Both the position numbers and the translations under genes were made by a program. Below are positions 1-64,000 of a stretch of 64,000 nt of DNA, piece by piece. The stretch is from Actinomycetes bacterium (GTDB lineage Bacteria; Actinomycetota; Acidimicrobiia; Acidimicrobiales; RAAP-2). Where the stretch lies: assembly GCA_021806045.1 (NCBI GenBank), contig JAJZDI010000002.1, positions 124,001 to 188,000 on the forward strand, written 5' to 3'. The notes under the pieces were generated by a model that saw only the letters and a list, made by a program, of their open reading frames with translations, did not search any database and was not told where the DNA came from. How positions within the stretch are numbered: the first letter of the stretch is position 1; each line of letters begins with the position of its first letter.

Positions 1-1
1 G

Positions 2-661
2 GTGCTGGCCGCCATCTGCTTCCCCGAGGTGGCGGTGCCCGACGCGGGGCTGCTCGACCGGGTGAGGCGCCTGGGGGCCGAGGACCGCCGTGCCCTGCTC
101 GCCGCCTACGTGGGGGAGCGGGAGAACCGCCGGCACCGGCCAGGACGGGCCTTCGAGCGGACCGGCTACCGGTTCGACGTGGTCACCGACTACGGGGCGT
201 TCCGTGACCTGCAGCGCCACCGCCTCCTCACCATCGAGTGGCAGCCCCTCTCGCCGGCGCTCGGTTACGACGTCCCCGACCTGGTCGCCGAAGCCGGGGT
301 GGGGGACGCCTACGCCGCCTCCATGGACCGGTCACGGACCCTCTACGACGATCTGGTTGACGAGTTCCCCGACAGTGCCGGCTACGCCGTCGCTCTCGGC
401 TTCCGCATCCGCTACGCCATGCAGATGAACGCCCGCGAGGCCATGCACGTCTGCGAGCTCCGCTCCAGCCCCCAGGGGCACCCCTCTTACCGGTGGGTCG
501 CCCAGGAGATGCACCGGCTGATCGCCGAGCGCGCCGGCCACCGGCTGGTGGCCGAGGCCATGTCGCACGTCGACCGCGGTGCGGTCGGCCTCGAGCGGCT
601 GGAGTCGGAGCGGCGTGCCGAAGCGAGGCGTCCGCGAGGCTCCGAGACGGCGCACGCCTGA
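2..661 (+). CDS. ThyX-like protein, C-terminal part (5' partial)
   Basis: The frame is open at the left edge, so only about 219 C-terminal residues are visible. They resemble a flavin-dependent thymidylate synthase fold: DLQRHRLLTIEWQPLSP (about residue 69) lies where ThyX carries its RHR..S.NE.S.R signature, and MQMNAREAMHVCELRSS (about 140) matches the ThyX helix that binds substrate and FAD. The signature is degenerate (no S.NE), as expected for the long actinobacterial proteins with two ThyX-like halves, in which one half may be non-catalytic. True dTMP synthase activity is therefore uncertain. The last 20 residues are Arg/Glu rich. The gene ends 386 bases before the next one. Confidence 0.7.
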   Translation: MLAAICFPEVAVPDAGLLDRVRRLGAEDRRALLAAYVGERENRRHRPGRAFERTGYRFDVVTDYGAFRDLQRHRLLTIEWQPLSPALGYDVPDLVAEAGVGDAYAASMDRSRTLYDDLVDEFPDSAGYAVALGFRIRYAMQMNAREAMHVCELRSSPQGHPSYRWVAQEMHRLIAERAGHRLVAEAMSHVDRGAVGLERLESERRAEARRPRGSETAHA

Positions 662-910
662 CCAGGTCTTCTCTGTATCGACCCAGGTCAGAGGGGTATT
701 GTGCCGCTTGACGGACCCCTACCGCCATGGCCTATGGTGCCCGCAGTCCCAGACGCCCCGCACCGGGCCGCCGACGTCAGAGATGTGCCGGTGGTGCTGA
801 CGGGGGGGATGCTGTGAGAGGCGGAGGAGCCCAGGGGTTCGAGTAGAGAACGTCCTTCCTTGCCGGTCGTCCTGGCCGGCAGCGGGGGGATGGTGCCAAA
901 GGCCCCTGGG

Positions 911-940
911 CCCGACCGCCGGTCGACCACGGCGGTCGGG
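911..940 (+). terminator. GC-rich perfect hairpin (10-bp stem)
   Basis: CCCGACCGCC and GGCGGTCGGG are exact complements around a 10-base loop. No U-tract follows, as is common for actinobacterial terminators. It could end transcripts of the ThyX-like gene, or be a leader structure upstream of DUF4193. Confidence 0.45.
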
Positions 941-1012
941 GGTGGAGCCGAGCCCGGATCGGGCCGCTCCCGCTGGTGGCAGCCGCACGCGCGACGCGTC
1001 CCGGGCAGCGTC

Positions 1013-1018
1013 TATGCT
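1013..1018 (+). promoter_or_regulatory. Candidate -10 element TATGCT
   Basis: TATGCT fits the actinobacterial TANNNT consensus and lies 29 bases before the DUF4193 start codon. No clear -35 is seen. Confidence 0.35.
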
Positions 1019-1047
1019 CCCGGCGGACCGACGACGGAAAGGCGCGA

Positions 1048-1506
1048 ATGCCACAGGAACTCGAAGACGTCCACGATCCCGATGAGTTGGCCGACGTCGA
1101 ACCGGACGAGCTCGACGAGGACGATGATCTCGACGTCGAGGACGAGCTCGACGACGTCGACGACGCCGGCGACGGCGACGACGACGCCGTCGACGAAGAG
1201 GATGCCGACGACGTCGATGTCGCACCGCGGCCACAACGCTCCGCGGACGAGGGCGAGGAAGACGACGACGAGGTCCCGGACGACGAGGATGTCGAGGCCA
1301 GCCTGGACATGATCCTGAAGGAACGTCTCGTCGTCGAGGAGGACGACGACGACGAGGAGGCGCCCGAGCCCGACGATCGGGGCGACGGCGTGGAACGGGT
1401 CCTCCCGAAGCAGCCAGACGAGTTCGTCTGCAGGAGCTGCTTCCTGGTCAAGCATCCGAGCCAGCTGGCCGACCCCGACCAGGTGCTCTGCCGGGACTGC
1501 GTGTGA
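1048..1506 (+). CDS. DUF4193 family acidic protein with C-terminal zinc ribbon
   Basis: 152 residues. The first ~120 are an almost uninterrupted run of Asp/Glu (DDDLDVEDELDDVDD and similar), predicted disordered. The C-terminus is the DUF4193 signature FVCRSCFLVKHPSQL...CRDC, with two CxxC pairs able to hold one metal ion. DUF4193 is widespread in Actinobacteria and has no assigned biochemical role. The ATG is preceded by GGAAAGG at 5 bases. The gene overlaps its downstream neighbour by 4 bases (GTGA), so the two are translationally coupled. Confidence 0.88.
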   Translation: MPQELEDVHDPDELADVEPDELDEDDDLDVEDELDDVDDAGDGDDDAVDEEDADDVDVAPRPQRSADEGEEDDDEVPDDEDVEASLDMILKERLVVEEDDDDEEAPEPDDRGDGVERVLPKQPDEFVCRSCFLVKHPSQLADPDQVLCRDCV

Positions 1507-2030
1507 CCGGAGCGTCCGACGATCGCCACGGTCGGGGCCATCGCGGCGTCGACACGCTGTTGGACGTGGTGGTGTTCGCACCGGCCGGGCTCGTCATCGC
1601 CGCGGTCGAAGAGGTCCCCCGGCTGGCCGCCCGCGGTCGGGACGTGGTCGGATCCCGTCTCACCAACGCGCACGCAGTGGGGAGGATGGCGGTGGCGTTC
1701 GGTCGCAAGGAGGTCCAGCGCCGCATGGGTGGCGGTGGACGTCCGGCCAGCCCGCCTCCGGCGGCCCCGCCCGAGCCGGCCGCCCCGACGGGCACGACCG
1801 ACGGTGCACCGGGGAGCCGAACCCCAGCCGTGACGCCTGCCGCACCGGCACCTGCCGCTCCGCCGGCGGGGACGCTCGCCATCCCGGACTACGATGCACT
1901 GTCCGCGTCGCAGGTCGTGCACCGGCTGGAAGGGTTGAGCAACGGGGAGTTGGAGGCGGTGCGTACCTACGAAGGGGCTACGCGCGGCCGGCGGACTATC
2001 CTCGGGCGTATCGAGCAGCTGCTCGCCTGA
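1503..2030 (+). CDS. Hypothetical protein, Pro/Ala-rich linker, conserved C-terminal helix motif
   Basis: 175 residues, GTG start inside the stop of the DUF4193 gene. The N-terminal ~75 residues look helical and mildly amphipathic (VVVFAPAGLVIAAVEEV, RMAVAFGRKEVQRRM), followed by a Pro/Ala/Thr linker (residues ~78-125). The C-terminal module IPDYDALSASQVVHRLEGLS...LEAVRTYE resembles the short DYD-LSA-Q-RL-L motif at the end of several actinobacterial envelope or lipid-droplet-associated proteins. That resemblance is from memory and is weak. No enzyme motif is visible. Confidence 0.7.
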   Translation: MTGASDDRHGRGHRGVDTLLDVVVFAPAGLVIAAVEEVPRLAARGRDVVGSRLTNAHAVGRMAVAFGRKEVQRRMGGGGRPASPPPAAPPEPAAPTGTTDGAPGSRTPAVTPAAPAPAAPPAGTLAIPDYDALSASQVVHRLEGLSNGELEAVRTYEGATRGRRTILGRIEQLLA

Positions 2031-2089
2031 GTGTTCAGGTACAGGTGCCTCGTCGGGCGGCGGAGCCCGTCGAGGGGGATGGGGGTGTC

Positions 2090-2566
2090 GTGCCGGAGCT
2101 GACGGAAGCGGTGCGTAGGGCCGGGCCGGCGGATGCCCAGCGCTTCATCGAGCTGACGTGGGAATTCTTCCGTGGCCTGCTGCGCCACCGGGGTGGCGAC
2201 CTCCTCCTGGCGCCCACGGAGGCGGTCTTCGAGATCGATCGCTTCACGGAGCTGATCACCGATCCGGACCGTCTGGTGCTGGTCGGCACGGTCGACGATG
2301 TCGTGGTGGCGACGGCACTCGCCCATACCGAGGTGTTCGCCGACGGGCGGGAACTGGCCAGCTTCGACGGGATCTACGTCGAGCCGGAGGGGCGGAGTGT
2401 GGGCCTCGGCCAGTTGCTCGCCACCGAGATCGAGGAGTGGGCCCGGCGGCGTGGCTGCATGGGCATCGACGGGCGGGCGCTGCCCGGCGACCGCGAGGCC
2501 AAGGCGTTCTTCGAGACCAACGGGTACAAGGCCCGGTTCATCATGATGCACCGGGAGCTGGCCTGA
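2090..2566 (+). CDS. GNAT family N-acetyltransferase
   Basis: 158 residues. Central strands and the acetyl-CoA loop are visible as VVATALAHTEVF, FDGIYVEPEGRSVGLGQLLATEIEEWA (an R/Q-x-x-G-x-G/A-type pyrophosphate loop written SVGLGQ) and the C-terminal AKAFFETNGYKAR motif typical of GNAT enzymes. The acceptor substrate cannot be told. The GTG at 2090 is preferred because GAGGGGGAT lies about 9 bases upstream; an in-frame GTG at 2045 would add 15 residues without a ribosome site. The 3' end overlaps the next gene by four bases. Confidence 0.82.
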   Translation: MPELTEAVRRAGPADAQRFIELTWEFFRGLLRHRGGDLLLAPTEAVFEIDRFTELITDPDRLVLVGTVDDVVVATALAHTEVFADGRELASFDGIYVEPEGRSVGLGQLLATEIEEWARRRGCMGIDGRALPGDREAKAFFETNGYKARFIMMHRELA

Positions 2567-2997
2567 CCACTGCGGGCGCCGGGACCGTCCGTGCCGCGGG
2601 GGCGGTCGTGGTGGCGGGCGGGAGGGTCCTGCTGGTCCGACGTGGCCGCCCGCCTCACGCCGGCCGGTGGGCGGTGCCCGCCGGGCGCGTGGAACCCGGC
2701 GAGCGGGCCCGGGCGGCGGCAGAACGCGAAGTCCGTGAGGAGACCGGTCTCCGGGTGACGTGCGGGCGTCCGCTCATCCGCCTCGACATCGACACCGGCG
2801 GTACGAGGTTCGTCATCGTCGATTTCGAGGCGGAGGTGGCGGCCGGTCAGGAAGATGGGGCGCTCGATGCCGTCGTGCCCGGCGACGACGCCTCCGCCGT
2901 GCGGTGGGTGCCGCTCGCCGAGGCGCGCTCGATGCCGCTCGCTCCGGGGATGCGGGGCCTGGTCGACCGGCTGGCCGCCGCGGCCCCGACGACGTGA
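2563..2997 (+). CDS. Nudix hydrolase with apparent CTG start
   Basis: 144 residues. A canonical Nudix box G-x5-E-x7-REVREETGL is seen (GRVEPGERARAAAEREVREE, residues ~45-64), preceded by VLLVRRGRPPHAGRWAVP. It should hydrolyse a nucleoside diphosphate derivative; the substrate is unknown. No ATG, GTG or TTG exists in frame between the previous gene and the first beta strand. The only start keeping the whole fold is CTG at 2563, in a CTGA overlap with the GNAT stop and with GGGAG 6 bases upstream. The GTG at 2608 would remove the first strand. The gene ends one base before the convergent neighbour's stop. Confidence 0.85.
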   Translation: MTTAGAGTVRAAGAVVVAGGRVLLVRRGRPPHAGRWAVPAGRVEPGERARAAAEREVREETGLRVTCGRPLIRLDIDTGGTRFVIVDFEAEVAAGQEDGALDAVVPGDDASAVRWVPLAEARSMPLAPGMRGLVDRLAAAAPTT

Positions 2998-2998
2998 G

Positions 2999-4285
2999 TC
3001 AGCCGGCAGCCCGGCCGGCGGGCGCTCCCGCCCTGCGGGCAGGCGGGCGCCGGGGGCCAGGAGGCGGAGGGATCGGAATCCCGAGGAGCCTGGCCAGCTC
3101 AGGCACGTAACCGGCGGCCCGCCGTGCGGCGGCGAGGAGATCCTCGTCCGCGCCGGTGGGTAGTCCTGCCGGCTTGACGGAGCGACGGACGGGGGAGTCG
3201 ACGACGGCGGCGAGCACGGCCGTCCAGGTCACCGGATCGGTCTCGGCGGACATGGCCGCACCGGCTGCGTCGGCCAGCCGCACGGCGAGGTCGGCCGCCA
3301 ATCGGGTGCCGTGCTCGGGTGCCCGTGCGGAGGTGTGGAGTGCGTCGGTGACACGGTCCTCGTCCAGCGCGGTGGTGATCCGAGCCGTCCACGCCTCACG
3401 CAGGGAGGCGACGCGCTGGTCGAGCGAGGACCGGAGGCTGGCGACGAAGGTGCGACCCTCGTCGTCGAGGGTGACGGTCGACGCGGCGGTGACGATGGAG
3501 CGGAGCTCCCGGAGGGTCACATTGGCGCCGGCCGCGCTGGCCGCCGCAGCCCGGTCCTTCCACGCGGCCAGGTTGACCGTTGGCAGCAGCTGCTCAGCCA
3601 GGGCCAGGAGCGGTTCGGGGGTGACCTCGGCCCGCCCGTCGGCACGTGCTCGGGCGTTCTGCTCCTCGATGGCCTGGCGGACGGCGGGTATCCCCCCACG
3701 GAGGAGCTGCTCGGCCACCGGGAGCTGCTCGGGCGGGAGAGCTGCCAGCGCCGCATTACGGAACGCGGTGGACGCGGCCGGGCCACGACCCGCCTCACGG
3801 CGTACCCGACCGCCCGCCTCCCGCCGTTCCGGTCCCCGTCGATCGCCTCCCGACCGATCGGCACCGGGCCGTGCCGGGCCGCCGCGGCGCCGCTCGCCAC
3901 GCCCGCCCGCCGCTTCGCCGCCGGCACGGCCGCCAGGGCCGCGTTCGGCATGCGGCCGGCGCTCGTCGTCCCGGTCGCTCCGGCGGCCCCGGCCCTTGGG
4001 CGCGTAGATCACGTTGACGTCCGGACCCCGTCGGGCCGGACCGAGGAGCTCGATGCGCTCGGCCGGACGCTGACCGGCCTTGGTGGGGAGAGGCGACAGG
4101 GAGATCACCGACACGCCGTCGATGGTGTGCTCGACCTCGGCCCGAAGCACGGTCCCGACCGCGCTGCCTTCGGGAACGACGCCAGAGGCGATCACGCCCT
4201 TGGGCTGTTTCGCACCGGCGGCGCGCCACGTCCACGAGCCGTCAGGGGCGCTACTGGTCAGTTCCACGTCGATGCGCTGGGCCAT
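2999..4285 (-). CDS. Orphan protein: small beta domain, RG-rich linker, helical C-domain
   Basis: 428 residues, no family assigned. Residues 1-95 (start MAQRIDVELTSS) look like a small all-beta domain (KGVIASGVVPEGSAVG, LRAEVEHTIDGVSVIS). Residues ~97-168 are a low-complexity Arg/Gly/Asp stretch (RGERRRGGPARPGADRSGG). Residues ~170-405 are Ala/Leu-rich helices containing conserved-looking LPPEQLPVAEQLLRGGIPA and VNLAAWKDRA. The end is Pro/Arg rich. Beta domain plus RG repeats suggests RNA or DNA binding, by inference only. ATG at 4285 lies 10 bases after TAGCGT, a possible -10; a GTG at 4309 is an alternative start. Confidence 0.72.
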   Translation of the reverse strand: MAQRIDVELTSSAPDGSWTWRAAGAKQPKGVIASGVVPEGSAVGTVLRAEVEHTIDGVSVISLSPLPTKAGQRPAERIELLGPARRGPDVNVIYAPKGRGRRSDRDDERRPHAERGPGGRAGGEAAGGRGERRRGGPARPGADRSGGDRRGPERREAGGRVRREAGRGPAASTAFRNAALAALPPEQLPVAEQLLRGGIPAVRQAIEEQNARARADGRAEVTPEPLLALAEQLLPTVNLAAWKDRAAAASAAGANVTLRELRSIVTAASTVTLDDEGRTFVASLRSSLDQRVASLREAWTARITTALDEDRVTDALHTSARAPEHGTRLAADLAVRLADAAGAAMSAETDPVTWTAVLAAVVDSPVRRSVKPAGLPTGADEDLLAAARRAAGYVPELARLLGIPIPPPPGPRRPPARRAGAPAGRAAG

Positions 4286-4466
4286 ACCGGCCGACACGCT
4301 ATCGCTCACGGGGACATGGCGCGAACACGGCAGCTCGAGAGGCGCCGGCACGGCCCTAAGAAGCTGGTAAGAACCAGCGTAGGCGCCCAATTGGGCCGGT
4401 GTGGTGGCCCTACCATGAGGCCGGTTGCCGCGAGGGCGAACGCAACCGGCACTCCGGAGGTGCCCA

Positions 4467-6050
4467 GTGATCGAGCACGAGGACGAGGTGACCGAGCCGC
4501 CGGCGACGCCCGGCGGCGCGGGCGGAGGAACTGGCGCAGGCGCGCTGTGGCAACCGCCGCTTGCCGGAACACCCCGGACGGGAGATGTGCCCGTAGGTGC
4601 AGCGGTGCCAGGGACGACCCGACCGCAGCCGGCGACCGGAACGCCGGAGGGCGTGGACGCGTCCGACGGTGAGCCCGGCGCCACGGAGGCGCCGGAAGAG
4701 CGCACGCTGGTGCCCGCCCACTGGCGAGCTGACGGGCCGGCAGCGTCGGGCACCGATCCGTCATGGGTGCCAACGGGCGATCCGGGAGGAGTGGCCCCAG
4801 GCCCGATCGGCATGGCCGGTGTCGTCCCGCCGGAGCGGTGGGGGAGTAGGGAAGCCAGCCAGGCAGCGGGACCGCGGAAGCCGGGCGGAGGTCTGTGGCG
4901 TGTGGCCGTGGTGGCGCTGGTGGCCGCGCTCATCGGCGCCGGCGCCGGCGGGGGGATCGTGGCGGCCGTGAGCGCGGGCAACGGCAGCACCGACATCACG
5001 CAGATCTCGACGGGGCCGGCCCTCCTGAACGGGACCGTCAGCATCCAGTCGGTCCTGAGCAGGGTGCTGCCCGCCGTCGTCTCCATCGACGCCAAGTCGA
5101 CCCAGGCACCGACGGTGACCCCGTTCGGCTACACCCAACCCGGTTCCGTCCAGGAGGACCAGGGAACAGGGATGATCATCACGTCGAGCGGCGAAGTCGT
5201 GACCAACAACCACGTGATCGCCGGTGCGACGACGATCACCGTCACCCTCTACGGACAGACGAAGGCGTTGCCGGCTACCCTCATCGACACCGACCCGACC
5301 GACGACGTGGCGCTGTTGAAGATCACGGGCGCCTCGGGGCTGCCGACCGTTCACTACGGGAACTCGGACCAGATCCAGGTGGGTGACAGCGTTATCGCCA
5401 TCGGCAACGCTCTGGGATTGTCGCAGGGCACCCCGACCGTGACCCAGGGGATCATCTCGGCCAAGGGGCGCACCGTCCAGGCAGGTGACGCGGCCACGGG
5501 GACGACCGAGACGTTGACGAGCATGCTCCAAACGGACGCGGCCATCAATCCGGGCAACTCGGGAGGTCCGCTCGTCGACTCGAAGGGACAGGTGGTGGGG
5601 ATGAACACCGCGGTGGCCGCCAGCGCCACCGGCGGCGGCCAGGCCCAGAACATCGGGTTCGCCATCCCGTCCAACAAGATCACGCAGCTCTTGCCCGACC
5701 TGCGCAACCGGTCGATTGGCAGCGGGAGCGGGCAGCAGCCGGGCTACATGGGCGTGTCACTGGTGACGGTCACCCCGAGCATCCAACAGGCCGACGGGCT
5801 GACGCCGAGCTCGGGTGCGCTGGTGGTCGACGTCGTGTCCGGCTCCCCGGCGGCCAGCGCCGGCATCCAACAGGGTGACGTGATCGTGTCACTCAACGGG
5901 AAGACCATCGTCAGCGCCGACCAGTTGGCCACGGCCATCGAGGCCGACCACGCGGGCGACTCCGTCACGCTCGGGATCTACCGGGGCTCGTCCAAACAGA
6001 CGATCAAGGTCATCCTGGGAGCGAGACCCGGCCAGGGGATCACCGGCTGA
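4467..6050 (+). CDS. HtrA/DegP-type membrane-anchored serine protease with PDZ domain
   Basis: 527 residues. Order: Pro/Gly-rich cytoplasmic tail (1-140), one transmembrane segment (about 144-168, LWRVAVVALVAALIGAGAG), trypsin-like domain and a C-terminal PDZ domain (about 425-520, SGSPAASAGIQQGDVIVSLN). The catalytic triad is visible: His249 (TNNHVIAG), Asp280 (PTDDVALLK), Ser365 (NPGNSGGPL). It should degrade or refold damaged proteins outside the membrane. The GTG start has CCGGAGG 6 bases upstream. The promoter may include TACCAT at 4411. The divergent partner is the RG-rich orphan. The long disordered cytoplasmic tail is typical of actinobacterial HtrA (PepD-like) proteins. Confidence 0.93.
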   Translation: MIEHEDEVTEPPATPGGAGGGTGAGALWQPPLAGTPRTGDVPVGAAVPGTTRPQPATGTPEGVDASDGEPGATEAPEERTLVPAHWRADGPAASGTDPSWVPTGDPGGVAPGPIGMAGVVPPERWGSREASQAAGPRKPGGGLWRVAVVALVAALIGAGAGGGIVAAVSAGNGSTDITQISTGPALLNGTVSIQSVLSRVLPAVVSIDAKSTQAPTVTPFGYTQPGSVQEDQGTGMIITSSGEVVTNNHVIAGATTITVTLYGQTKALPATLIDTDPTDDVALLKITGASGLPTVHYGNSDQIQVGDSVIAIGNALGLSQGTPTVTQGIISAKGRTVQAGDAATGTTETLTSMLQTDAAINPGNSGGPLVDSKGQVVGMNTAVAASATGGGQAQNIGFAIPSNKITQLLPDLRNRSIGSGSGQQPGYMGVSLVTVTPSIQQADGLTPSSGALVVDVVSGSPAASAGIQQGDVIVSLNGKTIVSADQLATAIEADHAGDSVTLGIYRGSSKQTIKVILGARPGQGITG

Positions 6051-6096
6051 CGCATTGCGTTGCGTGCCGGCCTGCCTTCGGGCAAGCTCGTCGTCC

Positions 6097-6582
6097 ATGC
6101 CCGTCGAACCTGATCCCGGTGCGCCCTCGATCCGCTGGGAGCCCTCGTCGCTGCCGGTCGTCCCGTCACGCCACCTTGCTGTCGTGACCTGTATGGACAG
6201 CCGCATCGATGTGTTCGCCATGTTGGGCCTGGCCGCCGGCGAGGCCCACATCGTCCGCAATGCCGGTGCCATCGTGACCGACGACGTGCTGCGGTCGCTC
6301 GTGCTCTCCCAGCGCAAGCTCCAGACCCGGGCGATCATGATCATCGGCCACACCGACTGCGGGGTGGAGGGGCTCGACGTCGACGCGTTCCGGGACGAGC
6401 TGTCCGAGGCGGCCGGCCAGCAGCCCGAATTCCCCCTCCTCGCCTTCGAAGACGTGGCCGCCTCCGTACGGGCCGGGGTGGCCCGCCTGCGGTCGTCGCC
6501 CTATCTGGTGGATGCCACCCACGTCACCGGGCACGTGCTCGATGTGGCCCATGGCGTGGTGCGGACGGTGGACGCGGGCTGA
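6097..6582 (+). CDS. Beta-class carbonic anhydrase
   Basis: 161 residues, the size of compact beta-carbonic anhydrases. Zinc ligands and the catalytic dyad are present: Cys32 and Asp34 in VVTCMDSRID, His85 and Cys88 in IIGHTDCGV, with the usual Arg36. It interconverts CO2 and bicarbonate in the cytoplasm. ATG at 6097 is chosen because it precedes the family's N-terminal helix; a TTG at 6055 has no support. The stop overlaps the ATG of the nitroreductase gene by one base (TGATG), so the two are co-translated. Confidence 0.92.
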   Translation: MPVEPDPGAPSIRWEPSSLPVVPSRHLAVVTCMDSRIDVFAMLGLAAGEAHIVRNAGAIVTDDVLRSLVLSQRKLQTRAIMIIGHTDCGVEGLDVDAFRDELSEAAGQQPEFPLLAFEDVAASVRAGVARLRSSPYLVDATHVTGHVLDVAHGVVRTVDAG

Positions 6583-7241
6583 TGGCCGGCACAGCCGGCG
6601 CCGCCAGCCCGGCCCTCGACCTGTTGTCCTCCCGCCGGGTGGCACCCGATCCCGCCGGCACGCCTCCCACGCCGGCGGAACTGGAGATCGTCCTGCGCGC
6701 TGCGACGTCCGTCCCCGATCATGGCCGCCTCCATCCGTGGCGCTTCGTGGTAGCCACGGGAACGGGCCGCGCCGTACTGGGTGACGCCCTCGCCGCCGCC
6801 GTCATGGAGGCCCGCCCCGATGCGCCGGAGGCGACCGTGGCCAAGGCCAGGGCGAAGCCGATGGCCGCACCGGCTGTGGTCGTCCTCGTCGCCTCGCCCG
6901 TCACTGGATCGAACGTCCCCCTGTGGGAACAGCACGCATCTGCCGCCTGCTGCGGGCACGCCATGGTGCTGGCCGGCTCGGCACTGGGGCTGGGTGCCGT
7001 GTGGAAGTCGGCGGGCGTGCTCACCGGCACCCGTCTGCGCCACGTCCTCTCCCTCGGGCCCGACGAGGCCGTGTTCGGCTGGATCCTCCTCGGCGCCCGG
7101 CCGGGCGGCACATCACCGGCCCTGAGGCCCGAGATCCCACTGGCCCAGGTGGCTTCCGTCCTCGACGGCGACCGCCCGCTGGTGGCGTGGGGTACAGCCG
7201 AGGTCGTCGGTCACGGGGGGATGACGGCCGAACGTCAGTAG
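6582..7241 (+). CDS. Nitroreductase family (FMN) oxidoreductase
   Basis: 219 residues. The N-terminus LDLLSSRRVAPDP and SVPDHGRLHPWRFVVATG (residues 43-60) match the FMN-phosphate binding start of the nitroreductase fold, in the YdjA-like form with DHGRLxPW. HAMVLAGSALGLGAVWKSAG (~125-145) is the second conserved block. NAD(P)H-dependent reduction of an unknown small molecule is expected. Coupled to the carbonic anhydrase gene. Its 3' end overlaps the convergent small gene by 7 bases, leaving no room for a separate terminator. Confidence 0.88.
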   Translation: MAGTAGAASPALDLLSSRRVAPDPAGTPPTPAELEIVLRAATSVPDHGRLHPWRFVVATGTGRAVLGDALAAAVMEARPDAPEATVAKARAKPMAAPAVVVLVASPVTGSNVPLWEQHASAACCGHAMVLAGSALGLGAVWKSAGVLTGTRLRHVLSLGPDEAVFGWILLGARPGGTSPALRPEIPLAQVASVLDGDRPLVAWGTAEVVGHGGMTAERQ

Positions 7242-7507
7242 GGTCCCCACCGGGCGAGGGGCCCGCCCAGGCCGGCGTCAGCTGCACAGCGGCCGCACAG
7301 GTCCATGCGACGGGCGCCCGGTCGGTCGTCCGCCGCCACCCGTCGCCACCCGAGCCGGCGGGCCTCCTCCAGGCTCCCCGATTCCGTCCGCCGAGGCGCC
7401 GTGCGGGCGCCGCACCTCCCGCACGTGCGCACGTATCCCTCGAGCTCAGGATCGTCGAAGAACAGCCAGCGGTCGTCGTCCATCGGGTCGGTTCCGGAGG
7501 CCACCAT
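7235..7507 (-). CDS. Small double-CxxC protein, hypothetical
   Basis: About 90 residues. Two CxxC pairs (YVRTCGRCGART and MDLCGRCAADAG) are spaced by ~40 residues, suggesting one zinc site. The N-terminus DDDRWLFFDDPELEGYV is acidic and aromatic. ATG at 7507 is preferred because GGAG lies 5 bases upstream; ATG at 7483 is the alternative. No named family recognised. A structural or nucleic-acid-binding zinc ribbon is the likeliest role. It starts about 75 bases from the divergent hydrolase gene, so both promoters share this gap. Confidence 0.68.
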   Translation of the reverse strand: MVASGTDPMDDDRWLFFDDPELEGYVRTCGRCGARTAPRRTESGSLEEARRLGWRRVAADDRPGARRMDLCGRCAADAGLGGPLARWGPY

Positions 7508-7570
7508 GGCCGCTCCGGCGCTGGCGGCGAGCCTACCGGTCACCGGTCCGGGCCGCACCGGCGTTGCGGG

Positions 7571-7576
7571 TAGCCT
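7571..7576 (+). promoter_or_regulatory. -10 element TAGCCT of a leaderless transcript
   Basis: TAGCCT is followed by exactly six bases and then the GTG of the hydrolase gene, so transcription should begin at or next to the start codon. No Shine-Dalgarno sequence could fit. Confidence 0.6.
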
Positions 7577-7582
7577 CGACCC

Positions 7583-8434
7583 GTGGCACGGCCGGACCTC
7601 CGCACGTCGGTTCGCTACCTGCGAGGGGTGCTCCGATCCTCGTCGGAGACCTTCAGCACCGACGACGGCCTCACCCTCTCCTACGAGACGTGGGGCCCGG
7701 ACGGGGGACCGGGACCGGTGATCCTCTGCCACGGTTTCGCCGTCGACACCCGGGTCAACTGGGTCGCACCGGGCATCGCCGAACGCCTGACCCGCGCCGG
7801 CGCGAGGGTGGTCGGCCTGGACGCCCGCGGCCACGGGCGCTCGGACAAGCCACACGACGAGGCGTGCTACGGGGAGGAGCGCATGGCTGCCGACGTCGTG
7901 GCCCTGCTGGACCACCTGGGGGCGTCGAGGGTCGCACTCGTCGGCTACTCGATGGGGGCGGAGATCGCCGCGCTGGTGGCCAGCACCGACCGGCGAGTGG
8001 CCGCTCTGGTGCTCGGCGGGGTAGGGGCGGGCATGGTCGAGCGCGATGGGCCCGGCGCCGGGGCCGGCACCAACGCCGCCATCGCCGAAGCGCTGGTATC
8101 CGACGACCCGGCCGTCACGTCGAGGCCGGAGGTGGCCGGGTTCCGTATGCTGGCCGACTTCATCCGTGCCGACCGGGTGGCACTGGCCGCCGTGGCGAGG
8201 TCGGCCCGATCAGCGCCGATGGACCTCCATGCCATCAGCGCGCCCACCCTGGTCCTGGCGGGCACCGAGGATGCGATGGCCGAGCGACCGGAGGTCCTGG
8301 CCTCGGCCATCGACGGCGCCGTCCTCGTCCCCGTTCCCGGCGACCACCTGGGTGCGGTGGGCCAGCCGGCGTTCGCTGACACGCTCGTCTCCTTCGTCGC
8401 GGCACAGCTGGCCCGCCCGGGCCCGCCCGGCTGA
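7583..8434 (+). CDS. Alpha/beta hydrolase
   Basis: 283 residues. A full catalytic triad is visible: Ser123 in the nucleophile elbow GYSMG, Asp230 in LVLAGTEDAM and His255 in PGDHLGAV. The oxyanion segment is LCHGFAVD (residues 49-56). LDARGHGRSDKP (80-90) is the classic strand-6 turn. Substrate unknown; esterase, lactonase and haloperoxidase-like members share this outline. The GTG start is fixed by the leaderless promoter. The gene stands alone, with about 215 bases of non-coding sequence after it. Confidence 0.9.
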   Translation: MARPDLRTSVRYLRGVLRSSSETFSTDDGLTLSYETWGPDGGPGPVILCHGFAVDTRVNWVAPGIAERLTRAGARVVGLDARGHGRSDKPHDEACYGEERMAADVVALLDHLGASRVALVGYSMGAEIAALVASTDRRVAALVLGGVGAGMVERDGPGAGAGTNAAIAEALVSDDPAVTSRPEVAGFRMLADFIRADRVALAAVARSARSAPMDLHAISAPTLVLAGTEDAMAERPEVLASAIDGAVLVPVPGDHLGAVGQPAFADTLVSFVAAQLARPGPPG

Positions 8435-8650
8435 TCCACCTCGCACCGGCCCCGGGTCACCACCATCCCGAAGGAGCCGTCAGCGGCCGCCGACACCGTC
8501 GCGGGCGGGCGTGCTCATGGTCCAGCACGCCATCCTGATACCGGGGGACCGGCTGGCCTCCGGTCACCGACCGCCGTGCCCGTCTGCGAGCGGGCGGGGA
8601 GCCGTGGCTCTACACTTGTCGGCGCGGGGGCATCGACTGGGGGTGGAAGC

Positions 8651-9082
8651 ATGAACGTCGAGCGCATCCTGGCGACCAAGGGATCGCACGTGGTCACGGT
8701 CTCGCCGAAGGCGCCGATCGCAGAGGCGGTCGCCCTACTGGCGGCCAACCGGGTCGGAGCCCTGGTCGTCTCGGAGGACGGCACGTCCATCGAAGGGATC
8801 ATCTCCGAACGTGACATCGTGGGCGATCTGGCCGCTCGGCCCGGTGGCTCCCTCGATGCGCCGGTGGCATCCATCATGTCGAGCGAAGTGCGCACCTGCC
8901 ACATGTCCGATGAGATCGAGGCCCTCATGGAGGTCATGACCGAGCACCGGATCCGGCACGTACCCGTGGTGCGGGAGGGCCGGCTTGCCGGGATCGTGAG
9001 CATCGGCGACGTCGTCAAGTCGAGGATCGGTGAGCTCGAACATGCCCGCCACGAACTCCTGGAGTACATCGGAGCCCGCTGA
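8651..9082 (+). CDS. Tandem CBS domain protein
   Basis: 143 residues made of two CBS domains, about 10-65 (HVVTVSPKAPIAEAVALLA) and 75-132 (EVRTCHMSDEIEALMEVM), with the repeated G-IV-S-x-D-V closing motif (GIISERDIVGD, GIVSIGDVVKS). Such stand-alone pairs bind adenosine nucleotides and sense energy state; the partner is not in this neighbourhood. ATG follows GGGGGTGGAAG. TACACT at 8611-8616 is a candidate -10, 34 bases upstream. Confidence 0.92.
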   Translation: MNVERILATKGSHVVTVSPKAPIAEAVALLAANRVGALVVSEDGTSIEGIISERDIVGDLAARPGGSLDAPVASIMSSEVRTCHMSDEIEALMEVMTEHRIRHVPVVREGRLAGIVSIGDVVKSRIGELEHARHELLEYIGAR

Positions 9083-9112
9083 CCGGAGCGGAACCGGCGT
9101 CAGGTGCCGGCG

Positions 9113-9583
9113 TCAGGTCCCGTCCGACTGGCCGTGGGTGCAGCTCCGGGCCAGCGCTGCCCGGACGGCCGCCACCAGTGCGACAGGAGTCTGACCGGGG
9201 GCGCCGAAGGCCCAGGACGATTCCAGCGGGACCAGGTACTGCTGTTGGAAGGCGGTGAGTGCCGCTGGATCGTGCCCGACGCCGGCAAGGATCTCCACGG
9301 CCAGATAGGCCACCACCTCGTCCCACGCGCTCGGAGTGCCCGCGTCGGCTGGATCGGCCACGGCTTCGAGCCGCTCGATCCCGGCATGGGCGAGCTCGTT
9401 GACCCACGTCCATGGTTCCCGGAGCCATCGGCCACGTTCGATGACCGCGCCGTAGGTCCCGTCCAGGAACGCGGCGCACTCACCGGCTAACACGTCACAC
9501 CGGCGCCGGGCGGACCTACGGGCGTGCCTGCCTCGCCACCACGCGCTGAGCCCTGGATCGCCGCTTCGGAGCCCGTGCCTCAT
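9113..9583 (-). CDS. Hypothetical helical protein
   Basis: 156 residues, no family recognised. The start is Arg-rich and basic (WWRGRHARRSARRRC), the remainder predicted helical, with conserved-looking PWTWVNELAHAGIERL and AWDEVVAYLAVEIL. No metal or nucleotide motif is visible. The ATG is strongly supported by AGGAGG five bases upstream. Convergent with the CBS gene: 30 bases separate the stops and include a 12-base sequence repeated twice. A DNA- or membrane-associated role is possible because of the basic start, but this is only inference. Confidence 0.7.
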   Translation of the reverse strand: MRHGLRSGDPGLSAWWRGRHARRSARRRCDVLAGECAAFLDGTYGAVIERGRWLREPWTWVNELAHAGIERLEAVADPADAGTPSAWDEVVAYLAVEILAGVGHDPAALTAFQQQYLVPLESSWAFGAPGQTPVALVAAVRAALARSCTHGQSDGT

Positions 9584-9927
9584 GATGGCCTCCTCTCCGG
9601 CACGGTCGCCGTGCTGCCCACGGCCAACCGCGCCTGCCAATCCAACGCCCTCTGACCCAGCATGCGCCCCGGCGATGTGGCCCCATAGGGCACAAGGTCC
9701 GCAGCTCACCGCCAGTGGGCCCATGCTGCGGCCTGGACCACCCGCCGCCGCCCCACAGCGCCGAGAATGTACATTATGTCGAATCCAGAATGGGGATTCG
9801 CAGGTTGCGGCACTCCGGCTGGATCCCCCTCGCCGACACCGGTGTCCACCGGTGCACGGCGTGACATGCAGCGGAGCCTGCTGGCCAGCGATACCGTGGG
9901 TGCAGGTCGAGCGACGGGAACGGGCTC
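9584..9927. other. Intergenic region, locally AT-richer, with inverted repeat
   Basis: No convincing gene. It carries the leader of the hypothetical gene at its left end, an AT-rich spot (GTACATTATG at 9769-9778) next to a perfect 7-bp inverted repeat (9780-9800), and TACCGT at 9892-9897, which fits a -10 element for the PH-domain gene. Confidence 0.5.
9780..9800. repeat. Inverted repeat CGAATCC-N7-GGATTCG
   Basis: Perfect 7-bp arms around 7 bases, immediately after an AT-rich promoter-like stretch. It could be a regulator site or an RNA hairpin. Confidence 0.45.
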
Positions 9928-10305
9928 ATGGCGGCGTTTGCTCTTCAGGACGGCGAGGTGGTGCTGGCGGAGATCCGACCTTCCGTCCTGGCGTCGCTCT
10001 GGCGTGAGTTCTACACCGGTGGATTGTTCGAAATTGCGCGGAGACGCCGGCGCTGCATCCTCACGACACAACGGCTGGTTCTGATGCGTGGCGTGCTATC
10101 TCGTTCAGTTCGAACGATTCCACTGGATCGAATTCAGGACATCAGCGTCGACAACACGTTGTGGGTGGCCCATCTCAGCGTGTCCTCTGCCGGAGGGTCC
10201 TTGGGCATCGAGCAGCTGTACCCGCTCCGGACTTCCGACGCCAGAAAATTCGCGGAATCAGTTAGCCTGCAAATCGCAGCACGTCGTGGCACTCCGTCGG
10301 CGTGA
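9928..10305 (+). CDS. Bacterial PH-domain protein (bPH2/DUF304-like)
   Basis: 125 residues forming a single bacterial pleckstrin-homology-like domain: RRRCILTTQRLVLMRGVLSR, then SVRTIPLDRIQDISVDNTLW, the classic T-x-x-R-L and I-P-L-x-x-I-Q-D blocks of the YdbS/DUF304 group. Unlike YdbS it has no transmembrane pair, only the domain. Bacterial PH domains of this type bind other proteins or membranes; function unknown. The gene is isolated, and it and its leader look less GC-rich than their surroundings, hinting at later arrival. ATG at 9928 follows ACGGGAACGGG. Confidence 0.8.
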   Translation: MAAFALQDGEVVLAEIRPSVLASLWREFYTGGLFEIARRRRRCILTTQRLVLMRGVLSRSVRTIPLDRIQDISVDNTLWVAHLSVSSAGGSLGIEQLYPLRTSDARKFAESVSLQIAARRGTPSA

Positions 10306-10391
10306 CGGTGGAGCACGACCCTTGCGTATCGACACTGGCCAACGGGTCAGCCACCGCCACGCGGCTGCCGTATCCAAGGAGGGGGTCCGCC

Positions 10392-11156
10392 ATGGTCGAG
10401 ATCGTTCCTGCACCACCGGGCATGGCCTTCGACTCGCCCGAGGACGAGCGCCTGTACCGTAAGCAGCGTCTGGCCGCCGCCTTCCGCCTGTTCTCCCGGT
10501 TCGGTTTCGACGAGGGCGTGGCCGGGCACATCACCGCCCGAGACCCGGAGCGGCCCGACCACTTCTGGGTCAACCCGTTCGGCACCCACTTCGGGCACAT
10601 CCGGGTCTCCGACCTGATCCTGGTGGACCATCAGGGCGACGTGGTGGAGGGCGACGGCCCGGTCAACATCGCCGCCTTCGTCATCCACAGCCAGGTCCAC
10701 GCGGCCCGTCCCGACGTGGTGGCCGCCGCCCACGCCCACTCGCTCTACGGCAAGGCCTTCTCGTCCCTGCGGCGCACCCTGGACCCGATCACGCAGGACG
10801 TGTGCGCCTTCTATGAGGACCACGGGCTCTTCGACGACTACACGGGCGTCGTCGTCGACCTGGACGAGGGCAAGCGGATCGCTGCCGCCCTGGGCGACCA
10901 CAAGGCGGCCATCCTGGCCAACCACGGCCTGCTCACCGTGGGGCACTCGGTCGACGAGGCGGCCTGGTGGTTCATCACCATGGAGCGCTCCTGCCAGGCC
11001 CAGCTGGTGGCCGAGGCGGCCGGCACCCCCGTCCTCATCGACGCTGACATGGCGCGGCGCACCCGGGGCCAGGTGGGCAGCCACCTGGCCGGGTGGTTCA
11101 GCTTCCAGCCCCTCTTCGACCGCATCGTGCGGGAGCAGCCCGACCTGCTGGAGTGA
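10392..11156 (+). CDS. Class II aldolase/adducin family protein
   Basis: 254 residues. Zinc-binding histidines are visible: His114 and His116 in AAAHAHSLYG and His178 in AILANHGLL. The glycine-rich start GHITARDPERPDHFWVNP (residues 45-62) is typical of the adducin-like branch often annotated as class II aldolase. The usual acid before the zinc site is not evident (VNIAAFVIHSQVH), so aldolase activity is not certain. ATG at 10392 has AAGGAGGGGG about 7 bases upstream, which rules out an upstream GTG at 10302. Substrate unknown. Confidence 0.86.
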   Translation: MVEIVPAPPGMAFDSPEDERLYRKQRLAAAFRLFSRFGFDEGVAGHITARDPERPDHFWVNPFGTHFGHIRVSDLILVDHQGDVVEGDGPVNIAAFVIHSQVHAARPDVVAAAHAHSLYGKAFSSLRRTLDPITQDVCAFYEDHGLFDDYTGVVVDLDEGKRIAAALGDHKAAILANHGLLTVGHSVDEAAWWFITMERSCQAQLVAEAAGTPVLIDADMARRTRGQVGSHLAGWFSFQPLFDRIVREQPDLLE

Positions 11157-11197
11157 CGGCGGCCCCCGGGTGATCTGACAGGGCTCGGGGTCCTCCG

Positions 11198-11203
11198 TAC
11201 CAT
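11198..11203 (+). promoter_or_regulatory. -10 element TACCAT of a leaderless transcript
   Basis: TACCAT, then exactly six bases, then the GTG of the Sco1-like lipoprotein gene: the same spacing as at 7571 and 36280. Confidence 0.55.
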
Positions 11204-11209
11204 GTCCCC

Positions 11210-11986
11210 GTGCACCACCCAACCCGGACACACCGGCGCGCCCACATACGGCTCGGCCCGCTGGCCGCCGCCCTCACGCTCGCTCTCGGGCTGGCCGCCT
11301 GCTCGTCGGCCGGCCCGCCCGGAGCGCCGTCCCCGTCCCTCGGTATCGTCCAGAACCGCCCGGTGCCGGCCTTCTCCTTCGTCGACGCCCACGGCCAGCC
11401 GACCACGCTCGCCGCGTTCCGGGGGAAGGTCCTCGTGCTGGTGCCCTTCCTCACGCTGTGCCAGGAGGTGTGCCCGCTGACCACGGCCAACCTGCTGGTG
11501 GTCGAGCGCACCCTCGAGGCGGACCATCTGGCCCGAAAGGTCGCCATCGTCGAGTACTCGGTGGACCCTGCCCGCGATACGCCGGCCCGCCTGGCCGCCT
11601 ATGCCACCCGCACGGGGGCCACGTGGCCGCTCCTGACGGGGAGCGCCGCCCAGATCGGCGCGGTGGACCACTTCTTCTACGTGTACGTCCAGCGGGTGGC
11701 CGAGGGCACCCCGCCGGGCATCGACTGGATGACGGGCAAGCCGCTCACCTACGACGTGAACCACTCCGACGGGTTCTTCCTGATCGACCGGAACGGGCAC
11801 GAACGCTTCGCCACCGAGGCGACGCCCTCCGTCCCCGGCCACACCATCCCGGCCTCGCTCAAGGCCATGCTCGACAGCCAGGGGCTCCAGAACCTCTACG
11901 CACCCAACGGCCAGACGTGGACCGTGCCCCAGTTGCTCGACGCCCTGGGTTGGCTGCTCGGGCAGCCGGTGGCCCCGCTCGGCTGA
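11210..11986 (+). CDS. Sco1/SenC-like copper/redox lipoprotein
   Basis: 258 residues. Lipoprotein signal with lipobox LGLAAC (Cys31). A thioredoxin-like Sco fold follows: CQEVCP (Cys84 and Cys88, the CxxxC copper site), VDPARDTP, and His185 in YDVNHSDGFFLID, the third copper ligand. Sco proteins deliver copper to, or reduce, the CuA site of cytochrome c oxidase outside the membrane. An insert of ~15 residues (EGTPPGIDWMTGKPL) precedes the His. It ends 10 bases from the convergent Ddn-like gene. No oxidase gene is nearby. Confidence 0.88.
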   Translation: MHHPTRTHRRAHIRLGPLAAALTLALGLAACSSAGPPGAPSPSLGIVQNRPVPAFSFVDAHGQPTTLAAFRGKVLVLVPFLTLCQEVCPLTTANLLVVERTLEADHLARKVAIVEYSVDPARDTPARLAAYATRTGATWPLLTGSAAQIGAVDHFFYVYVQRVAEGTPPGIDWMTGKPLTYDVNHSDGFFLIDRNGHERFATEATPSVPGHTIPASLKAMLDSQGLQNLYAPNGQTWTVPQLLDALGWLLGQPVAPLG

Positions 11987-11995
11987 GCTGACCCG

Positions 11996-12478
11996 TCACT
12001 CCCCCGGGCGGTCCAGGCGGATGATCACGACCGGCAGCTCCCGGTCGGTGTGGCGCTGGTAGACGTCGTAGCGGCCCCGCACCCCCCGGTGGACGACGGG
12101 GGCGAAGCCACGGCTGGAGCGGTTCACCGCCGGCCACAGGGCGGCCCGCTCCTCGGGCGTGGCCACCCGGGCCGTGCCCCCCACCACCCTCCGGCCGAGG
12201 CGGACGGTCACACGGGGATCGGCCGCGATGTTGTGGTACCAGGCCGGGTGGCGGTCACTCCCCCCGTTGGAGGCGACCACCACCACGTCCCCCCGGTCGA
12301 GGCAGTAGGTGAGGCCGACGGTGCGGGGCTCGCCCGTCCGCCGGCCGGTGGTGGTGAGGAGGAGGGCGGGCACCCGCATCGAGTGCTTCCCGATCCGCCC
12401 GTCGGTGCGCTCGTAGACGAGGCGGTGGAGGCGCAGGTACGGATCGACGAAGCGGGTGGAGAAGGTCCCCCCGCGCAC
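11996..12478 (-). CDS. Ddn-like F420-binding nitroreductase family protein (DUF385)
   Basis: 160 residues. The split beta-barrel of the Ddn/DUF385 family is recognised from LLLTTTGRRTGEPRTVGLTY (residues ~38-57), VVVVASNGGSDRHPAWYHN (~65-83) and the following DPRVTVRLGRR. These proteins bind deazaflavin F420 and reduce varied substrates or menaquinone. The GTG start lies one base after the gcvPB stop, so it is the last gene of the glycine-cleavage transcript. Whether it acts with glycine cleavage is unknown; the link may only be shared transcription. Confidence 0.88.
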   Translation of the reverse strand: MRGGTFSTRFVDPYLRLHRLVYERTDGRIGKHSMRVPALLLTTTGRRTGEPRTVGLTYCLDRGDVVVVASNGGSDRHPAWYHNIAADPRVTVRLGRRVVGGTARVATPEERAALWPAVNRSSRGFAPVVHRGVRGRYDVYQRHTDRELPVVIIRLDRPGE

Positions 12479-12479
12479 G

Positions 12480-14000
12480 TCAGCCCTCGGGGGTGGGGCG
12501 GGCGTCGAACGTCGCCACCAGCCGGCGGGCGGCGCGTGCCTCGTCGACCCGCCCGACCGGGGTCGCCGTGGGGGCGGCGGTGACGCTGGCCGGGTGGGAC
12601 GCCGCCTCCGCCACCACCGCTTCGATGGCGGCCGCCAGTGCCTCGAGGGTCTCGGGGCTCTCGGTCTCGGTGGGCTCCACCATCAACGCCTCCTCGACGA
12701 CGAGGGGGAAGGCGACGGTCGGCGCATGGAAGCCGTGGTCGAGGAGGCGCTTGCCCACGTCGAGGGCCCGGACGCCGTGGTCACGGCGGAGGCGCTGGGC
12801 CGAGAACACGACCTCGTGCATGCACGTGCGGTCATAGGCGACGTCGAGGGTGCCGGCAAGGCGCCGCCGGAGCCAGTTGGCGTTCAACACGGCCGCCTCG
12901 GCCACCCGCCGGAGCCCGTCTGCGCCGTTGACGCGGATGTAGGCGAGCGCACGGGCCAGGACCAGCGCGTTGCCGTGCCAGGAGTGGACCCGCCCGATGG
13001 ACCGGGCCGGCGTGTGCCAGCCGTAACCGAGGGGGCCGTCGACGGTCCGCACCGGACGCGGACCGGGCAGGAAGGGCACCAGGCGCTCGGCCACCGCCAC
13101 CGGTCCCGCCCCCGGTCCCCCGCCGCCGTGTGGGGTGGCGAACGTCTTGTGGAGGTTCATGTGCACGATGTCGAAGCCCATGTCGCCCGGGCGGACCACC
13201 CCGAGGATGGCGTTGAGGTTGGCCCCGTCGTAGTAGAGGAGCCCGCCCACGTCGTGCACGGCCGTGGCGATCCGGGCGATGTCCTCCTCGAACAGCCCCA
13301 GGGTGTTCGGGTTGGTCAGCATGATCCCGGCGACGTCCTCGTCGAGGACACGGTGCAGTGCGTCCATGTCGACGCATCCGCGCTCGTCGCTTGATACCGT
13401 CACCACCTCGTAGCCCCCCAGGGTGACCGAGGCGGGATTGGTGCCGTGCGCAGAGTCGGGGATGATGACCTTGCTCCGGGGACGTCCGGCCGCTGCGTGC
13501 CAGGCCCGCATGAGCAGCAGCCCCGTCAGCTCGCCGGCCGCTCCGGCCGCGGGCTGGAGGGTGGCGGCCGCCATCCCCGTGATGGCGCACAGGGCCTCCT
13601 CCAGTTCGACCAGGAGGGCCAGCCAGCCCTGGACGGTCGAGGCCGGTGCGGCCGGGTGGACGCCGGCCAGCCCGGGCAGGGCGGCCACCGCGTCGCACAC
13701 CTTGGGGTTGTACTTCATCGTGCAGGAACCGAGGGGGTACGCGCCGAGGTCCACCGAGAACTGCCGGGCGGACAGCCGGGTCACGTGGGCGACGAGGTCG
13801 CGTTCGGACACCTCGGGCAGGTCGACAGGATGGGCCCGGCGGTGGACGGGGGGCACCAGGTCGTCGACCGACCGGTCCGGGAAGCCGCCGGTGCGGAACG
13901 ACCACGCCCGCCGGCCCGGTCGGGACAGCTCGAAGAGGGTCGGCTCCTCCTCCCGACCGACCAGGGGAGCCGAGGTCGCCCGTCCGCCGGGGGCGCTCAC
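12480..14000 (-). CDS. gcvPB: Glycine dehydrogenase (decarboxylating) subunit 2
   Basis: 506 residues. PLP-lysine Lys285 in MNLHKTFATPHGGGGPG, preceded by LLYYDGANLNAILG, and the early motif YPLGSCTMKYNP, all typical of the beta subunit of the split P-protein. With subunit 1 it decarboxylates glycine and passes the aminomethyl group to GcvH. The C-terminal ~60 residues are an Ala-rich helix. The GTG start overlaps the gcvPA stop by four bases (GTGA). Full length compared with the family. Confidence 0.95.
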   Translation of the reverse strand: MSAPGGRATSAPLVGREEEPTLFELSRPGRRAWSFRTGGFPDRSVDDLVPPVHRRAHPVDLPEVSERDLVAHVTRLSARQFSVDLGAYPLGSCTMKYNPKVCDAVAALPGLAGVHPAAPASTVQGWLALLVELEEALCAITGMAAATLQPAAGAAGELTGLLLMRAWHAAAGRPRSKVIIPDSAHGTNPASVTLGGYEVVTVSSDERGCVDMDALHRVLDEDVAGIMLTNPNTLGLFEEDIARIATAVHDVGGLLYYDGANLNAILGVVRPGDMGFDIVHMNLHKTFATPHGGGGPGAGPVAVAERLVPFLPGPRPVRTVDGPLGYGWHTPARSIGRVHSWHGNALVLARALAYIRVNGADGLRRVAEAAVLNANWLRRRLAGTLDVAYDRTCMHEVVFSAQRLRRDHGVRALDVGKRLLDHGFHAPTVAFPLVVEEALMVEPTETESPETLEALAAAIEAVVAEAASHPASVTAAPTATPVGRVDEARAARRLVATFDARPTPEG

Positions 14001-15352
14001 CGGAGGGCTCCGGCCACGGCGGCGACGAACCGGTCGACCTCGTCCCTGGTGCGGCGTTCCGTCACGGCGATGAGCAGGGCGCGCTCACCGTCGGGGTAGG
14101 CCTCTCCCAGCGCCACCCCGCCCAGGAACCCGTCGTCGGCCAGCCGTTCCAGCAGCACGTCGGCGGTGACGGGCGTGCGGATGGCGAACTCGCGCACCAC
14201 CGGCGCCTCCGCGTAGGGCTCGACCCCGTCCAGGGCGAGGAGGGCGTCGCGTGTGTAGTGGGTGGCCACCGCGCACCGCTGTCCCAGCTCGACCAGTCCC
14301 GACGTCCCCAACCACCCGAGCTGGATGGCCGCGGTCACCGCCATGAGCGTCTGGTTGGTGCAGACGTTGGAGGTCGCCTTCTCCCGGCGGATGTCCTGTT
14401 CGCGGGTGCGCAGCGTGGTCACGTAGGCGCGCCGACCCTCGGTGTCGACCGTCTCCCCCACCAACCGCCCGGGGAGACGCCGGAGATGGTCGGTGGCCGT
14501 CGCGAACAACCCGAGGTAGGGGCCACCGAAACCGAGTGGGGTCCCGAACGCCTGCCCCTCCCCCACCACCACGTCTGCGCCCCAGTCGCCCCCTGAACGC
14601 AGGAGGCCGGCCGCCACCGGGTCGGCGGCGACGACGAGGACGGCGCCCGTGCGGTCGCACCAGGCCCGGGCCGGCTCCAGGTCCTCGAGGCAGCCGAGAT
14701 GGTTGGGGTAGGCGACGACGACGACCCCGGGTTCCCCACCAGGTGCGGGGGCCTCGGAGGGTGCGGGCCAGGCGGTCACGCCGTCCACCAACGGCACGGA
14801 GCGGAGGTCGTGCCCGGTACCGGCGGCGGCGGTGCCGGCGGCGGCCCGCCAGTGCGGGTGGACGCCCTGCGAGACCCACACGAGCGGCCGGCCCGACGCG
14901 GCCACGCCCAGGTTGATGGCTTCGATCAGCGCGCTGGCACCGTCGTAGAGCGATGCGTTGGCGACCGGGAGGCCGGCCAGCCGGGCGACCATCGTCTGGT
15001 ACTCGAAGATGGCCTGGAGGACGCCCTGGGCCACCTCCGGCTGGTAGGGGGTGTAGGAGGTGACGAATTCTGACCGGCCAGCGAGGGACCGGGTGACGGC
15101 CGGCAGCTCATGGTCGTAGGCACCGGCACCGGCGAAGCACACCATGCGGTCCGACCGTGCCCGGTTGGCCTCGGCGAACGCCTCCATCTCGGCCAGGACG
15201 TCGGGCTCGCCACGACCGGGCGGGAGGTCGAGCCCCGACGCCAGCCGCAGCGCGTCGGGGACCGTCTCGAACAGGTCGTCGAGCGTTCCGAGGCCGAGGA
15301 AGTCCAGCATCGACGCAACGTCCTCGTCCGTGTGGGGAACGTACCCGCTCAC
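13997..15352 (-). CDS. gcvPA: Glycine dehydrogenase (decarboxylating) subunit 1
   Basis: 451 residues, the normal length. Motifs: SGYVPHTDEDVASML at the start, FAGAGAYDHELPAV, FVTSYTPYQPEVAQGVLQAI and ATSNVCTNQTLMAV. The start is the GTG of the SGYVPHT segment, which overlaps the gcvT stop by four bases; upstream sequence in this frame is the antisense side of gcvT. Together with gcvPB it forms the alpha2beta2 P-protein found in many thermophiles and Actinobacteria-related lineages instead of a single fused GcvP. Confidence 0.94.
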   Translation of the reverse strand: MSGYVPHTDEDVASMLDFLGLGTLDDLFETVPDALRLASGLDLPPGRGEPDVLAEMEAFAEANRARSDRMVCFAGAGAYDHELPAVTRSLAGRSEFVTSYTPYQPEVAQGVLQAIFEYQTMVARLAGLPVANASLYDGASALIEAINLGVAASGRPLVWVSQGVHPHWRAAAGTAAAGTGHDLRSVPLVDGVTAWPAPSEAPAPGGEPGVVVVAYPNHLGCLEDLEPARAWCDRTGAVLVVAADPVAAGLLRSGGDWGADVVVGEGQAFGTPLGFGGPYLGLFATATDHLRRLPGRLVGETVDTEGRRAYVTTLRTREQDIRREKATSNVCTNQTLMAVTAAIQLGWLGTSGLVELGQRCAVATHYTRDALLALDGVEPYAEAPVVREFAIRTPVTADVLLERLADDGFLGGVALGEAYPDGERALLIAVTERRTRDEVDRFVAAVAGALR

Positions 15353-16437
15353 GGGCGGCCACCGCCGCGGACGAACGGCAGGGCGGTCACCTGCCCGGGA
15401 AGGCGGCGTCCCCGAAGCTCGAGCTCCACCGGCGTGCCCGGGGTGAGCGGCGAGCTGTCCTCGGCCACCAGGGCCAGGGCGATGCCGTGGCCGAGGACAG
15501 GCGAGAAGTTGCCGCTGGTGACCTCGCCGATGCCGACCCCCCCTCGGAGCACGGCCGACCCGCTGCGGGGCGGCTGGCGGCCGTCCGTGGTGATGCCCAC
15601 CAGTCGGCGTGCGACGCCACGCTCTCGCTCGCGCTCCAGGGCGGCCCGGCCGCGGAACCGGGGGACGGACCAGCCGACGGACCAGCCGAGTCCCGCCTGG
15701 AGGGGGGTGATCCCCGGCCCCAGCTCGTGACCGTGGAGAGGCAGCCCGGCCTCGAGGCGTAGGGTGTCGCGTGCACCCAGCCCGGCGGGGGTCATACCGG
15801 CACCGATGAGCGAACGCCAGAAGGTGACGGCCACCGCCAGGGGCACGGCGCACTCCACGCCGTCCTCACCCGTGTAACCGGTACCGGCCACGGTGGCGGC
15901 ATGGCCCTGGAACATGAAGGACGCCACGCCGAAGCGCGGCACGGCGGCGGCGTCGGGGGCGATCTCGGCCAGGAGCTTGCGGGCCGAGGGGCCCTGGACG
16001 GCGATCACCGCCCGTTCGTCGGTGACGTCCCGCCCGCCGAGCGCCTCCACCACGGCGGCCGTGTTGGAGGCGTTGGGCATGACGTCGAACGTCGTCCCGT
16101 CCACCCACCACACGATGATGTCGTCGACCACGGAGCCGTCGGCGTCGTCGAGCAGCTGGGTGTACTGGGCGCGGCCGGGCCCGATCCGGTCGAGGTCGTT
16201 GGAGAGCGCCAGCTGGATGCGGTCGTGGGCGTCCGGTCCCTCCACCCGGACGGTGCCCAGGTGGCTGACGTCGAAGACGGCCGCGCCGGTGCGGCAGGCC
16301 CGGTGCTCGAAGAGGGTGCCGGCCGGGTAGGCGAGGGGCATCTCCCAACCGCCGAACAGGGCGAAGCGTGCCCCCAGGGCCCGGTGCTCCGCGTGCAGCG
16401 GACTGTGGCGTGGACCGGTGCCGTGTGCGTCAGTCAT
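15349..16437 (-). CDS. gcvT: Aminomethyltransferase (glycine cleavage T-protein)
   Basis: 362 residues. Visible are the folate-binding fold blocks FGGWEMPLAYPAGTLFEHRACRTGA (split across residues ~24-48), DVSHLGTVRV, VQGPSARKLL, GYTGEDGVE and LGARDTLRLEAGLPLHG. It moves the aminomethyl carbon from GcvH to tetrahydrofolate, releasing ammonia. First gene of the gcv operon. ATG at 16437 has no strong ribosome site, and no glycine riboswitch could be recognised in the 75-base gap upstream, which instead holds a hairpin. Confidence 0.94.
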   Translation of the reverse strand: MTDAHGTGPRHSPLHAEHRALGARFALFGGWEMPLAYPAGTLFEHRACRTGAAVFDVSHLGTVRVEGPDAHDRIQLALSNDLDRIGPGRAQYTQLLDDADGSVVDDIIVWWVDGTTFDVMPNASNTAAVVEALGGRDVTDERAVIAVQGPSARKLLAEIAPDAAAVPRFGVASFMFQGHAATVAGTGYTGEDGVECAVPLAVAVTFWRSLIGAGMTPAGLGARDTLRLEAGLPLHGHELGPGITPLQAGLGWSVGWSVPRFRGRAALERERERGVARRLVGITTDGRQPPRSGSAVLRGGVGIGEVTSGNFSPVLGHGIALALVAEDSSPLTPGTPVELELRGRRLPGQVTALPFVRGGGRP

Positions 16438-16495
16438 CGAGTCGGTACGGCGAGGGCAGGACGCGCACCGGCACACCCTAGGCGCGCCGCGCGGT

Positions 16496-16512
16496 GCCGG
16501 GCGAAGCCCGGC
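16496..16512 (-). terminator. Hairpin GCCGGGC-GAA-GCCCGGC
   Basis: A perfect 7-bp stem with a three-base GAA loop directly after the stop of the PDDEXK-like gene. It may separate the ftsR transcript from gcvT, or partly attenuate read-through. No U-tract. Confidence 0.5.
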
Positions 16513-16899
16513 TCAGGCACTCTGGGAGAACGAAGCACCGGTGGCCAGACCGAACTTCGTGAGGAGGGCGAGGGTGTCGCGTTGGTACAGGATCGTCACC
16601 CGCACGTCGGGGAAGTGCTCCGCCATCCGCCGGATCTTCCGGTTCTTCTTCGTCACCAGCCGCTGGTCCAGCGTGGTCAGCTCGACGAAGAGCCCGGGCG
16701 CCGGCAGCCAGAAGTCCGGGCGGAACGCCACCGTGACCCTGCCGACGACGTCACGCTCGAGCACGAACTCGACTGGCTCGTACTCCCACGCCACGCCGTA
16801 GAAGTCGAGGATGTTGGCGAACCGGCGCTCGGAGTCGTGAGCGAAGCGGACACGCCGGCCGCTCCGGTCCGTCCGAGTCGCGCTCACCGCCGGGCTCAC
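16513..16899 (-). CDS. PDDEXK-like nuclease-fold protein coupled to ftsR
   Basis: 128 residues. The centre resembles a restriction-endonuclease (PD-(D/E)xK / DUF559-Vsr-like) core: RRFANILDFYGVAWEYEPV, then FRPDFWLPAPGLFVELTT, where PD and E could be catalytic acids, and KKNRKIRRMAEHFP with lysines downstream instead of the usual ExK. The third catalytic residue is therefore displaced or missing (ELT rather than ExK). No partner methylase is present. GTG start overlaps the ftsR stop by four bases. Nuclease activity is inference from fold and motif only. Confidence 0.72.
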   Translation of the reverse strand: MSPAVSATRTDRSGRRVRFAHDSERRFANILDFYGVAWEYEPVEFVLERDVVGRVTVAFRPDFWLPAPGLFVELTTLDQRLVTKKNRKIRRMAEHFPDVRVTILYQRDTLALLTKFGLATGASFSQSA

Positions 16900-17429
16900 C
16901 TCGCCGCGGTGTCCGTCTGCACGAAGGGTGCGGCCGGGTGGTGGTCGGGGACGTTCCGCCTGGCCTGGCGGCTGCTGCCGAGCTCCACGATGGCGGCGTC
17001 GATCTCCTCGACCACGCCGGACAGCGGCAGGACGTTGAACACCCCCTGACCCCCGGCGAGGAGGTCGACCACCTCGTCGCCGTCACGGGCCAGCACCGAG
17101 CGGTTCCCGGCAAGCACGAGCTGCGCGCTGGCCAGGTCGCCGCCCAGGCCGCCCCGCAGGCACTCGACCGCCTGGCGTGCCTGGCGAAGCTTCAGCCCCC
17201 CGTCGAGCAGCCGCTTGATCACCTTGAGCTCGAGCACGTCAGCGTAGGAGTAGCGGCGCTGACTGCCGCTGCCCTGGGCATCGGCGATCGACGGGCGCAG
17301 CAGGCCGGTGCGGGCCCAGTAGTCGAGCTGCCGGTAGGTGATGCCGACGATGGCGCACACCTGCGGACCCCGGAACCCCACCTCGTCGTGGCCGCTCGGG
17401 CCCGCGATCGCCCCTTCGTCGACGCCCAT
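16896..17429 (-). CDS. ftsR: MerR-type regulator, FtsR/Rv1828 family
   Basis: 177 residues. MerR winged helix: FRGPQVCAIVGITYRQLDYW (residues 19-38) then ARTGLLRPSI, GSGSQRRYSYADVLELKVIK and LLDGGLKLRQARQAVECLR. The C-terminal VVDLLAGGQGVFNVLPLSGV is characteristic of the actinobacterial FtsR (M. tuberculosis Rv1828) group, whose members regulate ftsZ and sit beside gcvH-garA in mycobacteria. Adjacency here to gcvT-gcvPA-gcvPB fits that synteny. ATG is supported by GGAGGAGGAG. A 21-base inverted repeat 67 bases upstream may be its own operator. Confidence 0.85.
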   Translation of the reverse strand: MGVDEGAIAGPSGHDEVGFRGPQVCAIVGITYRQLDYWARTGLLRPSIADAQGSGSQRRYSYADVLELKVIKRLLDGGLKLRQARQAVECLRGGLGGDLASAQLVLAGNRSVLARDGDEVVDLLAGGQGVFNVLPLSGVVEEIDAAIVELGSSRQARRNVPDHHPAAPFVQTDTAAR

Positions 17430-17495
17430 CGCTCCTCCTCCGTGCCGCCTCCGTGCCACTGGCCGGGTCCGTACGGGCGCCGGCGCTGTAGCGGA

Positions 17496-17516
17496 TCGAC
17501 CTCACGTCGAGGTCGA
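17496..17516. promoter_or_regulatory. Inverted repeat TCGACCTC-N5-GAGGTCGA, likely operator
   Basis: Perfect 8-bp arms spaced by ACGTC, upstream of ftsR and in the divergent gap to the ABM gene. Length and position fit a MerR-family dimer site, so autoregulation is plausible. No direct evidence. Confidence 0.5.
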
Positions 17517-17702
17517 CGGTGACGTTCCCGTTGAGCTGGAGGGTACCACAGCGGCGTAGTTACGCCGGTGTCATCCGATGCCATCCGTGGTCGACGGAGC
17601 CCACATCCGGCACACGTCCCGGGTGCGGATCAGACCGGTCGGGTCCTCGAAGCGGCGTGGCCGTGACTGGCGGACCACCCTCGCTGCATGCACAATCGCG
17701 CC

Positions 17703-18023
17703 ATGACCATCGTGCGCGTCAACGCCATCACCGTCCCCGAGGGAGCGGGCGACGAGCTCGCTGCCCGCTTCGCCGCCCGCGCCGGTGCCGTCGACGACGC
17801 CGACGGGTTCGAGGGTTTCGAACTCCTCCGCCCCACCGACGGACGCCGGACGTGGCTGGTGGTCACCCGTTGGCGGGACCAGGCCGCCTTCGATGGCTGG
17901 GTGTCCTCCCCCGCCTTCGCCCATGGGCACCGGGGCGCCGCGGCCGACGCGGGCGCGGCACCGGTGGCCGAGTCGAGCGAACTGTGGGCGTACGACGTGG
18001 TCGACCTGCCACGACCGGCGTGA
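17703..18023 (+). CDS. Antibiotic biosynthesis monooxygenase (ABM) domain protein
   Basis: 106 residues, a single ferredoxin-like ABM domain: MTIVRVNAITVPEGAGDELA, FEGFELLRPTDGRRTWLVVT and WRDQAAFDGWVSSPAF. Closest in outline to heme-degrading HmoA/MhuD-type proteins, but the heme-ligand residue cannot be assigned with confidence. ATG at 17703 is preceded at six bases by CACAAT, a possible weak -10, so it may be leaderless. Overlaps the DUF2889 gene by four bases (GTGA). Confidence 0.85.
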   Translation: MTIVRVNAITVPEGAGDELAARFAARAGAVDDADGFEGFELLRPTDGRRTWLVVTRWRDQAAFDGWVSSPAFAHGHRGAAADAGAAPVAESSELWAYDVVDLPRPA

Positions 18024-18613
18024 CGGACCGACCCCATCCCGTCCACCGCCGGACGATCAGCTTCGAGGCGTTCGAGCTGACCGACGCTCTCGAGATCGTC
18101 GGCACCCTGCGAGACGAACGCCCGTGGGCGGCGGGGACGGAGGGAGTCGCGCTCGTCCACGACCTCGAGCTGGCCGTGACCGTCGAGCTGGCCGGGCTGC
18201 GGATCCGGTCGGCCCAGGCGACCATGCGCACCTTCCCGCACGCCGAGTGTCCGGCCATCGCCCCGGCCATGGCCGGGCTGGCCGGCCTCTCGGTCGGCCG
18301 GGGATACACGCGGGCCGTCCAGGAGCGCTTCGGCGGCCCACTCGGTTGCAGCCATCTCGAGCACCTGGCCCGGGCCCTCGGTCCGGTGGTGATCCAGTCG
18401 GCGACGTCGGTGCGGGCCCGGCAGGTTGTCGAGGGCACCGCCCCCGATCTCCTGGGCGCAGGGGGTACGTGGATGACGGGGACGTGCCACATCTGGGCCG
18501 AGGGCGGCATCGCCGAGGCCAAGCTGGCGGCCGGATGGCGGCCGGGCCGGGGTCCCTACCCGGCACCGGAGGTCGCCACCTTCCGCACCCGGAGCGACGA
18601 CCCGGACGCCTGA
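18020..18613 (+). CDS. DUF2889 family protein
   Basis: 197 residues. Recognised from HRRTISFEAFELTDALEIVG, the paired acidic/His segment VALVHDLELAVTVELAG, HAECPAIAPAMAGLAGLSVG and the GCSHLEHLARALGP block that closes DUF2889 proteins. Function unknown in the family; members are often found with enoyl-CoA hydratase or steroid/aromatic degradation genes, though none is adjacent here. GTG start coupled to the ABM gene. A possible bidirectional terminator hairpin follows. Confidence 0.86.
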   Translation: MTDRPHPVHRRTISFEAFELTDALEIVGTLRDERPWAAGTEGVALVHDLELAVTVELAGLRIRSAQATMRTFPHAECPAIAPAMAGLAGLSVGRGYTRAVQERFGGPLGCSHLEHLARALGPVVIQSATSVRARQVVEGTAPDLLGAGGTWMTGTCHIWAEGGIAEAKLAAGWRPGRGPYPAPEVATFRTRSDDPDA

Positions 18614-18618
18614 CGGCA

Positions 18619-18644
18619 CGGCGGGGGTGAGGAGCCGCCCGCCG
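18619..18644. terminator. Possible bidirectional terminator
   Basis: CGGCGGG pairs with CCCGCCG across 12 bases in the 37-base gap between two convergent stops. No U-tract. Confidence 0.35.
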
Positions 18645-18650
18645 CCGACA

Positions 18651-19826
18651 TCACGTCCCGGGCAGGCCCGCTCCCTCGGAACGCAGCCGCCTGGTCGAGG
18701 CGGCCAGCTCGTCCGCCGTTTCGAGCGCACGGCTGATGAGCCCGGCCAGGGCACTGCCCGCATCGGCCGCCTCGGGCACCGGCTCGCCCGCAGCCGGCTC
18801 GCCCGGAGCGTGCTCGCCCGGCGGCAGCCCAGCCGGTGGCGGCCCGCTGGCTGTCCCGAGGGCGCGAACGGAGCCGATGCGGCTGCCGGCCCGCGCCGCC
18901 ACCGACGCGGCTCGCTCCCAGTGGGACCGGAACATCCCGATGTCGAACGCACCGTCACGGACGCGGGCGTGGGTGAGCAGGCGGGCCGGTGGGCGCTTCA
19001 GGTCGCGCACGACGTGCAGCACGGCCAGGACCCGGAGGACGTACCAGGACAGATCGATCTCCCACCAGGCGAATCCCTGCCTGGCCGATGCAGGCAGGTG
19101 GTGGTGGTTGTTGTGCCAGCCCTCCCCGTGGGTCACCAGGGCGATGAGCAGCGAATTGCGGCTGGTGTCCGAGGTGGCGAAGCGCCTGCGACCGAACACG
19201 TGGGCCAGCGAGTTGACCGTGAAGGTGGCATGCCAGAGCAGGACGGTCGAGAGGATGAAGCCCACCAGCAGCGCCCCCCAACCCCCCACGGCCAGGCAGA
19301 CGATCCCCACCGCCCACGGCACGGCCCATGCGAAGCGGTCGAGCACCCGTAGCTCGGGGTAGGCGGCGAAGTCACGGACCAGCTCGGGCCGGGTCTGCTT
19401 GTAACGGGTGGAGAGGATCCATCCCACATGGCTCCACCAGAACCCGTCACGGGGCGAGTGCACGTCCCGGTCCGTGTCGGAGAAGCGGTGGTGCAGGCGA
19501 TGGTGGCCGGCCCACCACAGGGGTCCCTTCTGCGCGGCGGTGGCGCCACCGAGGGCCATGAGGAACTGGACCGGGCGGGACATCCGGTAGCTGCGGTGGG
19601 AGAAGTACCGGTGGTAGCCGGCGGTGATGAAGAACATGCGCACCACGTAGAGGACCCCGCACAGGACCCAGTCGGCTGCCGAGACCGTGACGAAGAGCGC
19701 AGCCAGCGGCGCGGCGTGAGCGGCAAGGAAGGGGACGGCGGAGACCCAGTCCGTCCGGGCGGCACCCCCGTCAGATGGCGCGGGCGTCCGTGGAGCGGCG
19801 GGGCGGGGCGGATCAGCGGTCGTCAT
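18651..19826 (-). CDS. Acyl-CoA / fatty acid desaturase
   Basis: 391 residues. All three histidine boxes of the membrane di-iron desaturases are present: HRYFSH (72-77), HRLHH (109-113) and HNNHHH (238-243). Four hydrophobic membrane segments lie between about 30-70 and 165-205. It introduces a double bond (delta-9 type in outline) into fatty acyl chains. The C-terminal ~80 residues are a Pro/Gly/Glu extension not needed for catalysis. ATG at 19826 follows a disordered basic stretch. A TetR gene lies just upstream on the same strand and is the obvious candidate regulator. Confidence 0.93.
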   Translation of the reverse strand: MTTADPPRPAAPRTPAPSDGGAARTDWVSAVPFLAAHAAPLAALFVTVSAADWVLCGVLYVVRMFFITAGYHRYFSHRSYRMSRPVQFLMALGGATAAQKGPLWWAGHHRLHHRFSDTDRDVHSPRDGFWWSHVGWILSTRYKQTRPELVRDFAAYPELRVLDRFAWAVPWAVGIVCLAVGGWGALLVGFILSTVLLWHATFTVNSLAHVFGRRRFATSDTSRNSLLIALVTHGEGWHNNHHHLPASARQGFAWWEIDLSWYVLRVLAVLHVVRDLKRPPARLLTHARVRDGAFDIGMFRSHWERAASVAARAGSRIGSVRALGTASGPPPAGLPPGEHAPGEPAAGEPVPEAADAGSALAGLISRALETADELAASTRRLRSEGAGLPGT

Positions 19827-19913
19827 CGGCGTGTTCGGAGCCCTTCGCCACCTCGGTGGCCGGTGCGCCGGGACCATCGTACCGGTCGGCCCCGTGCCTG
19901 CCGCCACCCGTGG

Positions 19914-20597
19914 TCATCTCCGCCCCGTCCGCCGGACGACGTCGTCCAGGTACACCCGCTCCAGATGCTTCGCCTCCTCGATGACGGCCGGGTCGCCGGT
20001 CGGATCGGTGGTGAAGGCGAGCCGGAGCACGGCCTCGCCGACGTGGATGCCCACCCGGCACGACCGGAGCAGCTCCGGGTCGGCCGCCGCCCCCTCCCCC
20101 AGCCCCTCGTTGGCCGCGATCAGCTCGGCGAGCATGACGGCCATCGCTGCATTGCTCTCCTCGTTCTCCCGCTGCAGCTCCGGGCCGAGGTGCCGGCCCA
20201 GCCACAGCAGCCGGTAGGCCGGCGTGGCCCGGTAGCGGTCGACGAAGGCATCGATCAGCGTCTCGACCAGGTCCGACCAGTGACCGCCGGCGCCGTCGGC
20301 GCGCAACCGGGCCATGATCGCCTCCGACCCGTCGATGTAGCTGCGTGCCAGGGCATCGATGACGCCCTGCTTGTCCGCGAAGAACTGGTACACCGTCCCG
20401 ATGGGCACGCCGGCATCGGTGGCCAGGCGATGGGTGGTGAGTGCCCGGACCCCGTCGCGGACGATGATCAGCTCGGCCGCGGCGAGGAGCCGGTCCACCC
20501 GGGCCAGGCTGCGGGCCTGCCGGGGGACGCGCCGGATCCCTGGCACCCGCTGGCTGACGCGCGGTCCCGTCCCCCCTGCCCCGTCTCCCCCTGGCAC
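19914..20597 (-). CDS. TetR family transcriptional regulator
   Basis: 227 residues. TetR helix-turn-helix at ~33-78: RVDRLLAAAELIIVRDGVRA, TTHRLATDAGVPIGTVYQFF, followed by ADKQGVIDALARSYID. The ligand domain is Leu/Ala rich with RLLWLGRHLGPEL. GTG start at 20597. It lies 87 bases upstream of the desaturase gene in the same direction, so it probably controls membrane-lipid unsaturation. That is inferred from position. The gap contains a small GCCACC/GGTGGC hairpin. Confidence 0.9.
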   Translation of the reverse strand: MPGGDGAGGTGPRVSQRVPGIRRVPRQARSLARVDRLLAAAELIIVRDGVRALTTHRLATDAGVPIGTVYQFFADKQGVIDALARSYIDGSEAIMARLRADGAGGHWSDLVETLIDAFVDRYRATPAYRLLWLGRHLGPELQRENEESNAAMAVMLAELIAANEGLGEGAAADPELLRSCRVGIHVGEAVLRLAFTTDPTGDPAVIEEAKHLERVYLDDVVRRTGRR

Positions 20598-20666
20598 GCC
20601 AGAGATTGTCGACCAGCCCGGGCCGGTCGGGCAAGGGACCCGATGCTTCGGGCTCCGACCCGCGGC

Positions 20667-21437
20667 TCAGGACCCCGTGCCGGCCCCCTCGAGGTGCTCG
20701 GCGAGGAAACGCTCACTGGCCTGGAATTCCTCGGCGGGAACCGACGCGTGGCCACCGGGGTGGAGATGGAGGCGCTTGTCGGTGGACCCCAACGCGTCGA
20801 ACAGGCCGAGGACGACGTCGCGGGTGAAGAGCTCGTCGTCGCCCTGCATGAGGAAGAGCACGGGACAGCGCACCCGCGGTGCATCAGCCTCGATCCGCTC
20901 CCGGCTGGGTCCCGTCACCCCCATCAACCCGAGGACGGCGGCCCCGATGCGATCGTCGGCGGCGACGAGAGGGACACCGAAGATGGTGCCCATCGACAGC
21001 CCCCAGTAGCCGATGCGCCCGCCACCGGCCACACCGGCGCCGACGAGGGCGTCGACGGTCGCCCGCCAGTCGTCCACCATCCGGTCGGTCAGGGACGCGT
21101 CGTGCGCCCACGCCTGGCCGAACGCCAGGAACGCAGCCGTCGGGTCCTGGTGGGCCCGGGGCCGGTCGCCGTGCACCGGGCCGTCGATGGCGGCGGCGTG
21201 CCACCCTCGGGCCCGCACCAACCGGCGGGCCAGGGCGACGATGTAGCCCTCGCGGGCGGAACCCGATGCACCGTGGCCGAGGAGCACGAGCGGTCCAGCC
21301 GGCCCACCGGGAGCCCCTCCGGCGGGCTCCCACAGCACGCCGGGAACGTCGCTGCTGCCGTGCCTCACCACGAAGGGACGCTCGACGACCTCCCGGCCGT
21401 CGGCGGCACCACCCCGCCACTCCAGTGCTGCGTCCAT
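20667..21437 (-). CDS. Alpha/beta hydrolase, dienelactone-hydrolase-like
   Basis: 256 residues. Nucleophile elbow GLSMG, catalytic Asp in FLMQGDDELF and His in HPGGHASVP. The N-terminal LVLLGHGASGSAREGYI gives the oxyanion hole. The cap contains DGPVHGDRPRAH. Substrate unknown. ATG at 21437 lies 8 bases after TACGCT, so the transcript is probably leaderless or nearly so. The divergent neighbour is the NHL-repeat gene; the shared gap is 106 bases. Confidence 0.88.
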   Translation of the reverse strand: MDAALEWRGGAADGREVVERPFVVRHGSSDVPGVLWEPAGGAPGGPAGPLVLLGHGASGSAREGYIVALARRLVRARGWHAAAIDGPVHGDRPRAHQDPTAAFLAFGQAWAHDASLTDRMVDDWRATVDALVGAGVAGGGRIGYWGLSMGTIFGVPLVAADDRIGAAVLGLMGVTGPSRERIEADAPRVRCPVLFLMQGDDELFTRDVVLGLFDALGSTDKRLHLHPGGHASVPAEEFQASERFLAEHLEGAGTGS

Positions 21438-21445
21438 GACCGCAG

Positions 21446-21451
21446 AGCGTA
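21446..21451 (-). promoter_or_regulatory. -10 element TACGCT
   Basis: TACGCT on the minus strand ends 8 bases before the hydrolase ATG, predicting a zero- or one-base leader. Confidence 0.45.
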
Positions 21452-21543
21452 CCGGGGCCGATCCCGGATCTGTCCGGTGGCGGGCGACGCCACTACCATG
21501 CGTCGGGGGATGCGACCGGGGGTCGCCGACAGGAAGGGGCAGC

Positions 21544-23772
21544 ATGCACGCCAGCACGGGGACCAGACGGCGGCGGGTGGTGACCGCCCTCGTGGCGATC
21601 GCCTCGCTCGCACCGATCGCCGGTGTCGCATCGGGCGCGCTCGTCGCACCGCCGGCAGGGGCGTCGCTGCCCCTACCCGTCATCACGACGGTGGCCGGCA
21701 ACGGCACCTACGGCTCGTCCGGGAACGGCGGGCCGGCGACCTCGGCCGAGATCTCCGACGCGTTCGGGATCACCACCGACCCGTCAGGCAACGTCCTCCT
21801 GGCCGACTCGGCGAACGGGACCGTCCGCATGGTGGCCGCGACGACCTGCGCATCGTCGTGCGCCTACGGGCTGCCCGCCACCGTCGCCGGCGATGTCTAC
21901 GTGGTCGCCGGCGGTGGCTCGTCGACCCCCTCGACGACGCCGCAGGCTGCGACACAGGTGGCGCTGCAGTTCCCCGACGGGCTCGCCGTGACCTCCGGCG
22001 GTGATGTGGTCATCGCCGACCAGGGGGGCCCCGCTGTCGACCTGCTCGAGGAGCACGCATGCAGCGGCTCCTGCCCGTACGGCCTCACCTCGGAGACGCC
22101 GGGCGACCTGGTCGTCCTGGCCGGTCTGGGCACCGGGTCCCTGCCGTCGTCGACGCCGGCGCCGGGGACGTCGCTGACCTTGAACTCACCGACGGCGGTG
22201 ACGGTCGATCCGGCTGGCGACATCGTCGACGCCGAGTACCAGGGCTACGGCCAGAACTTCGGCGGGGCGCTGGTGTTCATCGCCGCCGGGTCGTGTGGGA
22301 GCGGCTGCCCGTGGGGCGTGCCGTCCTCCACCGCCGCCGGTGACGCCGTCCTGCTCGCCGGCGGGGGCGCCACCATGCCGTCCTCGACGCCGACGCCGGC
22401 GGCCGGCGCCATGTTCGGCTTCCTGAACGGGGTGACCGACACACCGCAGGGCAACCTGGTGGTGTCGGGTGCCAGCGCGCTCGGACCCTCGACCGCCCGC
22501 ATCCCCTTCCCCTCGTTCTCGTTCCTGTTCCTGGTGAGCGGCTCCCCGTGCGCGTCGTCGTGCCCGTACGGCGCGCCGTCCTTCGGTGCCAACCAGGTGC
22601 TCACCGTTGCCGGAGGTGGCGCCACCGCACTGGCCACGGCCACCCCGTCCGTCGCCCTCGGCTCGTGGAACATGGACCGGGCCTACGGAGTCGCCTCCGA
22701 TCCGGCGGGCAACCTGCTCGTCGCGTTGGACGCCGGCAACACGGTGGCCGAGGTCCCGGTCTCGTCCTGCCCGCCGGACACGTGCCCCATGGTCCCCGGC
22801 GGCATCGCGTCGGGGACCGCCGCCCTCGTGGCCGGGACGGGGGCGGCCGGGTTCAGCGGCGACGGAGGGCCGGCGATCGACGCGGAATTGCAGGGACCGA
22901 CCGCCATCGCCACCTCCGGCTACGCGCACGCCTACATCGTCGACACCGCGAATCTCCGGGTCCGTGAGTTGGTGGGCACGCTGCCCCCGCCCCCGGTCTC
23001 CCCGCTCGGCTACTGGGTGGCGACGGCCGCTGGGGACGTCTACCCCTTCGGATCGGCATCCTCGTACGGCGGGACCACCTCGCTCCACCTGAACGGTCCC
23101 ATCGTCGGCATGGCACCGGAGCTCGGCGGCATGGGGTACTGGCTGGCCGGCAGTGACGGCGGGGTGTTCGCCTTCGGATCGGCCCGGTTCGAGGGGTCGT
23201 TGGTCTCCAAGGCGATCCACCCGGCTACGCCGGTGGTGGGCATCGCCAGCACGTCCCTCACCGGCTACCTGCTGGCCACGTCGTCGGGCGACGTCTACCC
23301 GTTCGGGACGGCCACGTCCTACGGGACGACCACCGGCCTCCACCTGAACGAGCCGATCGTCTCTGTCGCCTCCGTCTCCGGGGGTTACTACCTGGCCGCC
23401 AGCGACGGCGGGGTGTTCGCCTTCGGATCGGCCCGGTTCGAGGGGTCGCTGGTCTCCCGCGGCATCCACCCGTCCAGCCCGGTGGTGGCCATCACGGCCA
23501 CGTCGACCGACGGCTACCTGCTCTCGACAGCAAACGGTCAGGTGTACGCCTTCGGCAGCGCGGTCGACCACGGCAACACCACCGCCCTGCGCCTCGACGG
23601 CCCCATCGTCGGCATGGCGTCGATCGGCGGTGGGTCCGGGTATGTCATGGCCGGGTCGGACGGTGGGGTGTTCGCGTTCGGGTCGCTCCCCTTCCGGGGT
23701 TCGCTGGTGTCCGAGGCGATCAAGCCGGCGACCCCGGTGACGGCCGTCGCCGTGCGGCTGCCCCCCGTCTGA
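21544..23772 (+). CDS. Secreted NHL-type beta-propeller with Cys pairs and GYWL/DGGVFAFG repeats
   Basis: 742 residues. Sec-type signal peptide (1-41, ends PPAGAS). Residues ~48-475 carry NHL-like blades (NGGPATSAEISDAFGITTDP, GNVLLADSANGTVRMV), with Cys pairs at 102/106, 173/177, 251/255, 336/340 and 409/414 followed by P/A-Y/W-G. Residues ~485-740 hold six alternating repeats of the forms GYWVATAAGDVYPFGSA and GYWLAGSDGGVFAFGSA. Such repeats occur in secreted actinobacterial proteins. No catalytic residues seen; a surface adhesion or binding role is inferred. ATG has GGAAGGGG upstream; -10 candidate TACCAT at 21494. Confidence 0.87.
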   Translation: MHASTGTRRRRVVTALVAIASLAPIAGVASGALVAPPAGASLPLPVITTVAGNGTYGSSGNGGPATSAEISDAFGITTDPSGNVLLADSANGTVRMVAATTCASSCAYGLPATVAGDVYVVAGGGSSTPSTTPQAATQVALQFPDGLAVTSGGDVVIADQGGPAVDLLEEHACSGSCPYGLTSETPGDLVVLAGLGTGSLPSSTPAPGTSLTLNSPTAVTVDPAGDIVDAEYQGYGQNFGGALVFIAAGSCGSGCPWGVPSSTAAGDAVLLAGGGATMPSSTPTPAAGAMFGFLNGVTDTPQGNLVVSGASALGPSTARIPFPSFSFLFLVSGSPCASSCPYGAPSFGANQVLTVAGGGATALATATPSVALGSWNMDRAYGVASDPAGNLLVALDAGNTVAEVPVSSCPPDTCPMVPGGIASGTAALVAGTGAAGFSGDGGPAIDAELQGPTAIATSGYAHAYIVDTANLRVRELVGTLPPPPVSPLGYWVATAAGDVYPFGSASSYGGTTSLHLNGPIVGMAPELGGMGYWLAGSDGGVFAFGSARFEGSLVSKAIHPATPVVGIASTSLTGYLLATSSGDVYPFGTATSYGTTTGLHLNEPIVSVASVSGGYYLAASDGGVFAFGSARFEGSLVSRGIHPSSPVVAITATSTDGYLLSTANGQVYAFGSAVDHGNTTALRLDGPIVGMASIGGGSGYVMAGSDGGVFAFGSLPFRGSLVSEAIKPATPVTAVAVRLPPV
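23152..23457 (+). repeat. 57-bp near-identical direct repeat within the GYWL region
   Basis: 23152-23208 and 23401-23457 differ at only two positions (both silent-type T/C changes), encoding SDGGVFAFGSARFEGSLVS twice. The other repeat copies in the same gene have diverged more, so this pair is a recent duplication or gene-conversion tract. Confidence 0.75.
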
Positions 23773-23803
23773 CCGGCAGGCCCGGCCCAACCGGGGCGAG
23801 CGC

Positions 23804-24436
23804 TCAGCCCGGTGGAGCGAAGATCGGGTCCCGGTCGCGGGTCCGCTTCAGCTCGAAGAACCCGTCCGTGCCCGCCACCAGCGTGACGCCGTCCCATAGC
23901 CGGCCGGCCGCCTCACCTGTCGGCGCCGGGCTCACGACCGGGCCGAAGAACGCGATGCCACCGACGTGGATCACGGGCGTGCCCACGTCGTAGCCGACGG
24001 GGTCCATGCCAGCGTGGTGGGACGCCCGCAGGGCGTCGTCGAAGGCCGACGATGTCGCCGCAGCGGCCAGATCGGCAGGTAGGCCGACCTCGGCGAGGGC
24101 GTCGGCCACGATGCCGTCGTCGGTCCGCTTCTCGAGATGGATCCGGGTGCCGAGTGCCGTGTACAGCGGGAGCAGCACGTCGTTGCCGTGCCCCTCCTCG
24201 GCGGCGATGCACACCCGGACCGGTCCCCATGCCCGCTCCATCAGCTGGCGGTAGTTGTCCGGGAGGTCACGCCCCTCGTTCAGCACGGCCAGCGACATCA
24301 CGTGCCACCGGGTCCGTACGGGACGGACACGCTCGACCTCGAGCATCCAACGCGACGCCATCCACGCCCACGGGCAGAGTGGGTCGAACCAAAAGTCGGC
24401 TGCCGCCGGTTCCGGGGTCGTCTGCTGGTCGGTCAT
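23804..24436 (-). CDS. DsbA-fold protein, mycothiol-dependent nitroreductase (Rv2466c) family
   Basis: 210 residues. The active-site region [19 protein letters not shown] matches the Rv2466c family, which reduces substrates with mycothiol. Here the second cysteine of CPWC is replaced by Ala (CPWA), giving a one-cysteine site. The cis-Pro loop is visible as [20 protein letters not shown] at 24436 is preferred over the GTG one codon earlier because GGAGG then has a 6-base spacing. Convergent with the NHL gene. Presence of this family suggests, but does not prove, a mycothiol-making host. Confidence 0.86.
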
Positions 24437-24486
24437 CACGCGCCTCCACTCATCTCATCGCCTTCCGCCTCGCGGCGGGGCATCCT

Positions 24487-26121
24487 TCACGGTAGCGACG
24501 TGCCCCGACCGTCCGGTCGGGGCCTCGGCGGGCGGCGTCGGCGGTCACGGCGGTGGGCGGCCATCCGGCGGGCGATGAGCTCGCGGCGTGCCTGCAGCTC
24601 GCGGTAGGTGATCGACTCGACGGGCTCGGCGATCCCGAGCGCGGCCCGGACACCGTCGAGATCGACCGTCGCCGGCAGGTCGGTGCGCCCCAGCTCCTGC
24701 GCGATCCGCTCACCGTGCCGGTCGGCGAAGTAGGTCGTGATGGCCACTACCTCGCCGAGGATGTCGACATCGGGGGCCATCGTGGCCATGGCCCCGTTGA
24801 GGAAGAGCAGGTTCTTGCCGAACAGCATCAGCTCCTTCGGCAGGCGTGCGCCGGACCCGAGGAGCGCCGCCGAGATGGCACGGATCTCGGCAGCCAGCTC
24901 GTCGGCGGACATGGTGGTGGGGTCACGCACTGGGCGGTCGAGGCCGAGGTCGTCGATGATGCCGGCGATGTCCACGTCGGCCGGCAGCGCGCCCAGGTCC
25001 CGCAGCGCCTCCACCTGGGCGGGAACGTCGTTCGCCGTCGCCGCCACCATGAGCCGGAGGAAGGCGAGCCGGCGTCCCTCGTCCAGGCGCCCGGTGATGC
25101 CGAAGTCGAGGAGGGCGACCGTCCCGTCCTCCTCGACCATCAGGTTGCCGCCGTGGAGGTCACCGTGGAAGACCCCGAAGAGCATCGCCCCTTCCACGAA
25201 CGCGATGAGGGCGGCACGGAGCACGGCGGCGGTGTCGATGCCGGCCGCGGTCATGCCCGCGGCGTCCCCCCAGGGGAACCCTTCGATCCGCTCCATGACG
25301 AGCACCCGCCGGGTGACCAGGTCCGGATGGGGCCGGGGAACCACCAGGGCCGTCTGTCCGGCGCGCCACAGCACCTCGGCCACGTCCAGCATGCTGGCCG
25401 CCTCGAGGCGGAAGTCGAGCTCTTCGGTCACCGTGTCGGCGAACAGCTCGACCAGGGCTGGTGGGTTGGCCAGCGAAGCGACCGGGATGCGGCCGATCAG
25501 GAGCGGTGCCGCCCAGGCCAGTGCGGCGACGTCCTCCGACACCTTGGAGGCCACAGTGCTCCGCTGGACCTTGACCACCACGCCGACCCCGCCGTGCAGG
25601 CGGGCCCGGTACACCTGGGCGATGGAGGCGGCAGCGATCGGCTCCTCGTCGAACTCGGCGAAGACGGCCTCGATGGGCAACCCCAGGTCCTCCTCCACCG
25701 TGCGCCGCACGGTGGGGAACGGCTCTGCCGGGACCCGGTCCCGCAGCAATCGGAACTCCTCCACCAGCTCCGGCGGGAACACGCCGTCACCGGCGGAGAC
25801 GATCTGGCCGAGCTTGACGTAGGTGGGACCGAGCGCGGCGAACGCCCGCCGCAGCCGGCGCGACAGCGATCGGCGCGACGTCGCCGTGCCCCGCTCGAGC
25901 ACCGCCCAACTGGCCAGGGCGGGCCCGAGGTGCACGAGAGCACGGAGGACGGCCCCGACCGGCGGCATGCGCCGCCTCCGGGCCAGGGAACGGGCCCTGT
26001 CCGCCGCGGCTGACCGTCGGGCATCGACACCGGTCAGCCACCCGAGGGCGCCGCGGTCGATCCGCCAGGTCGGTGCGTTCCCGAAGGCACCCCGTTCGTC
26101 GTCTGCCCCGGTCGGCTGCAC
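24487..26121 (-). CDS. ABC1/UbiB family atypical kinase
   Basis: 544 residues. UbiB hallmarks: KLGQIVSAGDGVFPPEL (KxGQ), the Ala-rich nucleotide loop EEPIAAASIAQVYRARL, VVVKVQR, GVFHGDLHGGNLM and LLDFGITGRL. In proteobacteria UbiB supports ubiquinone synthesis; actinobacterial homologues are of unknown role, perhaps linked to menaquinone or lipid transport. No membrane pair is obvious at the C-terminus, which is Arg-rich instead. The GTG start is fixed by TAGGGT six bases upstream (leaderless). Confidence 0.93.
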   Translation of the reverse strand: MQPTGADDERGAFGNAPTWRIDRGALGWLTGVDARRSAAADRARSLARRRRMPPVGAVLRALVHLGPALASWAVLERGTATSRRSLSRRLRRAFAALGPTYVKLGQIVSAGDGVFPPELVEEFRLLRDRVPAEPFPTVRRTVEEDLGLPIEAVFAEFDEEPIAAASIAQVYRARLHGGVGVVVKVQRSTVASKVSEDVAALAWAAPLLIGRIPVASLANPPALVELFADTVTEELDFRLEAASMLDVAEVLWRAGQTALVVPRPHPDLVTRRVLVMERIEGFPWGDAAGMTAAGIDTAAVLRAALIAFVEGAMLFGVFHGDLHGGNLMVEEDGTVALLDFGITGRLDEGRRLAFLRLMVAATANDVPAQVEALRDLGALPADVDIAGIIDDLGLDRPVRDPTTMSADELAAEIRAISAALLGSGARLPKELMLFGKNLLFLNGAMATMAPDVDILGEVVAITTYFADRHGERIAQELGRTDLPATVDLDGVRAALGIAEPVESITYRELQARRELIARRMAAHRRDRRRRPPRPRPDGRGTSLP

Positions 26122-26127
26122 ACCCCG

Positions 26128-26133
26128 ACCCTA
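26128..26133 (-). promoter_or_regulatory. -10 element TAGGGT of a leaderless transcript
   Basis: On the minus strand TAGGGT is followed by exactly six bases and the GTG of the UbiB-like gene. Confidence 0.55.
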
Positions 26134-26187
26134 CGGCGTGGGGCCGACCGCTCCGGACGCGCCCGCCGGGGCCTCCGTACGCACCGC

Positions 26188-26225
26188 CACCACCAAGAGT
26201 GCTCCACCCACTCTTTTACGTGGTG
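26188..26225. other. Two-part stem-loop in divergent intergenic region
   Basis: Outer arms CACCAC/GTGGTG and inner arms AAGAGTG/CACTCTT are both perfect, separated by a small asymmetric internal loop; the terminal loop is 7 bases. On the plus strand the inner stem is followed by TT. It lies between the UbiB and disordered-protein genes. Confidence 0.5.
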
Positions 26226-26385
26226 ACCAGGGAAAACGTCCACACCGGTGTCGGATCGACCATCGCGATAGGGCTGGCCTGGACTTCCGGGCGGCAGATC
26301 CCTGCATTCCAGGGCCTGAAGGCGTATCATATCTGCATTGGTTGTTCTCACATTGTTGTGATTGCGCACAGAATCGATTCCGACC

Positions 26386-27861
26386 ATGAGTGACGTTGCA
26401 TTGGGAGCTGGGTGGTGGGTCGCTGCCGACGGCAAGTGGCATCCGCCTGAGCTCCGTCCGCCGGGCGTCCAGCCGGAGATCGTCGCATCGGGACCTGACG
26501 TGACGGCGCCCGACAGCGACCAGCTGCAGGACGGAGCCGGAAAGATCGAGGCGGCGACCACCGATGCGCCGGCGAGTGCCGTAGACGGCACGGACGCTGG
26601 TACCGGGGACGCCATCGGCGAACTTGCCGGCATCGCGGACACCGACGGTTCCGCGGTGGCGTCGTCGGTCGAGGCGGAGCCAGCTGACGCGGGGCCGGCG
26701 CACCCGGTGCAGTCGGCCGCGGCGACCCCGATCGCCCCCGTCCGCCTGGTCGACACGGTTCGGCCGGTCCGGGTGCCCCCCGGCCCGCCGCCGCTCCCGC
26801 CGGAGGTGTCGCCGTTCCCGGCGCCTCCCCGCTTGGACGAATTCCTCGCTTCGAGGGACCCGGCCGGTGAAGGTGCCGCCACCACTGCAGACCTCACCGA
26901 GCCCACGGGAACCGGCGGGGCCGAGTCCGTCAGCCCGGACGTGACCGCTGTCAGCGCCGATGGCGGTACCCCGGTTGACGAGGTCGTCGAAGGTGACGGC
27001 GTGCTGGACTTCCTGGCCGATTTCGCCCCGGCTGAGCCGTCGGGGGTCGAATCGCCTCTGCCCGATGTGGCCGATGCCTCCGGCGTCGCCGCCCCCGGTC
27101 CGATGGCAGATGGCGAGGTCGGGCACCCCGTCGTCGCCGAGGCCGAGGCGGTGGTCGGTGCCGGCCTGGTTGATGACCTGTTCGACGACGAGGACGATTC
27201 GCTATCGATCCATTCGCTGATCTTCGGGGGAGACGCCGACGGGCCTGGTCCGGAGTTCGATGCGGCTGGACCGGATGTCGTGGATGCACCGGCGTCCTTC
27301 GACGCGGAGCCGAACACGTTCACGGAGGGCGATCCGCATTTCTCGGACGGGATGACCGCCCCGGTGCCCGAGCCAGTGGCTGAAGTCGTGCCAGCGGTCG
27401 AGGTGGAGCCCGAGCCGGTAGCGGAAGCCGTGCCCGAGCCAGTGGCTGAGGCCATGCCCGTGGTCGAGGTGCAGCCTGAACCTGAGCCAGTCGCCGCGGC
27501 CGCTCCCCAGCAGGTGGCAGCTGCAGCCGAGCCGGAGCCGGTGGCGGCCGGACAGAGCGAGCCCGAAGACGAAGACGAAGACGAAGACGAAGGCAATGAG
27601 GCGGTCGCCGCGTCAGCAGGCGCCAGACCGGCACGTGCCGGTTCGGCGGCCCGGCCGGCTCGCCCGGGGGCAGCGCGTCAGGCCCCGCTGGTCAAGGGCG
27701 GCCCCGAGTTCAAGGACATCTTCAAGATGGCCATGAACGGGAATTCGCTGGCCGACAGCGTGCAGGTGAAGTACGACGCTGGCAGCGAACGGGGCCGGGT
27801 GACCTCCGGTTCGCCGCCGGCAGACGACGACAGCAAGCGCCGCCGCCGCCGCAAGCGCTGA
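26386..27861 (+). CDS. Disordered acidic protein with N-terminal GWW motif and PEPVAE repeats
   Basis: 491 residues. Residues 9-22 (GWWVAADGKWHPPE) resemble the tryptophan/proline motif of DUF2510-like modules. Most of the rest is Pro/Ala/Asp/Glu low complexity, with PEPVAEAVPEPVAEAMP repeats near residues 330-395 and an acidic run EDEDEDEDE. The last ~55 residues are different: GGPEFKDIFKMAMNGNSLAD looks like a short amphipathic helix and the end is basic (KRRRRRKR). Function unknown; scaffold or envelope-linked is a guess. The ATG follows an AT-rich leader with TATCAT at 26325. Confidence 0.78.
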   Translation: MSDVALGAGWWVAADGKWHPPELRPPGVQPEIVASGPDVTAPDSDQLQDGAGKIEAATTDAPASAVDGTDAGTGDAIGELAGIADTDGSAVASSVEAEPADAGPAHPVQSAAATPIAPVRLVDTVRPVRVPPGPPPLPPEVSPFPAPPRLDEFLASRDPAGEGAATTADLTEPTGTGGAESVSPDVTAVSADGGTPVDEVVEGDGVLDFLADFAPAEPSGVESPLPDVADASGVAAPGPMADGEVGHPVVAEAEAVVGAGLVDDLFDDEDDSLSIHSLIFGGDADGPGPEFDAAGPDVVDAPASFDAEPNTFTEGDPHFSDGMTAPVPEPVAEVVPAVEVEPEPVAEAVPEPVAEAMPVVEVQPEPEPVAAAAPQQVAAAAEPEPVAAGQSEPEDEDEDEDEGNEAVAASAGARPARAGSAARPARPGAARQAPLVKGGPEFKDIFKMAMNGNSLADSVQVKYDAGSERGRVTSGSPPADDDSKRRRRRKR

Positions 27862-27922
27862 GTGCGACCGGGGCCCACGGGGCCGCGTCGACGCTCGAAC
27901 GCCCATCGGGGAGGGAGCACGC

Positions 27923-28849
27923 ATGCCGGACCGAGCGGGCGCAACCGCCAGCGACGGTAGGACCGGTGAGGGGAGCGGGGACGTCCCACCCGCGGGGGAC
28001 GACCCCTTCGCCTGGCGTGATCCGGATTTCATCCGCCGGCAGATCGGGGCAGTGGACCGCTACCTCCACTACTTCTCCCCCGTCGTCCGGGGGCTCGAGA
28101 ACCTGCCCGACACCGGTCCGGTGCTCGTCGTCGGCAACCACTCGTGCCTCTTCTGGATGCCCGACGTGTTCGTGGTGGCCCGATCCATCAGCGAGCGGCG
28201 GGGACTGGACATCCCTTCGTACGCCCTCGGCTACGACCTCCTCTTCCGCGTTCCCGGGCTCGGCACTGCACTGAGGCGGCTGGGAGCCCTGCCGGCATCG
28301 GATGGGGTCGCACGTCGCGCCCTCGACTCGGGTGCGCTGGTGCTCGTCTACCCGGGCGGCGATCGCGAGGCGGCGCGTCCGTGGTCGGAACGGGATCGCA
28401 TCGACTTCGGAGGTCGCCGGGGCTTCATCCGGCTGGCGTTGCGGGCCGGCGTTCCCGTGGTGCCGGTGGTGGCCCACGGCAGCCACCACGCCATCTTCAT
28501 CGCCTCGAGCGGCGAGCGGCTGGCACACGCCGTCGGCCTCGATCGCCTGCGCATCAAGGTCCTGCCCGTCTTCCTCACGCCGCTGGGGTTCACCAGCGTG
28601 CTGCGCCCGCCCCTCCCCCTGCCGGCCGCCGTCACCGTGCAGTTCCTCCCCGCCCTCGATTGGTGTTCCTACGGAAGCGATGCTGCCATGGACGACCGCG
28701 TGGTCGACGCCTGCTACGACGAGATCACCGGCACCATGCAAGGCGCGCTGGACGGGCTGGCGGCCGAGCTCCCCCATCCCGTGCTCCGGGGCATCGGCCG
28801 GCTGCTCGCCGGCCGAGGTCTGACGTTCGAAGACGTTCGCCCGGAGTAG
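27923..28849 (+). CDS. Lysophospholipid/diacylglycerol-type acyltransferase
   Basis: 308 residues. Contains the acyltransferase block VLVVGNHSCLFWMPDVFVVA and the second block LVYPGGDREAARPWSERDRI, then GRRGFIRLALRAGVPVVPVV. This NHS...PD / YPGGxREA.RP layout is typical of the MGAT/DGAT-like branch of the PlsC superfamily rather than of true PlsC (H-x4-D). It should transfer acyl groups to a glycerolipid at the membrane. ATG has GGGAGGGAGC upstream. It follows the disordered protein by 61 bases and may share its transcript. Confidence 0.9.
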   Translation: MPDRAGATASDGRTGEGSGDVPPAGDDPFAWRDPDFIRRQIGAVDRYLHYFSPVVRGLENLPDTGPVLVVGNHSCLFWMPDVFVVARSISERRGLDIPSYALGYDLLFRVPGLGTALRRLGALPASDGVARRALDSGALVLVYPGGDREAARPWSERDRIDFGGRRGFIRLALRAGVPVVPVVAHGSHHAIFIASSGERLAHAVGLDRLRIKVLPVFLTPLGFTSVLRPPLPLPAAVTVQFLPALDWCSYGSDAAMDDRVVDACYDEITGTMQGALDGLAAELPHPVLRGIGRLLAGRGLTFEDVRPE

Positions 28850-28981
28850 TGACCGGTCGGTGGTGACCGCTCCCCCGCAGGCGGCCACGGGGGACGAAGT
28901 CCTCTGGCCACCGATGACCGCCGGGGTGAAGCTGGCTGTGAGCAGGCGACGACGGTCGTCCCCGGTCACGAGGAGGCAGCC

Positions 28982-29446
28982 ATGCCCGATCCCGCCACTG
29001 CGCTGCACTCCGAGACGGCGTCCGTGCGCATTCTCCTACCGCCCCGGCACCGCCTGTTCGTCGTCTTCGACGGTGCCGCGCAGGCCCGTGCCGCCATCGA
29101 CGGCCTGCGGGCCGACGGGCTCGCCGGTGACGACGACATCTGGGCCTACGAAGGGGATGACGGCGTGGACGACCTCGATCCCTCCGGCGCCGCGCATGGC
29201 CTGTGGGGCCGGCTGGTCCGGCTCGTCGAGTCGGCGATGACGAACGACGACGTGGCCTACCTCCGCATCCTGGCCGGTGAGCTCCGGCGGGGTCACCTCG
29301 TTCTCGCCGTGCGGGTGGCCAGCGAGCACGAGGCGGACGCCATGGCCACCGAGCTGCGCGCCCGTGGCGGCCATTCCTTCGCGTACGGCGCCCACTGGGA
29401 CTTCGTGCCGGTGGTCTTCGGCACGCCGTCCGCTCCTGCCGCCTGA
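28982..29446 (+). CDS. Hypothetical cytosolic protein
   Basis: 154 residues. Predicted alpha/beta with LFVVFDGAAQARAAIDGLRA, DDDIWAYEGDDGVDDLDPSG, WGRLVRLVESAMTNDDVAYL and a C-terminal GGHSFAYGAHWDFVPV. Proteins of this outline (a repeated ferredoxin-like half, DDIWVLEGEEG) occur widely in Actinobacteria near stress genes, without assigned function. ATG is supported by GAGGAGG. Its leader contains a short stretch resembling the tRNA fragment further on, which I judged coincidental. Confidence 0.75.
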   Translation: MPDPATALHSETASVRILLPPRHRLFVVFDGAAQARAAIDGLRADGLAGDDDIWAYEGDDGVDDLDPSGAAHGLWGRLVRLVESAMTNDDVAYLRILAGELRRGHLVLAVRVASEHEADAMATELRARGGHSFAYGAHWDFVPVVFGTPSAPAA

Positions 29447-29811
29447 CGACCGCCAGAGAGCCGACAGCCTGGATCCGGTGCCCGGGGACGGACGTGGCCG
29501 CGTTACCGGAGGCGCCGGCCACCACTGACCCACCAGTGCCCGGGCGCACCTTCACGCCCAACGCGTGCACCACCCGCCATGCGCCGCGTCTCTCGGGCTG
29601 GCCGGCTGTGAACGGGCGACGTCGTGACCCCCAGTCGCCGGCTACGCGTGAGAACTGACGAGTGTGCTCGCGTCCAGCCAGGTCATGTTGCCTGACCCCC
29701 CACCAATCGCAGCGTTGGACGAGTGCCGCCGGAGGCCGCGGTGCCGTGGTGCGTGAACGTGTGTGGTTGCATGCTGGTCGAGCAACGCTGCGAGCGCAGG
29801 GAACGGGCGCC
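29447..29811. other. Gene-poor region holding a decayed tRNA fragment
   Basis: No convincing coding region. Includes the 43-base tRNA-Pro-like fragment (29594-29636) and about 175 bases of sequence of no recognised type before the stop of the orphan gene. Confidence 0.5.
29594..29636 (-). pseudogene. Decayed copy of the 3' half of tRNA-Pro (attachment-site-like)
   Basis: 38 of 43 positions match the 3' half of the tRNA-Pro gene at 30801-30843, in the same orientation, covering the anticodon loop through the acceptor end. The 12 bases at the acceptor end and 12 around the anticodon are identical; five changes disrupt the T stem and variable region. Lying downstream of the tRNA 3' end in direct orientation, it has the geometry of an att duplication left by a tRNA-integrating element. 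Confidence 0.7.
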
Positions 29812-30582
29812 TCACCGTCCAGCACAAACCGTGGATGACAACCGCGGCCCTCGAAGAGCGCGCGCTATGCGGCCAGCCGGCGGTGCCGCGACCGCGGGCG
29901 GATGCCCGACATCGCTGAAGACGATCCTCACGATCGAGGCACGAGACGCTGATTCCGTGGACGACTCGACGATCTGCCGGATCACTCCGCCCTCGACGGT
30001 GACCTGGAAGGAGGCAGCGAAGGCGCCGCCCCTTCCCCGGTAGGTGAAGATCTCACGATGCCCGGTCGTCTCGATCGTCAACGGACCATCAAGTCGTCCG
30101 AGATGGCTCAGCGAGGACACGAAGAGTTCCGCCCCGAATGCGACAGGCATATCTGGGGTGAACCGGTAGGTGCCGTCATTCTCCAATGTGTAGAGGGAGC
30201 ATCCGATCGAGATCGCATTCGGTGACGCGCCCTTCGGCACCGACGCGACTTCACGATCAGCAGGAAGTGCCCCGGAGCCGCGCAATGCATACATGGCGAC
30301 GCCCGATCCATGTACCACGGTGACGACGGGCGGTCCTCCGCCACTGAGCCATTCGGTGACGGCCACATAGCCCGCTCGCGTCGTCACTCGGGCGATCGCC
30401 GCGAGGCGTTGCCCATTGGCCTCCCGGCGCGAGCTTGGGGAAGGGGCCCCGGGCGCCCCGGCCGCACCCAGTGTCGCCCCGAGGGAGGACACCATGAGCA
30501 GAACGGCAAGCAGGACCCAGGGGACCAAACGCCGGACTCGACGCCCCCCGAGACCCGATGGCCTCCGTCCCAACTCCGCCAC
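29812..30582 (-). CDS. Orphan exported or membrane-anchored protein
   Basis: 256 residues. Basic start then one hydrophobic segment (about 20-44, LVPWVLLAVLLMVSSLGATL), a signal peptide or anchor. The mature part is beta-rich with LSGGGPPVVTVVHGSGVAMY, CSLYTLENDGTYRFTPDMP and TGHREIFTYRGRGGAF; one cysteine only. No family recognised. It is the only gene between the tRNA-Pro gene and its decayed copy, and its sequence is visibly less GC-rich than flanking genes, so it may be cargo of a lost element. GTG start at 30582 has no clear ribosome site. Confidence 0.62.
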   Translation of the reverse strand: MAELGRRPSGLGGRRVRRLVPWVLLAVLLMVSSLGATLGAAGAPGAPSPSSRREANGQRLAAIARVTTRAGYVAVTEWLSGGGPPVVTVVHGSGVAMYALRGSGALPADREVASVPKGASPNAISIGCSLYTLENDGTYRFTPDMPVAFGAELFVSSLSHLGRLDGPLTIETTGHREIFTYRGRGGAFAASFQVTVEGGVIRQIVESSTESASRASIVRIVFSDVGHPPAVAAPPAGRIARALRGPRLSSTVCAGR

Positions 30583-30796
30583 ACGGCAACCATCTCACAC
30601 TCGCGAACACCGTGAGCGCTTCCCTCCGGCGGGAATGCACGTGCGGAGCCAGCAACGCGTGCTGTGCCAAGCTGGGGAGGGACGTGCCCCGTCCGCCGGC
30701 CCGGCTTGTACCCACGGAGTTCGTGGCGGTCTTCATTGACAAGCTCGGCCACAAGGTCTGAACCGGCCCGCCAGCACTGACCTCACCTGCCACTCC

Positions 30797-30874
30797 TGGT
30801 CGGGCTGGCCGGATTTGAACCGGCGACCTCTTGACCCCCAGTCAAGCGCGCTAACCAAGCTGCGCCACAGCCCG
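30797..30874 (-). tRNA. tRNA-Pro (anticodon GGG)
   Basis: Complete cloverleaf read on the minus strand: acceptor CGGGCTG/CAGCCCG, D stem GCGC/GCGC with loop AGCTTGGTTA, anticodon stem CTTGA/TCAAG with loop CTGGGGG (anticodon GGG), T stem GCCGG/CCGGC with loop TTCAAAT, discriminator A. CCA is encoded (30797-30799). 75 bases plus CCA. Confidence 0.97.
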
Positions 30875-31046
30875 TACTGCACGACACCCCGTCAACCGGG
30901 GCGTCCAACCACCCGGACACATCAGGAACGCACCTGCCGACCGACCTGGACACCTGCTGGGGGCAGGGTGATCCGGGCGACGTCCGGCCAGCTCGATCAC
31001 ACGTTCACGATCGGTCCGGAGACGTCAGTGTAGTCGGGTCCCACCA

Positions 31047-31063
31047 GCCGGCACGAGGCCGGC
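31047..31063 (-). terminator. Possible terminator of the EAL gene
   Basis: GCCGGC repeated around a 5-base loop forms a 6-bp stem 24 bases after the EAL stop. No U-tract. Confidence 0.35.
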
Positions 31064-31086
31064 CCGTCTACGTGGCGCATGACCGC

Positions 31087-32529
31087 TCACGACGCCAGCC
31101 GGAGCTTGCGGCGGCACGACGCCCGGCACCCGCCCAGGTCGAGGGCCGCCACCGGGGCCGGCCTGGCCAGGTAGTACCCCTGAGCGAAGTCGATGCCCAG
31201 TCCCTGGACCACCTCCAGCTCCCCCGCCGTCTCGATGCCCTCGGCCACCAGGGCCGACCCGGTGAGGCGGGAGAAGGTCACCAGCGCTGACGCCAGCGAC
31301 TGGCGGGCGGGGTCCGTGTCGATGCCCTGGGACAGCTCGTGGTCGAGCTTGATGATCTCCGGAGCCAGCCGGAGGATGTGGCACAGGCTGGCGTACCCGG
31401 ACCCGGCATCGTCCACCGACAGGCGGACGCCCCGCTCGCGCAACTCCTGGACGTGGCTCCGCAGGTCCCCGTAGTCGGCCACCGCCACGTGCTCGGTGAG
31501 CTCCACCACGACCCGGGCCGGGTCCAGGTCACCGATGGCTGCCAGCACCGCGTCAGCGGTGAGGGCGTCGGGACCGATGTTGACGGCCACCCCGACACCC
31601 TGCGGGAGGAGAGCGGCACTCCGGCAGGCCGCACGCACGGCAGCCAACTCGAGCTCCTGGCCGAGGCCCAGCGCCCCCGCCTCGGCGAACCAGCGGTCGG
31701 GTGGCAGATCGGGCGGGCCGGGGATCCGGGACAGCGCCTCTACCGCGGCCACCTCGCCGGTGGCCACGTCCACGATCGGCTGGAAGACGACGGGTATGGC
31801 GTCCCCGGCCACCACGGTCTGGATGCGCCGGCGGAGCTCCAGCCTGCCGGTCGCGCCCGGGCTGAGCACGTCCGCCACGAAGGCGGCGATGCCCGGGAGG
31901 GGGCCCACGTCGGGCGGCGCCGGCGGATCCGACCGTACCGGTCCCACCGCCTCCTCGCCGGGGATCCGCCGGAGCATCCGGGCGACGACCGAGGCCACCT
32001 GGGAGGCGCTCACCACCACCGCGCTGACGAAGTCAGCCAGCTCGGAGACGGCAGCCACCAGGTCGTCGCTGAACGCCCCGACCTGGGCCGAGCTCAGGTT
32101 CAGCACCCCGATGGCCGCACCCTCACGCCGCAGCGGCATGCAGATCATCGAGCGGATGCCCAGGCGACGGCACTGGCCGAGGTCCACCCGCCCGTCGAGC
32201 TCGCTGTCCTCGCACCGGAGCGTGATCCCCGACGCCACCGTCGCCCCGGCCAGGCTGGCGTCCCTGCTCAGGTGCTGCCCGACCAGCCCTGCGAGGGCGC
32301 CGACGCCGCACACGCACACCAGTGTCCCGCCCTTGTCCACCAACTCGATGCACGCACCGTCGGCTACCGGGACCAGCACCAGCGCCCCCCGTGTGATCCG
32401 TTCCAGGAGCACGATCGGGTTCCCGACCTCGAGCGCGGACGCGGCCCGGGGAGGATCGCCCCCGGTCATCGCCAACCCGGCCGGCCGCGCCTGTCCCACG
32501 TCCTCATCACCAGGAGAACGGTGTTCCAC
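31087..32529 (-). CDS. GAF-EAL cyclic-di-GMP phosphodiesterase
   Basis: 480 residues. A GAF sensor domain (~35-180, IRSMICMPLRREGAAIGVLN) precedes an EAL domain (~230-465). Catalytic residues appear intact: Glu264 of EAL, Asn317, Glu343, Asp373/Asp374 (VDDAGSGYASL), Lys394 (IIKLDHELS), Glu430 and Gln450 (FAQGYYLARP). No GGDEF domain is fused. It should hydrolyse c-di-GMP to pGpG under control of a GAF ligand. Start taken as GTG 32529; ATG at 32469 is possible. It lies 34 bases from the carbonic-anhydrase-like gene, same strand. Confidence 0.92.
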   Translation of the reverse strand: MEHRSPGDEDVGQARPAGLAMTGGDPPRAASALEVGNPIVLLERITRGALVLVPVADGACIELVDKGGTLVCVCGVGALAGLVGQHLSRDASLAGATVASGITLRCEDSELDGRVDLGQCRRLGIRSMICMPLRREGAAIGVLNLSSAQVGAFSDDLVAAVSELADFVSAVVVSASQVASVVARMLRRIPGEEAVGPVRSDPPAPPDVGPLPGIAAFVADVLSPGATGRLELRRRIQTVVAGDAIPVVFQPIVDVATGEVAAVEALSRIPGPPDLPPDRWFAEAGALGLGQELELAAVRAACRSAALLPQGVGVAVNIGPDALTADAVLAAIGDLDPARVVVELTEHVAVADYGDLRSHVQELRERGVRLSVDDAGSGYASLCHILRLAPEIIKLDHELSQGIDTDPARQSLASALVTFSRLTGSALVAEGIETAGELEVVQGLGIDFAQGYYLARPAPVAALDLGGCRASCRRKLRLAS

Positions 32530-32543
32530 CGCCCACCTTGCGC

Positions 32544-32577
32544 GGATCAGTCCAGCCGGCGGATCAGTCCAGCCGGC
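32544..32577. repeat. Tandem 17-bp duplication
   Basis: GGATCAGTCCAGCCGGC occurs twice head to tail. The copy nearer 32577 contains the last codons and stop of the carbonic-anhydrase-like gene; the other copy lies just after it. Confidence 0.85.
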
Positions 32578-33082
32578 GGAGCTCCTCCCGGTACCGGTGG
32601 CAGTTCCGCACGTACTGGGCCGCCGACAGCTGGATCAGCTCCAGGCTGGCCGCGCCCTCCTTGATGGTCGCCGGCACGCCCAGGGCGAGGGCGCCGGACG
32701 GCACCCGCATCCGGTTGGGGACGAGGGCCCCGGCGCCGACCAGGGCACCCCGCTCGACGACGGCCTGGTGCAGCACGATGGCACCCGAGCCGACCAGGGT
32801 GTCGTCCTCCAGGGTGCATCCTTCGAGGTGGGCCAGATGGCCGACCACGCACCCCTCCCCCACCGTGGTGGGGAGGCCAGGGGCACAGTGGACGACCGAT
32901 CCGTCCTGGATCGACGTCCGGGCGCCCACCGTGATGGTGTCGGTGTCACCTCGCAGGACGGTGCACGCCCACACGGTGGCCTCCGGTCCGATCCGCACGT
33001 CGCCGATCACCACCGCGTCGGGGTGGACGAAGGCGGACGGATCGATGGTGGGCTCGACGGAACCGAGCGCGTAGATCGCCAT
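32564..33082 (-). CDS. Gamma-carbonic-anhydrase-like hexapeptide protein
   Basis: 172 residues. Left-handed beta-helix built of hexapeptides (VIGDVRIGPEATVWACTVLR, VGEGCVVGHLAHLEGCTLED). Zinc-binding histidines His65 (SVVHCAPG), His82 and His85 (VGHLAHLEG) match the gamma-CA/YrdA group, and the C-terminal helix YVRNCHRYREELRRLD is typical. Carbonic anhydrase activity in this subgroup is often weak or absent. ATG at 33082 lies 8 bases after TAGGGT on the minus strand (near-leaderless). The 3' end is part of a 17-bp tandem duplication. Confidence 0.92.
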   Translation of the reverse strand: MAIYALGSVEPTIDPSAFVHPDAVVIGDVRIGPEATVWACTVLRGDTDTITVGARTSIQDGSVVHCAPGLPTTVGEGCVVGHLAHLEGCTLEDDTLVGSGAIVLHQAVVERGALVGAGALVPNRMRVPSGALALGVPATIKEGAASLELIQLSAAQYVRNCHRYREELRRLD

Positions 33083-33090
33083 GGCCGATG

Positions 33091-33096
33091 ACCCTA
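33091..33096 (-). promoter_or_regulatory. -10 element TAGGGT
   Basis: Minus-strand TAGGGT, eight bases before the ATG of the carbonic-anhydrase-like gene. Confidence 0.4.
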
Positions 33097-33131
33097 GGGC
33101 ACGGGAACGGCCGCCGGCGACCGGTCACCGC

Positions 33132-33329
33132 TCAGGCGTGGTGGACCACCCAGGCGATCCCCTGGAAGGCGCGGTAGCCGAGGTAGATGACCGTCGCCCA
33201 GATCATCAGCTTGAAGCGGAGCGGCATGGCACGGTGCTCGGTGGCCTCCTCGCCGCAGAACGGGCACGTGCCGTCCTCCTGGACCTGGTCCTTGTCGAGT
33301 CCCTGGCCACACGTCTCACACCACGGCAC
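33132..33329 (-). CDS. Small zinc-ribbon membrane protein
   Basis: 65 residues. N-terminal double CxxC (PWCETCGQGL, GTCPFCGEEA) forms a zinc ribbon, followed by one transmembrane segment (about 42-60, FKLMIWATVIYLGYRAFQG). GTG at 33329 is chosen for GAGGAGG at 6 bases. It follows der by 10 bases, so it belongs to that operon. Function unknown. Confidence 0.78.
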   Translation of the reverse strand: MPWCETCGQGLDKDQVQEDGTCPFCGEEATEHRAMPLRFKLMIWATVIYLGYRAFQGIAWVVHHA

Positions 33330-33339
33330 GCCAGCCTCC

Positions 33340-34776
33340 TCAGCGCCGCCGGTTGTTGCCGGCCGCCCGCACCCGGATCCGGATGGGGGTCGGCCCGAGC
33401 TCGAATCGCTCACGGAGGCCCCGCTCCACGTAGCGCAGGTACGTCTGGGGGAGGCGGCCGCTGGCGAACAGGGTGAAGGTCGGCGGGTCGGCCGCGCCCT
33501 GGACGGCGTAGCGGATCCGGACGCCGGGGGCCGGATGCGCCTCCTGGATGGCGCGCATGGCCCGGTTGAGCTCCCCTGTCGGCACCCGGGAGTGGTAGGC
33601 CTCCTCTGCGGCGGCCACGGCCGGGAGGATGTGGTGGACCCCCAGGCCGGTCCGCGCGCTGATCTTCAGCACCGGGGCCGCCCCGAGGAAGGCCAGCCGG
33701 TCCCCCACGTCGGCGAGGATGCCCGGCCGCTCCTCTGTTGGCACCAGCTCCCACTTGTTCAGGACGACGACGGCGGGGCACCCGGCGGCGGCGACCCGCT
33801 CGGCCAGCCGTTGGTCCTGGTGGGTGATGCCGGCGGTGGCGTCGATCACGAGGAGGGCGATGTCGGCCCGGTCGAGCGCCTCGAGGGCCCGGAGCACGGA
33901 GAAGTACTCGGTGCCCCGCTCGGTACGCGACCGGCGCCGCATACCCGCCGTGTCGACGAAGCAGACGGTCCCCTCCGGGGTCTCCACCACGGTGTCGACC
34001 GCGTCGCGGGTGGTCCCGGGGGCGTCGTGGGTGATGGACCGCTCGTCGCCCACCAGCCGATTGAAGAGGGTCGACTTCCCCACGTTGGGCCGGCCCACCA
34101 GGGCGACCCGGGGGACGGCCGATCCGTCGGCGCCCACCTCGCCGCCGGCCCCGGCGTCCCACGTTCCGTCGGTGGCGCCCTCCTCGCCGTCCGCCCCGCC
34201 GTATCCGTCCTCGCCCGGTGCCGGCTCGGGTAGCAGGCGCACGATCTCGTCGAGGAGGTCGCCCGTACCCCGCCCATGGAGGGCGCTGACCGCCCACGGA
34301 TCGCCCAGCCCGAGCGAGACGGCGTCCCACACGTCCGCCTCGCGGCGGTCAGAGTCCACTTTGTTGGCCACCACCAGCGCCCGGCTCCCCGCCCGGCGGA
34401 TCCACCGGGCCACGCGCAGGTCGTCGTCGGTCACGCCGGTGGTGGCGTCGATCACCAGGAGCACCACGTCGGCGTCGCGCACGGCCCGCTCGGCCTGGGC
34501 CGACACCTTGGCGTCGAGAGGGTCGTCGGTGGCCAGCCAGCCCCCCGTGTCGACCACGGTGAAGGGCCGGCCCCGCCATTCGGCGTCGAGCTCCTTGCGG
34601 TCCCGGGTCACGCCCGGGCGCTCCTCGACCACCACCACCCGGCGGCCGACGATCCGGTTGACCAGGGTCGACTTGCCGACGTTGGGCCGCCCGGCCACCA
34701 CCACCAGCGGCCGCGGCCCGGCCGGGGTATCCCCTGCTGCCGTTCCTGCGCCCGGCCGGCCGGCCACCGCGTTCAT
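33340..34776 (-). CDS. der: Ribosome-assembly GTPase Der (EngA)
   Basis: 478 residues. Two GTPase domains, each with GRPNVGKST (first at 29-37), DTGGW / DTAGM switches and NKVD / NKWE specificity motifs, then the KH-like C-terminal domain (TGELNRAMRAIQEAHP, FELGPTPIRIRVRAAGNNRR). Needed for 50S subunit maturation. An acidic Gly-rich linker (EPAPGEDGYGGADGEEG) separates the G domains and is longer than in E. coli. ATG overlaps the stop of the DUF512 gene by four bases (ATGA). In mycobacteria der directly follows cmk; here it is ~5 kb away. Confidence 0.96.
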   Translation of the reverse strand: MNAVAGRPGAGTAAGDTPAGPRPLVVVAGRPNVGKSTLVNRIVGRRVVVVEERPGVTRDRKELDAEWRGRPFTVVDTGGWLATDDPLDAKVSAQAERAVRDADVVLLVIDATTGVTDDDLRVARWIRRAGSRALVVANKVDSDRREADVWDAVSLGLGDPWAVSALHGRGTGDLLDEIVRLLPEPAPGEDGYGGADGEEGATDGTWDAGAGGEVGADGSAVPRVALVGRPNVGKSTLFNRLVGDERSITHDAPGTTRDAVDTVVETPEGTVCFVDTAGMRRRSRTERGTEYFSVLRALEALDRADIALLVIDATAGITHQDQRLAERVAAAGCPAVVVLNKWELVPTEERPGILADVGDRLAFLGAAPVLKISARTGLGVHHILPAVAAAEEAYHSRVPTGELNRAMRAIQEAHPAPGVRIRYAVQGAADPPTFTLFASGRLPQTYLRYVERGLRERFELGPTPIRIRVRAAGNNRRR

Positions 34777-36215
34777 CGGGTGCTCCCCAGGCGGACGGGG
34801 ACCGCTCCGGCGGGCACGGCAGGCGCCGCGGGGACGGCGGTGGGCAGCGCCGGAGGCCCATCGAGGGCCTGGCGCAGGGACCACCCGTCGGTCGCCACCA
34901 CCTCCACGGGGACGGGCAGGTCGGCCAGGGTGAGGTCGTCGAGGAACCGTCCCTCGGACAGGCAGGCGTCGGGCAGCAGGTACCGCCGATCGGTAGGGGC
35001 GCCGTCGAGAACCCGACGCAGGTCGGTGCCGGTGAGGAGCCCGGCCACCGCGATGTTCCCGCCGAAGTACTCGTTGGTCACGGCCAGCACGTCGACGTCC
35101 TCCCGCCCGGCGACCAGCGGGGACAGGACGGCGGCGCCGTACTCGCCGGTGAGGATGGTCACCCGCTCCCCCGCACCGCTGCCGGCTGACCGATCGTGGC
35201 GCCAGGCGCGGTAGCCCTCGGGCGGGGCGCCGTCGACCCACGAGAAGAACCCGGGGCGCACGCCGAAGGCGGCGTTCCGGTCGCCGGCGAATGCCGCCTC
35301 GAAGGCACGGGCCATGCCGATGCCGTTCTCGTGCTGCACGAAGCCCTCGTAGGTGCCGGCCGCCGGGAACGGTCGGCCGGCGGCCAGGTAGTACTCGTCG
35401 GCGGCGAACACCATCCGCCTGCCCAACGTGTCGAGGAACACGGACTGGAACTCGTCGACCACGTCGCAGACCGCCGCCGCCTCGGCCACGGTGTGGGGGC
35501 GCATCTCCGGTTCGGTGGAGAACCGGCTCACCCCCAGGGGCACGCAGGCCACGCTGGCCAGACCGGGGTAGCGATCCAGCACCCCGACGAGCGTGTCCCG
35601 CAGGACCTCCCCGTCGTTCACGCCCGGGCACACCACGATCTGGCCGTGTACCTCGATGCCCTCGTCGAGGAGGGCGGCCAACCACCGCAGGCTCGTCGCC
35701 CCCCGCCGGTTGCGCAGCAGCTCGGAACGGATGGCCGGATCGGTGGCGTGGATGGACACGAACAGCGGGCTGAGCCGCTCGGTGACCACCCGCTCGAGGT
35801 CCATCTCGGTGAACCGGGTGAGGGTGGTGAAGTTCCCGTAGAGGAAGGACAGCCGGTAGTCGTCGTCCTTCAGCGACAGGCTCCGCCGCATACCCGGGGG
35901 CAGCTGGTGGATGAAGCAGAACGCGCAGTGGTTGTCGCACGTCCGCACCCGATCGAAGAGGGCGGAGGACACCTCGGCACCGAGGGGCTCGCCAGCAAGC
36001 TTTCCCACCCTCACCTCGACGTCGCGCCCGTCCCGGCGCACCGACAGGTCGATCTCGGCCTCGTCGACGGCCAGGCTGTACTCGATCACGTCACGCGGGG
36101 CGCGACCGCCCACGGCGACGATCTCGTCGCCCACCCGCAGCCCGGCGCGCTCCCCCGGCGAACCGGGGCGCAGTGCGACGACGCGCGGCGATGTCGTCCC
36201 ACGGACCACCGGCAT
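34773..36215 (-). CDS. DUF512 radical SAM protein with N-terminal PDZ-like domain
   Basis: 480 residues. PDZ-like start (SPGERAGLRVGDEIVAVGGR), then a radical SAM core with Cys93, Cys97 and Cys100 (TCDNHCAFCFIHQLP) expected to hold a 4Fe-4S cluster, and the DUF512 C-terminal region (GRRMVFAADEYYLAAGRPFP). Reaction unknown in the family; in Firmicutes and Actinobacteria it is regularly next to der, suggesting a link with ribosome assembly or tRNA. ATG at 36215 lies six bases after TACGCT, so the message is probably leaderless. Confidence 0.93.
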   Translation of the reverse strand: MPVVRGTTSPRVVALRPGSPGERAGLRVGDEIVAVGGRAPRDVIEYSLAVDEAEIDLSVRRDGRDVEVRVGKLAGEPLGAEVSSALFDRVRTCDNHCAFCFIHQLPPGMRRSLSLKDDDYRLSFLYGNFTTLTRFTEMDLERVVTERLSPLFVSIHATDPAIRSELLRNRRGATSLRWLAALLDEGIEVHGQIVVCPGVNDGEVLRDTLVGVLDRYPGLASVACVPLGVSRFSTEPEMRPHTVAEAAAVCDVVDEFQSVFLDTLGRRMVFAADEYYLAAGRPFPAAGTYEGFVQHENGIGMARAFEAAFAGDRNAAFGVRPGFFSWVDGAPPEGYRAWRHDRSAGSGAGERVTILTGEYGAAVLSPLVAGREDVDVLAVTNEYFGGNIAVAGLLTGTDLRRVLDGAPTDRRYLLPDACLSEGRFLDDLTLADLPVPVEVVATDGWSLRQALDGPPALPTAVPAAPAVPAGAVPVRLGSTR

Positions 36216-36221
36216 CCCTCC

Positions 36222-36227
36222 AGCGTA
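36222..36227 (-). promoter_or_regulatory. -10 element TACGCT of a leaderless transcript
   Basis: TACGCT, six bases, ATG of the DUF512 gene. The bases between include GGAGGG, but too close to the ATG to act as a normal ribosome site. Confidence 0.5.
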
Positions 36228-36279
36228 CCGCCGGGCGACGCCCGCCCGGCCACGGCGACGGGCCCCGGCCCGACCCCGG

Positions 36280-36285
36280 TAGCCT
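36280..36285 (+). promoter_or_regulatory. -10 element TAGCCT of a leaderless transcript
   Basis: TAGCCT, six bases, GTG of ispH. Identical hexamer and spacing to the hydrolase promoter at 7571. Confidence 0.6.
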
Positions 36286-36291
36286 GGTCCC

Positions 36292-37338
36292 GTGACCGTC
36301 GACAAGGTGCTGTTGGCCGAGCCGCGCGGCTTCTGCGCCGGCGTGGAGAAGGCGATCAAGGCGCTGGCGTGGATGGTCGAGGTCTTCGAACCTCCCGTCT
36401 ACTGCTACCACGAGATCGTCCACAACCGGCACGTGGTCGACCGCTTCCGGGCCCAGGGGGTCGTATTCGTCGACGACGTCGACGACGTCCCCGCCGGTGC
36501 CCCCCTCATGCTGTCCGCCCACGGGTCGGCGCCCGAGGTGGTGGCAGCGGCACGGGCCCGTGGCCGGGTGGTGGTCGACGCCGTGTGCCCGCTGGTCACC
36601 AAGGTGCACCACGAGCTGAAGGTACGGGCCAACAAGGGCTACAGCGTGCTCTACGTGGGTCACGCCGGCCATGAGGAGGCGGTGGGCACCATGGCTGTGG
36701 CTCCCGAGTCCGTCCACCTGGTGGAGACGGAGGCTGACGTCGACGCCCTCACCGAGCCGGGTCCGGGCGAGCCGGTGGCCCTCCTGGCCCAGACGACCCT
36801 CAGCCACGACGAGTGGGCCGGGATCGTCGACCGGGCCAGGGAGCGTTTCCCTGAACTGTGGATGCCGAACCGCAGCGACCTGTGCTTCGCCACAACCAAC
36901 CGGCAGGCCGCCCTGCGGGCGCTGGCCGGCCGGGCGGACGCCGTCGTGGTGATCGGTTCGGAGAACTCGTCGAACACGGTCGCCCTCACCAAGGTGGCGC
37001 GGGCGTTCGGCTGCCGGCGGGTGGTCCGCGTCAACGACGCCGCCGACCTGCCTGACGACCTGGAGGGGACGGTGGGGGTCACCGCCGGCGCCTCCGCCCC
37101 CGAGTCGCTGGTGCAGGCGGTGGTCGCCAGGCTGGCGCCGACCCATGGCGTGGAGGCGGCCCCCGTCACCCTTGAGGAGGAGTACTTCCCGCCACCGCCC
37201 GAGCTCCGCGATCTCCTCCGCGCCCTCGAGTCGGCCGTCGGCCTCCTCGCTGCTGTGCCGGCCGGCGAGCAACCGGCAGCCCTGTCCGACGACCGCACCA
37301 CCTCGGCCGCCACCGTCCTCGACCGGCTGGCAGGCTGA
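36292..37338 (+). CDS. ispH: 4-hydroxy-3-methylbut-2-enyl diphosphate reductase
   Basis: 348 residues. Three cluster cysteines Cys15 (EPRGFCAGVEKAI), Cys98 (VDAVCPLVTKVH) and Cys197 (RSDLCFATTNRQ), plus the substrate-binding ENSSNT motif. Last step of the MEP pathway, making IPP and DMAPP. Slightly longer than E. coli IspH because of a Leu/Ala-rich C-terminal tail (~315-348) after the conserved LEEEYFPPP. Leaderless promoter upstream, divergent from the DUF512-der operon. Confidence 0.96.
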   Translation: MTVDKVLLAEPRGFCAGVEKAIKALAWMVEVFEPPVYCYHEIVHNRHVVDRFRAQGVVFVDDVDDVPAGAPLMLSAHGSAPEVVAAARARGRVVVDAVCPLVTKVHHELKVRANKGYSVLYVGHAGHEEAVGTMAVAPESVHLVETEADVDALTEPGPGEPVALLAQTTLSHDEWAGIVDRARERFPELWMPNRSDLCFATTNRQAALRALAGRADAVVVIGSENSSNTVALTKVARAFGCRRVVRVNDAADLPDDLEGTVGVTAGASAPESLVQAVVARLAPTHGVEAAPVTLEEEYFPPPPELRDLLRALESAVGLLAAVPAGEQPAALSDDRTTSAATVLDRLAG

Positions 37339-37447
37339 GGCCCATCTACTGAACCCCGTGTGCTGAGCCCCATCTACCGAGCCCGTCGGCAACCCCGACG
37401 GCGGCCCGGTTGGCCCCATGGGGGGTCGCGGATGCGAGAATGACCCC

Positions 37448-37999
37448 ATGACGGCCACCACCTTCACCAGCATGGAGGGCTCCACTGCCGAGCAGTGGGC
37501 CGTGATCGGAGCGGAGACGGCTGCCCACCAGGGGCGCGTCGCCGACGAGGTGCTCGAGCTGCTGGCATCGCTGTCCGGGATCGTCGACGGCTTCGCCGTC
37601 GACCAGCTCACCCACTCGCTCCAGACGGCCACCCGGGCCGAACGTGACGGCGCCGACGACGAGCTGGTGGTCGCCTGCCTGTGCCACGACATCGGCAAGG
37701 CCGTCTCGGTGGCCAACCACCCCCGCATCGCGGCCGAGATCCTCCGTCCCTACGTACGTGACGAGATCACCCAGGTGATCGCCGCCCACCAGGACTTCCA
37801 GGGAAAGCACTACTACGCCCACTTCGGTCTCGACCCCGACCTGCGGGAGCGCTACCGGGGCGAGCCGTGGTTCGGCCTGGCCGAGCGGTTCGCCGACCGG
37901 TGGGACCAGAACAGCTTCGACCCCGACTATCCAACCGAGCCCCTCGCCCACTTCGAGGACCGGGTACGGACCGTCTTCGCCCGGCCCCACGTCTTCTGA
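37448..37999 (+). CDS. HD-domain phosphohydrolase-like protein
   Basis: 183 residues. An HD-type metal site is visible: LTHSLQTATRAERDG, ACLCHDIGKAVSVANH (HD doublet) and IAAHQDFQGKHYYAHFGLD. The last segment resembles inositol-oxygenase-like HD proteins, which also have H...HD...H...H...D; the activity could be hydrolase or oxygenase. ATG at 37448 has GAGAAT six bases upstream, a weak leaderless promoter. Stop and start overlap by one base with the glycosyltransferase gene, so the pair is coupled. Confidence 0.85.
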   Translation: MTATTFTSMEGSTAEQWAVIGAETAAHQGRVADEVLELLASLSGIVDGFAVDQLTHSLQTATRAERDGADDELVVACLCHDIGKAVSVANHPRIAAEILRPYVRDEITQVIAAHQDFQGKHYYAHFGLDPDLRERYRGEPWFGLAERFADRWDQNSFDPDYPTEPLAHFEDRVRTVFARPHVF

Positions 38000-38844
38000 T
38001 GTCTCCCACCCAGAAGCACCGGTGGTTCACCCGGGCGGCGAACCGTGAGGACGTGCGCAACACGAACCTCCGGCGCTACGTGGTCGACAGCGCCCGCGAC
38101 GCCTTCGAGCGGGACCATCCGGGCCCCTTCTCCCCTGTCGTCGCGCTCATCGCCGCCTACGAGGAGGAGGCGAACATCGGGGACGTGCTGGCCGCCATGC
38201 CGGCCGAGGTCGACGGCCTTGCCGTGACCACGCTGGTGGTCGTCGACGGTGGGGCGGACCGTACCGCCGAGGTCGCCCGGGCTGCCGGTGTGGCCACCTG
38301 CGTGCTGCCGGTGAACCTGGGCCAGGGGGCGGCGCTCCGCCTCGGCTACGCGCTGGCCGCCGATCACGGCGCCCGCTACGTGGTCACCCTCGACGCCGAC
38401 GGGCAGAACGACCCGGCCGAGATGCACCGCCTCGTCGCCCTCCTGGTGGAGGACGCCGCCGACTTCGTCATTGCCTCCCGCCAGCTGGGCGAGGACCACA
38501 CCACCGACCGGTTCCGGCGCACCGGCGTCGCCGTCTACGCCCACGCACTCAACTCGATCACCGGGCAGCACCTCACGGACACGTCCAACGGCTACCGGGC
38601 GTTCCGGATCGAGGTCCTGAAGGACATCGTTCCCCACCTCCGCCAGGACCAGTACCAGACAGCAGAGGTGGTCATCACCGCAGCCACCAGGGGCTGGCGG
38701 ATCGGAGAGGTCCCCATCACCTGGCACCCCCGCGCCTCCGGCGAGTCGAAGAAGGGCGGCAACCTCTTCTTCGGCCTCCAGTACGCCCGGGTCATCGCCA
38801 CCACCTGGGCCCGGATGTCGCTCGCCAACGGCCGTCGCCGGTAG
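37999..38844 (+). CDS. Family 2 glycosyltransferase (polyprenyl-phosphate sugar type)
   Basis: 281 residues. GT-A fold: PVVALIAAYEEEANIGDVLA at the start, LVVVDGGADRTAEVAR, then the DxD-type metal site VTLDADGQNDPAEM and GYRAFRIEVLKDI, EVPITWHPR. This layout matches dolichol/polyprenyl-phosphate mannose synthase-like enzymes without the C-terminal membrane part. An N-terminal ~45-residue extension is basic. Acceptor unknown; cell-envelope polysaccharide or lipid glycosylation is likely. Coupled to the HD gene. Confidence 0.9.
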   Translation: MSPTQKHRWFTRAANREDVRNTNLRRYVVDSARDAFERDHPGPFSPVVALIAAYEEEANIGDVLAAMPAEVDGLAVTTLVVVDGGADRTAEVARAAGVATCVLPVNLGQGAALRLGYALAADHGARYVVTLDADGQNDPAEMHRLVALLVEDAADFVIASRQLGEDHTTDRFRRTGVAVYAHALNSITGQHLTDTSNGYRAFRIEVLKDIVPHLRQDQYQTAEVVITAATRGWRIGEVPITWHPRASGESKKGGNLFFGLQYARVIATTWARMSLANGRRR

Positions 38845-38874
38845 GGAGCCCGGTTGGGAGCCCCCTAGGGGTGC

Positions 38875-39678
38875 TCAGGCCCTCCCGGCCAGGGTCACGG
38901 CGTGGTCGTAGAGCTCCTGGATGGCAGCGGCCAGTTCGGTCGTGAGGGCGTGGATCCGGCTTCGGGGGATGCGCCCTGACGCCGCTCGTGCGGGCGGAGC
39001 CAGCCCGGGCCCGACCACGACGCGCACCGTGCGGGGCCGGGGAAGCTTGGTCCCCTTCGGCATGACGGTCGCCGTGCCGCCGATCCCCACGGGGACGATG
39101 GGGGCGCCGGTGCGGGCGGCCAGGAACGCGGCGCCCTCGTGGAGGTCGCTCACCAGCGGTCCCGACCGCCGCTCCCCCTCCGGGAACAGGATCAGCACCT
39201 CGCCCGCCTCCAGCACCGCCTGGGCCCGGCGAAGCGCCTCCCGGTCCGCCGACTCCCGGTGGACGGGGAAGGCGCCGACGGAGAGGAGGAAGCGCCCGAA
39301 GCGCTCGTTGCGCCACAGGGTGTCCTTGGCCATGTAGTGGAGCTTGCGCTCTGTCACCTGGGAGACGATGAAGAAGTCGATGAACGAGCGGTGCACGGGG
39401 GCGATCACCACCGGGCCCTCCGCCGGCACCAGGTCCCGCCCCTCGACCCGGGTCCGGAAGTAGGCCAGGTTGATCAGCCGGACGAGGAAGCGAAGGAACC
39501 GGTAGACACGCGTCACCCGGGTGTCGACCACCACCGGGAGGTCGAGCGCACCCGTGTCGCCTCCCCCGCCTGCAGGTGCCGCCGCGGGGACCGCGTCCCC
39601 GGGGCCGGCGGCGTCCCGCGCGTTCTCCGGTTCCTCCGCGCCCTTCGGCGCGTGACCCTCCGATCCGTTCACAGCCAT
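38875..39678 (-). CDS. 1-acyl-sn-glycerol-3-phosphate acyltransferase-like (PlsC)
   Basis: 267 residues. Canonical acyltransferase motifs: His96-x4-Asp101 in PVHRSFIDFF and FPEGER (165-170), plus GAPIVPVGIGGT. The N-terminal 45 residues are disordered (Gly/Ala/Glu). It should acylate lysophosphatidic acid at the inner membrane face. Start overlaps the cmk stop by 10 bases. A cmk-plsC pair is common in bacteria. Confidence 0.93.
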   Translation of the reverse strand: MAVNGSEGHAPKGAEEPENARDAAGPGDAVPAAAPAGGGGDTGALDLPVVVDTRVTRVYRFLRFLVRLINLAYFRTRVEGRDLVPAEGPVVIAPVHRSFIDFFIVSQVTERKLHYMAKDTLWRNERFGRFLLSVGAFPVHRESADREALRRAQAVLEAGEVLILFPEGERRSGPLVSDLHEGAAFLAARTGAPIVPVGIGGTATVMPKGTKLPRPRTVRVVVGPGLAPPARAASGRIPRSRIHALTTELAAAIQELYDHAVTLAGRA

Positions 39679-40286
39679 CCCACGACCTCCTCGACGACGT
39701 CCTCGACCGTGCGTCCCGTGGTGTCGACCACCCGGGCCCCATCGGCCACCTCCAGGGGGGAGACATCACGGGTGGAGTCGATGGCGTCCCGCCGGGCGAG
39801 TGCCTCGGCCCCCTCTTCGTGCCGGCGCCGGGCCCGCTCCTCCGGCGTGGCCGTCAGGTACACCTTGACGTCCGCCTCCGGGAGCACGACCGAAGCGATA
39901 TCCCGCCCCTCCACCACGCCGGCGCCCCGCTCCGCCACCCACCGCCGCTGGCGCTCGACCAGCTCGGCCCGGACACCGGCGGTGGCGGCCACGGCCGACA
40001 CCGCCCGGCTCACCTCGGGCGAGCGGATGGCGTCGGTCACGTCGACCCCGTCGGCCACCACCCGGTCGCCCACGTCGATGGCCAGGGTGCGGGCCACCTC
40101 CACCACCGGTGGCCCGGCACCGGGATCGATCCCCGACCGCAGCACGGCCCAGGCGACGGCCCGGTACATGGCTCCGGTGTCGAGCCGCTCCACCCCCAGG
40201 CGTTCGGCCAGGGCGCGTGACACGGTGGACTTCCCCGAGCCGGCCGGGCCGTCGATGGCGATGATGGGTCCCCGTTCGCCGGTCAC
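39669..40286 (-). CDS. cmk: (d)CMP kinase
   Basis: 205 residues. P-loop GPAGSGKSTVSRALAERLG (13-31), RLDTGAMYRAVAW, VVEGRDIASVVLPEADVKVY and the lid RARRRHEEG. Makes CDP/dCDP for nucleic acid and lipid synthesis. GTG start overlaps the aroA stop by four bases. Position after aroA and rluB follows the actinobacterial scpA-scpB-rluB-cmk order, with aromatic genes inserted. Confidence 0.96.
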   Translation of the reverse strand: MTGERGPIIAIDGPAGSGKSTVSRALAERLGVERLDTGAMYRAVAWAVLRSGIDPGAGPPVVEVARTLAIDVGDRVVADGVDVTDAIRSPEVSRAVSAVAATAGVRAELVERQRRWVAERGAGVVEGRDIASVVLPEADVKVYLTATPEERARRRHEEGAEALARRDAIDSTRDVSPLEVADGARVVDTTGRTVEDVVEEVVGWL

Positions 40287-41614
40287 CGTGCGCCCCCGCT
40301 GCCGGGCCCGTCAGCCACGGCCATCCCTCCGAGGCTCACGGCCGCTTCGACGAAGCCCGGGTAGCTGGTGGCCACCGCGTCCCAGCTGCCGATCACGGTC
40401 TCCCCTCCGTCGCACGCCAGCCCGGCCACGGCACCGGCCATGGCCAGGCGATGGTCCCCACGGGCGTCCACCGCCCCCGCCCGCAGGGTGGCACCCCCGT
40501 CGATCACCAGGTCGTCGCCGTCAACATGGGCGGCTGCACCGAACGAGGCGAGGAGGGCCACCGTCCCCGCCATCCGGTCCGACTCCTTGATCCGCAGTTC
40601 GCCGGCGTCGCGGATCCGTGTCGGGCCGTCGGCCACCGCGGCGGCCACGGCCAGGATGGGCACCTCGTCGAGTGAGGGGATCTCGGCGGCCTCGACCGAC
40701 GTGCCGTGCAGCCGACCGGCACGGGCGACCAGGGTGCCCACCCCCCCGCCCTCCCCGGCCACCTCGACGTCCGCGCCCATGCGGCGAAGCACGTGGACGA
40801 AACCGATCCGCTCGGTCGCCAGGGTCACCCCGTGCACGGCCACCTCGCTGCCCGGGGTGACGACGGCCGCCACCAGCCAGAAGGCGGCCTGCGACGGGTC
40901 GCCGGGGACGTCGAAGCGGCCGGGGCGGAGGGACGACGGCGCCAGCCGGATCCGCCGTCCGGCACCGACCGGTTCGACGGTTATGTCCGCCCCCGCGGCG
41001 GCCAGCATCTCCTCCGTGTGGGCACGGGTGGCCACCGGCTCGACCACGACGGTCACGCCCGACGCACCGAGCCCCGCCAGCAGGACGGCCGATTTCACCT
41101 GGGCGCTGGGGACCGGCACCGTGTACTCGATGCCCGACAGGGCGCCTCCCCGCACCGTGACGGGCGGCAGGCACCGGGACCCCTGGCCCTCCACGGATGC
41201 CCCCATCCGCCCGAGCGGCTCGGCGATCCGGTCCATGGGCCTGGTCCGCAGGGACTCGTCACCGGTCAGGACGGTTGTCCCGGCCAGGCCGGCCACCACC
41301 CCGGCCAGGAGGCGCAGCCCGGTGCCGGAATTGCCGCAGTCGATCGGCGCCGGCGGTGGGGCCAGGTGGGCTCGACCGCCATCGACCACCACCGTGCCGC
41401 CGTCGTCCGCCACCCGTGCCCCGAGTGCGGCGACAGCCGCACGGGTGTGGCGGACATCGTCACCGCCCGAGAGCCCGCTGATGGTCGAACGACCGTCGGC
41501 CAGGGCGGCCATGAGCAGGGCCCGGTGGGAGATCGACTTGTCCCCCGGCACCCGGAGCGAGCCGACCAGGGCGCGGCCGCCCGCCACCCGGCACCGCCCG
41601 GAGGTCACGCTCAT
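40283..41614 (-). CDS. aroA: 3-phosphoshikimate 1-carboxyvinyltransferase (EPSP synthase)
   Basis: 443 residues. Motifs: LRVPGDKSISHRALLMAALA at the start, DCGNSGTGLRLLAG (~95-108), GDESLRTRPM, DVPGDPSQAAFWL, DEVPILAVAAA and RIKESDRMAGT. Shikimate pathway step 6. The first glycine-rich site reads DCGNSGTGLR, the class typical of Actinobacteria and Firmicutes rather than E. coli LGNAGTA. ATGA overlap with tyrA. Confidence 0.96.
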   Translation of the reverse strand: MSVTSGRCRVAGGRALVGSLRVPGDKSISHRALLMAALADGRSTISGLSGGDDVRHTRAAVAALGARVADDGGTVVVDGGRAHLAPPPAPIDCGNSGTGLRLLAGVVAGLAGTTVLTGDESLRTRPMDRIAEPLGRMGASVEGQGSRCLPPVTVRGGALSGIEYTVPVPSAQVKSAVLLAGLGASGVTVVVEPVATRAHTEEMLAAAGADITVEPVGAGRRIRLAPSSLRPGRFDVPGDPSQAAFWLVAAVVTPGSEVAVHGVTLATERIGFVHVLRRMGADVEVAGEGGGVGTLVARAGRLHGTSVEAAEIPSLDEVPILAVAAAVADGPTRIRDAGELRIKESDRMAGTVALLASFGAAAHVDGDDLVIDGGATLRAGAVDARGDHRLAMAGAVAGLACDGGETVIGSWDAVATSYPGFVEAAVSLGGMAVADGPGSGGAR

Positions 41615-42714
41615 CGGGTGCCCACCGGGGTGACGGCCGCCCGGTAGCCCCGTGCCGTCAGGGCATCGGCCAGCCGGGGCGCGTCGCCTGCCGGGGTGGT
41701 GAGGACGAGGACGCCGCGGTCACCTTCCACCGAGTGGGCGATCTCGACGTCGGCGATGTTGATCCCCAGCTCGGCCGCCAGGGTGGTCACCTCGGCGATG
41801 GCACCCGGGTCGTCGCGCACGGGCACGCGCATCTCGGCCAGATGGTCGGGAGCCTCCGCCTGCACCCCGAGGGCACGTCGGGCCACCGTTGCCCGGCCCA
41901 GCACGTCGAGCAGGGCAGCGCGGTCCCCGCGTGCCACACGGGCCCGCATGTCGCCCAGTGACTCGATCAGCTGGTCGAGGGTGGCCACGATGGCACCGGC
42001 GTTGTCGACGCAGATGTCGGGCCAGATGCCGGGCTGGCCGGCGGCGATGCGCGTCATGTCCCGGAACCCTCCTGCCGCCAGCCGCAGGAGGGCGGCATGC
42101 TCGACAGCCTGGTCGGCAGCCAGGTTCATCAGCGTGGCCGCCGTCAGGTGGGGGACGTGGGAGACCACGGCGACCAGCTCGTCGTGGCCGGCCGGCGACA
42201 GCTCCACCACGTCGGCACCCAGCTCGGAGATGACCGACCGCAGGAGCGTGTAACCCTCCGGCTCCGTCGACACCGTCGGGGTCAGCACCCACGTCGCCCC
42301 GACGAACAGCTCGGCATCCGCGCCCTCGATGCCCGACTGCTCGGAACCGGCCATGGGGTGGCCGCCCACGAACCCCGGCCGGTCCAGTGCGGCGACGATG
42401 GGGCCCTTCACCCCCCCGACGTCGGTGACGACCGAACCCGGTCGCCGGCCGGGGCGTTCCAGAACGGTCGCGGCGGCGGCCGGGATGGCGGCGACGGGCG
42501 TGGCCACGAACACCAGGTCTGCCCGGTCGACGTCGGCGGGCGTACCCGGACCGTCCACCGCTCCCGTGGCGACCGCACGCGACACCACGCCGTCGTCGAC
42601 GTCCTCCCCGCTCACCTGCCAGCCGAGGGCCCGGAGGGCGAGCCCGATGGATCCGCCGATCAGCCCCAGGCCGACGATGTGCGCCCGGCCCGGGTCACGC
42701 GGGGAGGTCGTCAC
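41611..42714 (-). CDS. tyrA: Prephenate dehydrogenase with C-terminal ACT domain
   Basis: 367 residues. Rossmann motif HIVGLGLIGGSIGLALRALG (12-31), DVGGVKGPIV, GGHPMAGSEQSGIEGADAEL and the helical dimer domain GGFRDMTRIAAGQPGIWPDI. An ACT domain (~290-360, RDDPGAIAEVTTLAAELGIN) suggests feedback by an aromatic amino acid. Makes 4-hydroxyphenylpyruvate for tyrosine (or arogenate-dependent, not decidable). GTG start lies inside the end of aroH (20-base overlap). Confidence 0.94.
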   Translation of the reverse strand: MTTSPRDPGRAHIVGLGLIGGSIGLALRALGWQVSGEDVDDGVVSRAVATGAVDGPGTPADVDRADLVFVATPVAAIPAAAATVLERPGRRPGSVVTDVGGVKGPIVAALDRPGFVGGHPMAGSEQSGIEGADAELFVGATWVLTPTVSTEPEGYTLLRSVISELGADVVELSPAGHDELVAVVSHVPHLTAATLMNLAADQAVEHAALLRLAAGGFRDMTRIAAGQPGIWPDICVDNAGAIVATLDQLIESLGDMRARVARGDRAALLDVLGRATVARRALGVQAEAPDHLAEMRVPVRDDPGAIAEVTTLAAELGINIADVEIAHSVEGDRGVLVLTTPAGDAPRLADALTARGYRAAVTPVGTR

Positions 42715-43063
42715 GGAGGCCCCTCGCGCCCTCGAGGTAGACGTGGTGGATCTCCTCGCGCGGGCGGTCCGTCTCGACGTGGACCATGACCCGGATGCAC
42801 CGCGGCACCGATCCGGTGACGCTGAGCTCCCGGGCGCACATGAGCGGCACCGCTCCCAGCCCCATCGTCCTGGCCGCGGCGGCCGGGAACATCGAGACCA
42901 CGTCCTCGGTGGCCGTGAAGAGGATCGAGATGATGTCGTCCTCGTGCACGCCGTTGCGCTCGAGGACGGTCGTCATCAGCGCGACGACGCGCTCCTCGAT
43001 CTGCTCGGGCGTATCGGCGTCGACGGTGGTGGCGCCCCGGATGGCGCGGACGTGTGCGGGCAT
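42695..43063 (-). CDS. aroH: Chorismate mutase, AroH type
   Basis: 122 residues, the length of the Bacillus-type trimeric AroH. RAIRGATTVDADTPEQIEER gives the conserved Arg7 region, and SILFTATEDVVSMFPAAAAR, VPLMCARELSVTGSVPRCIR and VYLEGARGLRDDL carry the active-site Glu and Arg residues. Converts chorismate to prephenate, the substrate of the next gene product. ATG has TAGCAT 9 bases upstream, which could give the aromatic genes their own promoter. Confidence 0.95.
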   Translation of the reverse strand: MPAHVRAIRGATTVDADTPEQIEERVVALMTTVLERNGVHEDDIISILFTATEDVVSMFPAAAARTMGLGAVPLMCARELSVTGSVPRCIRVMVHVETDRPREEIHHVYLEGARGLRDDLPA

Positions 43064-43075
43064 CAGCCCCGCATG

Positions 43076-43849
43076 CTAGCCACGGGACCCGGACCCCCCT
43101 GCCGCCGCGGCCAACGAGCGGACCTCCTCGGGGGTCAGCACCCGCCACCCGCCCGGGGCAAGGGAGGGATCGGCCAGCGGACCGATGCGGGTGCGCACCA
43201 GCCGCACCACCGGGTGGCCGATGGCTGTGCACATGCGACGGACCTGCCGGTTGCGGCCCTCGTGGATGGCGATGCGCACCAGGGACGGGGCCACCAGCGA
43301 CACCCGGGCCGGCGCGGTGACGCCGTCGTCGAGCTCCACGCCTTCACGCAGGCGCCGGAGCTCGCCCGGCGTGGGCGTCCCCTCCACCTCGGCCAGGTAC
43401 TCCTTGCGGACGCCGAAGGACGGATGGGTGAGGCGGTGGGCCAGGTCGCCGTCGTTGGTGAGGAGCAACAGGCCTTCCGTCGCCGCGTCGAGGCGGCCGA
43501 CGGGGAAGACCCGGGGCTCGGCCGGCACCAGCGACACCACCGTCGGCCGGCCGTGGGTGTCGCGTGCGGTGGTGACCACCCCGGCGGGCTTGTTGAGCAG
43601 GTAGGTGACCAGCCCGGGGCGGACCGGCACCAGAGCCCCGTCCACCTCGACCACGTCCCGCCCGGGGTCGACCCGGCGCCCGAGCACGGCGACGGCACCG
43701 TTCACCGTGACCCGCCCGTCGGCGATCAGGTCCTCGCAGACGCGGCGTGAACCGACGCCCACCCGGGCCAGGACCTTCTGGAGCCGTTCCCCTTCGGCCT
43801 CGGGGGACGGGGAGCCGCCCTCGCCCCCCCGTGACTCAGGCGTCGCCAC
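43076..43849 (-). CDS. rluB: rRNA pseudouridine synthase, RluB family
   Basis: 257 residues. S4 RNA-binding domain (~22-65, RLQKVLARVGVGSRRVCEDL) followed by the RsuA/RluB catalytic domain with Asp in VGRLDAATEGLLLLTNDGDL, and EGRNRQVRRMCTAIGHPV. Modifies 23S rRNA near the peptidyl transferase centre (family knowledge). N-terminal 18 residues are disordered. GTG start overlaps the scpB 3' end by 14 bases. Confidence 0.94.
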   Translation of the reverse strand: MATPESRGGEGGSPSPEAEGERLQKVLARVGVGSRRVCEDLIADGRVTVNGAVAVLGRRVDPGRDVVEVDGALVPVRPGLVTYLLNKPAGVVTTARDTHGRPTVVSLVPAEPRVFPVGRLDAATEGLLLLTNDGDLAHRLTHPSFGVRKEYLAEVEGTPTPGELRRLREGVELDDGVTAPARVSLVAPSLVRIAIHEGRNRQVRRMCTAIGHPVVRLVRTRIGPLADPSLAPGGWRVLTPEEVRSLAAAAGGSGSRG

Positions 43850-44423
43850 CGTCCGCGCCGGACCGCAGGCGCTCCTCCAGCTCGGTGAGGCGCTCGGCGT
43901 CGGGGAGCAGGTCCTCGACCGGGGGCAGCTGGTCGAGCCGGTCGAGACCCAGGCGCTCCAGGAAGGCGTCGGTGGTGCCGTAGAGAACGGCCTGGCCCGG
44001 ACCGTCGGCCCGGCCCACCGGGGCGATGTAGCCCCGGTGCTCGAGGAGGCGGACCACCCCGTCCACGTTCACCCCCCGCAGCGAGGCGATCTGGGTCCGC
44101 GACACCGGCTGGCGGTAGGCCACGATGGCCAGCGTCTCGAGGGCGGCCGCCGACAGCCGGGAGGAGACGCCCACGTTGGCGAAGCGCTCCACGTAGGGGG
44201 CCAGGTCCGGGTGGCTCTGCATGCGGTACCCGCCGGCCACCCGCACCACCACGAACCCCCGCCTGCCCTCCTCGCACGACCGGACGAGCTCGTCGCAGAA
44301 CGCTTCGACCTGGTCGGCCGGGAGCTCGAGGAGCTCGCCCAGGATGCCGGGCGCGACCGGTTCGACGGCGACGGTCAGGACGGCCTCGATGGCCCGGGCC
44401 TCATCCGACAGCGCCACGGTCAT
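43836..44423 (-). CDS. scpB: Segregation and condensation protein B
   Basis: 195 residues. Two winged-helix domains: AIEAVLTVAVEPVAPGILGE, GYRMQSHPDLAPYVERFANV, then LSAAALETLAIVAYRQPVSR and GVNVDGVVRLLEHRGYI, all ScpB blocks. Works with ScpA and SMC in chromosome condensation. ATG overlaps the scpA stop by four bases (ATGA). The tail is acidic. Confidence 0.95.
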   Translation of the reverse strand: MTVALSDEARAIEAVLTVAVEPVAPGILGELLELPADQVEAFCDELVRSCEEGRRGFVVVRVAGGYRMQSHPDLAPYVERFANVGVSSRLSAAALETLAIVAYRQPVSRTQIASLRGVNVDGVVRLLEHRGYIAPVGRADGPGQAVLYGTTDAFLERLGLDRLDQLPPVEDLLPDAERLTELEERLRSGADGGDA

Positions 44424-45199
44424 CCCTCGTAGTCGTCGACACCGGCGCCCACGCCGACGGGCTCGGGCGCGCCCGCCACCCACGCCACCTGGAGCTCGCC
44501 GAAGGAGTGGCCCTGGTCGAGGGTGACCCGGCCCTGCTTGCACAGCTCGAGGAGGGCGAGGAAGCGGACGATGATCTCCATCCGCCCCGTCAGGTGGGCG
44601 GTCAGCTCCCGGAACGTGCTCCGCCCTGTGGCCGGCAGCCGTACGGCCAGCTCGGCCACCGCCTCGGAGACGCTGACCGCGTCCACGGTGACGTGGGCCA
44701 GGTCGACCACGGGCGCCGGCCTCGCCGCCGTCGCCCGCCGATAGGCGTCGGCCACCTGGGCCGGCGTGGTGCCGGCCAGCAGATCGGGCGCCCGGACCTC
44801 GACCTCCTCCCCCAGCCCGGCCGTGCGGGGGACGGAGGCGGCCGCCCGCTCGGCCAGCAGGGCGAAGGCGTCGCCCGCCGCCGCGTAGGCCTGGCACTCG
44901 AGGAGGCGGGCCAGCAGGAGGTCACGCTCCTCCCATCCGGAGAGCTCCTCGTCCGGCTCCACCTCGTCGGGCCCGGGGAGGAGCCGGCGGGACTTCAGCT
45001 CCACCAGCACGGCCGCCACCACCAGGAACTCCGACACGGTGGGCAGGTCCACCACCTCCCAACCGGCCACCTCGGCCACGAAGGCGTCCACCACGTCGGC
45101 CAGGGGAACGTCGTAGATGTCCACCTGGTGGGTGTTCACCAGCTGGAGCAACAGGTCGATGGGGCCCTCGAAGGCGGGCACGGCGACGGTGGCGGTCAC
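44420..45199 (-). CDS. scpA: Segregation and condensation protein A
   Basis: 259 residues. Kleisin N-domain FEGPIDLLLQLVNTHQVDIY, PLADVVDAFVAEV, EFLVVAAVLVELKSRRLLPG, and the C-terminal winged helix MEIIVRFLALLELCKQGRVT. GTG at 45199 is the only start close to the conserved FEGPIDLLL; upstream frame is Pro/Arg-rich and antisense to nothing useful. First gene of the eight-gene minus-strand operon scpA to plsC. The divergent neighbour is trpS. Confidence 0.95.
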   Translation of the reverse strand: MTATVAVPAFEGPIDLLLQLVNTHQVDIYDVPLADVVDAFVAEVAGWEVVDLPTVSEFLVVAAVLVELKSRRLLPGPDEVEPDEELSGWEERDLLLARLLECQAYAAAGDAFALLAERAAASVPRTAGLGEEVEVRAPDLLAGTTPAQVADAYRRATAARPAPVVDLAHVTVDAVSVSEAVAELAVRLPATGRSTFRELTAHLTGRMEIIVRFLALLELCKQGRVTLDQGHSFGELQVAWVAGAPEPVGVGAGVDDYEG

Positions 45200-45267
45200 G
45201 CCGACCGACGATACCGGTTGGGCGGCCGCCGCTGGCGCACCCCGCCGGGGGGCCGGCGCCCATCCCC

Positions 45268-45273
45268 TACGAT
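45268..45273 (+). promoter_or_regulatory. -10 element TACGAT
   Basis: TACGAT, eight bases before the trpS ATG; predicts a very short or absent leader. Confidence 0.45.
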
Positions 45274-45281
45274 GGCCCCCC

Positions 45282-46265
45282 ATGGCCAGGGTCCTCTCCG
45301 GCGTCCAGCCCAGCGGCGCGCTCCACCTCGGCAACTACCTGGGGGCCATCCGCTCCTGGGTGGCTCACCAGCACGACCACGACGCCTTCTACTGCGTGGT
45401 GGACCTCCACGCCCTCACCGTGGACGTCGATCCTGCCGACCTCCGTGCCCGCACCCTCGACGCGGTGATCGACCTGGTGGCCGCCGGCCTCGACCCCGAG
45501 GTCTGCACCCTGTTCGTCCAGAGCCACGTCCCCGAGCACCCCCGCCTCACCTGGCTCCTGGAGTGCACGGCGTCGATGGGCGAGCTGCGGCGGATGACCC
45601 AGTTCAAGGACAAGGGGGCAGGGAACGAGGGCGTGCGGGTGGGCCTGTTCACCTACCCGGTACTGATGGCAGCCGACATCCTCCTCTACGACTCCGATCG
45701 GGTCCCCGTCGGCGACGACCAGCGCCAGCACCTGGAGCTGGCCCGGGACCTGGCCCAGCGCTTCAACTTCCGCTACGGCGACGTCTTCACCGTGCCGGAG
45801 GCGGCGGTGCCCGCCACCGGGGCCCGGGTCATGGACCTCCAGGAGCCGACACGGAAGATGTCGAAGACGGGCGGCACGCCGCTCGGCACCGTCCAGATGC
45901 TCGACTCCCCCGAGGAGATCGACCGCAAGGTGAAGAAGGCGGTCACCGACACCGACGGCGAGGTCCGCTTCGATCCCGAGGCGAAGCCTGGGCTCTCCAA
46001 CCTCCTCGAGCTCCTGGCGGCTGCCACCGACCGCACCCCGGACGAGGTGGCCACCGGCTACCAGCGCTACGGCGACCTGAAGCGGGACCTGTCCGAGGCG
46101 CTCGTCGAGTTGCTCCGCCCCGTGCGGGAGCGCCGGGCCGAGCTGGCCGCCGACCCGGGGGCGGTCTCCGCCATCCTCGCCGCCGGGGCGGCCAAGGCGG
46201 GGGCGGTGGCCTCGGCCACCTACCGCAGGGCGGCGGAGGCCATGGGGCTGGTGCCGGCGGGCTGA
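45282..46265 (+). CDS. trpS: Tryptophanyl-tRNA synthetase
   Basis: 327 residues, standard size. Class I signatures PSGALHLGNYLGA (HIGH-like, 10-22) and KMSKTGGTPLG (KMSKS-like), plus GDDQRQHLELARDLAQRFN and the TrpRS block FKDKGAGNEGVRVGLFTYPV. Charges tRNA-Trp. Inserted, relative to the mycobacterial order, between scpA and the xerD-pyrG block. Its last 46 bases overlap the 3' end of the convergent membrane glycosyltransferase gene. Confidence 0.96.
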   Translation: MARVLSGVQPSGALHLGNYLGAIRSWVAHQHDHDAFYCVVDLHALTVDVDPADLRARTLDAVIDLVAAGLDPEVCTLFVQSHVPEHPRLTWLLECTASMGELRRMTQFKDKGAGNEGVRVGLFTYPVLMAADILLYDSDRVPVGDDQRQHLELARDLAQRFNFRYGDVFTVPEAAVPATGARVMDLQEPTRKMSKTGGTPLGTVQMLDSPEEIDRKVKKAVTDTDGEVRFDPEAKPGLSNLLELLAAATDRTPDEVATGYQRYGDLKRDLSEALVELLRPVRERRAELAADPGAVSAILAAGAAKAGAVASATYRRAAEAMGLVPAG

Positions 46266-47464
46266 ACCCGCCCGGCCAGCGCCCGCAGGCACCAGGCGGC
46301 CAGCCAGATCAGGACCGCCCCCCGGGCCACCGTGACCACCACGCCGACCGCCGCGTAGGACGCGTGGTGGGAGGGGATGCGCAGCACGAACTCGTACCAC
46401 CAGTCGGCCACGGTGACGCCGCCGAGTGCGACCCCGGCACCGGCGGGCGCTCCGGCCAGGCCGCAGGCGGCGAAGACCCACAGCACGTACTGGGGGTTCC
46501 AGATCTTGTTCACCGCCATCCAGGCCACCAGGGTGGCGGCGGCGCCCAGCACGACGGCCCGTCCGGCGAGCTCGTCCGCGGCCCGCCACACCGCCCTCGC
46601 GCACCAGATGGCGACGGCCGCCACCACCACCAGCGACACGGCGTCGATGACCGGGCCCGGGAGGAGGGGCCCGAACAGCGAGTCCTTCTCCGGTCGCGTG
46701 GAGTTGAAGTCGACGAACCACCACACGTTGGCCGGTGCCGCCAGGGCGAACGGGGCCAGGACCACCACGCCCACCACCGCGAACCACCCCGCCCACCGCC
46801 GCAGGGGGCCGGCGTCGCCTGCACGGGCCCGCCGGGCCAGGGCGGCCAGGGCCACGGGCAGGGCCACGATGGGGAACAGCTTGGTCAGCGTTCCCGCTGC
46901 CGTGGCCGCCCCCGACAGGGACCAGCGCGACTCGACGAACCACACCAGCGCGGCCAGCATCAGCACGATCCCCACCATGTCCCAGTTGACCCCCGCCCCC
47001 ACCAGCAGGGCGGGCGACGCCGCCACCCACCAGGCGGCGCCGGGACGCACCCGGCGCAGGAGGGCGATCGCCCCGGCCGTGGCCGCCGCGCACAGCACGC
47101 CGGCCGCTGCCAGCCACGAGGCGGGACCCCCGGGCAGCCACGACGGCAGCCACAGCAGGAACCCGATGATGATGGGGTACTCGATGCGGTCCTGCAGGTA
47201 GGGCACGGGGTGGATCACGCCCCCGGGGCGCACATAGTGCTGGCCCGACAGCTTGAGCACATCGGTGTACGCGTGGTGGTCGAGCGCCCAGGTGCCGTAC
47301 CCGGGGCCGACGTGGCCGAGGCCGGTGGACAGGATCAGCTCGTCGGCCGCCAGGAGCACGCCGGCCAGGGCGTAGGGGGCCCACGATGCCCCGACCAGCG
47401 CCCGGACCCTCAGGCGAAGAGGTTCGCCCACCAGGAGAAGAGATGGTCGATCAGGGTCGCCCAC
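46220..47464 (-). CDS. Polytopic membrane glycosyltransferase-like protein (GT87/DUF2029-like)
   Basis: 414 residues with about ten hydrophobic segments. A periplasmic-loop acid/aromatic region DHHAYTDVLKLSGQ, PVPYLQDRIEYPIIIGFLLW, and the NKIWNPQYVLWVFA block are typical of polyprenyl-phosphate-mannose-dependent mannosyltransferases of the GT87/GT-C type. Likely glycosylates an envelope lipid or glycan; a donor could be made by a GT2 such as the one at 38 kb (speculative). Start uncertain: GTG 47464 overlaps the protease gene by 55 bases, GTG 47431 would overlap by 22. Confidence 0.82.
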   Translation of the reverse strand: MGDPDRPSLLLVGEPLRLRVRALVGASWAPYALAGVLLAADELILSTGLGHVGPGYGTWALDHHAYTDVLKLSGQHYVRPGGVIHPVPYLQDRIEYPIIIGFLLWLPSWLPGGPASWLAAAGVLCAAATAGAIALLRRVRPGAAWWVAASPALLVGAGVNWDMVGIVLMLAALVWFVESRWSLSGAATAAGTLTKLFPIVALPVALAALARRARAGDAGPLRRWAGWFAVVGVVVLAPFALAAPANVWWFVDFNSTRPEKDSLFGPLLPGPVIDAVSLVVVAAVAIWCARAVWRAADELAGRAVVLGAAATLVAWMAVNKIWNPQYVLWVFAACGLAGAPAGAGVALGGVTVADWWYEFVLRIPSHHASYAAVGVVVTVARGAVLIWLAAWCLRALAGRVQPAGTSPMASAALR

Positions 47465-48162
47465 TGCCGCTGGAACAGGAGGACCAGCACGAAGGGGAGG
47501 AACATCAGCGCCGGCTGGAGGCGGTAGTAGTCAGCCAGGTGGCGGGCGGGGATGAGGCGCTCGAGGACGGCGGCGCCGTCGAGGGGCGGGCAGGGGATGA
47601 AGTTGAACACGGCCAGCACCAGGTTGGCCAGGCCGGCAAGGAGGAGCACCTCCCCCACCAGGGGCATCGGCGCGTAGCCCGTGCGGGCATCCGCCGGCAC
47701 GACGGCCATGTACACGAAGCCGGCGGCCAGGGCCAGGATGACGTTGGTCAGCGGCCCGACCAGGGACACGACCACGGTGTGGTTGCGTGGGCTCCGCAGC
47801 CGGGCCGTGTTGACCGGCACCGGTTTGGCCCACCCGAAGGCGCCCACGCCGGCAAGGCTGAGGACGGCGGGGACGATGATGGTGCCCACCGGGTCGATGT
47901 GGCGGATGGGGTTCAGGCTGAGCCGACCCTGGCGGCGGGCCGTGTCATCACCGAAGACGAAGGCCACCGCGCCGTGGGAGATCTCGTGGAGGATGATCGA
48001 CGGGATGAGGACGAGGAAGTAGATGACCTGGTCCCGACCGATGCGGTGGAAGTGCAGGAGGAGCACCACCACCCCCAGGGCCACCGCCACCCCGATGACG
48101 ATGCGCCGGTCGATCCCACCGGGCCGGCGGGCACGCCCCCACCCCGAGCCAATGGACGCCAC
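47410..48162 (-). CDS. Site-2 protease family (M50) membrane metalloprotease
   Basis: 250 residues. Zinc site HEISH (His59, Glu60, His63) in IPSIILHEISHGAVAFVFGD, the third ligand region NFIPCPPLDGAAVLERLIPA, and SLVGPLTNVILALAAGFVYM. About six membrane segments, no PDZ or CBS domain, so a compact SREBP-protease-like enzyme of unknown substrate. GTG at 48162 lies 14 bases after the DksA-type gene's stop. Confidence 0.9.
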   Translation of the reverse strand: MASIGSGWGRARRPGGIDRRIVIGVAVALGVVVLLLHFHRIGRDQVIYFLVLIPSIILHEISHGAVAFVFGDDTARRQGRLSLNPIRHIDPVGTIIVPAVLSLAGVGAFGWAKPVPVNTARLRSPRNHTVVVSLVGPLTNVILALAAGFVYMAVVPADARTGYAPMPLVGEVLLLAGLANLVLAVFNFIPCPPLDGAAVLERLIPARHLADYYRLQPALMFLPFVLVLLFQRQWATLIDHLFSWWANLFA

Positions 48163-48176
48163 GGAGTCAGAGCCCG

Positions 48177-48527
48177 TCAGTGCCGCGAGGCGTGCTCGAT
48201 GCAGAAGCGGGTGGCCGGCATGGCCTCGAGCCGGGCTTCGGCGATGGGCTTGCCGCACACCTCGCAGTGCCCGTAGTTCCCCTCGGACAGCTTCTCCAGT
48301 GCGTGCGCCACCTCGTCGAGCGACTCCCGCAGCTGGGTGACCAGGGTCTCGAGCTCGCCCCGCTCGGCCGTGACCTGGCTCGAGTCGGCGAAGTTCGGGT
48401 CGAACGCCAGCCCGCCGGCACCCTCACCCACGCCCAGCTCGGCAAGCTGGGCGCGCAGTTGCTCGCCCTCCTCCTCGAGGAGGCGCCGGTAGTCCACGGT
48501 GGGGGCGTCGTTCGGCACGGGTCCCAT
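48177..48527 (-). CDS. TraR/DksA-type zinc-finger protein
   Basis: 116 residues. N-terminal coiled coil (~12-80, rich in Leu/Glu, with the acidic tip replaced by GVGEGAGGLAFDPNFADSS) and a C-terminal zinc finger CEVCGKPIAEARLEAMPATR ending FCIEHA (Cys88, Cys91, Cys109, His112, so CCCH rather than C4). Similar actinobacterial proteins bind RNA polymerase (RbpA/CarD-independent, DksA-like). ATG at 48527 begins just after the xerD stop. Confidence 0.9.
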   Translation of the reverse strand: MGPVPNDAPTVDYRRLLEEEGEQLRAQLAELGVGEGAGGLAFDPNFADSSQVTAERGELETLVTQLRESLDEVAHALEKLSEGNYGHCEVCGKPIAEARLEAMPATRFCIEHASRH

Positions 48528-48528
48528 C

Positions 48529-49472
48529 CTACCCAGGGTCACCCCCGGTAGCTCGCGGATGGGCGTTCTCGTAGGCCCGCCGCAGGTGGTCGGCGGTGAC
48601 CTTGGTGTACAGCTGGGTGGTGGCGATGGACGCATGGCCGAGGAGCTCCTGGACGACTCGGATGTCCGCACCCCGTGCCAGCAGGTGCGTCGCGCACGAG
48701 TGCCGCAGCACGTGCGGGCTCACCCGCTCCCCCAGCCCCGCCGCCACCGCCCGGGCGTGGACGGCGTCCCATGCGCTCTGCCTCCCGAGGCGCCGTCCCC
48801 GCCGGTTGAGGAAGAGGGCGTCGGCGTCGTCACGGCGGGCCCACCGCTCCGGCGCCATGGCCGCCCTGCCCGCCGGTGCCAGCCAGTCGTCGAGGGCGGC
48901 ACGGGCCATGGAGCCGAGAGGGACGAGCCGCTCCTTGTCGCCCTTGCCCACCACCCGCAGGAGGCCGTCGGCGGCGACCACGTCCCCCAGGGACAGACCG
49001 ACCACCTCGGAGATTCGGGCGCCCGTCCCGTAGAGGAGCTCGAGCAGGGCCCGGTCCCGCCTGTCGACCGGTTCGTCGCCGGCGGCGGCCTCGATGAGCC
49101 TGACCACCTCCTCCTCGGTGAGCGCCTTCGGGAGCCGGTGACCGAGGGGCGGGTTCTTCACCTCGGCGCCGGGATCGCCCGCCGCGTACCCCTCGACCGA
49201 GAGGAACCGCGTCAGCCCACGCACCGACGACAGCATGCGGGCCACCGATGCGGGGGTGGCGCCGGCGTTCCGGAGCTCGTCGCGGAACGCCTCGATCTCG
49301 TCCGTGGAGATGTCGGGCCCCGCGCCCCGCCCGGCCCGCCACGCCTCCCACCTGGCCAGGTCCCGCCGGTAGGCGGCCAGGGTGTTGCGGGAGCGTCCCC
49401 GTTCCACCGCCAGCCACGTCAGGTACTCCTCGGCGCCCCGGTCGAGGGCGGCCGGCCCCGGCACCGGGCGCC

Positions 49473-49476
<4 letters not shown>
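48529..49476 (-). CDS. xerD: Tyrosine recombinase XerD
   Basis: 315 residues. Catalytic set Arg154 (GTGARISE), Lys178 region (VVGKGDKER), His255 and Arg258 ([14 protein letters not shown]), His281 (LLGHASI) and Tyr290 (TQLYTKV). N-terminal SAM-like domain [20 protein letters not shown]. Chromosome dimer resolution at dif with XerC. GTG start overlaps the Nudix stop by four bases. Its location next to pyrG is conserved in Actinobacteria, so it is a housekeeping gene, not an element integrase. Confidence 0.95.
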
Positions 49477-53410
<3,934 letters not shown>

Positions 53411-53423
53411 CGTGTCCGCCCCC

Positions 53424-54281
53424 TCAGCGGTCGGCCAGCTGGAACTTGGCCCGCAGGATGGCGTGGAAGTGCCGGCCGCCGAGCGTCACCAGCCGGGCCG
53501 GCCGATCACCCTGACGGCAGCGGACCGTCCACCCCGGCTCCAGCGTGGCCACCGTCACGCCGTCGACGACGAGGACGGCCGGGCGGGGCTCGAGGACTTC
53601 GAAGGCGACCGATTCGGTCGGCTCGAGGACAAGCGCCCGGTCGAAGAGCATGTGGGGCGAGACCGGCGTCACCACGATGGCGGCCAGGTGGGGCGAGAGC
53701 AACGGTCCGCGTGCCGACAGGTTGTAGGCGGTCGAACCGGTGGGCGTGGCCACCAGGAGCCCGTCGGCCGCGTAGGTGACGAAGGGGCGGCCGTCGATGG
53801 TGGCGGCCAGGCGCACGGTGTGACCGGGAACCGTCTTCTCCACCACCGCCTCGTTGAGGGCCTGGTAGGTCTGTGCGGTGGTGCCATCCGGGCTGACGGT
53901 CTCGATCCCCAGCGTCATCCGCTCGTCCACGGCGGCCGTCCCGTCGAGGAAGCGGTCCAGCGCCTCCTCGACCTCGGAGGCCTCCACCTCCGCCAGGTAG
54001 CCGAGGCGCCCCACGTTGACCCCGAGCACCGGCACCCCGATGCCGCCGGCGGCATCGACGGCGCGCAGCATGGTGCCGTCCCCGCCGACGGCGACGACCA
54101 GATCGGTGCCCGGTGGGACCTCACCGTCCGCCGGGACCACCGAGGCACGGTGGCCCCGTGCCACCAGCCACGCCTGGGACCGTTCCAGGACGGCCGTGGC
54201 CGCGGGTCGGTCCGGGTGGACGAAGAACGAAATCGTCGCGCTGGTGGGCGGCGCCGCCGCCGCCCCGTCAGTCCCCGCCAC
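53424..54281 (-). CDS. nadK: NAD kinase
   Basis: 285 residues. GGDGTMLRAVDAAGG, GRLGYLAEVE, LNEAVVEKTVPG and LLVATPTGSTAYNLSARGP are the NAD kinase blocks. Makes NADP. GTG at 54281 is chosen because GAGG lies 6 bases upstream and it overlaps tlyA by only 14 bases; a farther ATG at 54332 would overlap by 65. Confidence 0.95.
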   Translation of the reverse strand: MAGTDGAAAAPPTSATISFFVHPDRPAATAVLERSQAWLVARGHRASVVPADGEVPPGTDLVVAVGGDGTMLRAVDAAGGIGVPVLGVNVGRLGYLAEVEASEVEEALDRFLDGTAAVDERMTLGIETVSPDGTTAQTYQALNEAVVEKTVPGHTVRLAATIDGRPFVTYAADGLLVATPTGSTAYNLSARGPLLSPHLAAIVVTPVSPHMLFDRALVLEPTESVAFEVLEPRPAVLVVDGVTVATLEPGWTVRCRQGDRPARLVTLGGRHFHAILRAKFQLADR

Positions 54282-55110
54282 CGACGGCCTCGTCGACGGC
54301 TTCCGTGGCCCACCGCACCAACTCGCCGCCACCGGTCACAGTGCCACCTGTGGCTGCCGTCGCACCGGGCGCAACGGCATGGATGAAGTACTCACGGTTC
54401 CCGGCGTGGCCGGGCACGGGCGACGGCATCACCCCCATGATGCCCGCTCCGGCGTCGGTGAGCGCGGTGCCGACGGTGACGATGGCTCGACGGTGGACCT
54501 CCGGGTCGCGTATGACCCCCTTGCCACGGGAGACCTCGGCACGCCCCGCCTCGAATTGCGGCTTCACGAGGACCACCAGCGTCGCACCGGGTGCAGCCGC
54601 TCTAACCAGGGATCGCGCCACCGCCGTCGCCGAGATGAACGACAGGTCGGCCACCACCAGATCGAAGGCATCGAACCCGGCCGCGGCGGCGTCGAACGAA
54701 CGGATGTCGGTCCGCTCCCACACCGCGACCCGGGGATCGGTCCGCAGTCGATGGTGGAGCTGGCCGTGGCCGACGTCCACCGCAGCCACCGAGCGCGCTC
54801 CGCGCTGGAGGAGGCAGTCGGTGAACCCACCGGTGGACGCGCCGGCATCGAGGCAGCGGCATCCGGTGGGATCGATCCCGAAGCGGTCCAGGGCGGCCTC
54901 GATCTTGCGCCCGCCCCGCCCTACGTAGGGGTCCGGCTCGGTGACGAGGACGGGCTCGGCCGCTCCCACCATCCGCGACGGCTTGGAGGCCGGCGCGCCA
55001 CCGACGACGACCAACCCGCGCTCGACCAGCTCGACGGCCTGGAGCCGGCTCGCGGCCAGGCCCCGCTCGACCAGGACCCGATCGAGCCGGCGGCGGTCGC
55101 TCCCGCTCAG
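54268..55110 (-). CDS. tlyA: 16S/23S rRNA 2'-O-methyltransferase TlyA (apparent CTG start)
   Basis: 280 residues. S4 domain (RRLDRVLVERGLAASRLQAV) followed by a FtsJ-like methyltransferase: YVGRGGRKIEAALDRF, CRCLDAGASTGGFTDCLLQR, VAAVDVGHGQLH and LVKPQFEAGR. The S4 domain lies upstream of the first conventional start (TTG 55014), and no ATG, GTG or TTG is found in frame before it up to the previous stop. CTG at 55110, in a CTGA overlap with the preceding gene and GGAG 8 bases upstream, is the only start that keeps the domain. Confidence 0.9.
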   Translation of the reverse strand: MSGSDRRRLDRVLVERGLAASRLQAVELVERGLVVVGGAPASKPSRMVGAAEPVLVTEPDPYVGRGGRKIEAALDRFGIDPTGCRCLDAGASTGGFTDCLLQRGARSVAAVDVGHGQLHHRLRTDPRVAVWERTDIRSFDAAAAGFDAFDLVVADLSFISATAVARSLVRAAAPGATLVVLVKPQFEAGRAEVSRGKGVIRDPEVHRRAIVTVGTALTDAGAGIMGVMPSPVPGHAGNREYFIHAVAPGATAATGGTVTGGGELVRWATEAVDEAVGGGD

Positions 55111-55658
55111 GCGGGAGACTCCGTCACCGGCGGCGGGGTGGCGGGCGACACGGGGGGGGCCGGCACGGCTGCGGCCGGGGCCTTCTTCGCCGGGGCCTTG
55201 GTGGCGGCTGCCTTCTTCGCCGGGGCCTTCTTCGCCGGGGCCTTCTTCGCCGGGGCCTTCTTCGCCGGGGCCTTCTTCGCCGGGGCCTTGGTGGCGGCTG
55301 CCTTCTTCGCCGGGGCCTTCTTCGCCGGGGCCTTGGTGGCGGCTGCCTTCTCCTGGCCACGCACCAGGTCCGTCGACCGGTTCAGGAGCGACGCGACCTG
55401 TCGGGCCAGATCTTCGATGCTGGAGATGCCGAGGGCCGACATCTGGGACGCGACCTCGTCGCGCACCACCTGGATGAGCTGCTCACTGCTCTTCCGGCTG
55501 CGCTCGATGAGCTCGTCGACCCGAGCCTTCGCCTCCTTGCGCTGGAGGGCACCGCTCTTCACCAACTCCTGGACCAGCTCCTCGGCCCGCGTGCGAGTGA
55601 TCTGCGTGAACGTCGAACCGGCGTCGAGGTACCGGCGAAATGCGTCTTTTTTGCTCAT
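55107..55658 (-). CDS. Phasin/histone-H1-like protein with KAPAKK tail
   Basis: 183 residues. Residues 1-105 are predicted helical with coiled-coil character (AEELVQELVKSGALQRKEAK, SEQLIQVVRDEVASQMSALG), like polyhydroxyalkanoate-granule phasins. Residues ~106-162 are Lys/Ala/Pro repeats (KAPAKKAPAKKAAAT), like histone H1 or HupB tails, then a Pro-rich end. DNA binding or granule-DNA tethering is inferred. The start region is unusually AT-rich (ATG preceded by GACAAA) without a ribosome site. In mycobacteria a small gene (Rv1693) occupies this slot. Confidence 0.85.
   Translation of the reverse strand: MSKKDAFRRYLDAGSTFTQITRTRAEELVQELVKSGALQRKEAKARVDELIERSRKSSEQLIQVVRDEVASQMSALGISSIEDLARQVASLLNRSTDLVRGQEKAAATKAPAKKAPAKKAAATKAPAKKAPAKKAPAKKAPAKKAPAKKAAATKAPAKKAPAAAVPAPPVSPATPPPVTESPA
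55176..55350. repeat. 15-bp tandem repeats encoding KAPAKK
   Basis: About ten head-to-tail copies of a 15-base unit (TTCTTCGCCGGGGCC as read on plus), interrupted three times by a TTGGTGGCGGCTGCC unit encoding AAATK. Units are nearly identical in DNA, so the copy number is likely unstable. Confidence 0.9.
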
Positions 55659-55713
55659 TTTGTCATTCTAGCTGGAGTGCTAGCTGAGAGCAAGCACTTG
55701 CCGGGATCGTCGT

Positions 55714-56556
55714 TCACTCCTCTGTGCTCTCCGCGTCCCGCACCGTGGCCGCCGCCACCAGCGAGACCAGGTCGGCTGCACGCCATGTCACGGGAACGTC
55801 CACCCCGGGAGCGACATGGCCACCGCCGACACCCGAGGCGACCAGCGCGAACGGAACGCCCAATGCTGCCGCCAGTGCGCCGTCCGTCGCCATCTGGTCC
55901 CCGACCACGACGACCGGTGACCCCGGCGCCCGCCCGGCCAGTCGTTTCTCCAGGAGGGACACCATGGGCGGGTTGGGCTTGCCGGCGACCTCAGGGGTCG
56001 CCGATGCCGCTGTCGCCACCGCGGCCACCAGCGCGCCGGTGCCGGGTAGGAGGCCGTCCGGCGTGGGGTGAGTGGGGTCCATGTTGGTGGCGAGGAAGCG
56101 GGCGCCGTTTCGGATGGCGGCCGCGGCCCGAGCCACAAGGTCGAAGTCGAACCGCCGCGTCCACCCGACCACCACCGCGTCGGCGGGACCGTCGTCGACA
56201 ACGAGCGCGCCCGTCGCCTCGAGGGCCTCGACCACGCCGGCATCGGCGGCGACGATCACCGTCGACCCGGGAGCGAGCATGGTGGCGACCGCCTGCGCTG
56301 ACGAGACGATCTCGCCGGCGGACGCCGGGACCCCCGCCCGCTCCAGCCGGGCCACGAGCTCGGCGGCCGTGGGTGCCGAATTGTTGGTGGCGAAGACGAC
56401 GTCGACCCGACGGGAACGGAGATGGTCGATCGCCTGGCCAACCGGTCCGATGGGGGTGCCGGCCAGCCACACCACGCCGTCGAGGTCCAACACCCACAGC
56501 GCTCCCGGCTGAGCCGGCGGAGCACCCGGCATGGCGGGCCCGTCCGGCGTGGTCAT
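55714..56556 (-). CDS. HAD-superfamily phosphatase, NagD-like
   Basis: 280 residues. Motif I DLDGVVW (Asp24, Asp26), motif II TNNSAPTAAELV, AGKPNPPMVSLLEKRL and motif IV VVVGDQMATDGALAAALG. C2-capped phosphatase of the NagD/glycerol-3-phosphate phosphatase type; the mycobacterial gene at this place (Rv1692) is such an enzyme. ATG at 56556. The 55-base gap downstream leads to the KAPAKK gene. Confidence 0.92.
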   Translation of the reverse strand: MTTPDGPAMPGAPPAQPGALWVLDLDGVVWLAGTPIGPVGQAIDHLRSRRVDVVFATNNSAPTAAELVARLERAGVPASAGEIVSSAQAVATMLAPGSTVIVAADAGVVEALEATGALVVDDGPADAVVVGWTRRFDFDLVARAAAAIRNGARFLATNMDPTHPTPDGLLPGTGALVAAVATAASATPEVAGKPNPPMVSLLEKRLAGRAPGSPVVVVGDQMATDGALAAALGVPFALVASGVGGGHVAPGVDVPVTWRAADLVSLVAAATVRDAESTEE

Positions 56557-56605
56557 GAACGCCGACCGTACCCGACGCCGGTCGGGTACGTGCCGGGTGG
56601 GACCG

Positions 56606-57097
56606 TCAGCGCCGGTCCACCGAAGCGGTGTCGATCCCGGCTGACCGCAGCTCCCGCCGCAGATGGGCCCAGTCGTAGTAGTCGCGCCACGCCGTGATGC
56701 GCCCGTCCGGATCGAATTCGAAGATCCCGGCGACGGACATGGCGATGGCACGGTCCGCCACCACAAACCGATCGATCCGCTCGGTGAAGACCGATCTCCC
56801 GATCGTTCCGATGGTCAGGAACTCGAACTCGAACGCTCGGGCGAAGGACGTGTCGACCCCGAGGACGGCCCGGACCATCTCGATGCCCACGGCCGGCTCC
56901 CGGTTCGGCTCCGTCCACGACGCGCCGGGGGCGAAGAACTGGGCCAGGCGGTCCGGATCACGCGTCTTCCACGTCTCGAAGAACGCCCGGACCCGCGCCT
57001 CGAGGTCCGGCGTCTTCTCGGCGACCGTGCCCTCCGGCGCCATCTCGGCGACCGTGTCCTCCATCGTCCTCTCGGCGACCGTGCAGTCCATCATCAT
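56606..57097 (-). CDS. Limonene-epoxide-hydrolase-like (SnoaL/NTF2 fold) protein
   Basis: 163 residues. NTF2-like fold: RVRAFFETWKTRDPDRLAQF, then FTERIDRFVVADRAIAMSVA and FEFDPDGRITAWRDYYDWAH, where Arg-x-x-Asp and Asp recall the Asp-Arg-Asp triad of limonene-1,2-epoxide hydrolases. The first ~30 residues are three copies of a 9-residue repeat beginning TVAE(R/M/K). ATG at 57097 is the first of three in a row and has GAGGAGG at 5 bases, so the repeat is translated. Confidence 0.85.
   Translation of the reverse strand: MMMDCTVAERTMEDTVAEMAPEGTVAEKTPDLEARVRAFFETWKTRDPDRLAQFFAPGASWTEPNREPAVGIEMVRAVLGVDTSFARAFEFEFLTIGTIGRSVFTERIDRFVVADRAIAMSVAGIFEFDPDGRITAWRDYYDWAHLRRELRSAGIDTASVDRR
57016..57083. 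repeat. 27-bp-period repeat (14-bp core x3)
   Basis: TCTCGGCGACCGTG occurs at 57016, 57043 and 57070, exactly 27 bases apart, encoding the TVAE repeats at the N-terminus of the epoxide-hydrolase-like protein. Confidence 0.9.
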
Positions 57098-57241
57098 CGC
57101 TGCCTCCTCACTGATACGTCATTCGCCGTGTGCCACGGTGTGTCCTCCTCGATCCGACCTGGGGCGCCGCCACCCGCGTACCCCACACGCCCCACCCACC
57201 GACCACAGGTGGGGCGACTGGAGCGGACCATGCCGGCGCCC

Positions 57242-57247
57242 TACGCT
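57242..57247 (+). promoter_or_regulatory. -10 element TACGCT
   Basis: TACGCT, eight bases before the ATG of the small membrane protein; GGAGAG also lies in between, so both leaderless and leadered initiation are conceivable. Confidence 0.4.
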
Positions 57248-57255
57248 GGAGAGCG

Positions 57256-57696
57256 ATGGAGGATCTGCTCCCCGGGAACCTGGCCACGTCCGGCCCAGCC
57301 GGCATCACCGGCGCCGCCGGACCTGTCGTCGTGCCCCGCAGCCGGGCCGACAACGTCGTCTGCCGGCTCCTGTGCGTTCCCGAGCAGCGCCCCCGCGTCG
57401 ACCAGGACGCAATGCAGCGCCTGGTGTCGACATCGATCCTGCTCTCGGCCACCCGGTGCATCCTCGGGTACGTGATTCTTCCCATCGTGCTGCCCGTCAT
57501 CGGAGCGGCCAGCGCCGTCGGACCAGTGATCGGTATCCCCATCGCCGTCGTCGCACTGTTCTTCGACGTGAAGGGCGTACGACGCTTCTGGCTGGCCAAC
57601 CACCGGAAGCGCTGGGCGTTCACCGCCCTGTACTCGGTGATCGCCACCATGGTCGTCGTCCTTCTGGTGGGCGACATCGTGCACCTGGTGCACTGA
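57256..57696 (+). CDS. Small membrane protein, hypothetical
   Basis: 146 residues. Three hydrophobic stretches (about 67-85 LLSATRCILGYVILPIVLPV, 87-107 and 122-142) with a cytoplasmic-looking basic segment DVKGVRRFWLANHRKRWAFT between. The N-terminal ~60 residues are soluble (MEDLLPGNLATSGPAGITG). No family name known to me, but the FFDVKGVRRFWLANHRKRW block looks conserved. Convergent with the DUF2510 gene, 34 bases between stops. Confidence 0.75.
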   Translation: MEDLLPGNLATSGPAGITGAAGPVVVPRSRADNVVCRLLCVPEQRPRVDQDAMQRLVSTSILLSATRCILGYVILPIVLPVIGAASAVGPVIGIPIAVVALFFDVKGVRRFWLANHRKRWAFTALYSVIATMVVVLLVGDIVHLVH

Positions 57697-57730
57697 CAGC
57701 GGCCGGCACCTCGACCCGAAGGTCCTCCGC

Positions 57731-59233
57731 TCAGGACGCGATCGGGATCCACGCGTTCCCATCCCATCGGATGCGGGTCCCCCAGGCCGCGCCGTCCCAG
57801 TAGATCTGCGCCCCCGGCTCCCGTTCGTCGGGGTACCACCCGGGTGCCGGGCCAGCCGGTGCGGACGGTACCGGCGTGGATGGAACCGGCGCCGGTGGCG
57901 TCGCTGCCGGCGGTGCCGGGGTGCGGGCCGGGGGGACGGGGGTCCCCATTCCGCCGAGAGGCGGGAGGCCGCCCGCCATCGGCGCTGGGGCCCCACCGCC
58001 GAAAGGGGTTCCGATCCCCGTCGCCGAGCCGCCCCCACCTGCCACACCGGGACCTGCCACACCGGGACCAGTGCCGCCGCCGAGGGGAGGGAGGCCGCCG
58101 GTGTGCGCAGGAGCGACGATGCCCCCGAGGGACGGCAGGCCACCACCGTGGGCCGGAGCGACGATGCCCCCGAGGGGCGGCAGGCCTCCTGACGAGGCGT
58201 GGGAGGCCGGCACAGGGCCCTGCGCAGGTGCACCACCGAGTGGTGGCAGCGCTCCGTTCGCTGGCTGGTGCTCCTGAGCCGCCTGCTGTCGCTCGAAGCG
58301 CGCCGGATCGTACGGGGCCGCCACCGGTGCGATCCCCGGCGTCGCAGCGTGCGTCACCGGGGCTGGGGCCCACGGCCCCGGTTGGCCCCCGGCCAGCGCC
58401 AGGCCGAAACCGCCGACCGGAGCACGGCGGCCGTGCCTGGCCATGGCCCGCCCGGCGCGGGCGCCCAGGAGGTACAGGGGAAGGCCCACGAGACCGGTCA
58501 GGAGCACGATCAGGAGCGCCGCCAGCACGCTCGGCTCACGCCGCACCAGGAGACCGACGACGAATGCCGCGACCCACAGGACACCGGCCACGGCCGCGAT
58601 CAGGCCGTAGGGCGGGGGTGGAATGGGCAGGCGGGCGACCTGGGCGGTGCCGATGGACACGAGCTCCGATCCCGGGAGCGGCGAGGCCCCGATGCTGACC
58701 ACGCCCACGAAGGTGGACTTGGCCTCGACCACCAGCATGTTCTCCGCAACGGGGCTTCCCGGCAACGTGCACGACGCGCTGAATGCTCCCGCTGGAACGG
58801 CCAGGGGCACGAGGAGGATGGCGTTCCCGCCCTTGGGCGGGACGAGGCACGCGCCGTCGGCGAACGCCTGGGGGAACGACGACACCTGCGGCGTGAGCGC
58901 AGGCAGGTGGACGAGCACGATCTCGAGGGCGGTGCCTCCCACCGGCGAGCGCCACACCTGGAGGGCGACGCGGCCCCCGCCGACGATGCCGATCTGGCTG
59001 ACCTCGCTCTGCAGCGTGGTGACGGTGGCGGGCGGCACGGCGACCGGCGCCCAACCGGGCATGGGCTGGGAGACGATGGACGCGTCGAGCGAGGCGTCGC
59101 CAGCCGCCCACGCCGCCGGTCCCGAGGTCACCAACAGCACGCACAGTGCCACGAGCGCGCCAGCCAGAGCGCGCCTCCGCGCACGGCGCGGTGCCGCGTG
59201 GGACCCTCTCTCCCTCCGCCTGCTGCGAGACAT
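57731..59233 (-). CDS. Membrane protein with GGLPPLGG repeats and C-terminal DUF2510
   Basis: 500 residues. Signal peptide (~20-44, ending AAWAAG), an exported beta-rich domain (45-210) with one Cys pair (DGACLVPP, SASCTLPG), two adjacent membrane segments (~213-260), then a long cytoplasmic Pro/Gly tail with GGLPPLGGIVAPAH repeats (~325-430) and a final DUF2510 motif (PGWYPDEREPGAQIYWDGAA). Topology: domain outside, repeats and DUF2510 inside. Function unknown. ATG has AGAAGGGG about 8 bases upstream within a CCCC-AGAA-GGGG mini-hairpin. Confidence 0.83.
   Translation of the reverse strand: MSRSRRRERGSHAAPRRARRRALAGALVALCVLLVTSGPAAWAAGDASLDASIVSQPMPGWAPVAVPPATVTTLQSEVSQIGIVGGGRVALQVWRSPVGGTALEIVLVHLPALTPQVSSFPQAFADGACLVPPKGGNAILLVPLAVPAGAFSASCTLPGSPVAENMLVVEAKSTFVGVVSIGASPLPGSELVSIGTAQVARLPIPPPPYGLIAAVAGVLWVAAFVVGLLVRREPSVLAALLIVLLTGLVGLPLYLLGARAGRAMARHGRRAPVGGFGLALAGGQPGPWAPAPVTHAATPGIAPVAAPYDPARFERQQAAQEHQPANGALPPLGGAPAQGPVPASHASSGGLPPLGGIVAPAHGGGLPSLGGIVAPAHTGGLPPLGGGTGPGVAGPGVAGGGGSATGIGTPFGGGAPAPMAGGLPPLGGMGTPVPPARTPAPPAATPPAPVPSTPVPSAPAGPAPGWYPDEREPGAQIYWDGAAWGTRIRWDGNAWIPIAS
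58074..58200. repeat. GGLPPLGG-coding tandem repeats
   Basis: About 42-base units, three near-perfect copies, encoding GGLPPLGGIVAPAH-type repeats in the cytoplasmic tail of the DUF2510 protein. Confidence 0.75.
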
Positions 59234-59373
59234 GGTTGATACCCCTTCTGGGGGAGACCTACATCACTGCAATGGCTATGCGGGGAGTATCGGCACGCCC
59301 GGGCGGTCCCTGAAGCACACGCCGGCACGGTGACCAGCATTGTTGCTGCATCGTCCCCGGGCGGCGGACCGGA

Positions 59374-61794
59374 TCAACGGGGCCGGGTGCGTCCCCGGAC
59401 CCGCTGGAGCACCCGTCGCCCGAGGAACGGTGCCAGATAGCGCGGCGCAGCGACGATCGTCGCCGGCACCAGGCCGGGAGTCAGCGACGACCGGAGGCAG
59501 GCCCGCGCCTCTTCCTTCTGTCCCATGAGCCCGAAGGCGACGGCGAAGCGGAGGTGGTGCCATGACTCGATCTGCCGGTCCCGGAACGGTCGCCGGCCGT
59601 CGTGCCCCGGCCCTACTTCCCGCTGCACGACGCGGAGCGCGGCCCGGTGGTGCCGCACCAGGTCCTTGCTGTAGCCCTCGCTGACATCCGTGTAACGCAC
59701 CAGGGGGAGGTCGACCTTGACGATCGATCCGAGATGGGCGAGGCGCACCCACAGGTCCCAGTCCTCGGCACCGTCCAGATCGGGATCGAACCCGCCTGCC
59801 CGGCACAGCGCGTCCCGGCGGGCGAGGACGGTCGACGTCTGGAACCGGTTGAGGAGCACCAGCTGTTCCAGCGGGACATCGGACACGGGATCGGAGCCCC
59901 CTGCTGCGGGCGCCGGGCCGGTCCCGTCCCGCCGCCACTCGGTCGCCACCGCCACGACGCCGGGACGGTCGCGCACCGCCCGGAGCTGCCGCTCCAGCTT
60001 GTCGGGCAACCATGTGTCATCCGCATCGAGGAAGGCGATCCACGGCGACGCCACCCGCGCGATCCCCGCGTTGCGGGCACGGGACGGACCCGAGCACGGC
60101 TGCTGCACCAGCGTCACCCGGTCGACGAACGAACCGGCCACCGCTGCCGTCGCATCGGTCGACCCGTCGTCGACCACGACGATCTCGGCCACCGGCACGG
60201 TCTGCTCCAGCACGGACCGGATGGCCGCGGCGAGCGTCGCTTCCCCGTTGTGGGCGGGGATCACCACGCCGATGGGCCCGGAACCGCCGGCGGCCTGCGG
60301 ACGCGCCGGTCGGGCGCCGAGCGCGAAACCCGCCACCACGCGATCGTCGAGTGCCACGCTGCGGCGGCCGAAGCGCTGGGACTGCTCGTTGCCGCGCCCG
60401 GTGATGAGCAGGGTGTCGCCGGGAGCCATCGCTGCGACGGCCTGTTCGATGGCCCGGGCACGGTCCAGCTCGGTGCGGACCTCTGCCCGGCCCGCGGGTG
60501 CGGCGCTCCGGAGCTGGTCCACCAGCGACGCCGGATCCTCGCCACCGGGGCTGTCGGTGGTGAACGTCACCACGTCCGCCTCGGTCGCCGCCGCTGCCAT
60601 CTGCGGCCGCTTCTCCCGGTAGCGGTCTCCCCGGGCGCCGAAGACGAGATGGACGCGTCCAGGGGTCACCTCACGGGCCGTCGTCACCAGGGCGGCCAAC
60701 GAGTCCGGGGTGTGCGCGTAGTCCACCACCACCAGCCGATCGGCGTCGGGCACGATCTCGAACCGCCCGCTGGGCGCCGCCGCCCGGGCCAGGGCCGCGG
60801 CCACGTCGTCCCCGTCAACACCCACCGCGCTGGCGGCCAGATAGGCGGCGGCGACGTTCGAAGCGTTCACCCGTCCCACGACGGGCGACCGGAGAGTGCG
60901 CAGGCCGTCGGGACCGGCCACGGTCACCTCGATCCCCTCCAGGCCGAGGGATCGCACGGCGATGCGCACGTCCGCGTCGGGCCCGGCGCCGAACGTCGTC
61001 ACCGGCACCTCGCACCGGTCGGCCAGGCGGCGACCCCACGTGGTGTCCACGCAGACCAGCGCCTGCCGGCACTGGTCGGCGTCGAACAGGCGTGCCTTGG
61101 CCCGCCAGTACGCCTCCATGTCGCCGTGGAAGTCCAGGTGCTCGGGGCTGAGGCCGAGGAAGACGGCCACGTCGAAGAGGATCCCACCCACCCGGCCCTG
61201 TTCGAGCCCGTGGGAGGAGACCTCGACAGCGGCGGCCCACCCGCCGCTGGCCACCACGGTGGCCAGGTCGGCCTGGAGCTCGGGGGCCTCGGGAGTGGTC
61301 AGTGCGGCCGGCGCCACCAGCCTGCCGCCGACAGACGCGCCCGTCGACGTGATCTGACCGGCAGGGCGGCCGGCCGCCTCGAGCGCCACCCGGGTCAGCT
61401 CGCAGGTGGTCGTCTTGCCGTTGGTCCCCGTGACCCCGACCAGGGCAAGCGCCCGTGCAGGCTCCCCGTGCACCAGTGCGGAGACCGGACCGGCGGCCGC
61501 CCGGGCCGACGGGACCACCAGCTGGGGCACGGCGAGCGGGAGCCGCCGCTCGACGACGAGGGCGGCCGCACCGCGCTCGACCGCCGTTCCGGCCAGATCG
61601 TGGCCGTCGACACCGGCTCCTGGCACCGCGATGAAGAGATCACCGGGCGTGACCGCCTCGGCTCGCATGGTGACGCCCGTCAGGCGTGCGTCACCCAGGC
61701 GCACCGACGACGGCACCGCATCCTCCAGCGTCGACAGGTCGACGCCGTCCGTGTCACGCATCGACGTGGGCGCGACCGTACGTGGGAGCTCCAT
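59374..61794 (-). CDS. Fused MurE-like Mur ligase and family 2 glycosyltransferase
   Basis: 806 residues in one uninterrupted frame. Residues 1-~490 are a complete Mur ligase: P-loop VGVTGTNGKTTT (119-130), TTPEAPELQ (166-174), SSHGLEQGR, carbamylated-lysine segment YWRAKARLF (Lys233), SGRFEIV, DYAHTPDSL and GARGDRYREKRP. The MurE specificity motif DNPR reads DSPG (414-417). Residues ~505-806 are a GT2 enzyme: GVVIPAHNGEATLAAAIRSV, VVDDGSTDATA, FLDADDTW (DxD) and GGFDPDLDGAEDWDLWVRLA. No transmembrane segment. A ligase that adds an amino acid to a UDP-muramyl or related precursor, joined to a sugar transferase, is inferred. ATG 61794; ATG 61761 possible. Confidence 0.88.
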   Translation of the reverse strand: MELPRTVAPTSMRDTDGVDLSTLEDAVPSSVRLGDARLTGVTMRAEAVTPGDLFIAVPGAGVDGHDLAGTAVERGAAALVVERRLPLAVPQLVVPSARAAAGPVSALVHGEPARALALVGVTGTNGKTTTCELTRVALEAAGRPAGQITSTGASVGGRLVAPAALTTPEAPELQADLATVVASGGWAAAVEVSSHGLEQGRVGGILFDVAVFLGLSPEHLDFHGDMEAYWRAKARLFDADQCRQALVCVDTTWGRRLADRCEVPVTTFGAGPDADVRIAVRSLGLEGIEVTVAGPDGLRTLRSPVVGRVNASNVAAAYLAASAVGVDGDDVAAALARAAAPSGRFEIVPDADRLVVVDYAHTPDSLAALVTTAREVTPGRVHLVFGARGDRYREKRPQMAAAATEADVVTFTTDSPGGEDPASLVDQLRSAAPAGRAEVRTELDRARAIEQAVAAMAPGDTLLITGRGNEQSQRFGRRSVALDDRVVAGFALGARPARPQAAGGSGPIGVVIPAHNGEATLAAAIRSVLEQTVPVAEIVVVDDGSTDATAAVAGSFVDRVTLVQQPCSGPSRARNAGIARVASPWIAFLDADDTWLPDKLERQLRAVRDRPGVVAVATEWRRDGTGPAPAAGGSDPVSDVPLEQLVLLNRFQTSTVLARRDALCRAGGFDPDLDGAEDWDLWVRLAHLGSIVKVDLPLVRYTDVSEGYSKDLVRHHRAALRVVQREVGPGHDGRRPFRDRQIESWHHLRFAVAFGLMGQKEEARACLRSSLTPGLVPATIVAAPRYLAPFLGRRVLQRVRGRTRPR

Positions 61795-61889
61795 GGCACC
61801 GCCATCGTCGCAGGCGAACCTGAACCGGAGATGAACACATCCTGTAGGGAGACTGTGGACTGTCGTCCATCGGGTACGTACCGGGCACC

Positions 61890-62879
61890 TCAGGCGCCGG
61901 TGCCCTCGAGCACCCGCCGCGGCGTGTCGACCAGCATGGCCTGGACCTGGTCGTCGGTAACGCCGTGGGCGAGCAGGTAAGGCACCACGTCGTCATGGAT
62001 GTGCAGGTAGTGCCAGTCGGGCATGAACGCCAGCACGTTGGGGTCGATCCAGTCGATGTAGCACGCCGCATCCTGGGAGAGGACCATCTGGCTGGCCAGG
62101 CCCCGTCGGCACAGCTCTACGACGATGTCGCACCGATCCTCGAAGGTCATGCCCTGGGTGATGCCGAACCGGTCCATGCCGAGCACGAACCCGGCCTCCG
62201 CCAGCTCGGTCAGGTGGTCGGCGTCGGTGGAGTCGCCGCTGTGGCCGAGGACGACCACCCGGGGGTCGACGCCCTCCTCGTCGCATAGCACCCGCTTCAC
62301 CTCGAGCCCGGTCCGGGTGGTCGGGTGGGTGTGCACGGTGATCGGCGTGCCCGTCTGCCGGTGGGCCCCGGCCACCGCCCGCATGACCCGCTCCACTCCA
62401 GGCGTCATCCCCTCGGCGTCGATGGCGCACTTCAACATGCCGGCACGCACCCCGGTGCCGGTGATCCCGTCCACGATGTCCCCCACGAACAGGTCGACCA
62501 TCGGATCGGGCACGTCCATCCCGAGTGCGGCGTTGAGGGCGGGCCCCCGATGGTGGAAGAAGAAGGGGACGCTGTCGTAGGTGTAGCAGCCCGTCGCCAC
62601 CACGATGTTCAGCTCGGGCACACGCTCGGCCACCCGCACGATCCTGGGCAGGTACCGCCCGAGGCCGATCACCGTCGGGTCGACGATGGTCCGCACGCCC
62701 TGGGCGGCCAGCGCCCCGAGCTTTGCCGCCGCGTCGGTGATCCGTGCCTCCTCGTCGCCCCATTCCTCGGGATAGTTCTGCTGGACGTCAGCAGTGAGCA
62801 CGAAGACGTGCTCGTGCATGTACGTGCGCCCCAGCGCGGCGCTGTCCACCGGTCCCCGAACCGTCTGTACCTCAGCCAT
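61890..62879 (-). CDS. Phosphotriesterase-family metal hydrolase
   Basis: 329 residues. Binuclear metal ligands of the PTE family: His22 and His24 (MHEHVF), Lys150 (MLKCAID), His183 (VHTHPT), His213 (LGHSGD) and Asp270 (LSQDAAC). Most members cleave lactones or other esters; true phosphotriesterase activity is rare and cannot be claimed. ATG 62879 with GGAGGGACC upstream. It lies ~100 bases after the PLP-enzyme gene in the same direction, so the two may be one operon. Confidence 0.92.
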   Translation of the reverse strand: MAEVQTVRGPVDSAALGRTYMHEHVFVLTADVQQNYPEEWGDEEARITDAAAKLGALAAQGVRTIVDPTVIGLGRYLPRIVRVAERVPELNIVVATGCYTYDSVPFFFHHRGPALNAALGMDVPDPMVDLFVGDIVDGITGTGVRAGMLKCAIDAEGMTPGVERVMRAVAGAHRQTGTPITVHTHPTTRTGLEVKRVLCDEEGVDPRVVVLGHSGDSTDADHLTELAEAGFVLGMDRFGITQGMTFEDRCDIVVELCRRGLASQMVLSQDAACYIDWIDPNVLAFMPDWHYLHIHDDVVPYLLAHGVTDDQVQAMLVDTPRRVLEGTGA

Positions 62880-62978
62880 GGTCCCTCCCAGGCGGCACCG
62901 GTCGGCCGCGTCCGGCCAACCGTGGCACCCGCCGGCCCCGGTGGCAACTCGCCCTGTCCGTCATGCCCGTCGTACCGG

Positions 62979-64000
62979 TCATGCCGGTGGCAGGCCCTGC
63001 TGGACGTCGAGCATCTCGGCCATGACCATACTGATGAACTCGTCCGCTTCGTCGGTCAGCCCGCCGGCCACGCCGCCGTAGATGGCGCCGGACAGCGGCT
63101 GCTCGTCGGGGTGCTGGCGGGCGTGCGCCACCGCGTCGGCCAGATCGGTGGCGAACGTCTCCACCACCCCGGGCTGGGTCTGGGGACGGGTCACGGCCAT
63201 GTGGAGCGCATTGGGGTACTGCTGCCCGTTGAAGCGCCACCCCCGGGCACGCATGAAGTCGTTGACCAGGTAGATGTCGAACTCGTCGGATGTGAAGCTG
63301 AAAAGGAAGGACGGCGACCCGAGGATCCGCAACTCGGGATGGGAGCGCACCGCCTCCTGCATCCGCGCCGAGGTCTCGAAGATCCGGGCGGCGTAGCGCC
63401 GGTAGCCGTCACGGCCCAGGTGGACCATCGATGCCCACGTGGCCGCCAGCAGGCCCACCGAGCGGGAACCGTCGATCCCGGGCGAGGCGTACTTCCCCCC
63501 GCTCCACCCGGCCAGGGTGAAGTACTGGCCGTTGCGGAGCGCCCGGTCGCGGAACAGCAGCGTCGAGGTCCCCTTCAGGGCGTAACCGTACTTGTGCGTG
63601 TCGGCCGACAGGCTCGTCACCCCCGGTACCCGGAAGTCGAAGGCGGGGATGGGATAGCCGAGCTCCTCGCCGAAGGGGAGGATGAACCCCCCGAGGCAGC
63701 CGTCCACATGCAGGCCCGTCCCCCGCTCCAGGGCCAGTTGGCCCAGGTCGGCGATGGGGTCGATGGTGCCGTAGCCGTAGTTGCACGCCGAGCCGATCAG
63801 GGCCACCGTGCTGCCGTCGACGTGGTCTGCCACCCAGTTGAGGTCGACCTGGGTGGTCACCGGATCGACCGGTGCCCGCCGGAGCTCGATGCCGAACAGG
63901 TGACAGGCCTTGTCGAAGGCGGGGTGGGCCGTCTCCGGCTTGACCACGTTCGGCCGGTCGATCCCCCGCGAGGCTCCCTGCTCCCGGTAGGCGAGCATGG
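62979..64000 (-). CDS. PLP-dependent decarboxylase/sphingosine-1-phosphate-lyase-like protein (5' partial)
   Basis: The C-terminal ~339 residues are visible; the start lies beyond the right edge (the Met at 63998 is inside the family's LAYRE segment). PLP-binding lysine in SADTHKYGYALKGTSTLLFR, cofactor aspartate region GLHVDGCLGGFILPFGEELG, and NVVKPETAHPAFDKACHLFG are typical of sphingosine-1-phosphate lyase and related group II decarboxylases. In bacteria these may cleave long-chain-base phosphates or decarboxylate amino acids. Substrate undecided. Confidence 0.88.
   Translation of the reverse strand, partial: MLAYREQGASRGIDRPNVVKPETAHPAFDKACHLFGIELRRAPVDPVTTQVDLNWVADHVDGSTVALIGSACNYGYGTIDPIADLGQLALERGTGLHVDGCLGGFILPFGEELGYPIPAFDFRVPGVTSLSADTHKYGYALKGTSTLLFRDRALRNGQYFTLAGWSGGKYASPGIDGSRSVGLLAATWASMVHLGRDGYRRYAARIFETSARMQEAVRSHPELRILGSPSFLFSFTSDEFDIYLVNDFMRARGWRFNGQQYPNALHMAVTRPQTQPGVVETFATDLADAVAHARQHPDEQPLSGAIYGGVAGGLTDEADEFISMVMAEMLDVQQGLPPA

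Follow-up and report, generated by a model that had tools for sequence, protein, structure and literature searches.

A MurE paralogue fused to a GT2 glycosyltransferase in an acidimicrobial genome lacks the DAP-binding arginine and may serve a side branch of peptidoglycan-precursor synthesis

The stretch of DNA analysed here (64,000 nucleotides, hereafter the window) comes from an Actinomycetes bacterium of the class Acidimicrobiia and carries, on its reverse strand, a single intact ATG...TGA frame of 806 residues (59374..61794, -) in which a MurE-fold ligase is joined to a family 2 glycosyltransferase (GT2). The gene was delimited by its frame and by profile matches, and it is fused in relatives too. 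Four Pfam families, each above its gathering cut-off, match the protein: Mur_ligase over the N-terminal domain (PF01225, aa 38-88, 61531..61683, -), Mur_ligase_M over the central ATPase domain (PF08245, aa 121-321, 60832..61434, -), Mur_ligase_C over the C-terminal domain (PF02875, aa 343-468, 60391..60768, -) and Glycos_transf_2 (PF00535, aa 510-628), the last within a transferase domain that ends in a helical tail (aa 508-806, 59377..60273, -). Between the halves lies a linker (aa 490-507, 60274..60327, -), placed by alignment of fused loci, dN/dS and pLDDT. The MurE paralogue that is paired with the GT2 is hereafter referred to as MurE2. In an alignment of 41 paired ligases (including one duplicate locus, L040 = L152) with 32 MurEs of dcw clusters, the ATP P-loop GVTGTNGKTT (aa 120-129, 61408..61437, -) keeps K127 and T128 in 41/41 and 32/32 rows, and a lysine occupies position 233 (61096..61098, -) equally throughout both groups; we take K233 to be the counterpart of the carbamylated lysine of MurE.

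With three Mur domains and the ATP and carbamyl-lysine residues in place, the ligase half belongs to the TIGR01085 (murE) subfamily, whose profile scores 386.7 bits against a cut-off of 257.3. Since this profile is passed, MurE2 genes may carry an ordinary MurE annotation. The fusion falls below the equivalog cut-offs for DAP-adding MurE (EC 6.3.2.13; NF001124, 395.9 versus 476; NF001126, 362.7 versus 373) and for Lys-adding MurE (EC 6.3.2.7; NF010628, 242.2 versus 536 bits), and the MurE-MurF fusion family NF008896 matches residues 38-495 only (377.5 versus 1023 bits), without its C-terminal MurF half; among the 25 of 53 NCBIfam families listed, no equivalog was passed. On the transferase side, PF00535 scores 114.8 bits against 23.3, and the half has a DxD-type motif and a GT-A fold.

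The earlier note on this DNA, made from the letters alone, had described an intact 806-residue frame outside any dcw cluster, combining a MurE-type ligase and a GT2 around a linker near residues 490-505. It had proposed a search for the fusion in other genomes, a search for a separate murE in the dcw cluster and a structure prediction of the linker, and had pointed to a missed stop or frameshift, or absence from close relatives, as weak points of the claim. Its description has stood up. A sister genome (L006/L035) carries the same fusion at 80% identity, five more fused loci, 52-54% identical, align across the linker, and fused copies are present in at least seven genomes (the window's, L035, L036, L037, L038, L039 and L042). 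Between window and sister genome, dN/dS is 0.154 for the Mur half, 0.215 for the GT half and 0.078 for residues 485-507 around the linker (only 23 codons), and by this measure both halves are under purifying selection. In the AlphaFold2 model of the entire chain (mean pLDDT 93.5, pTM 0.90), the blocks covering residues 491-510 stand at 78-79. An assembly error or frameshift could in principle have joined two genes, as unfused relatives overlap (by 4 bp in 6/8 same-strand pairs measured) and one indel could fuse them. The sister fusion, the dN/dS values and the five further loci contradict this, however, and because at least seven independently assembled genomes carry the fusion, whose rows form a single clade in both the ligase and the transferase trees, we regard an artefact as having a negligible chance of being true.

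The fusion is a paralogue rather than the organism's only MurE, because a stand-alone dcw murE exists. In the window's genome (3.10 Mb, 43 contigs), this second MurE lies on contig 39 (L115), is 46% identical to the fusion, and sits between an FtsI-like gene and mraY (a MraY-family match), the FtsI and FtsZ names being our presumptive assignments by eye. At least two MurE-type genes (TIGR01085) occur in 30 of 31 pair- or GT2-bearing genomes, the exception (G013) being 81% complete. Among retrieved loci, a MurE adjoining FtsI and/or MraY was found in 30 of 32 genomes, the window's included; of the two exceptions, G803 has its MurE and a MurF together on a 3-kb contig, and none was found in G013. 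These counts concern 31 genomes plus the window's, and leave out L038, L039, L042, L044-L046, L049, L050, L058, L065 and others.

MurE2 was identified by its motifs in 8 of 61 genomes (the window's own and 60 relatives), four times fused and four times as neighbouring genes, while all 22 MurEs examined from other relatives (L013-L034) carry the DNPR motif. A profile of the GT2 half matched 13 of 395 class genomes at E <= 3e-78, followed by a gap to three matches at about 1e-52 to 1e-51, and in all 12 of these genomes other than the window's, MurE2 adjoins the GT2 (seven on the same strand, five on the opposite one). A MurE2 profile gave 55 matches at E <= 1e-157 in the same 395 genomes; among the best 30 of these 55, which were examined, the top 14 have MurE2 motifs and the other 16 have DNPR. 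MurE2 is thus present in 14 of 395 class genomes, a count that is based on the best 30 of 55 matches and would miss strongly diverged copies (such as L229, 346 bits). In 13 of the 14, the very genomes matched by the GT2 profile, an intact GT2 is fused or adjoining, and in the remaining one (G254) a 676-aa fusion has a truncated GT2 half without the GAEDWDLW motif. In a sample of 396 genomes of the phylum, only the window's genome and two class members had the unit, giving no sign of phylum-wide spread. Plasmid carriage was considered and rejected: 17 plasmid records matched, none with 80% of the query covered at one place, and the single record examined, from a Streptomyces plasmid (L266), holds a DNPR MurE with no GT2 annotated beside it.

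Neighbouring MurE2/GT2 pairs occur not only in the window's class but also among Sulfobacillus-type and other Bacillota-labelled bins and in Kitasatospora, where a MurJ-family gene sits between the two, and across these lineages the genes stand in tandem, convergent or divergent order. One carrier labelled Actinomycetes (L051) groups with Bacillota-labelled bins. Seven Bacillota loci have a GT2 of the subfamily without MurE2 in the retrieved DNA, two of them starting at a contig edge (L059, L061) and five not (L062, L063, L064, L066, L067). In addition, an unpaired Bacillota ligase (L229) bears the three MurE2 signatures with no adjoining GT2, the GT2 being on another contig (L059). Judging from these loci, the pairing is not absolute. 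As far as gene order and fusion can establish it, MurE2 is an extra MurE paralogue tied to one GT2 subfamily.

The history of the pair was traced in trees of both halves. In the ligase tree a single change accounts for the fused copies among the paired rows, and the transferase tree unites its six fused rows in one clade with 98% SH-aLRT. When the MurE tree included five divergent extra Mur ligases, two changes across weak branches were required for the paired clade; once the five were removed, a branch with 97% SH-aLRT set this clade apart from the other rows, support in the ligase tree being SH-aLRT only, by a quick method. Repeat fetches (L002, L116, L211, L213, L219) were removed before alignment, three divergent rows (L220, L224, L227), a copy (L040) and a near copy (L058) before the first MurE tree, and the five remaining non-dcw, non-paired rows before the second. 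On these trees, the fusion is a derived form that arose once from a conserved pair of neighbouring MurE2 and GT2 genes. In family f26, moreover, the branching order of MurE2 equals that of the dcw MurEs.

In the alignment of paired and dcw rows, three columns overlap by less than 5% between the groups (aa 388, 417 and 467), with aa 465 next. Under a 15% limit there are four separating columns when those in which a gap is commonest are left out, and seven, including the three below 5%, when they are not. Residue 388 (60631..60633, -), the Arg of GARG, is Arg in 41/41 paired rows and Gly in 32/32 dcw rows; we presume that it lies in the substrate pocket, and the Arg389 equivalence is likewise our assumption. 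Residue 417, which corresponds to the Arg of DNPR, is the last of a DSPG motif (aa 414-417, 60544..60555, -) that replaces the DAP-binding DNPR; it is Arg in all 32 dcw rows and never Arg in the 41 paired ones (G 29, Y 6, N 4, D 1, H 1). Residue 467, in a GRGNE motif (aa 466-470, 60385..60399, -) that replaces GKGHE, is Arg in 41/41 paired rows and Lys in 31/32 dcw rows, three residues before the amine-binding Glu. As a control, Bacillota were compared with the other rows inside each group, giving 38 columns below 5% in the paired group and 15 in the dcw group. Lineage alone thus separates many columns, and the three signature columns are those that, in this alignment, hold across the lineages common to both groups.

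Much of the remaining site is kept. Neither group varies at Asp414 or Glu470 (41/41 and 32/32), and the P-loop Lys, the carbamyl-Lys position, His361, Asp358 and Arg344 are retained in 41/41 paired rows. The residues that we take, from general knowledge of MurE, to touch UDP-MurNAc-dipeptide mostly agree between paired and dcw rows, the few exceptions being P168 (Leu in 3), S193 (Thr in 5) and N310 (His in 1) in paired rows and H195 (Ile/Val in 8) in dcw rows. Position 415, a Ser in the window's protein, is Ser in 33 of 41 paired rows and Asn in the other 8. The aligned residues show MurE2 to have kept the ATP site and most of the UDP-MurNAc-dipeptide site and to have lost the Arg for the DAP carboxylate.

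In DAP enzymes, the motif Asn and Arg are described as holding the free carboxylate of DAP, and the motif Asp together with Glu468 as holding its distal amine (E. coli motif 413-416, with Arg416) (PMC3829189). Glu470 of the fusion aligns with E. coli Glu468. In the Lys-adding MurE of S. aureus, for which a carbamylated Lys is also named, the acidic pair is kept and binds the lysine amine, the motif Arg is missing, and an Asn407Ala mutant is reported as totally inactive; the same source states that a DNPR-type motif does not by itself set MurE specificity (PMC3829189). DNPR is described as conserved among experimentally authenticated MurEs (PMC3681970). Set beside these enzymes, MurE2 departs from the DAP-adding type (EC 6.3.2.13), having DSPG in the window's protein and no motif Arg in any paired row, and agrees with the Lys-adding type (EC 6.3.2.7) in its Asp414, Glu470 and missing Arg in 41/41 rows, but not in the motif Asn, which is Ser in the window's protein. 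A MurE-type fold, as the earlier note had it, need not mean a DAP ligase here, with the DAP-binding Arg gone from the sequence. MurE2 probably adds a residue other than DAP, perhaps one that is Lys- or Orn-like. With both acidic residues for the distal amine in place and the Arg for the carboxylate gone, our best single guess would be a basic diamino acid such as Lys or Orn. R388 and the Ser at 415 in 33 of 41 rows argue against plain identity with the lysine enzyme, and the variation at aa 417 means that the substrate may differ among lineages.

Two other readings of the ligase bear on this point. In overall fold and in most of its active-site residues MurE2 does not differ from the dcw MurE, as would be expected if it were a redundant or condition-specific DAP ligase that simply often has the GT2 next to it. 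Such an enzyme would hardly have lost the DNPR Arg in 41/41 rows, and the two genes stay together in tandem, convergent and divergent arrangements as well as fused, with MurE2 and GT2 co-occurring in class genomes; we find this reading unlikely. A non-catalytic role of the ligase half, as a scaffold or regulator in the manner of the MurE-like PAP11 of plastid RNA polymerase, has a precedent in solved structures, which include MurE homologues as subunits of that polymerase. The P-loop Lys, the carbamyl-Lys position, His361, Asp358 and Arg344 in 41/41 rows and a dN/dS of 0.15 nevertheless make it a very improbable account.

On the transferase side, 30 GT2 rows have in common a subfamily signature, the donor/metal motif DADD (aa 590-593, 60016..60027, -) and EDWD (aa 677-680, 59755..59766, -), the latter likely the catalytic-base motif; both roles are assumed from GT-A GT2 enzymes. 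Modelled alone (pLDDT 90.3), the half resembles GT2 enzymes that act on cell-surface glycans, namely WrtF (Z 25.6), TarS, TarP, RmlT and chondroitin polymerase, as well as AvpGT. AvpGT has been crystallised with the nucleoside Ara-A.

The window's fusion is flanked by phosphotriesterase-like, PLP decarboxylase-like and DUF2510-like genes. The earlier note had proposed that the DUF2510 protein and the fusion together make or decorate an unusual wall or envelope glycopeptide. A DUF2510-like tail does exist (21.2 bits, below the Pfam cut-off of 24), but among 37 loci compared, many with short flanks, only the sister genome has this neighbour, and a partner role for it is unsupported; the phosphotriesterase-like and decarboxylase-like genes were rejected as partners on the same comparison. 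The envelope role itself fits the wider gene context of relatives. In Kitasatospora the set comprises MurE2, a MurJ-family gene (in the one tested, PF03023 scores 235 bits), the GT2 and a second MurF, with two MurFs above the TIGR01143 cut-off in each of two genomes and the set divided between two contigs in K. humi. In family f26 a VTT/DedA gene adjoins the GT2 (two confirmed with Pfam, five more by eye), and DedA proteins have been reported to be undecaprenyl-phosphate flippases. A DUF2142 gene precedes MurE2 in two genomes (one Pfam-tested). In three genomes the fusion has an FkbM methyltransferase gene at a distance of about 1 kb, recognised with Pfam in one case and by similarity in the other two; an FkbM gene also adjoins an unpaired GT2 in Bacillota, two FkbM genes being Pfam-tested overall. 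Genes for DedA, DUF2142 and FkbM are each confined to certain lineages, and none adjoins the window's fusion, whose own neighbours are of no help here. In the window's genome, duplication of MurF and MurJ was looked for and rejected, with one MurF match besides the known MurE-type and weak Mur matches and a single MurJ match; with one MurF-like gene and one MurJ gene there, the fuller set seen in Kitasatospora does not extend to all carriers.

The MurJ-family, MurF, DedA, DUF2142 and FkbM neighbours point to envelope sugar work linked to a lipid carrier. This bears against a different use of the pair, in which UDP-MurNAc-peptide or some other nucleotide sugar would be turned into a small glycopeptide, secreted or kept in the cell, that serves as a natural product or signal. 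The sporadic spread in 14 of 395 class genomes (best 30 of 55 matches), the mere two further class members in the phylum sample of 396, the presence of the unit in two phyla and the Ara-A complex of AvpGT would all suit a small molecule. On the other hand, among the neighbours listed, which were read by eye and in part Pfam-tested, none was recognised as a recurring NRPS, PKS or exporter gene, and in family f26 MurE2 branches in the same order as the dcw MurEs, which is what vertical inheritance would give. We think a small-molecule role doubtful, if worth keeping in view.

In the reading we prefer, the fusion is bifunctional and serves a side branch of peptidoglycan-precursor synthesis, with ligation by MurE2, glycosylation by the GT2 and a product destined for the wall or envelope; we give this reading a probability of roughly 0.48. 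The MurE2 half would add a non-DAP residue to UDP-MurNAc-dipeptide and, as we suggest with less assurance, the GT2 half would use an NDP-sugar to glycosylate either this precursor or, at the membrane, its undecaprenyl-linked form. The glycosylated product may then, again with less assurance, enter the wall or an associated envelope glycan, and the fusion would channel the intermediate from one site to the other. In its favour are the pairing across lineages, the co-occurrence of MurE2 and GT2 in class genomes, the dcw MurE present besides, the three separating columns, the S. aureus Lys-MurE as top structural match, the gene context of relatives and the envelope-glycan enzymes among the fold matches of the GT2. 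Counting against this explanation are R388, which adds a positive charge that a plain lysine site would not need; the variation at aa 417; the Ser at 415 in 33 of 41 rows, given the inactive S. aureus Asn407Ala mutant; the lack of the fuller Kitasatospora set in the window's genome and the limited lineage range of the other neighbours; and the unpaired Bacillota GT2 loci, L229 and the fusion with a truncated GT2.

A more far-reaching form of the side-branch reading, which we put forward only tentatively, is a dedicated second murein-precursor branch in two phyla, in which the non-DAP residue added by MurE2 and the sugar added by the GT2 would yield an alternatively cross-linkable, sugar-bearing stem peptide. 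Several carrier lineages are acidophiles, and Kitasatospora has the fuller set of MurE2, MurJ-family gene, GT2 and MurF. Acidophile carriers include Sulfobacillus and, presumably, Acidimicrobium; Kitasatospora does not fit, and the acidophile link is only an impression. The residue at position 3 of the stem peptide, which MurE sets, is one of the choices that define a bacterial wall. If the side-branch reading is true, some bacteria would run two position-3 chemistries or build a new type of wall glycopeptide. The three-residue signature (aa 388, 417, 467) offers a means to find more MurE2, and Sulfobacillus and Kitasatospora are culturable carriers.

Among characterised enzymes, the top structural match of MurE2 is the S. 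aureus Lys-MurE (4c12/4c13; Z 45.0, rmsd 2.1 A over 477), which likewise lacks the motif Arg and keeps the amine-binding Asp and Glu. Where that enzyme has DNPA, MurE2 has DSPx or DNPG; MurE2 also has the extra R388 and a GT2 partner, and the two are 29% identical. The DAP-type MurEs of E. coli (1e8c_A) and M. tuberculosis (2xja_C) are similar in fold (Z 43.9 each), in the ATP motif, in the carbamyl-Lys position and in most UDP-MurNAc-dipeptide residues checked, whereas MurE2 is without the DNPR Arg, has Arg at 388 and 467, and lies outside dcw clusters beside a normal MurE. The envelope GT2 enzymes WrtF, TarS, TarP, RmlT and SpsA have the GT-A fold in common with the transferase half (best Z 22-26), which differs from them in its own signature (NRFQTST, DGxEDWD, AWHHLRF-type) and in the fused or adjoining Mur ligase.

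An extra murE homologue of 490 aa is reported in Kitasatospora azatica (PMC7601586), and the relatives tabulated in PMC12263773 have meso-DAP in most cases and dd-DAP in one; in the literature covered, nothing was found on a second wall chemistry for Acidimicrobium-type relatives. Among open-licence PMC articles, at the level of titles and the beginnings of abstracts, no Mur ligase-GT2 pair or fusion was found. Single-chain wall-precursor enzymes have been described as MurE-MurF and MurB-MurC fusions, in Bordetella pertussis and Verrucomicrobium spinosum (PMC6420597, PMC4803751), but here the partner is a GT2 and the ligase is a paralogue. Fusions of one Mur enzyme to another are thus already known, and what is new is the GT2 partner together with the altered substrate pocket; the fold is that of MurE, and the type of reaction is probably MurE's as well.

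Two genes lie upstream of the MurE2-GT2 fusion gene in the window and on the same strand, one of the phosphotriesterase family (window positions 61890-62879) and one of the PLP-decarboxylase type (62979-63998), and both are conserved in the sister genome, a relative carrying the same fusion at 80% identity. A shortened version of the fusion was found in another member of the class Acidimicrobiia, genome G254 (locus L263, 6591-8621): its GT2 half is truncated, with the GAEDWDLW motif missing, and its ligase half retains the MurE2 signature.

In the dcw loci of this class (L115, from the window genome, L121 and L193-L209), mraY directly follows murE with no murF in between. When the window genome was searched with a MurF profile, the best MurF-like gene, on contig 30, reached 189.7 bits, short of the 288.6-bit cut-off, and the MurF score fell below this threshold in all seven class genomes tested.

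Five Bacillota loci (L062, L063, L064, L066 and L067) contain genes of the GT2 subfamily with no MurE2 within the locus stretches examined; in L062, the GT2-subfamily gene adjoins an FkbM methyltransferase gene. Additional Mur-ligase-like genes were also observed in Bacillota genomes of the comparison (L220, L224, L227, L229, L231 and L232). Alignment showed that three of these six are divergent, with AHNP/AMNP-type motifs and no motif resembling DNPR, the DAP-binding motif kept by dcw MurEs, and that the other three carry the altered motifs DSPY, DDPY and DRPA.

Kitasatospora humi possesses a third MurE-type gene with DNPR (L216, 3839-5344), near which no MraY, FtsI or GT2 gene was found within the stretch examined. 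A stand-alone MurE with DNPR is encoded on a circular Streptomyces plasmid (L266, 5944-7428), and the plasmid matches listed include the same match on two more Streptomyces plasmids.
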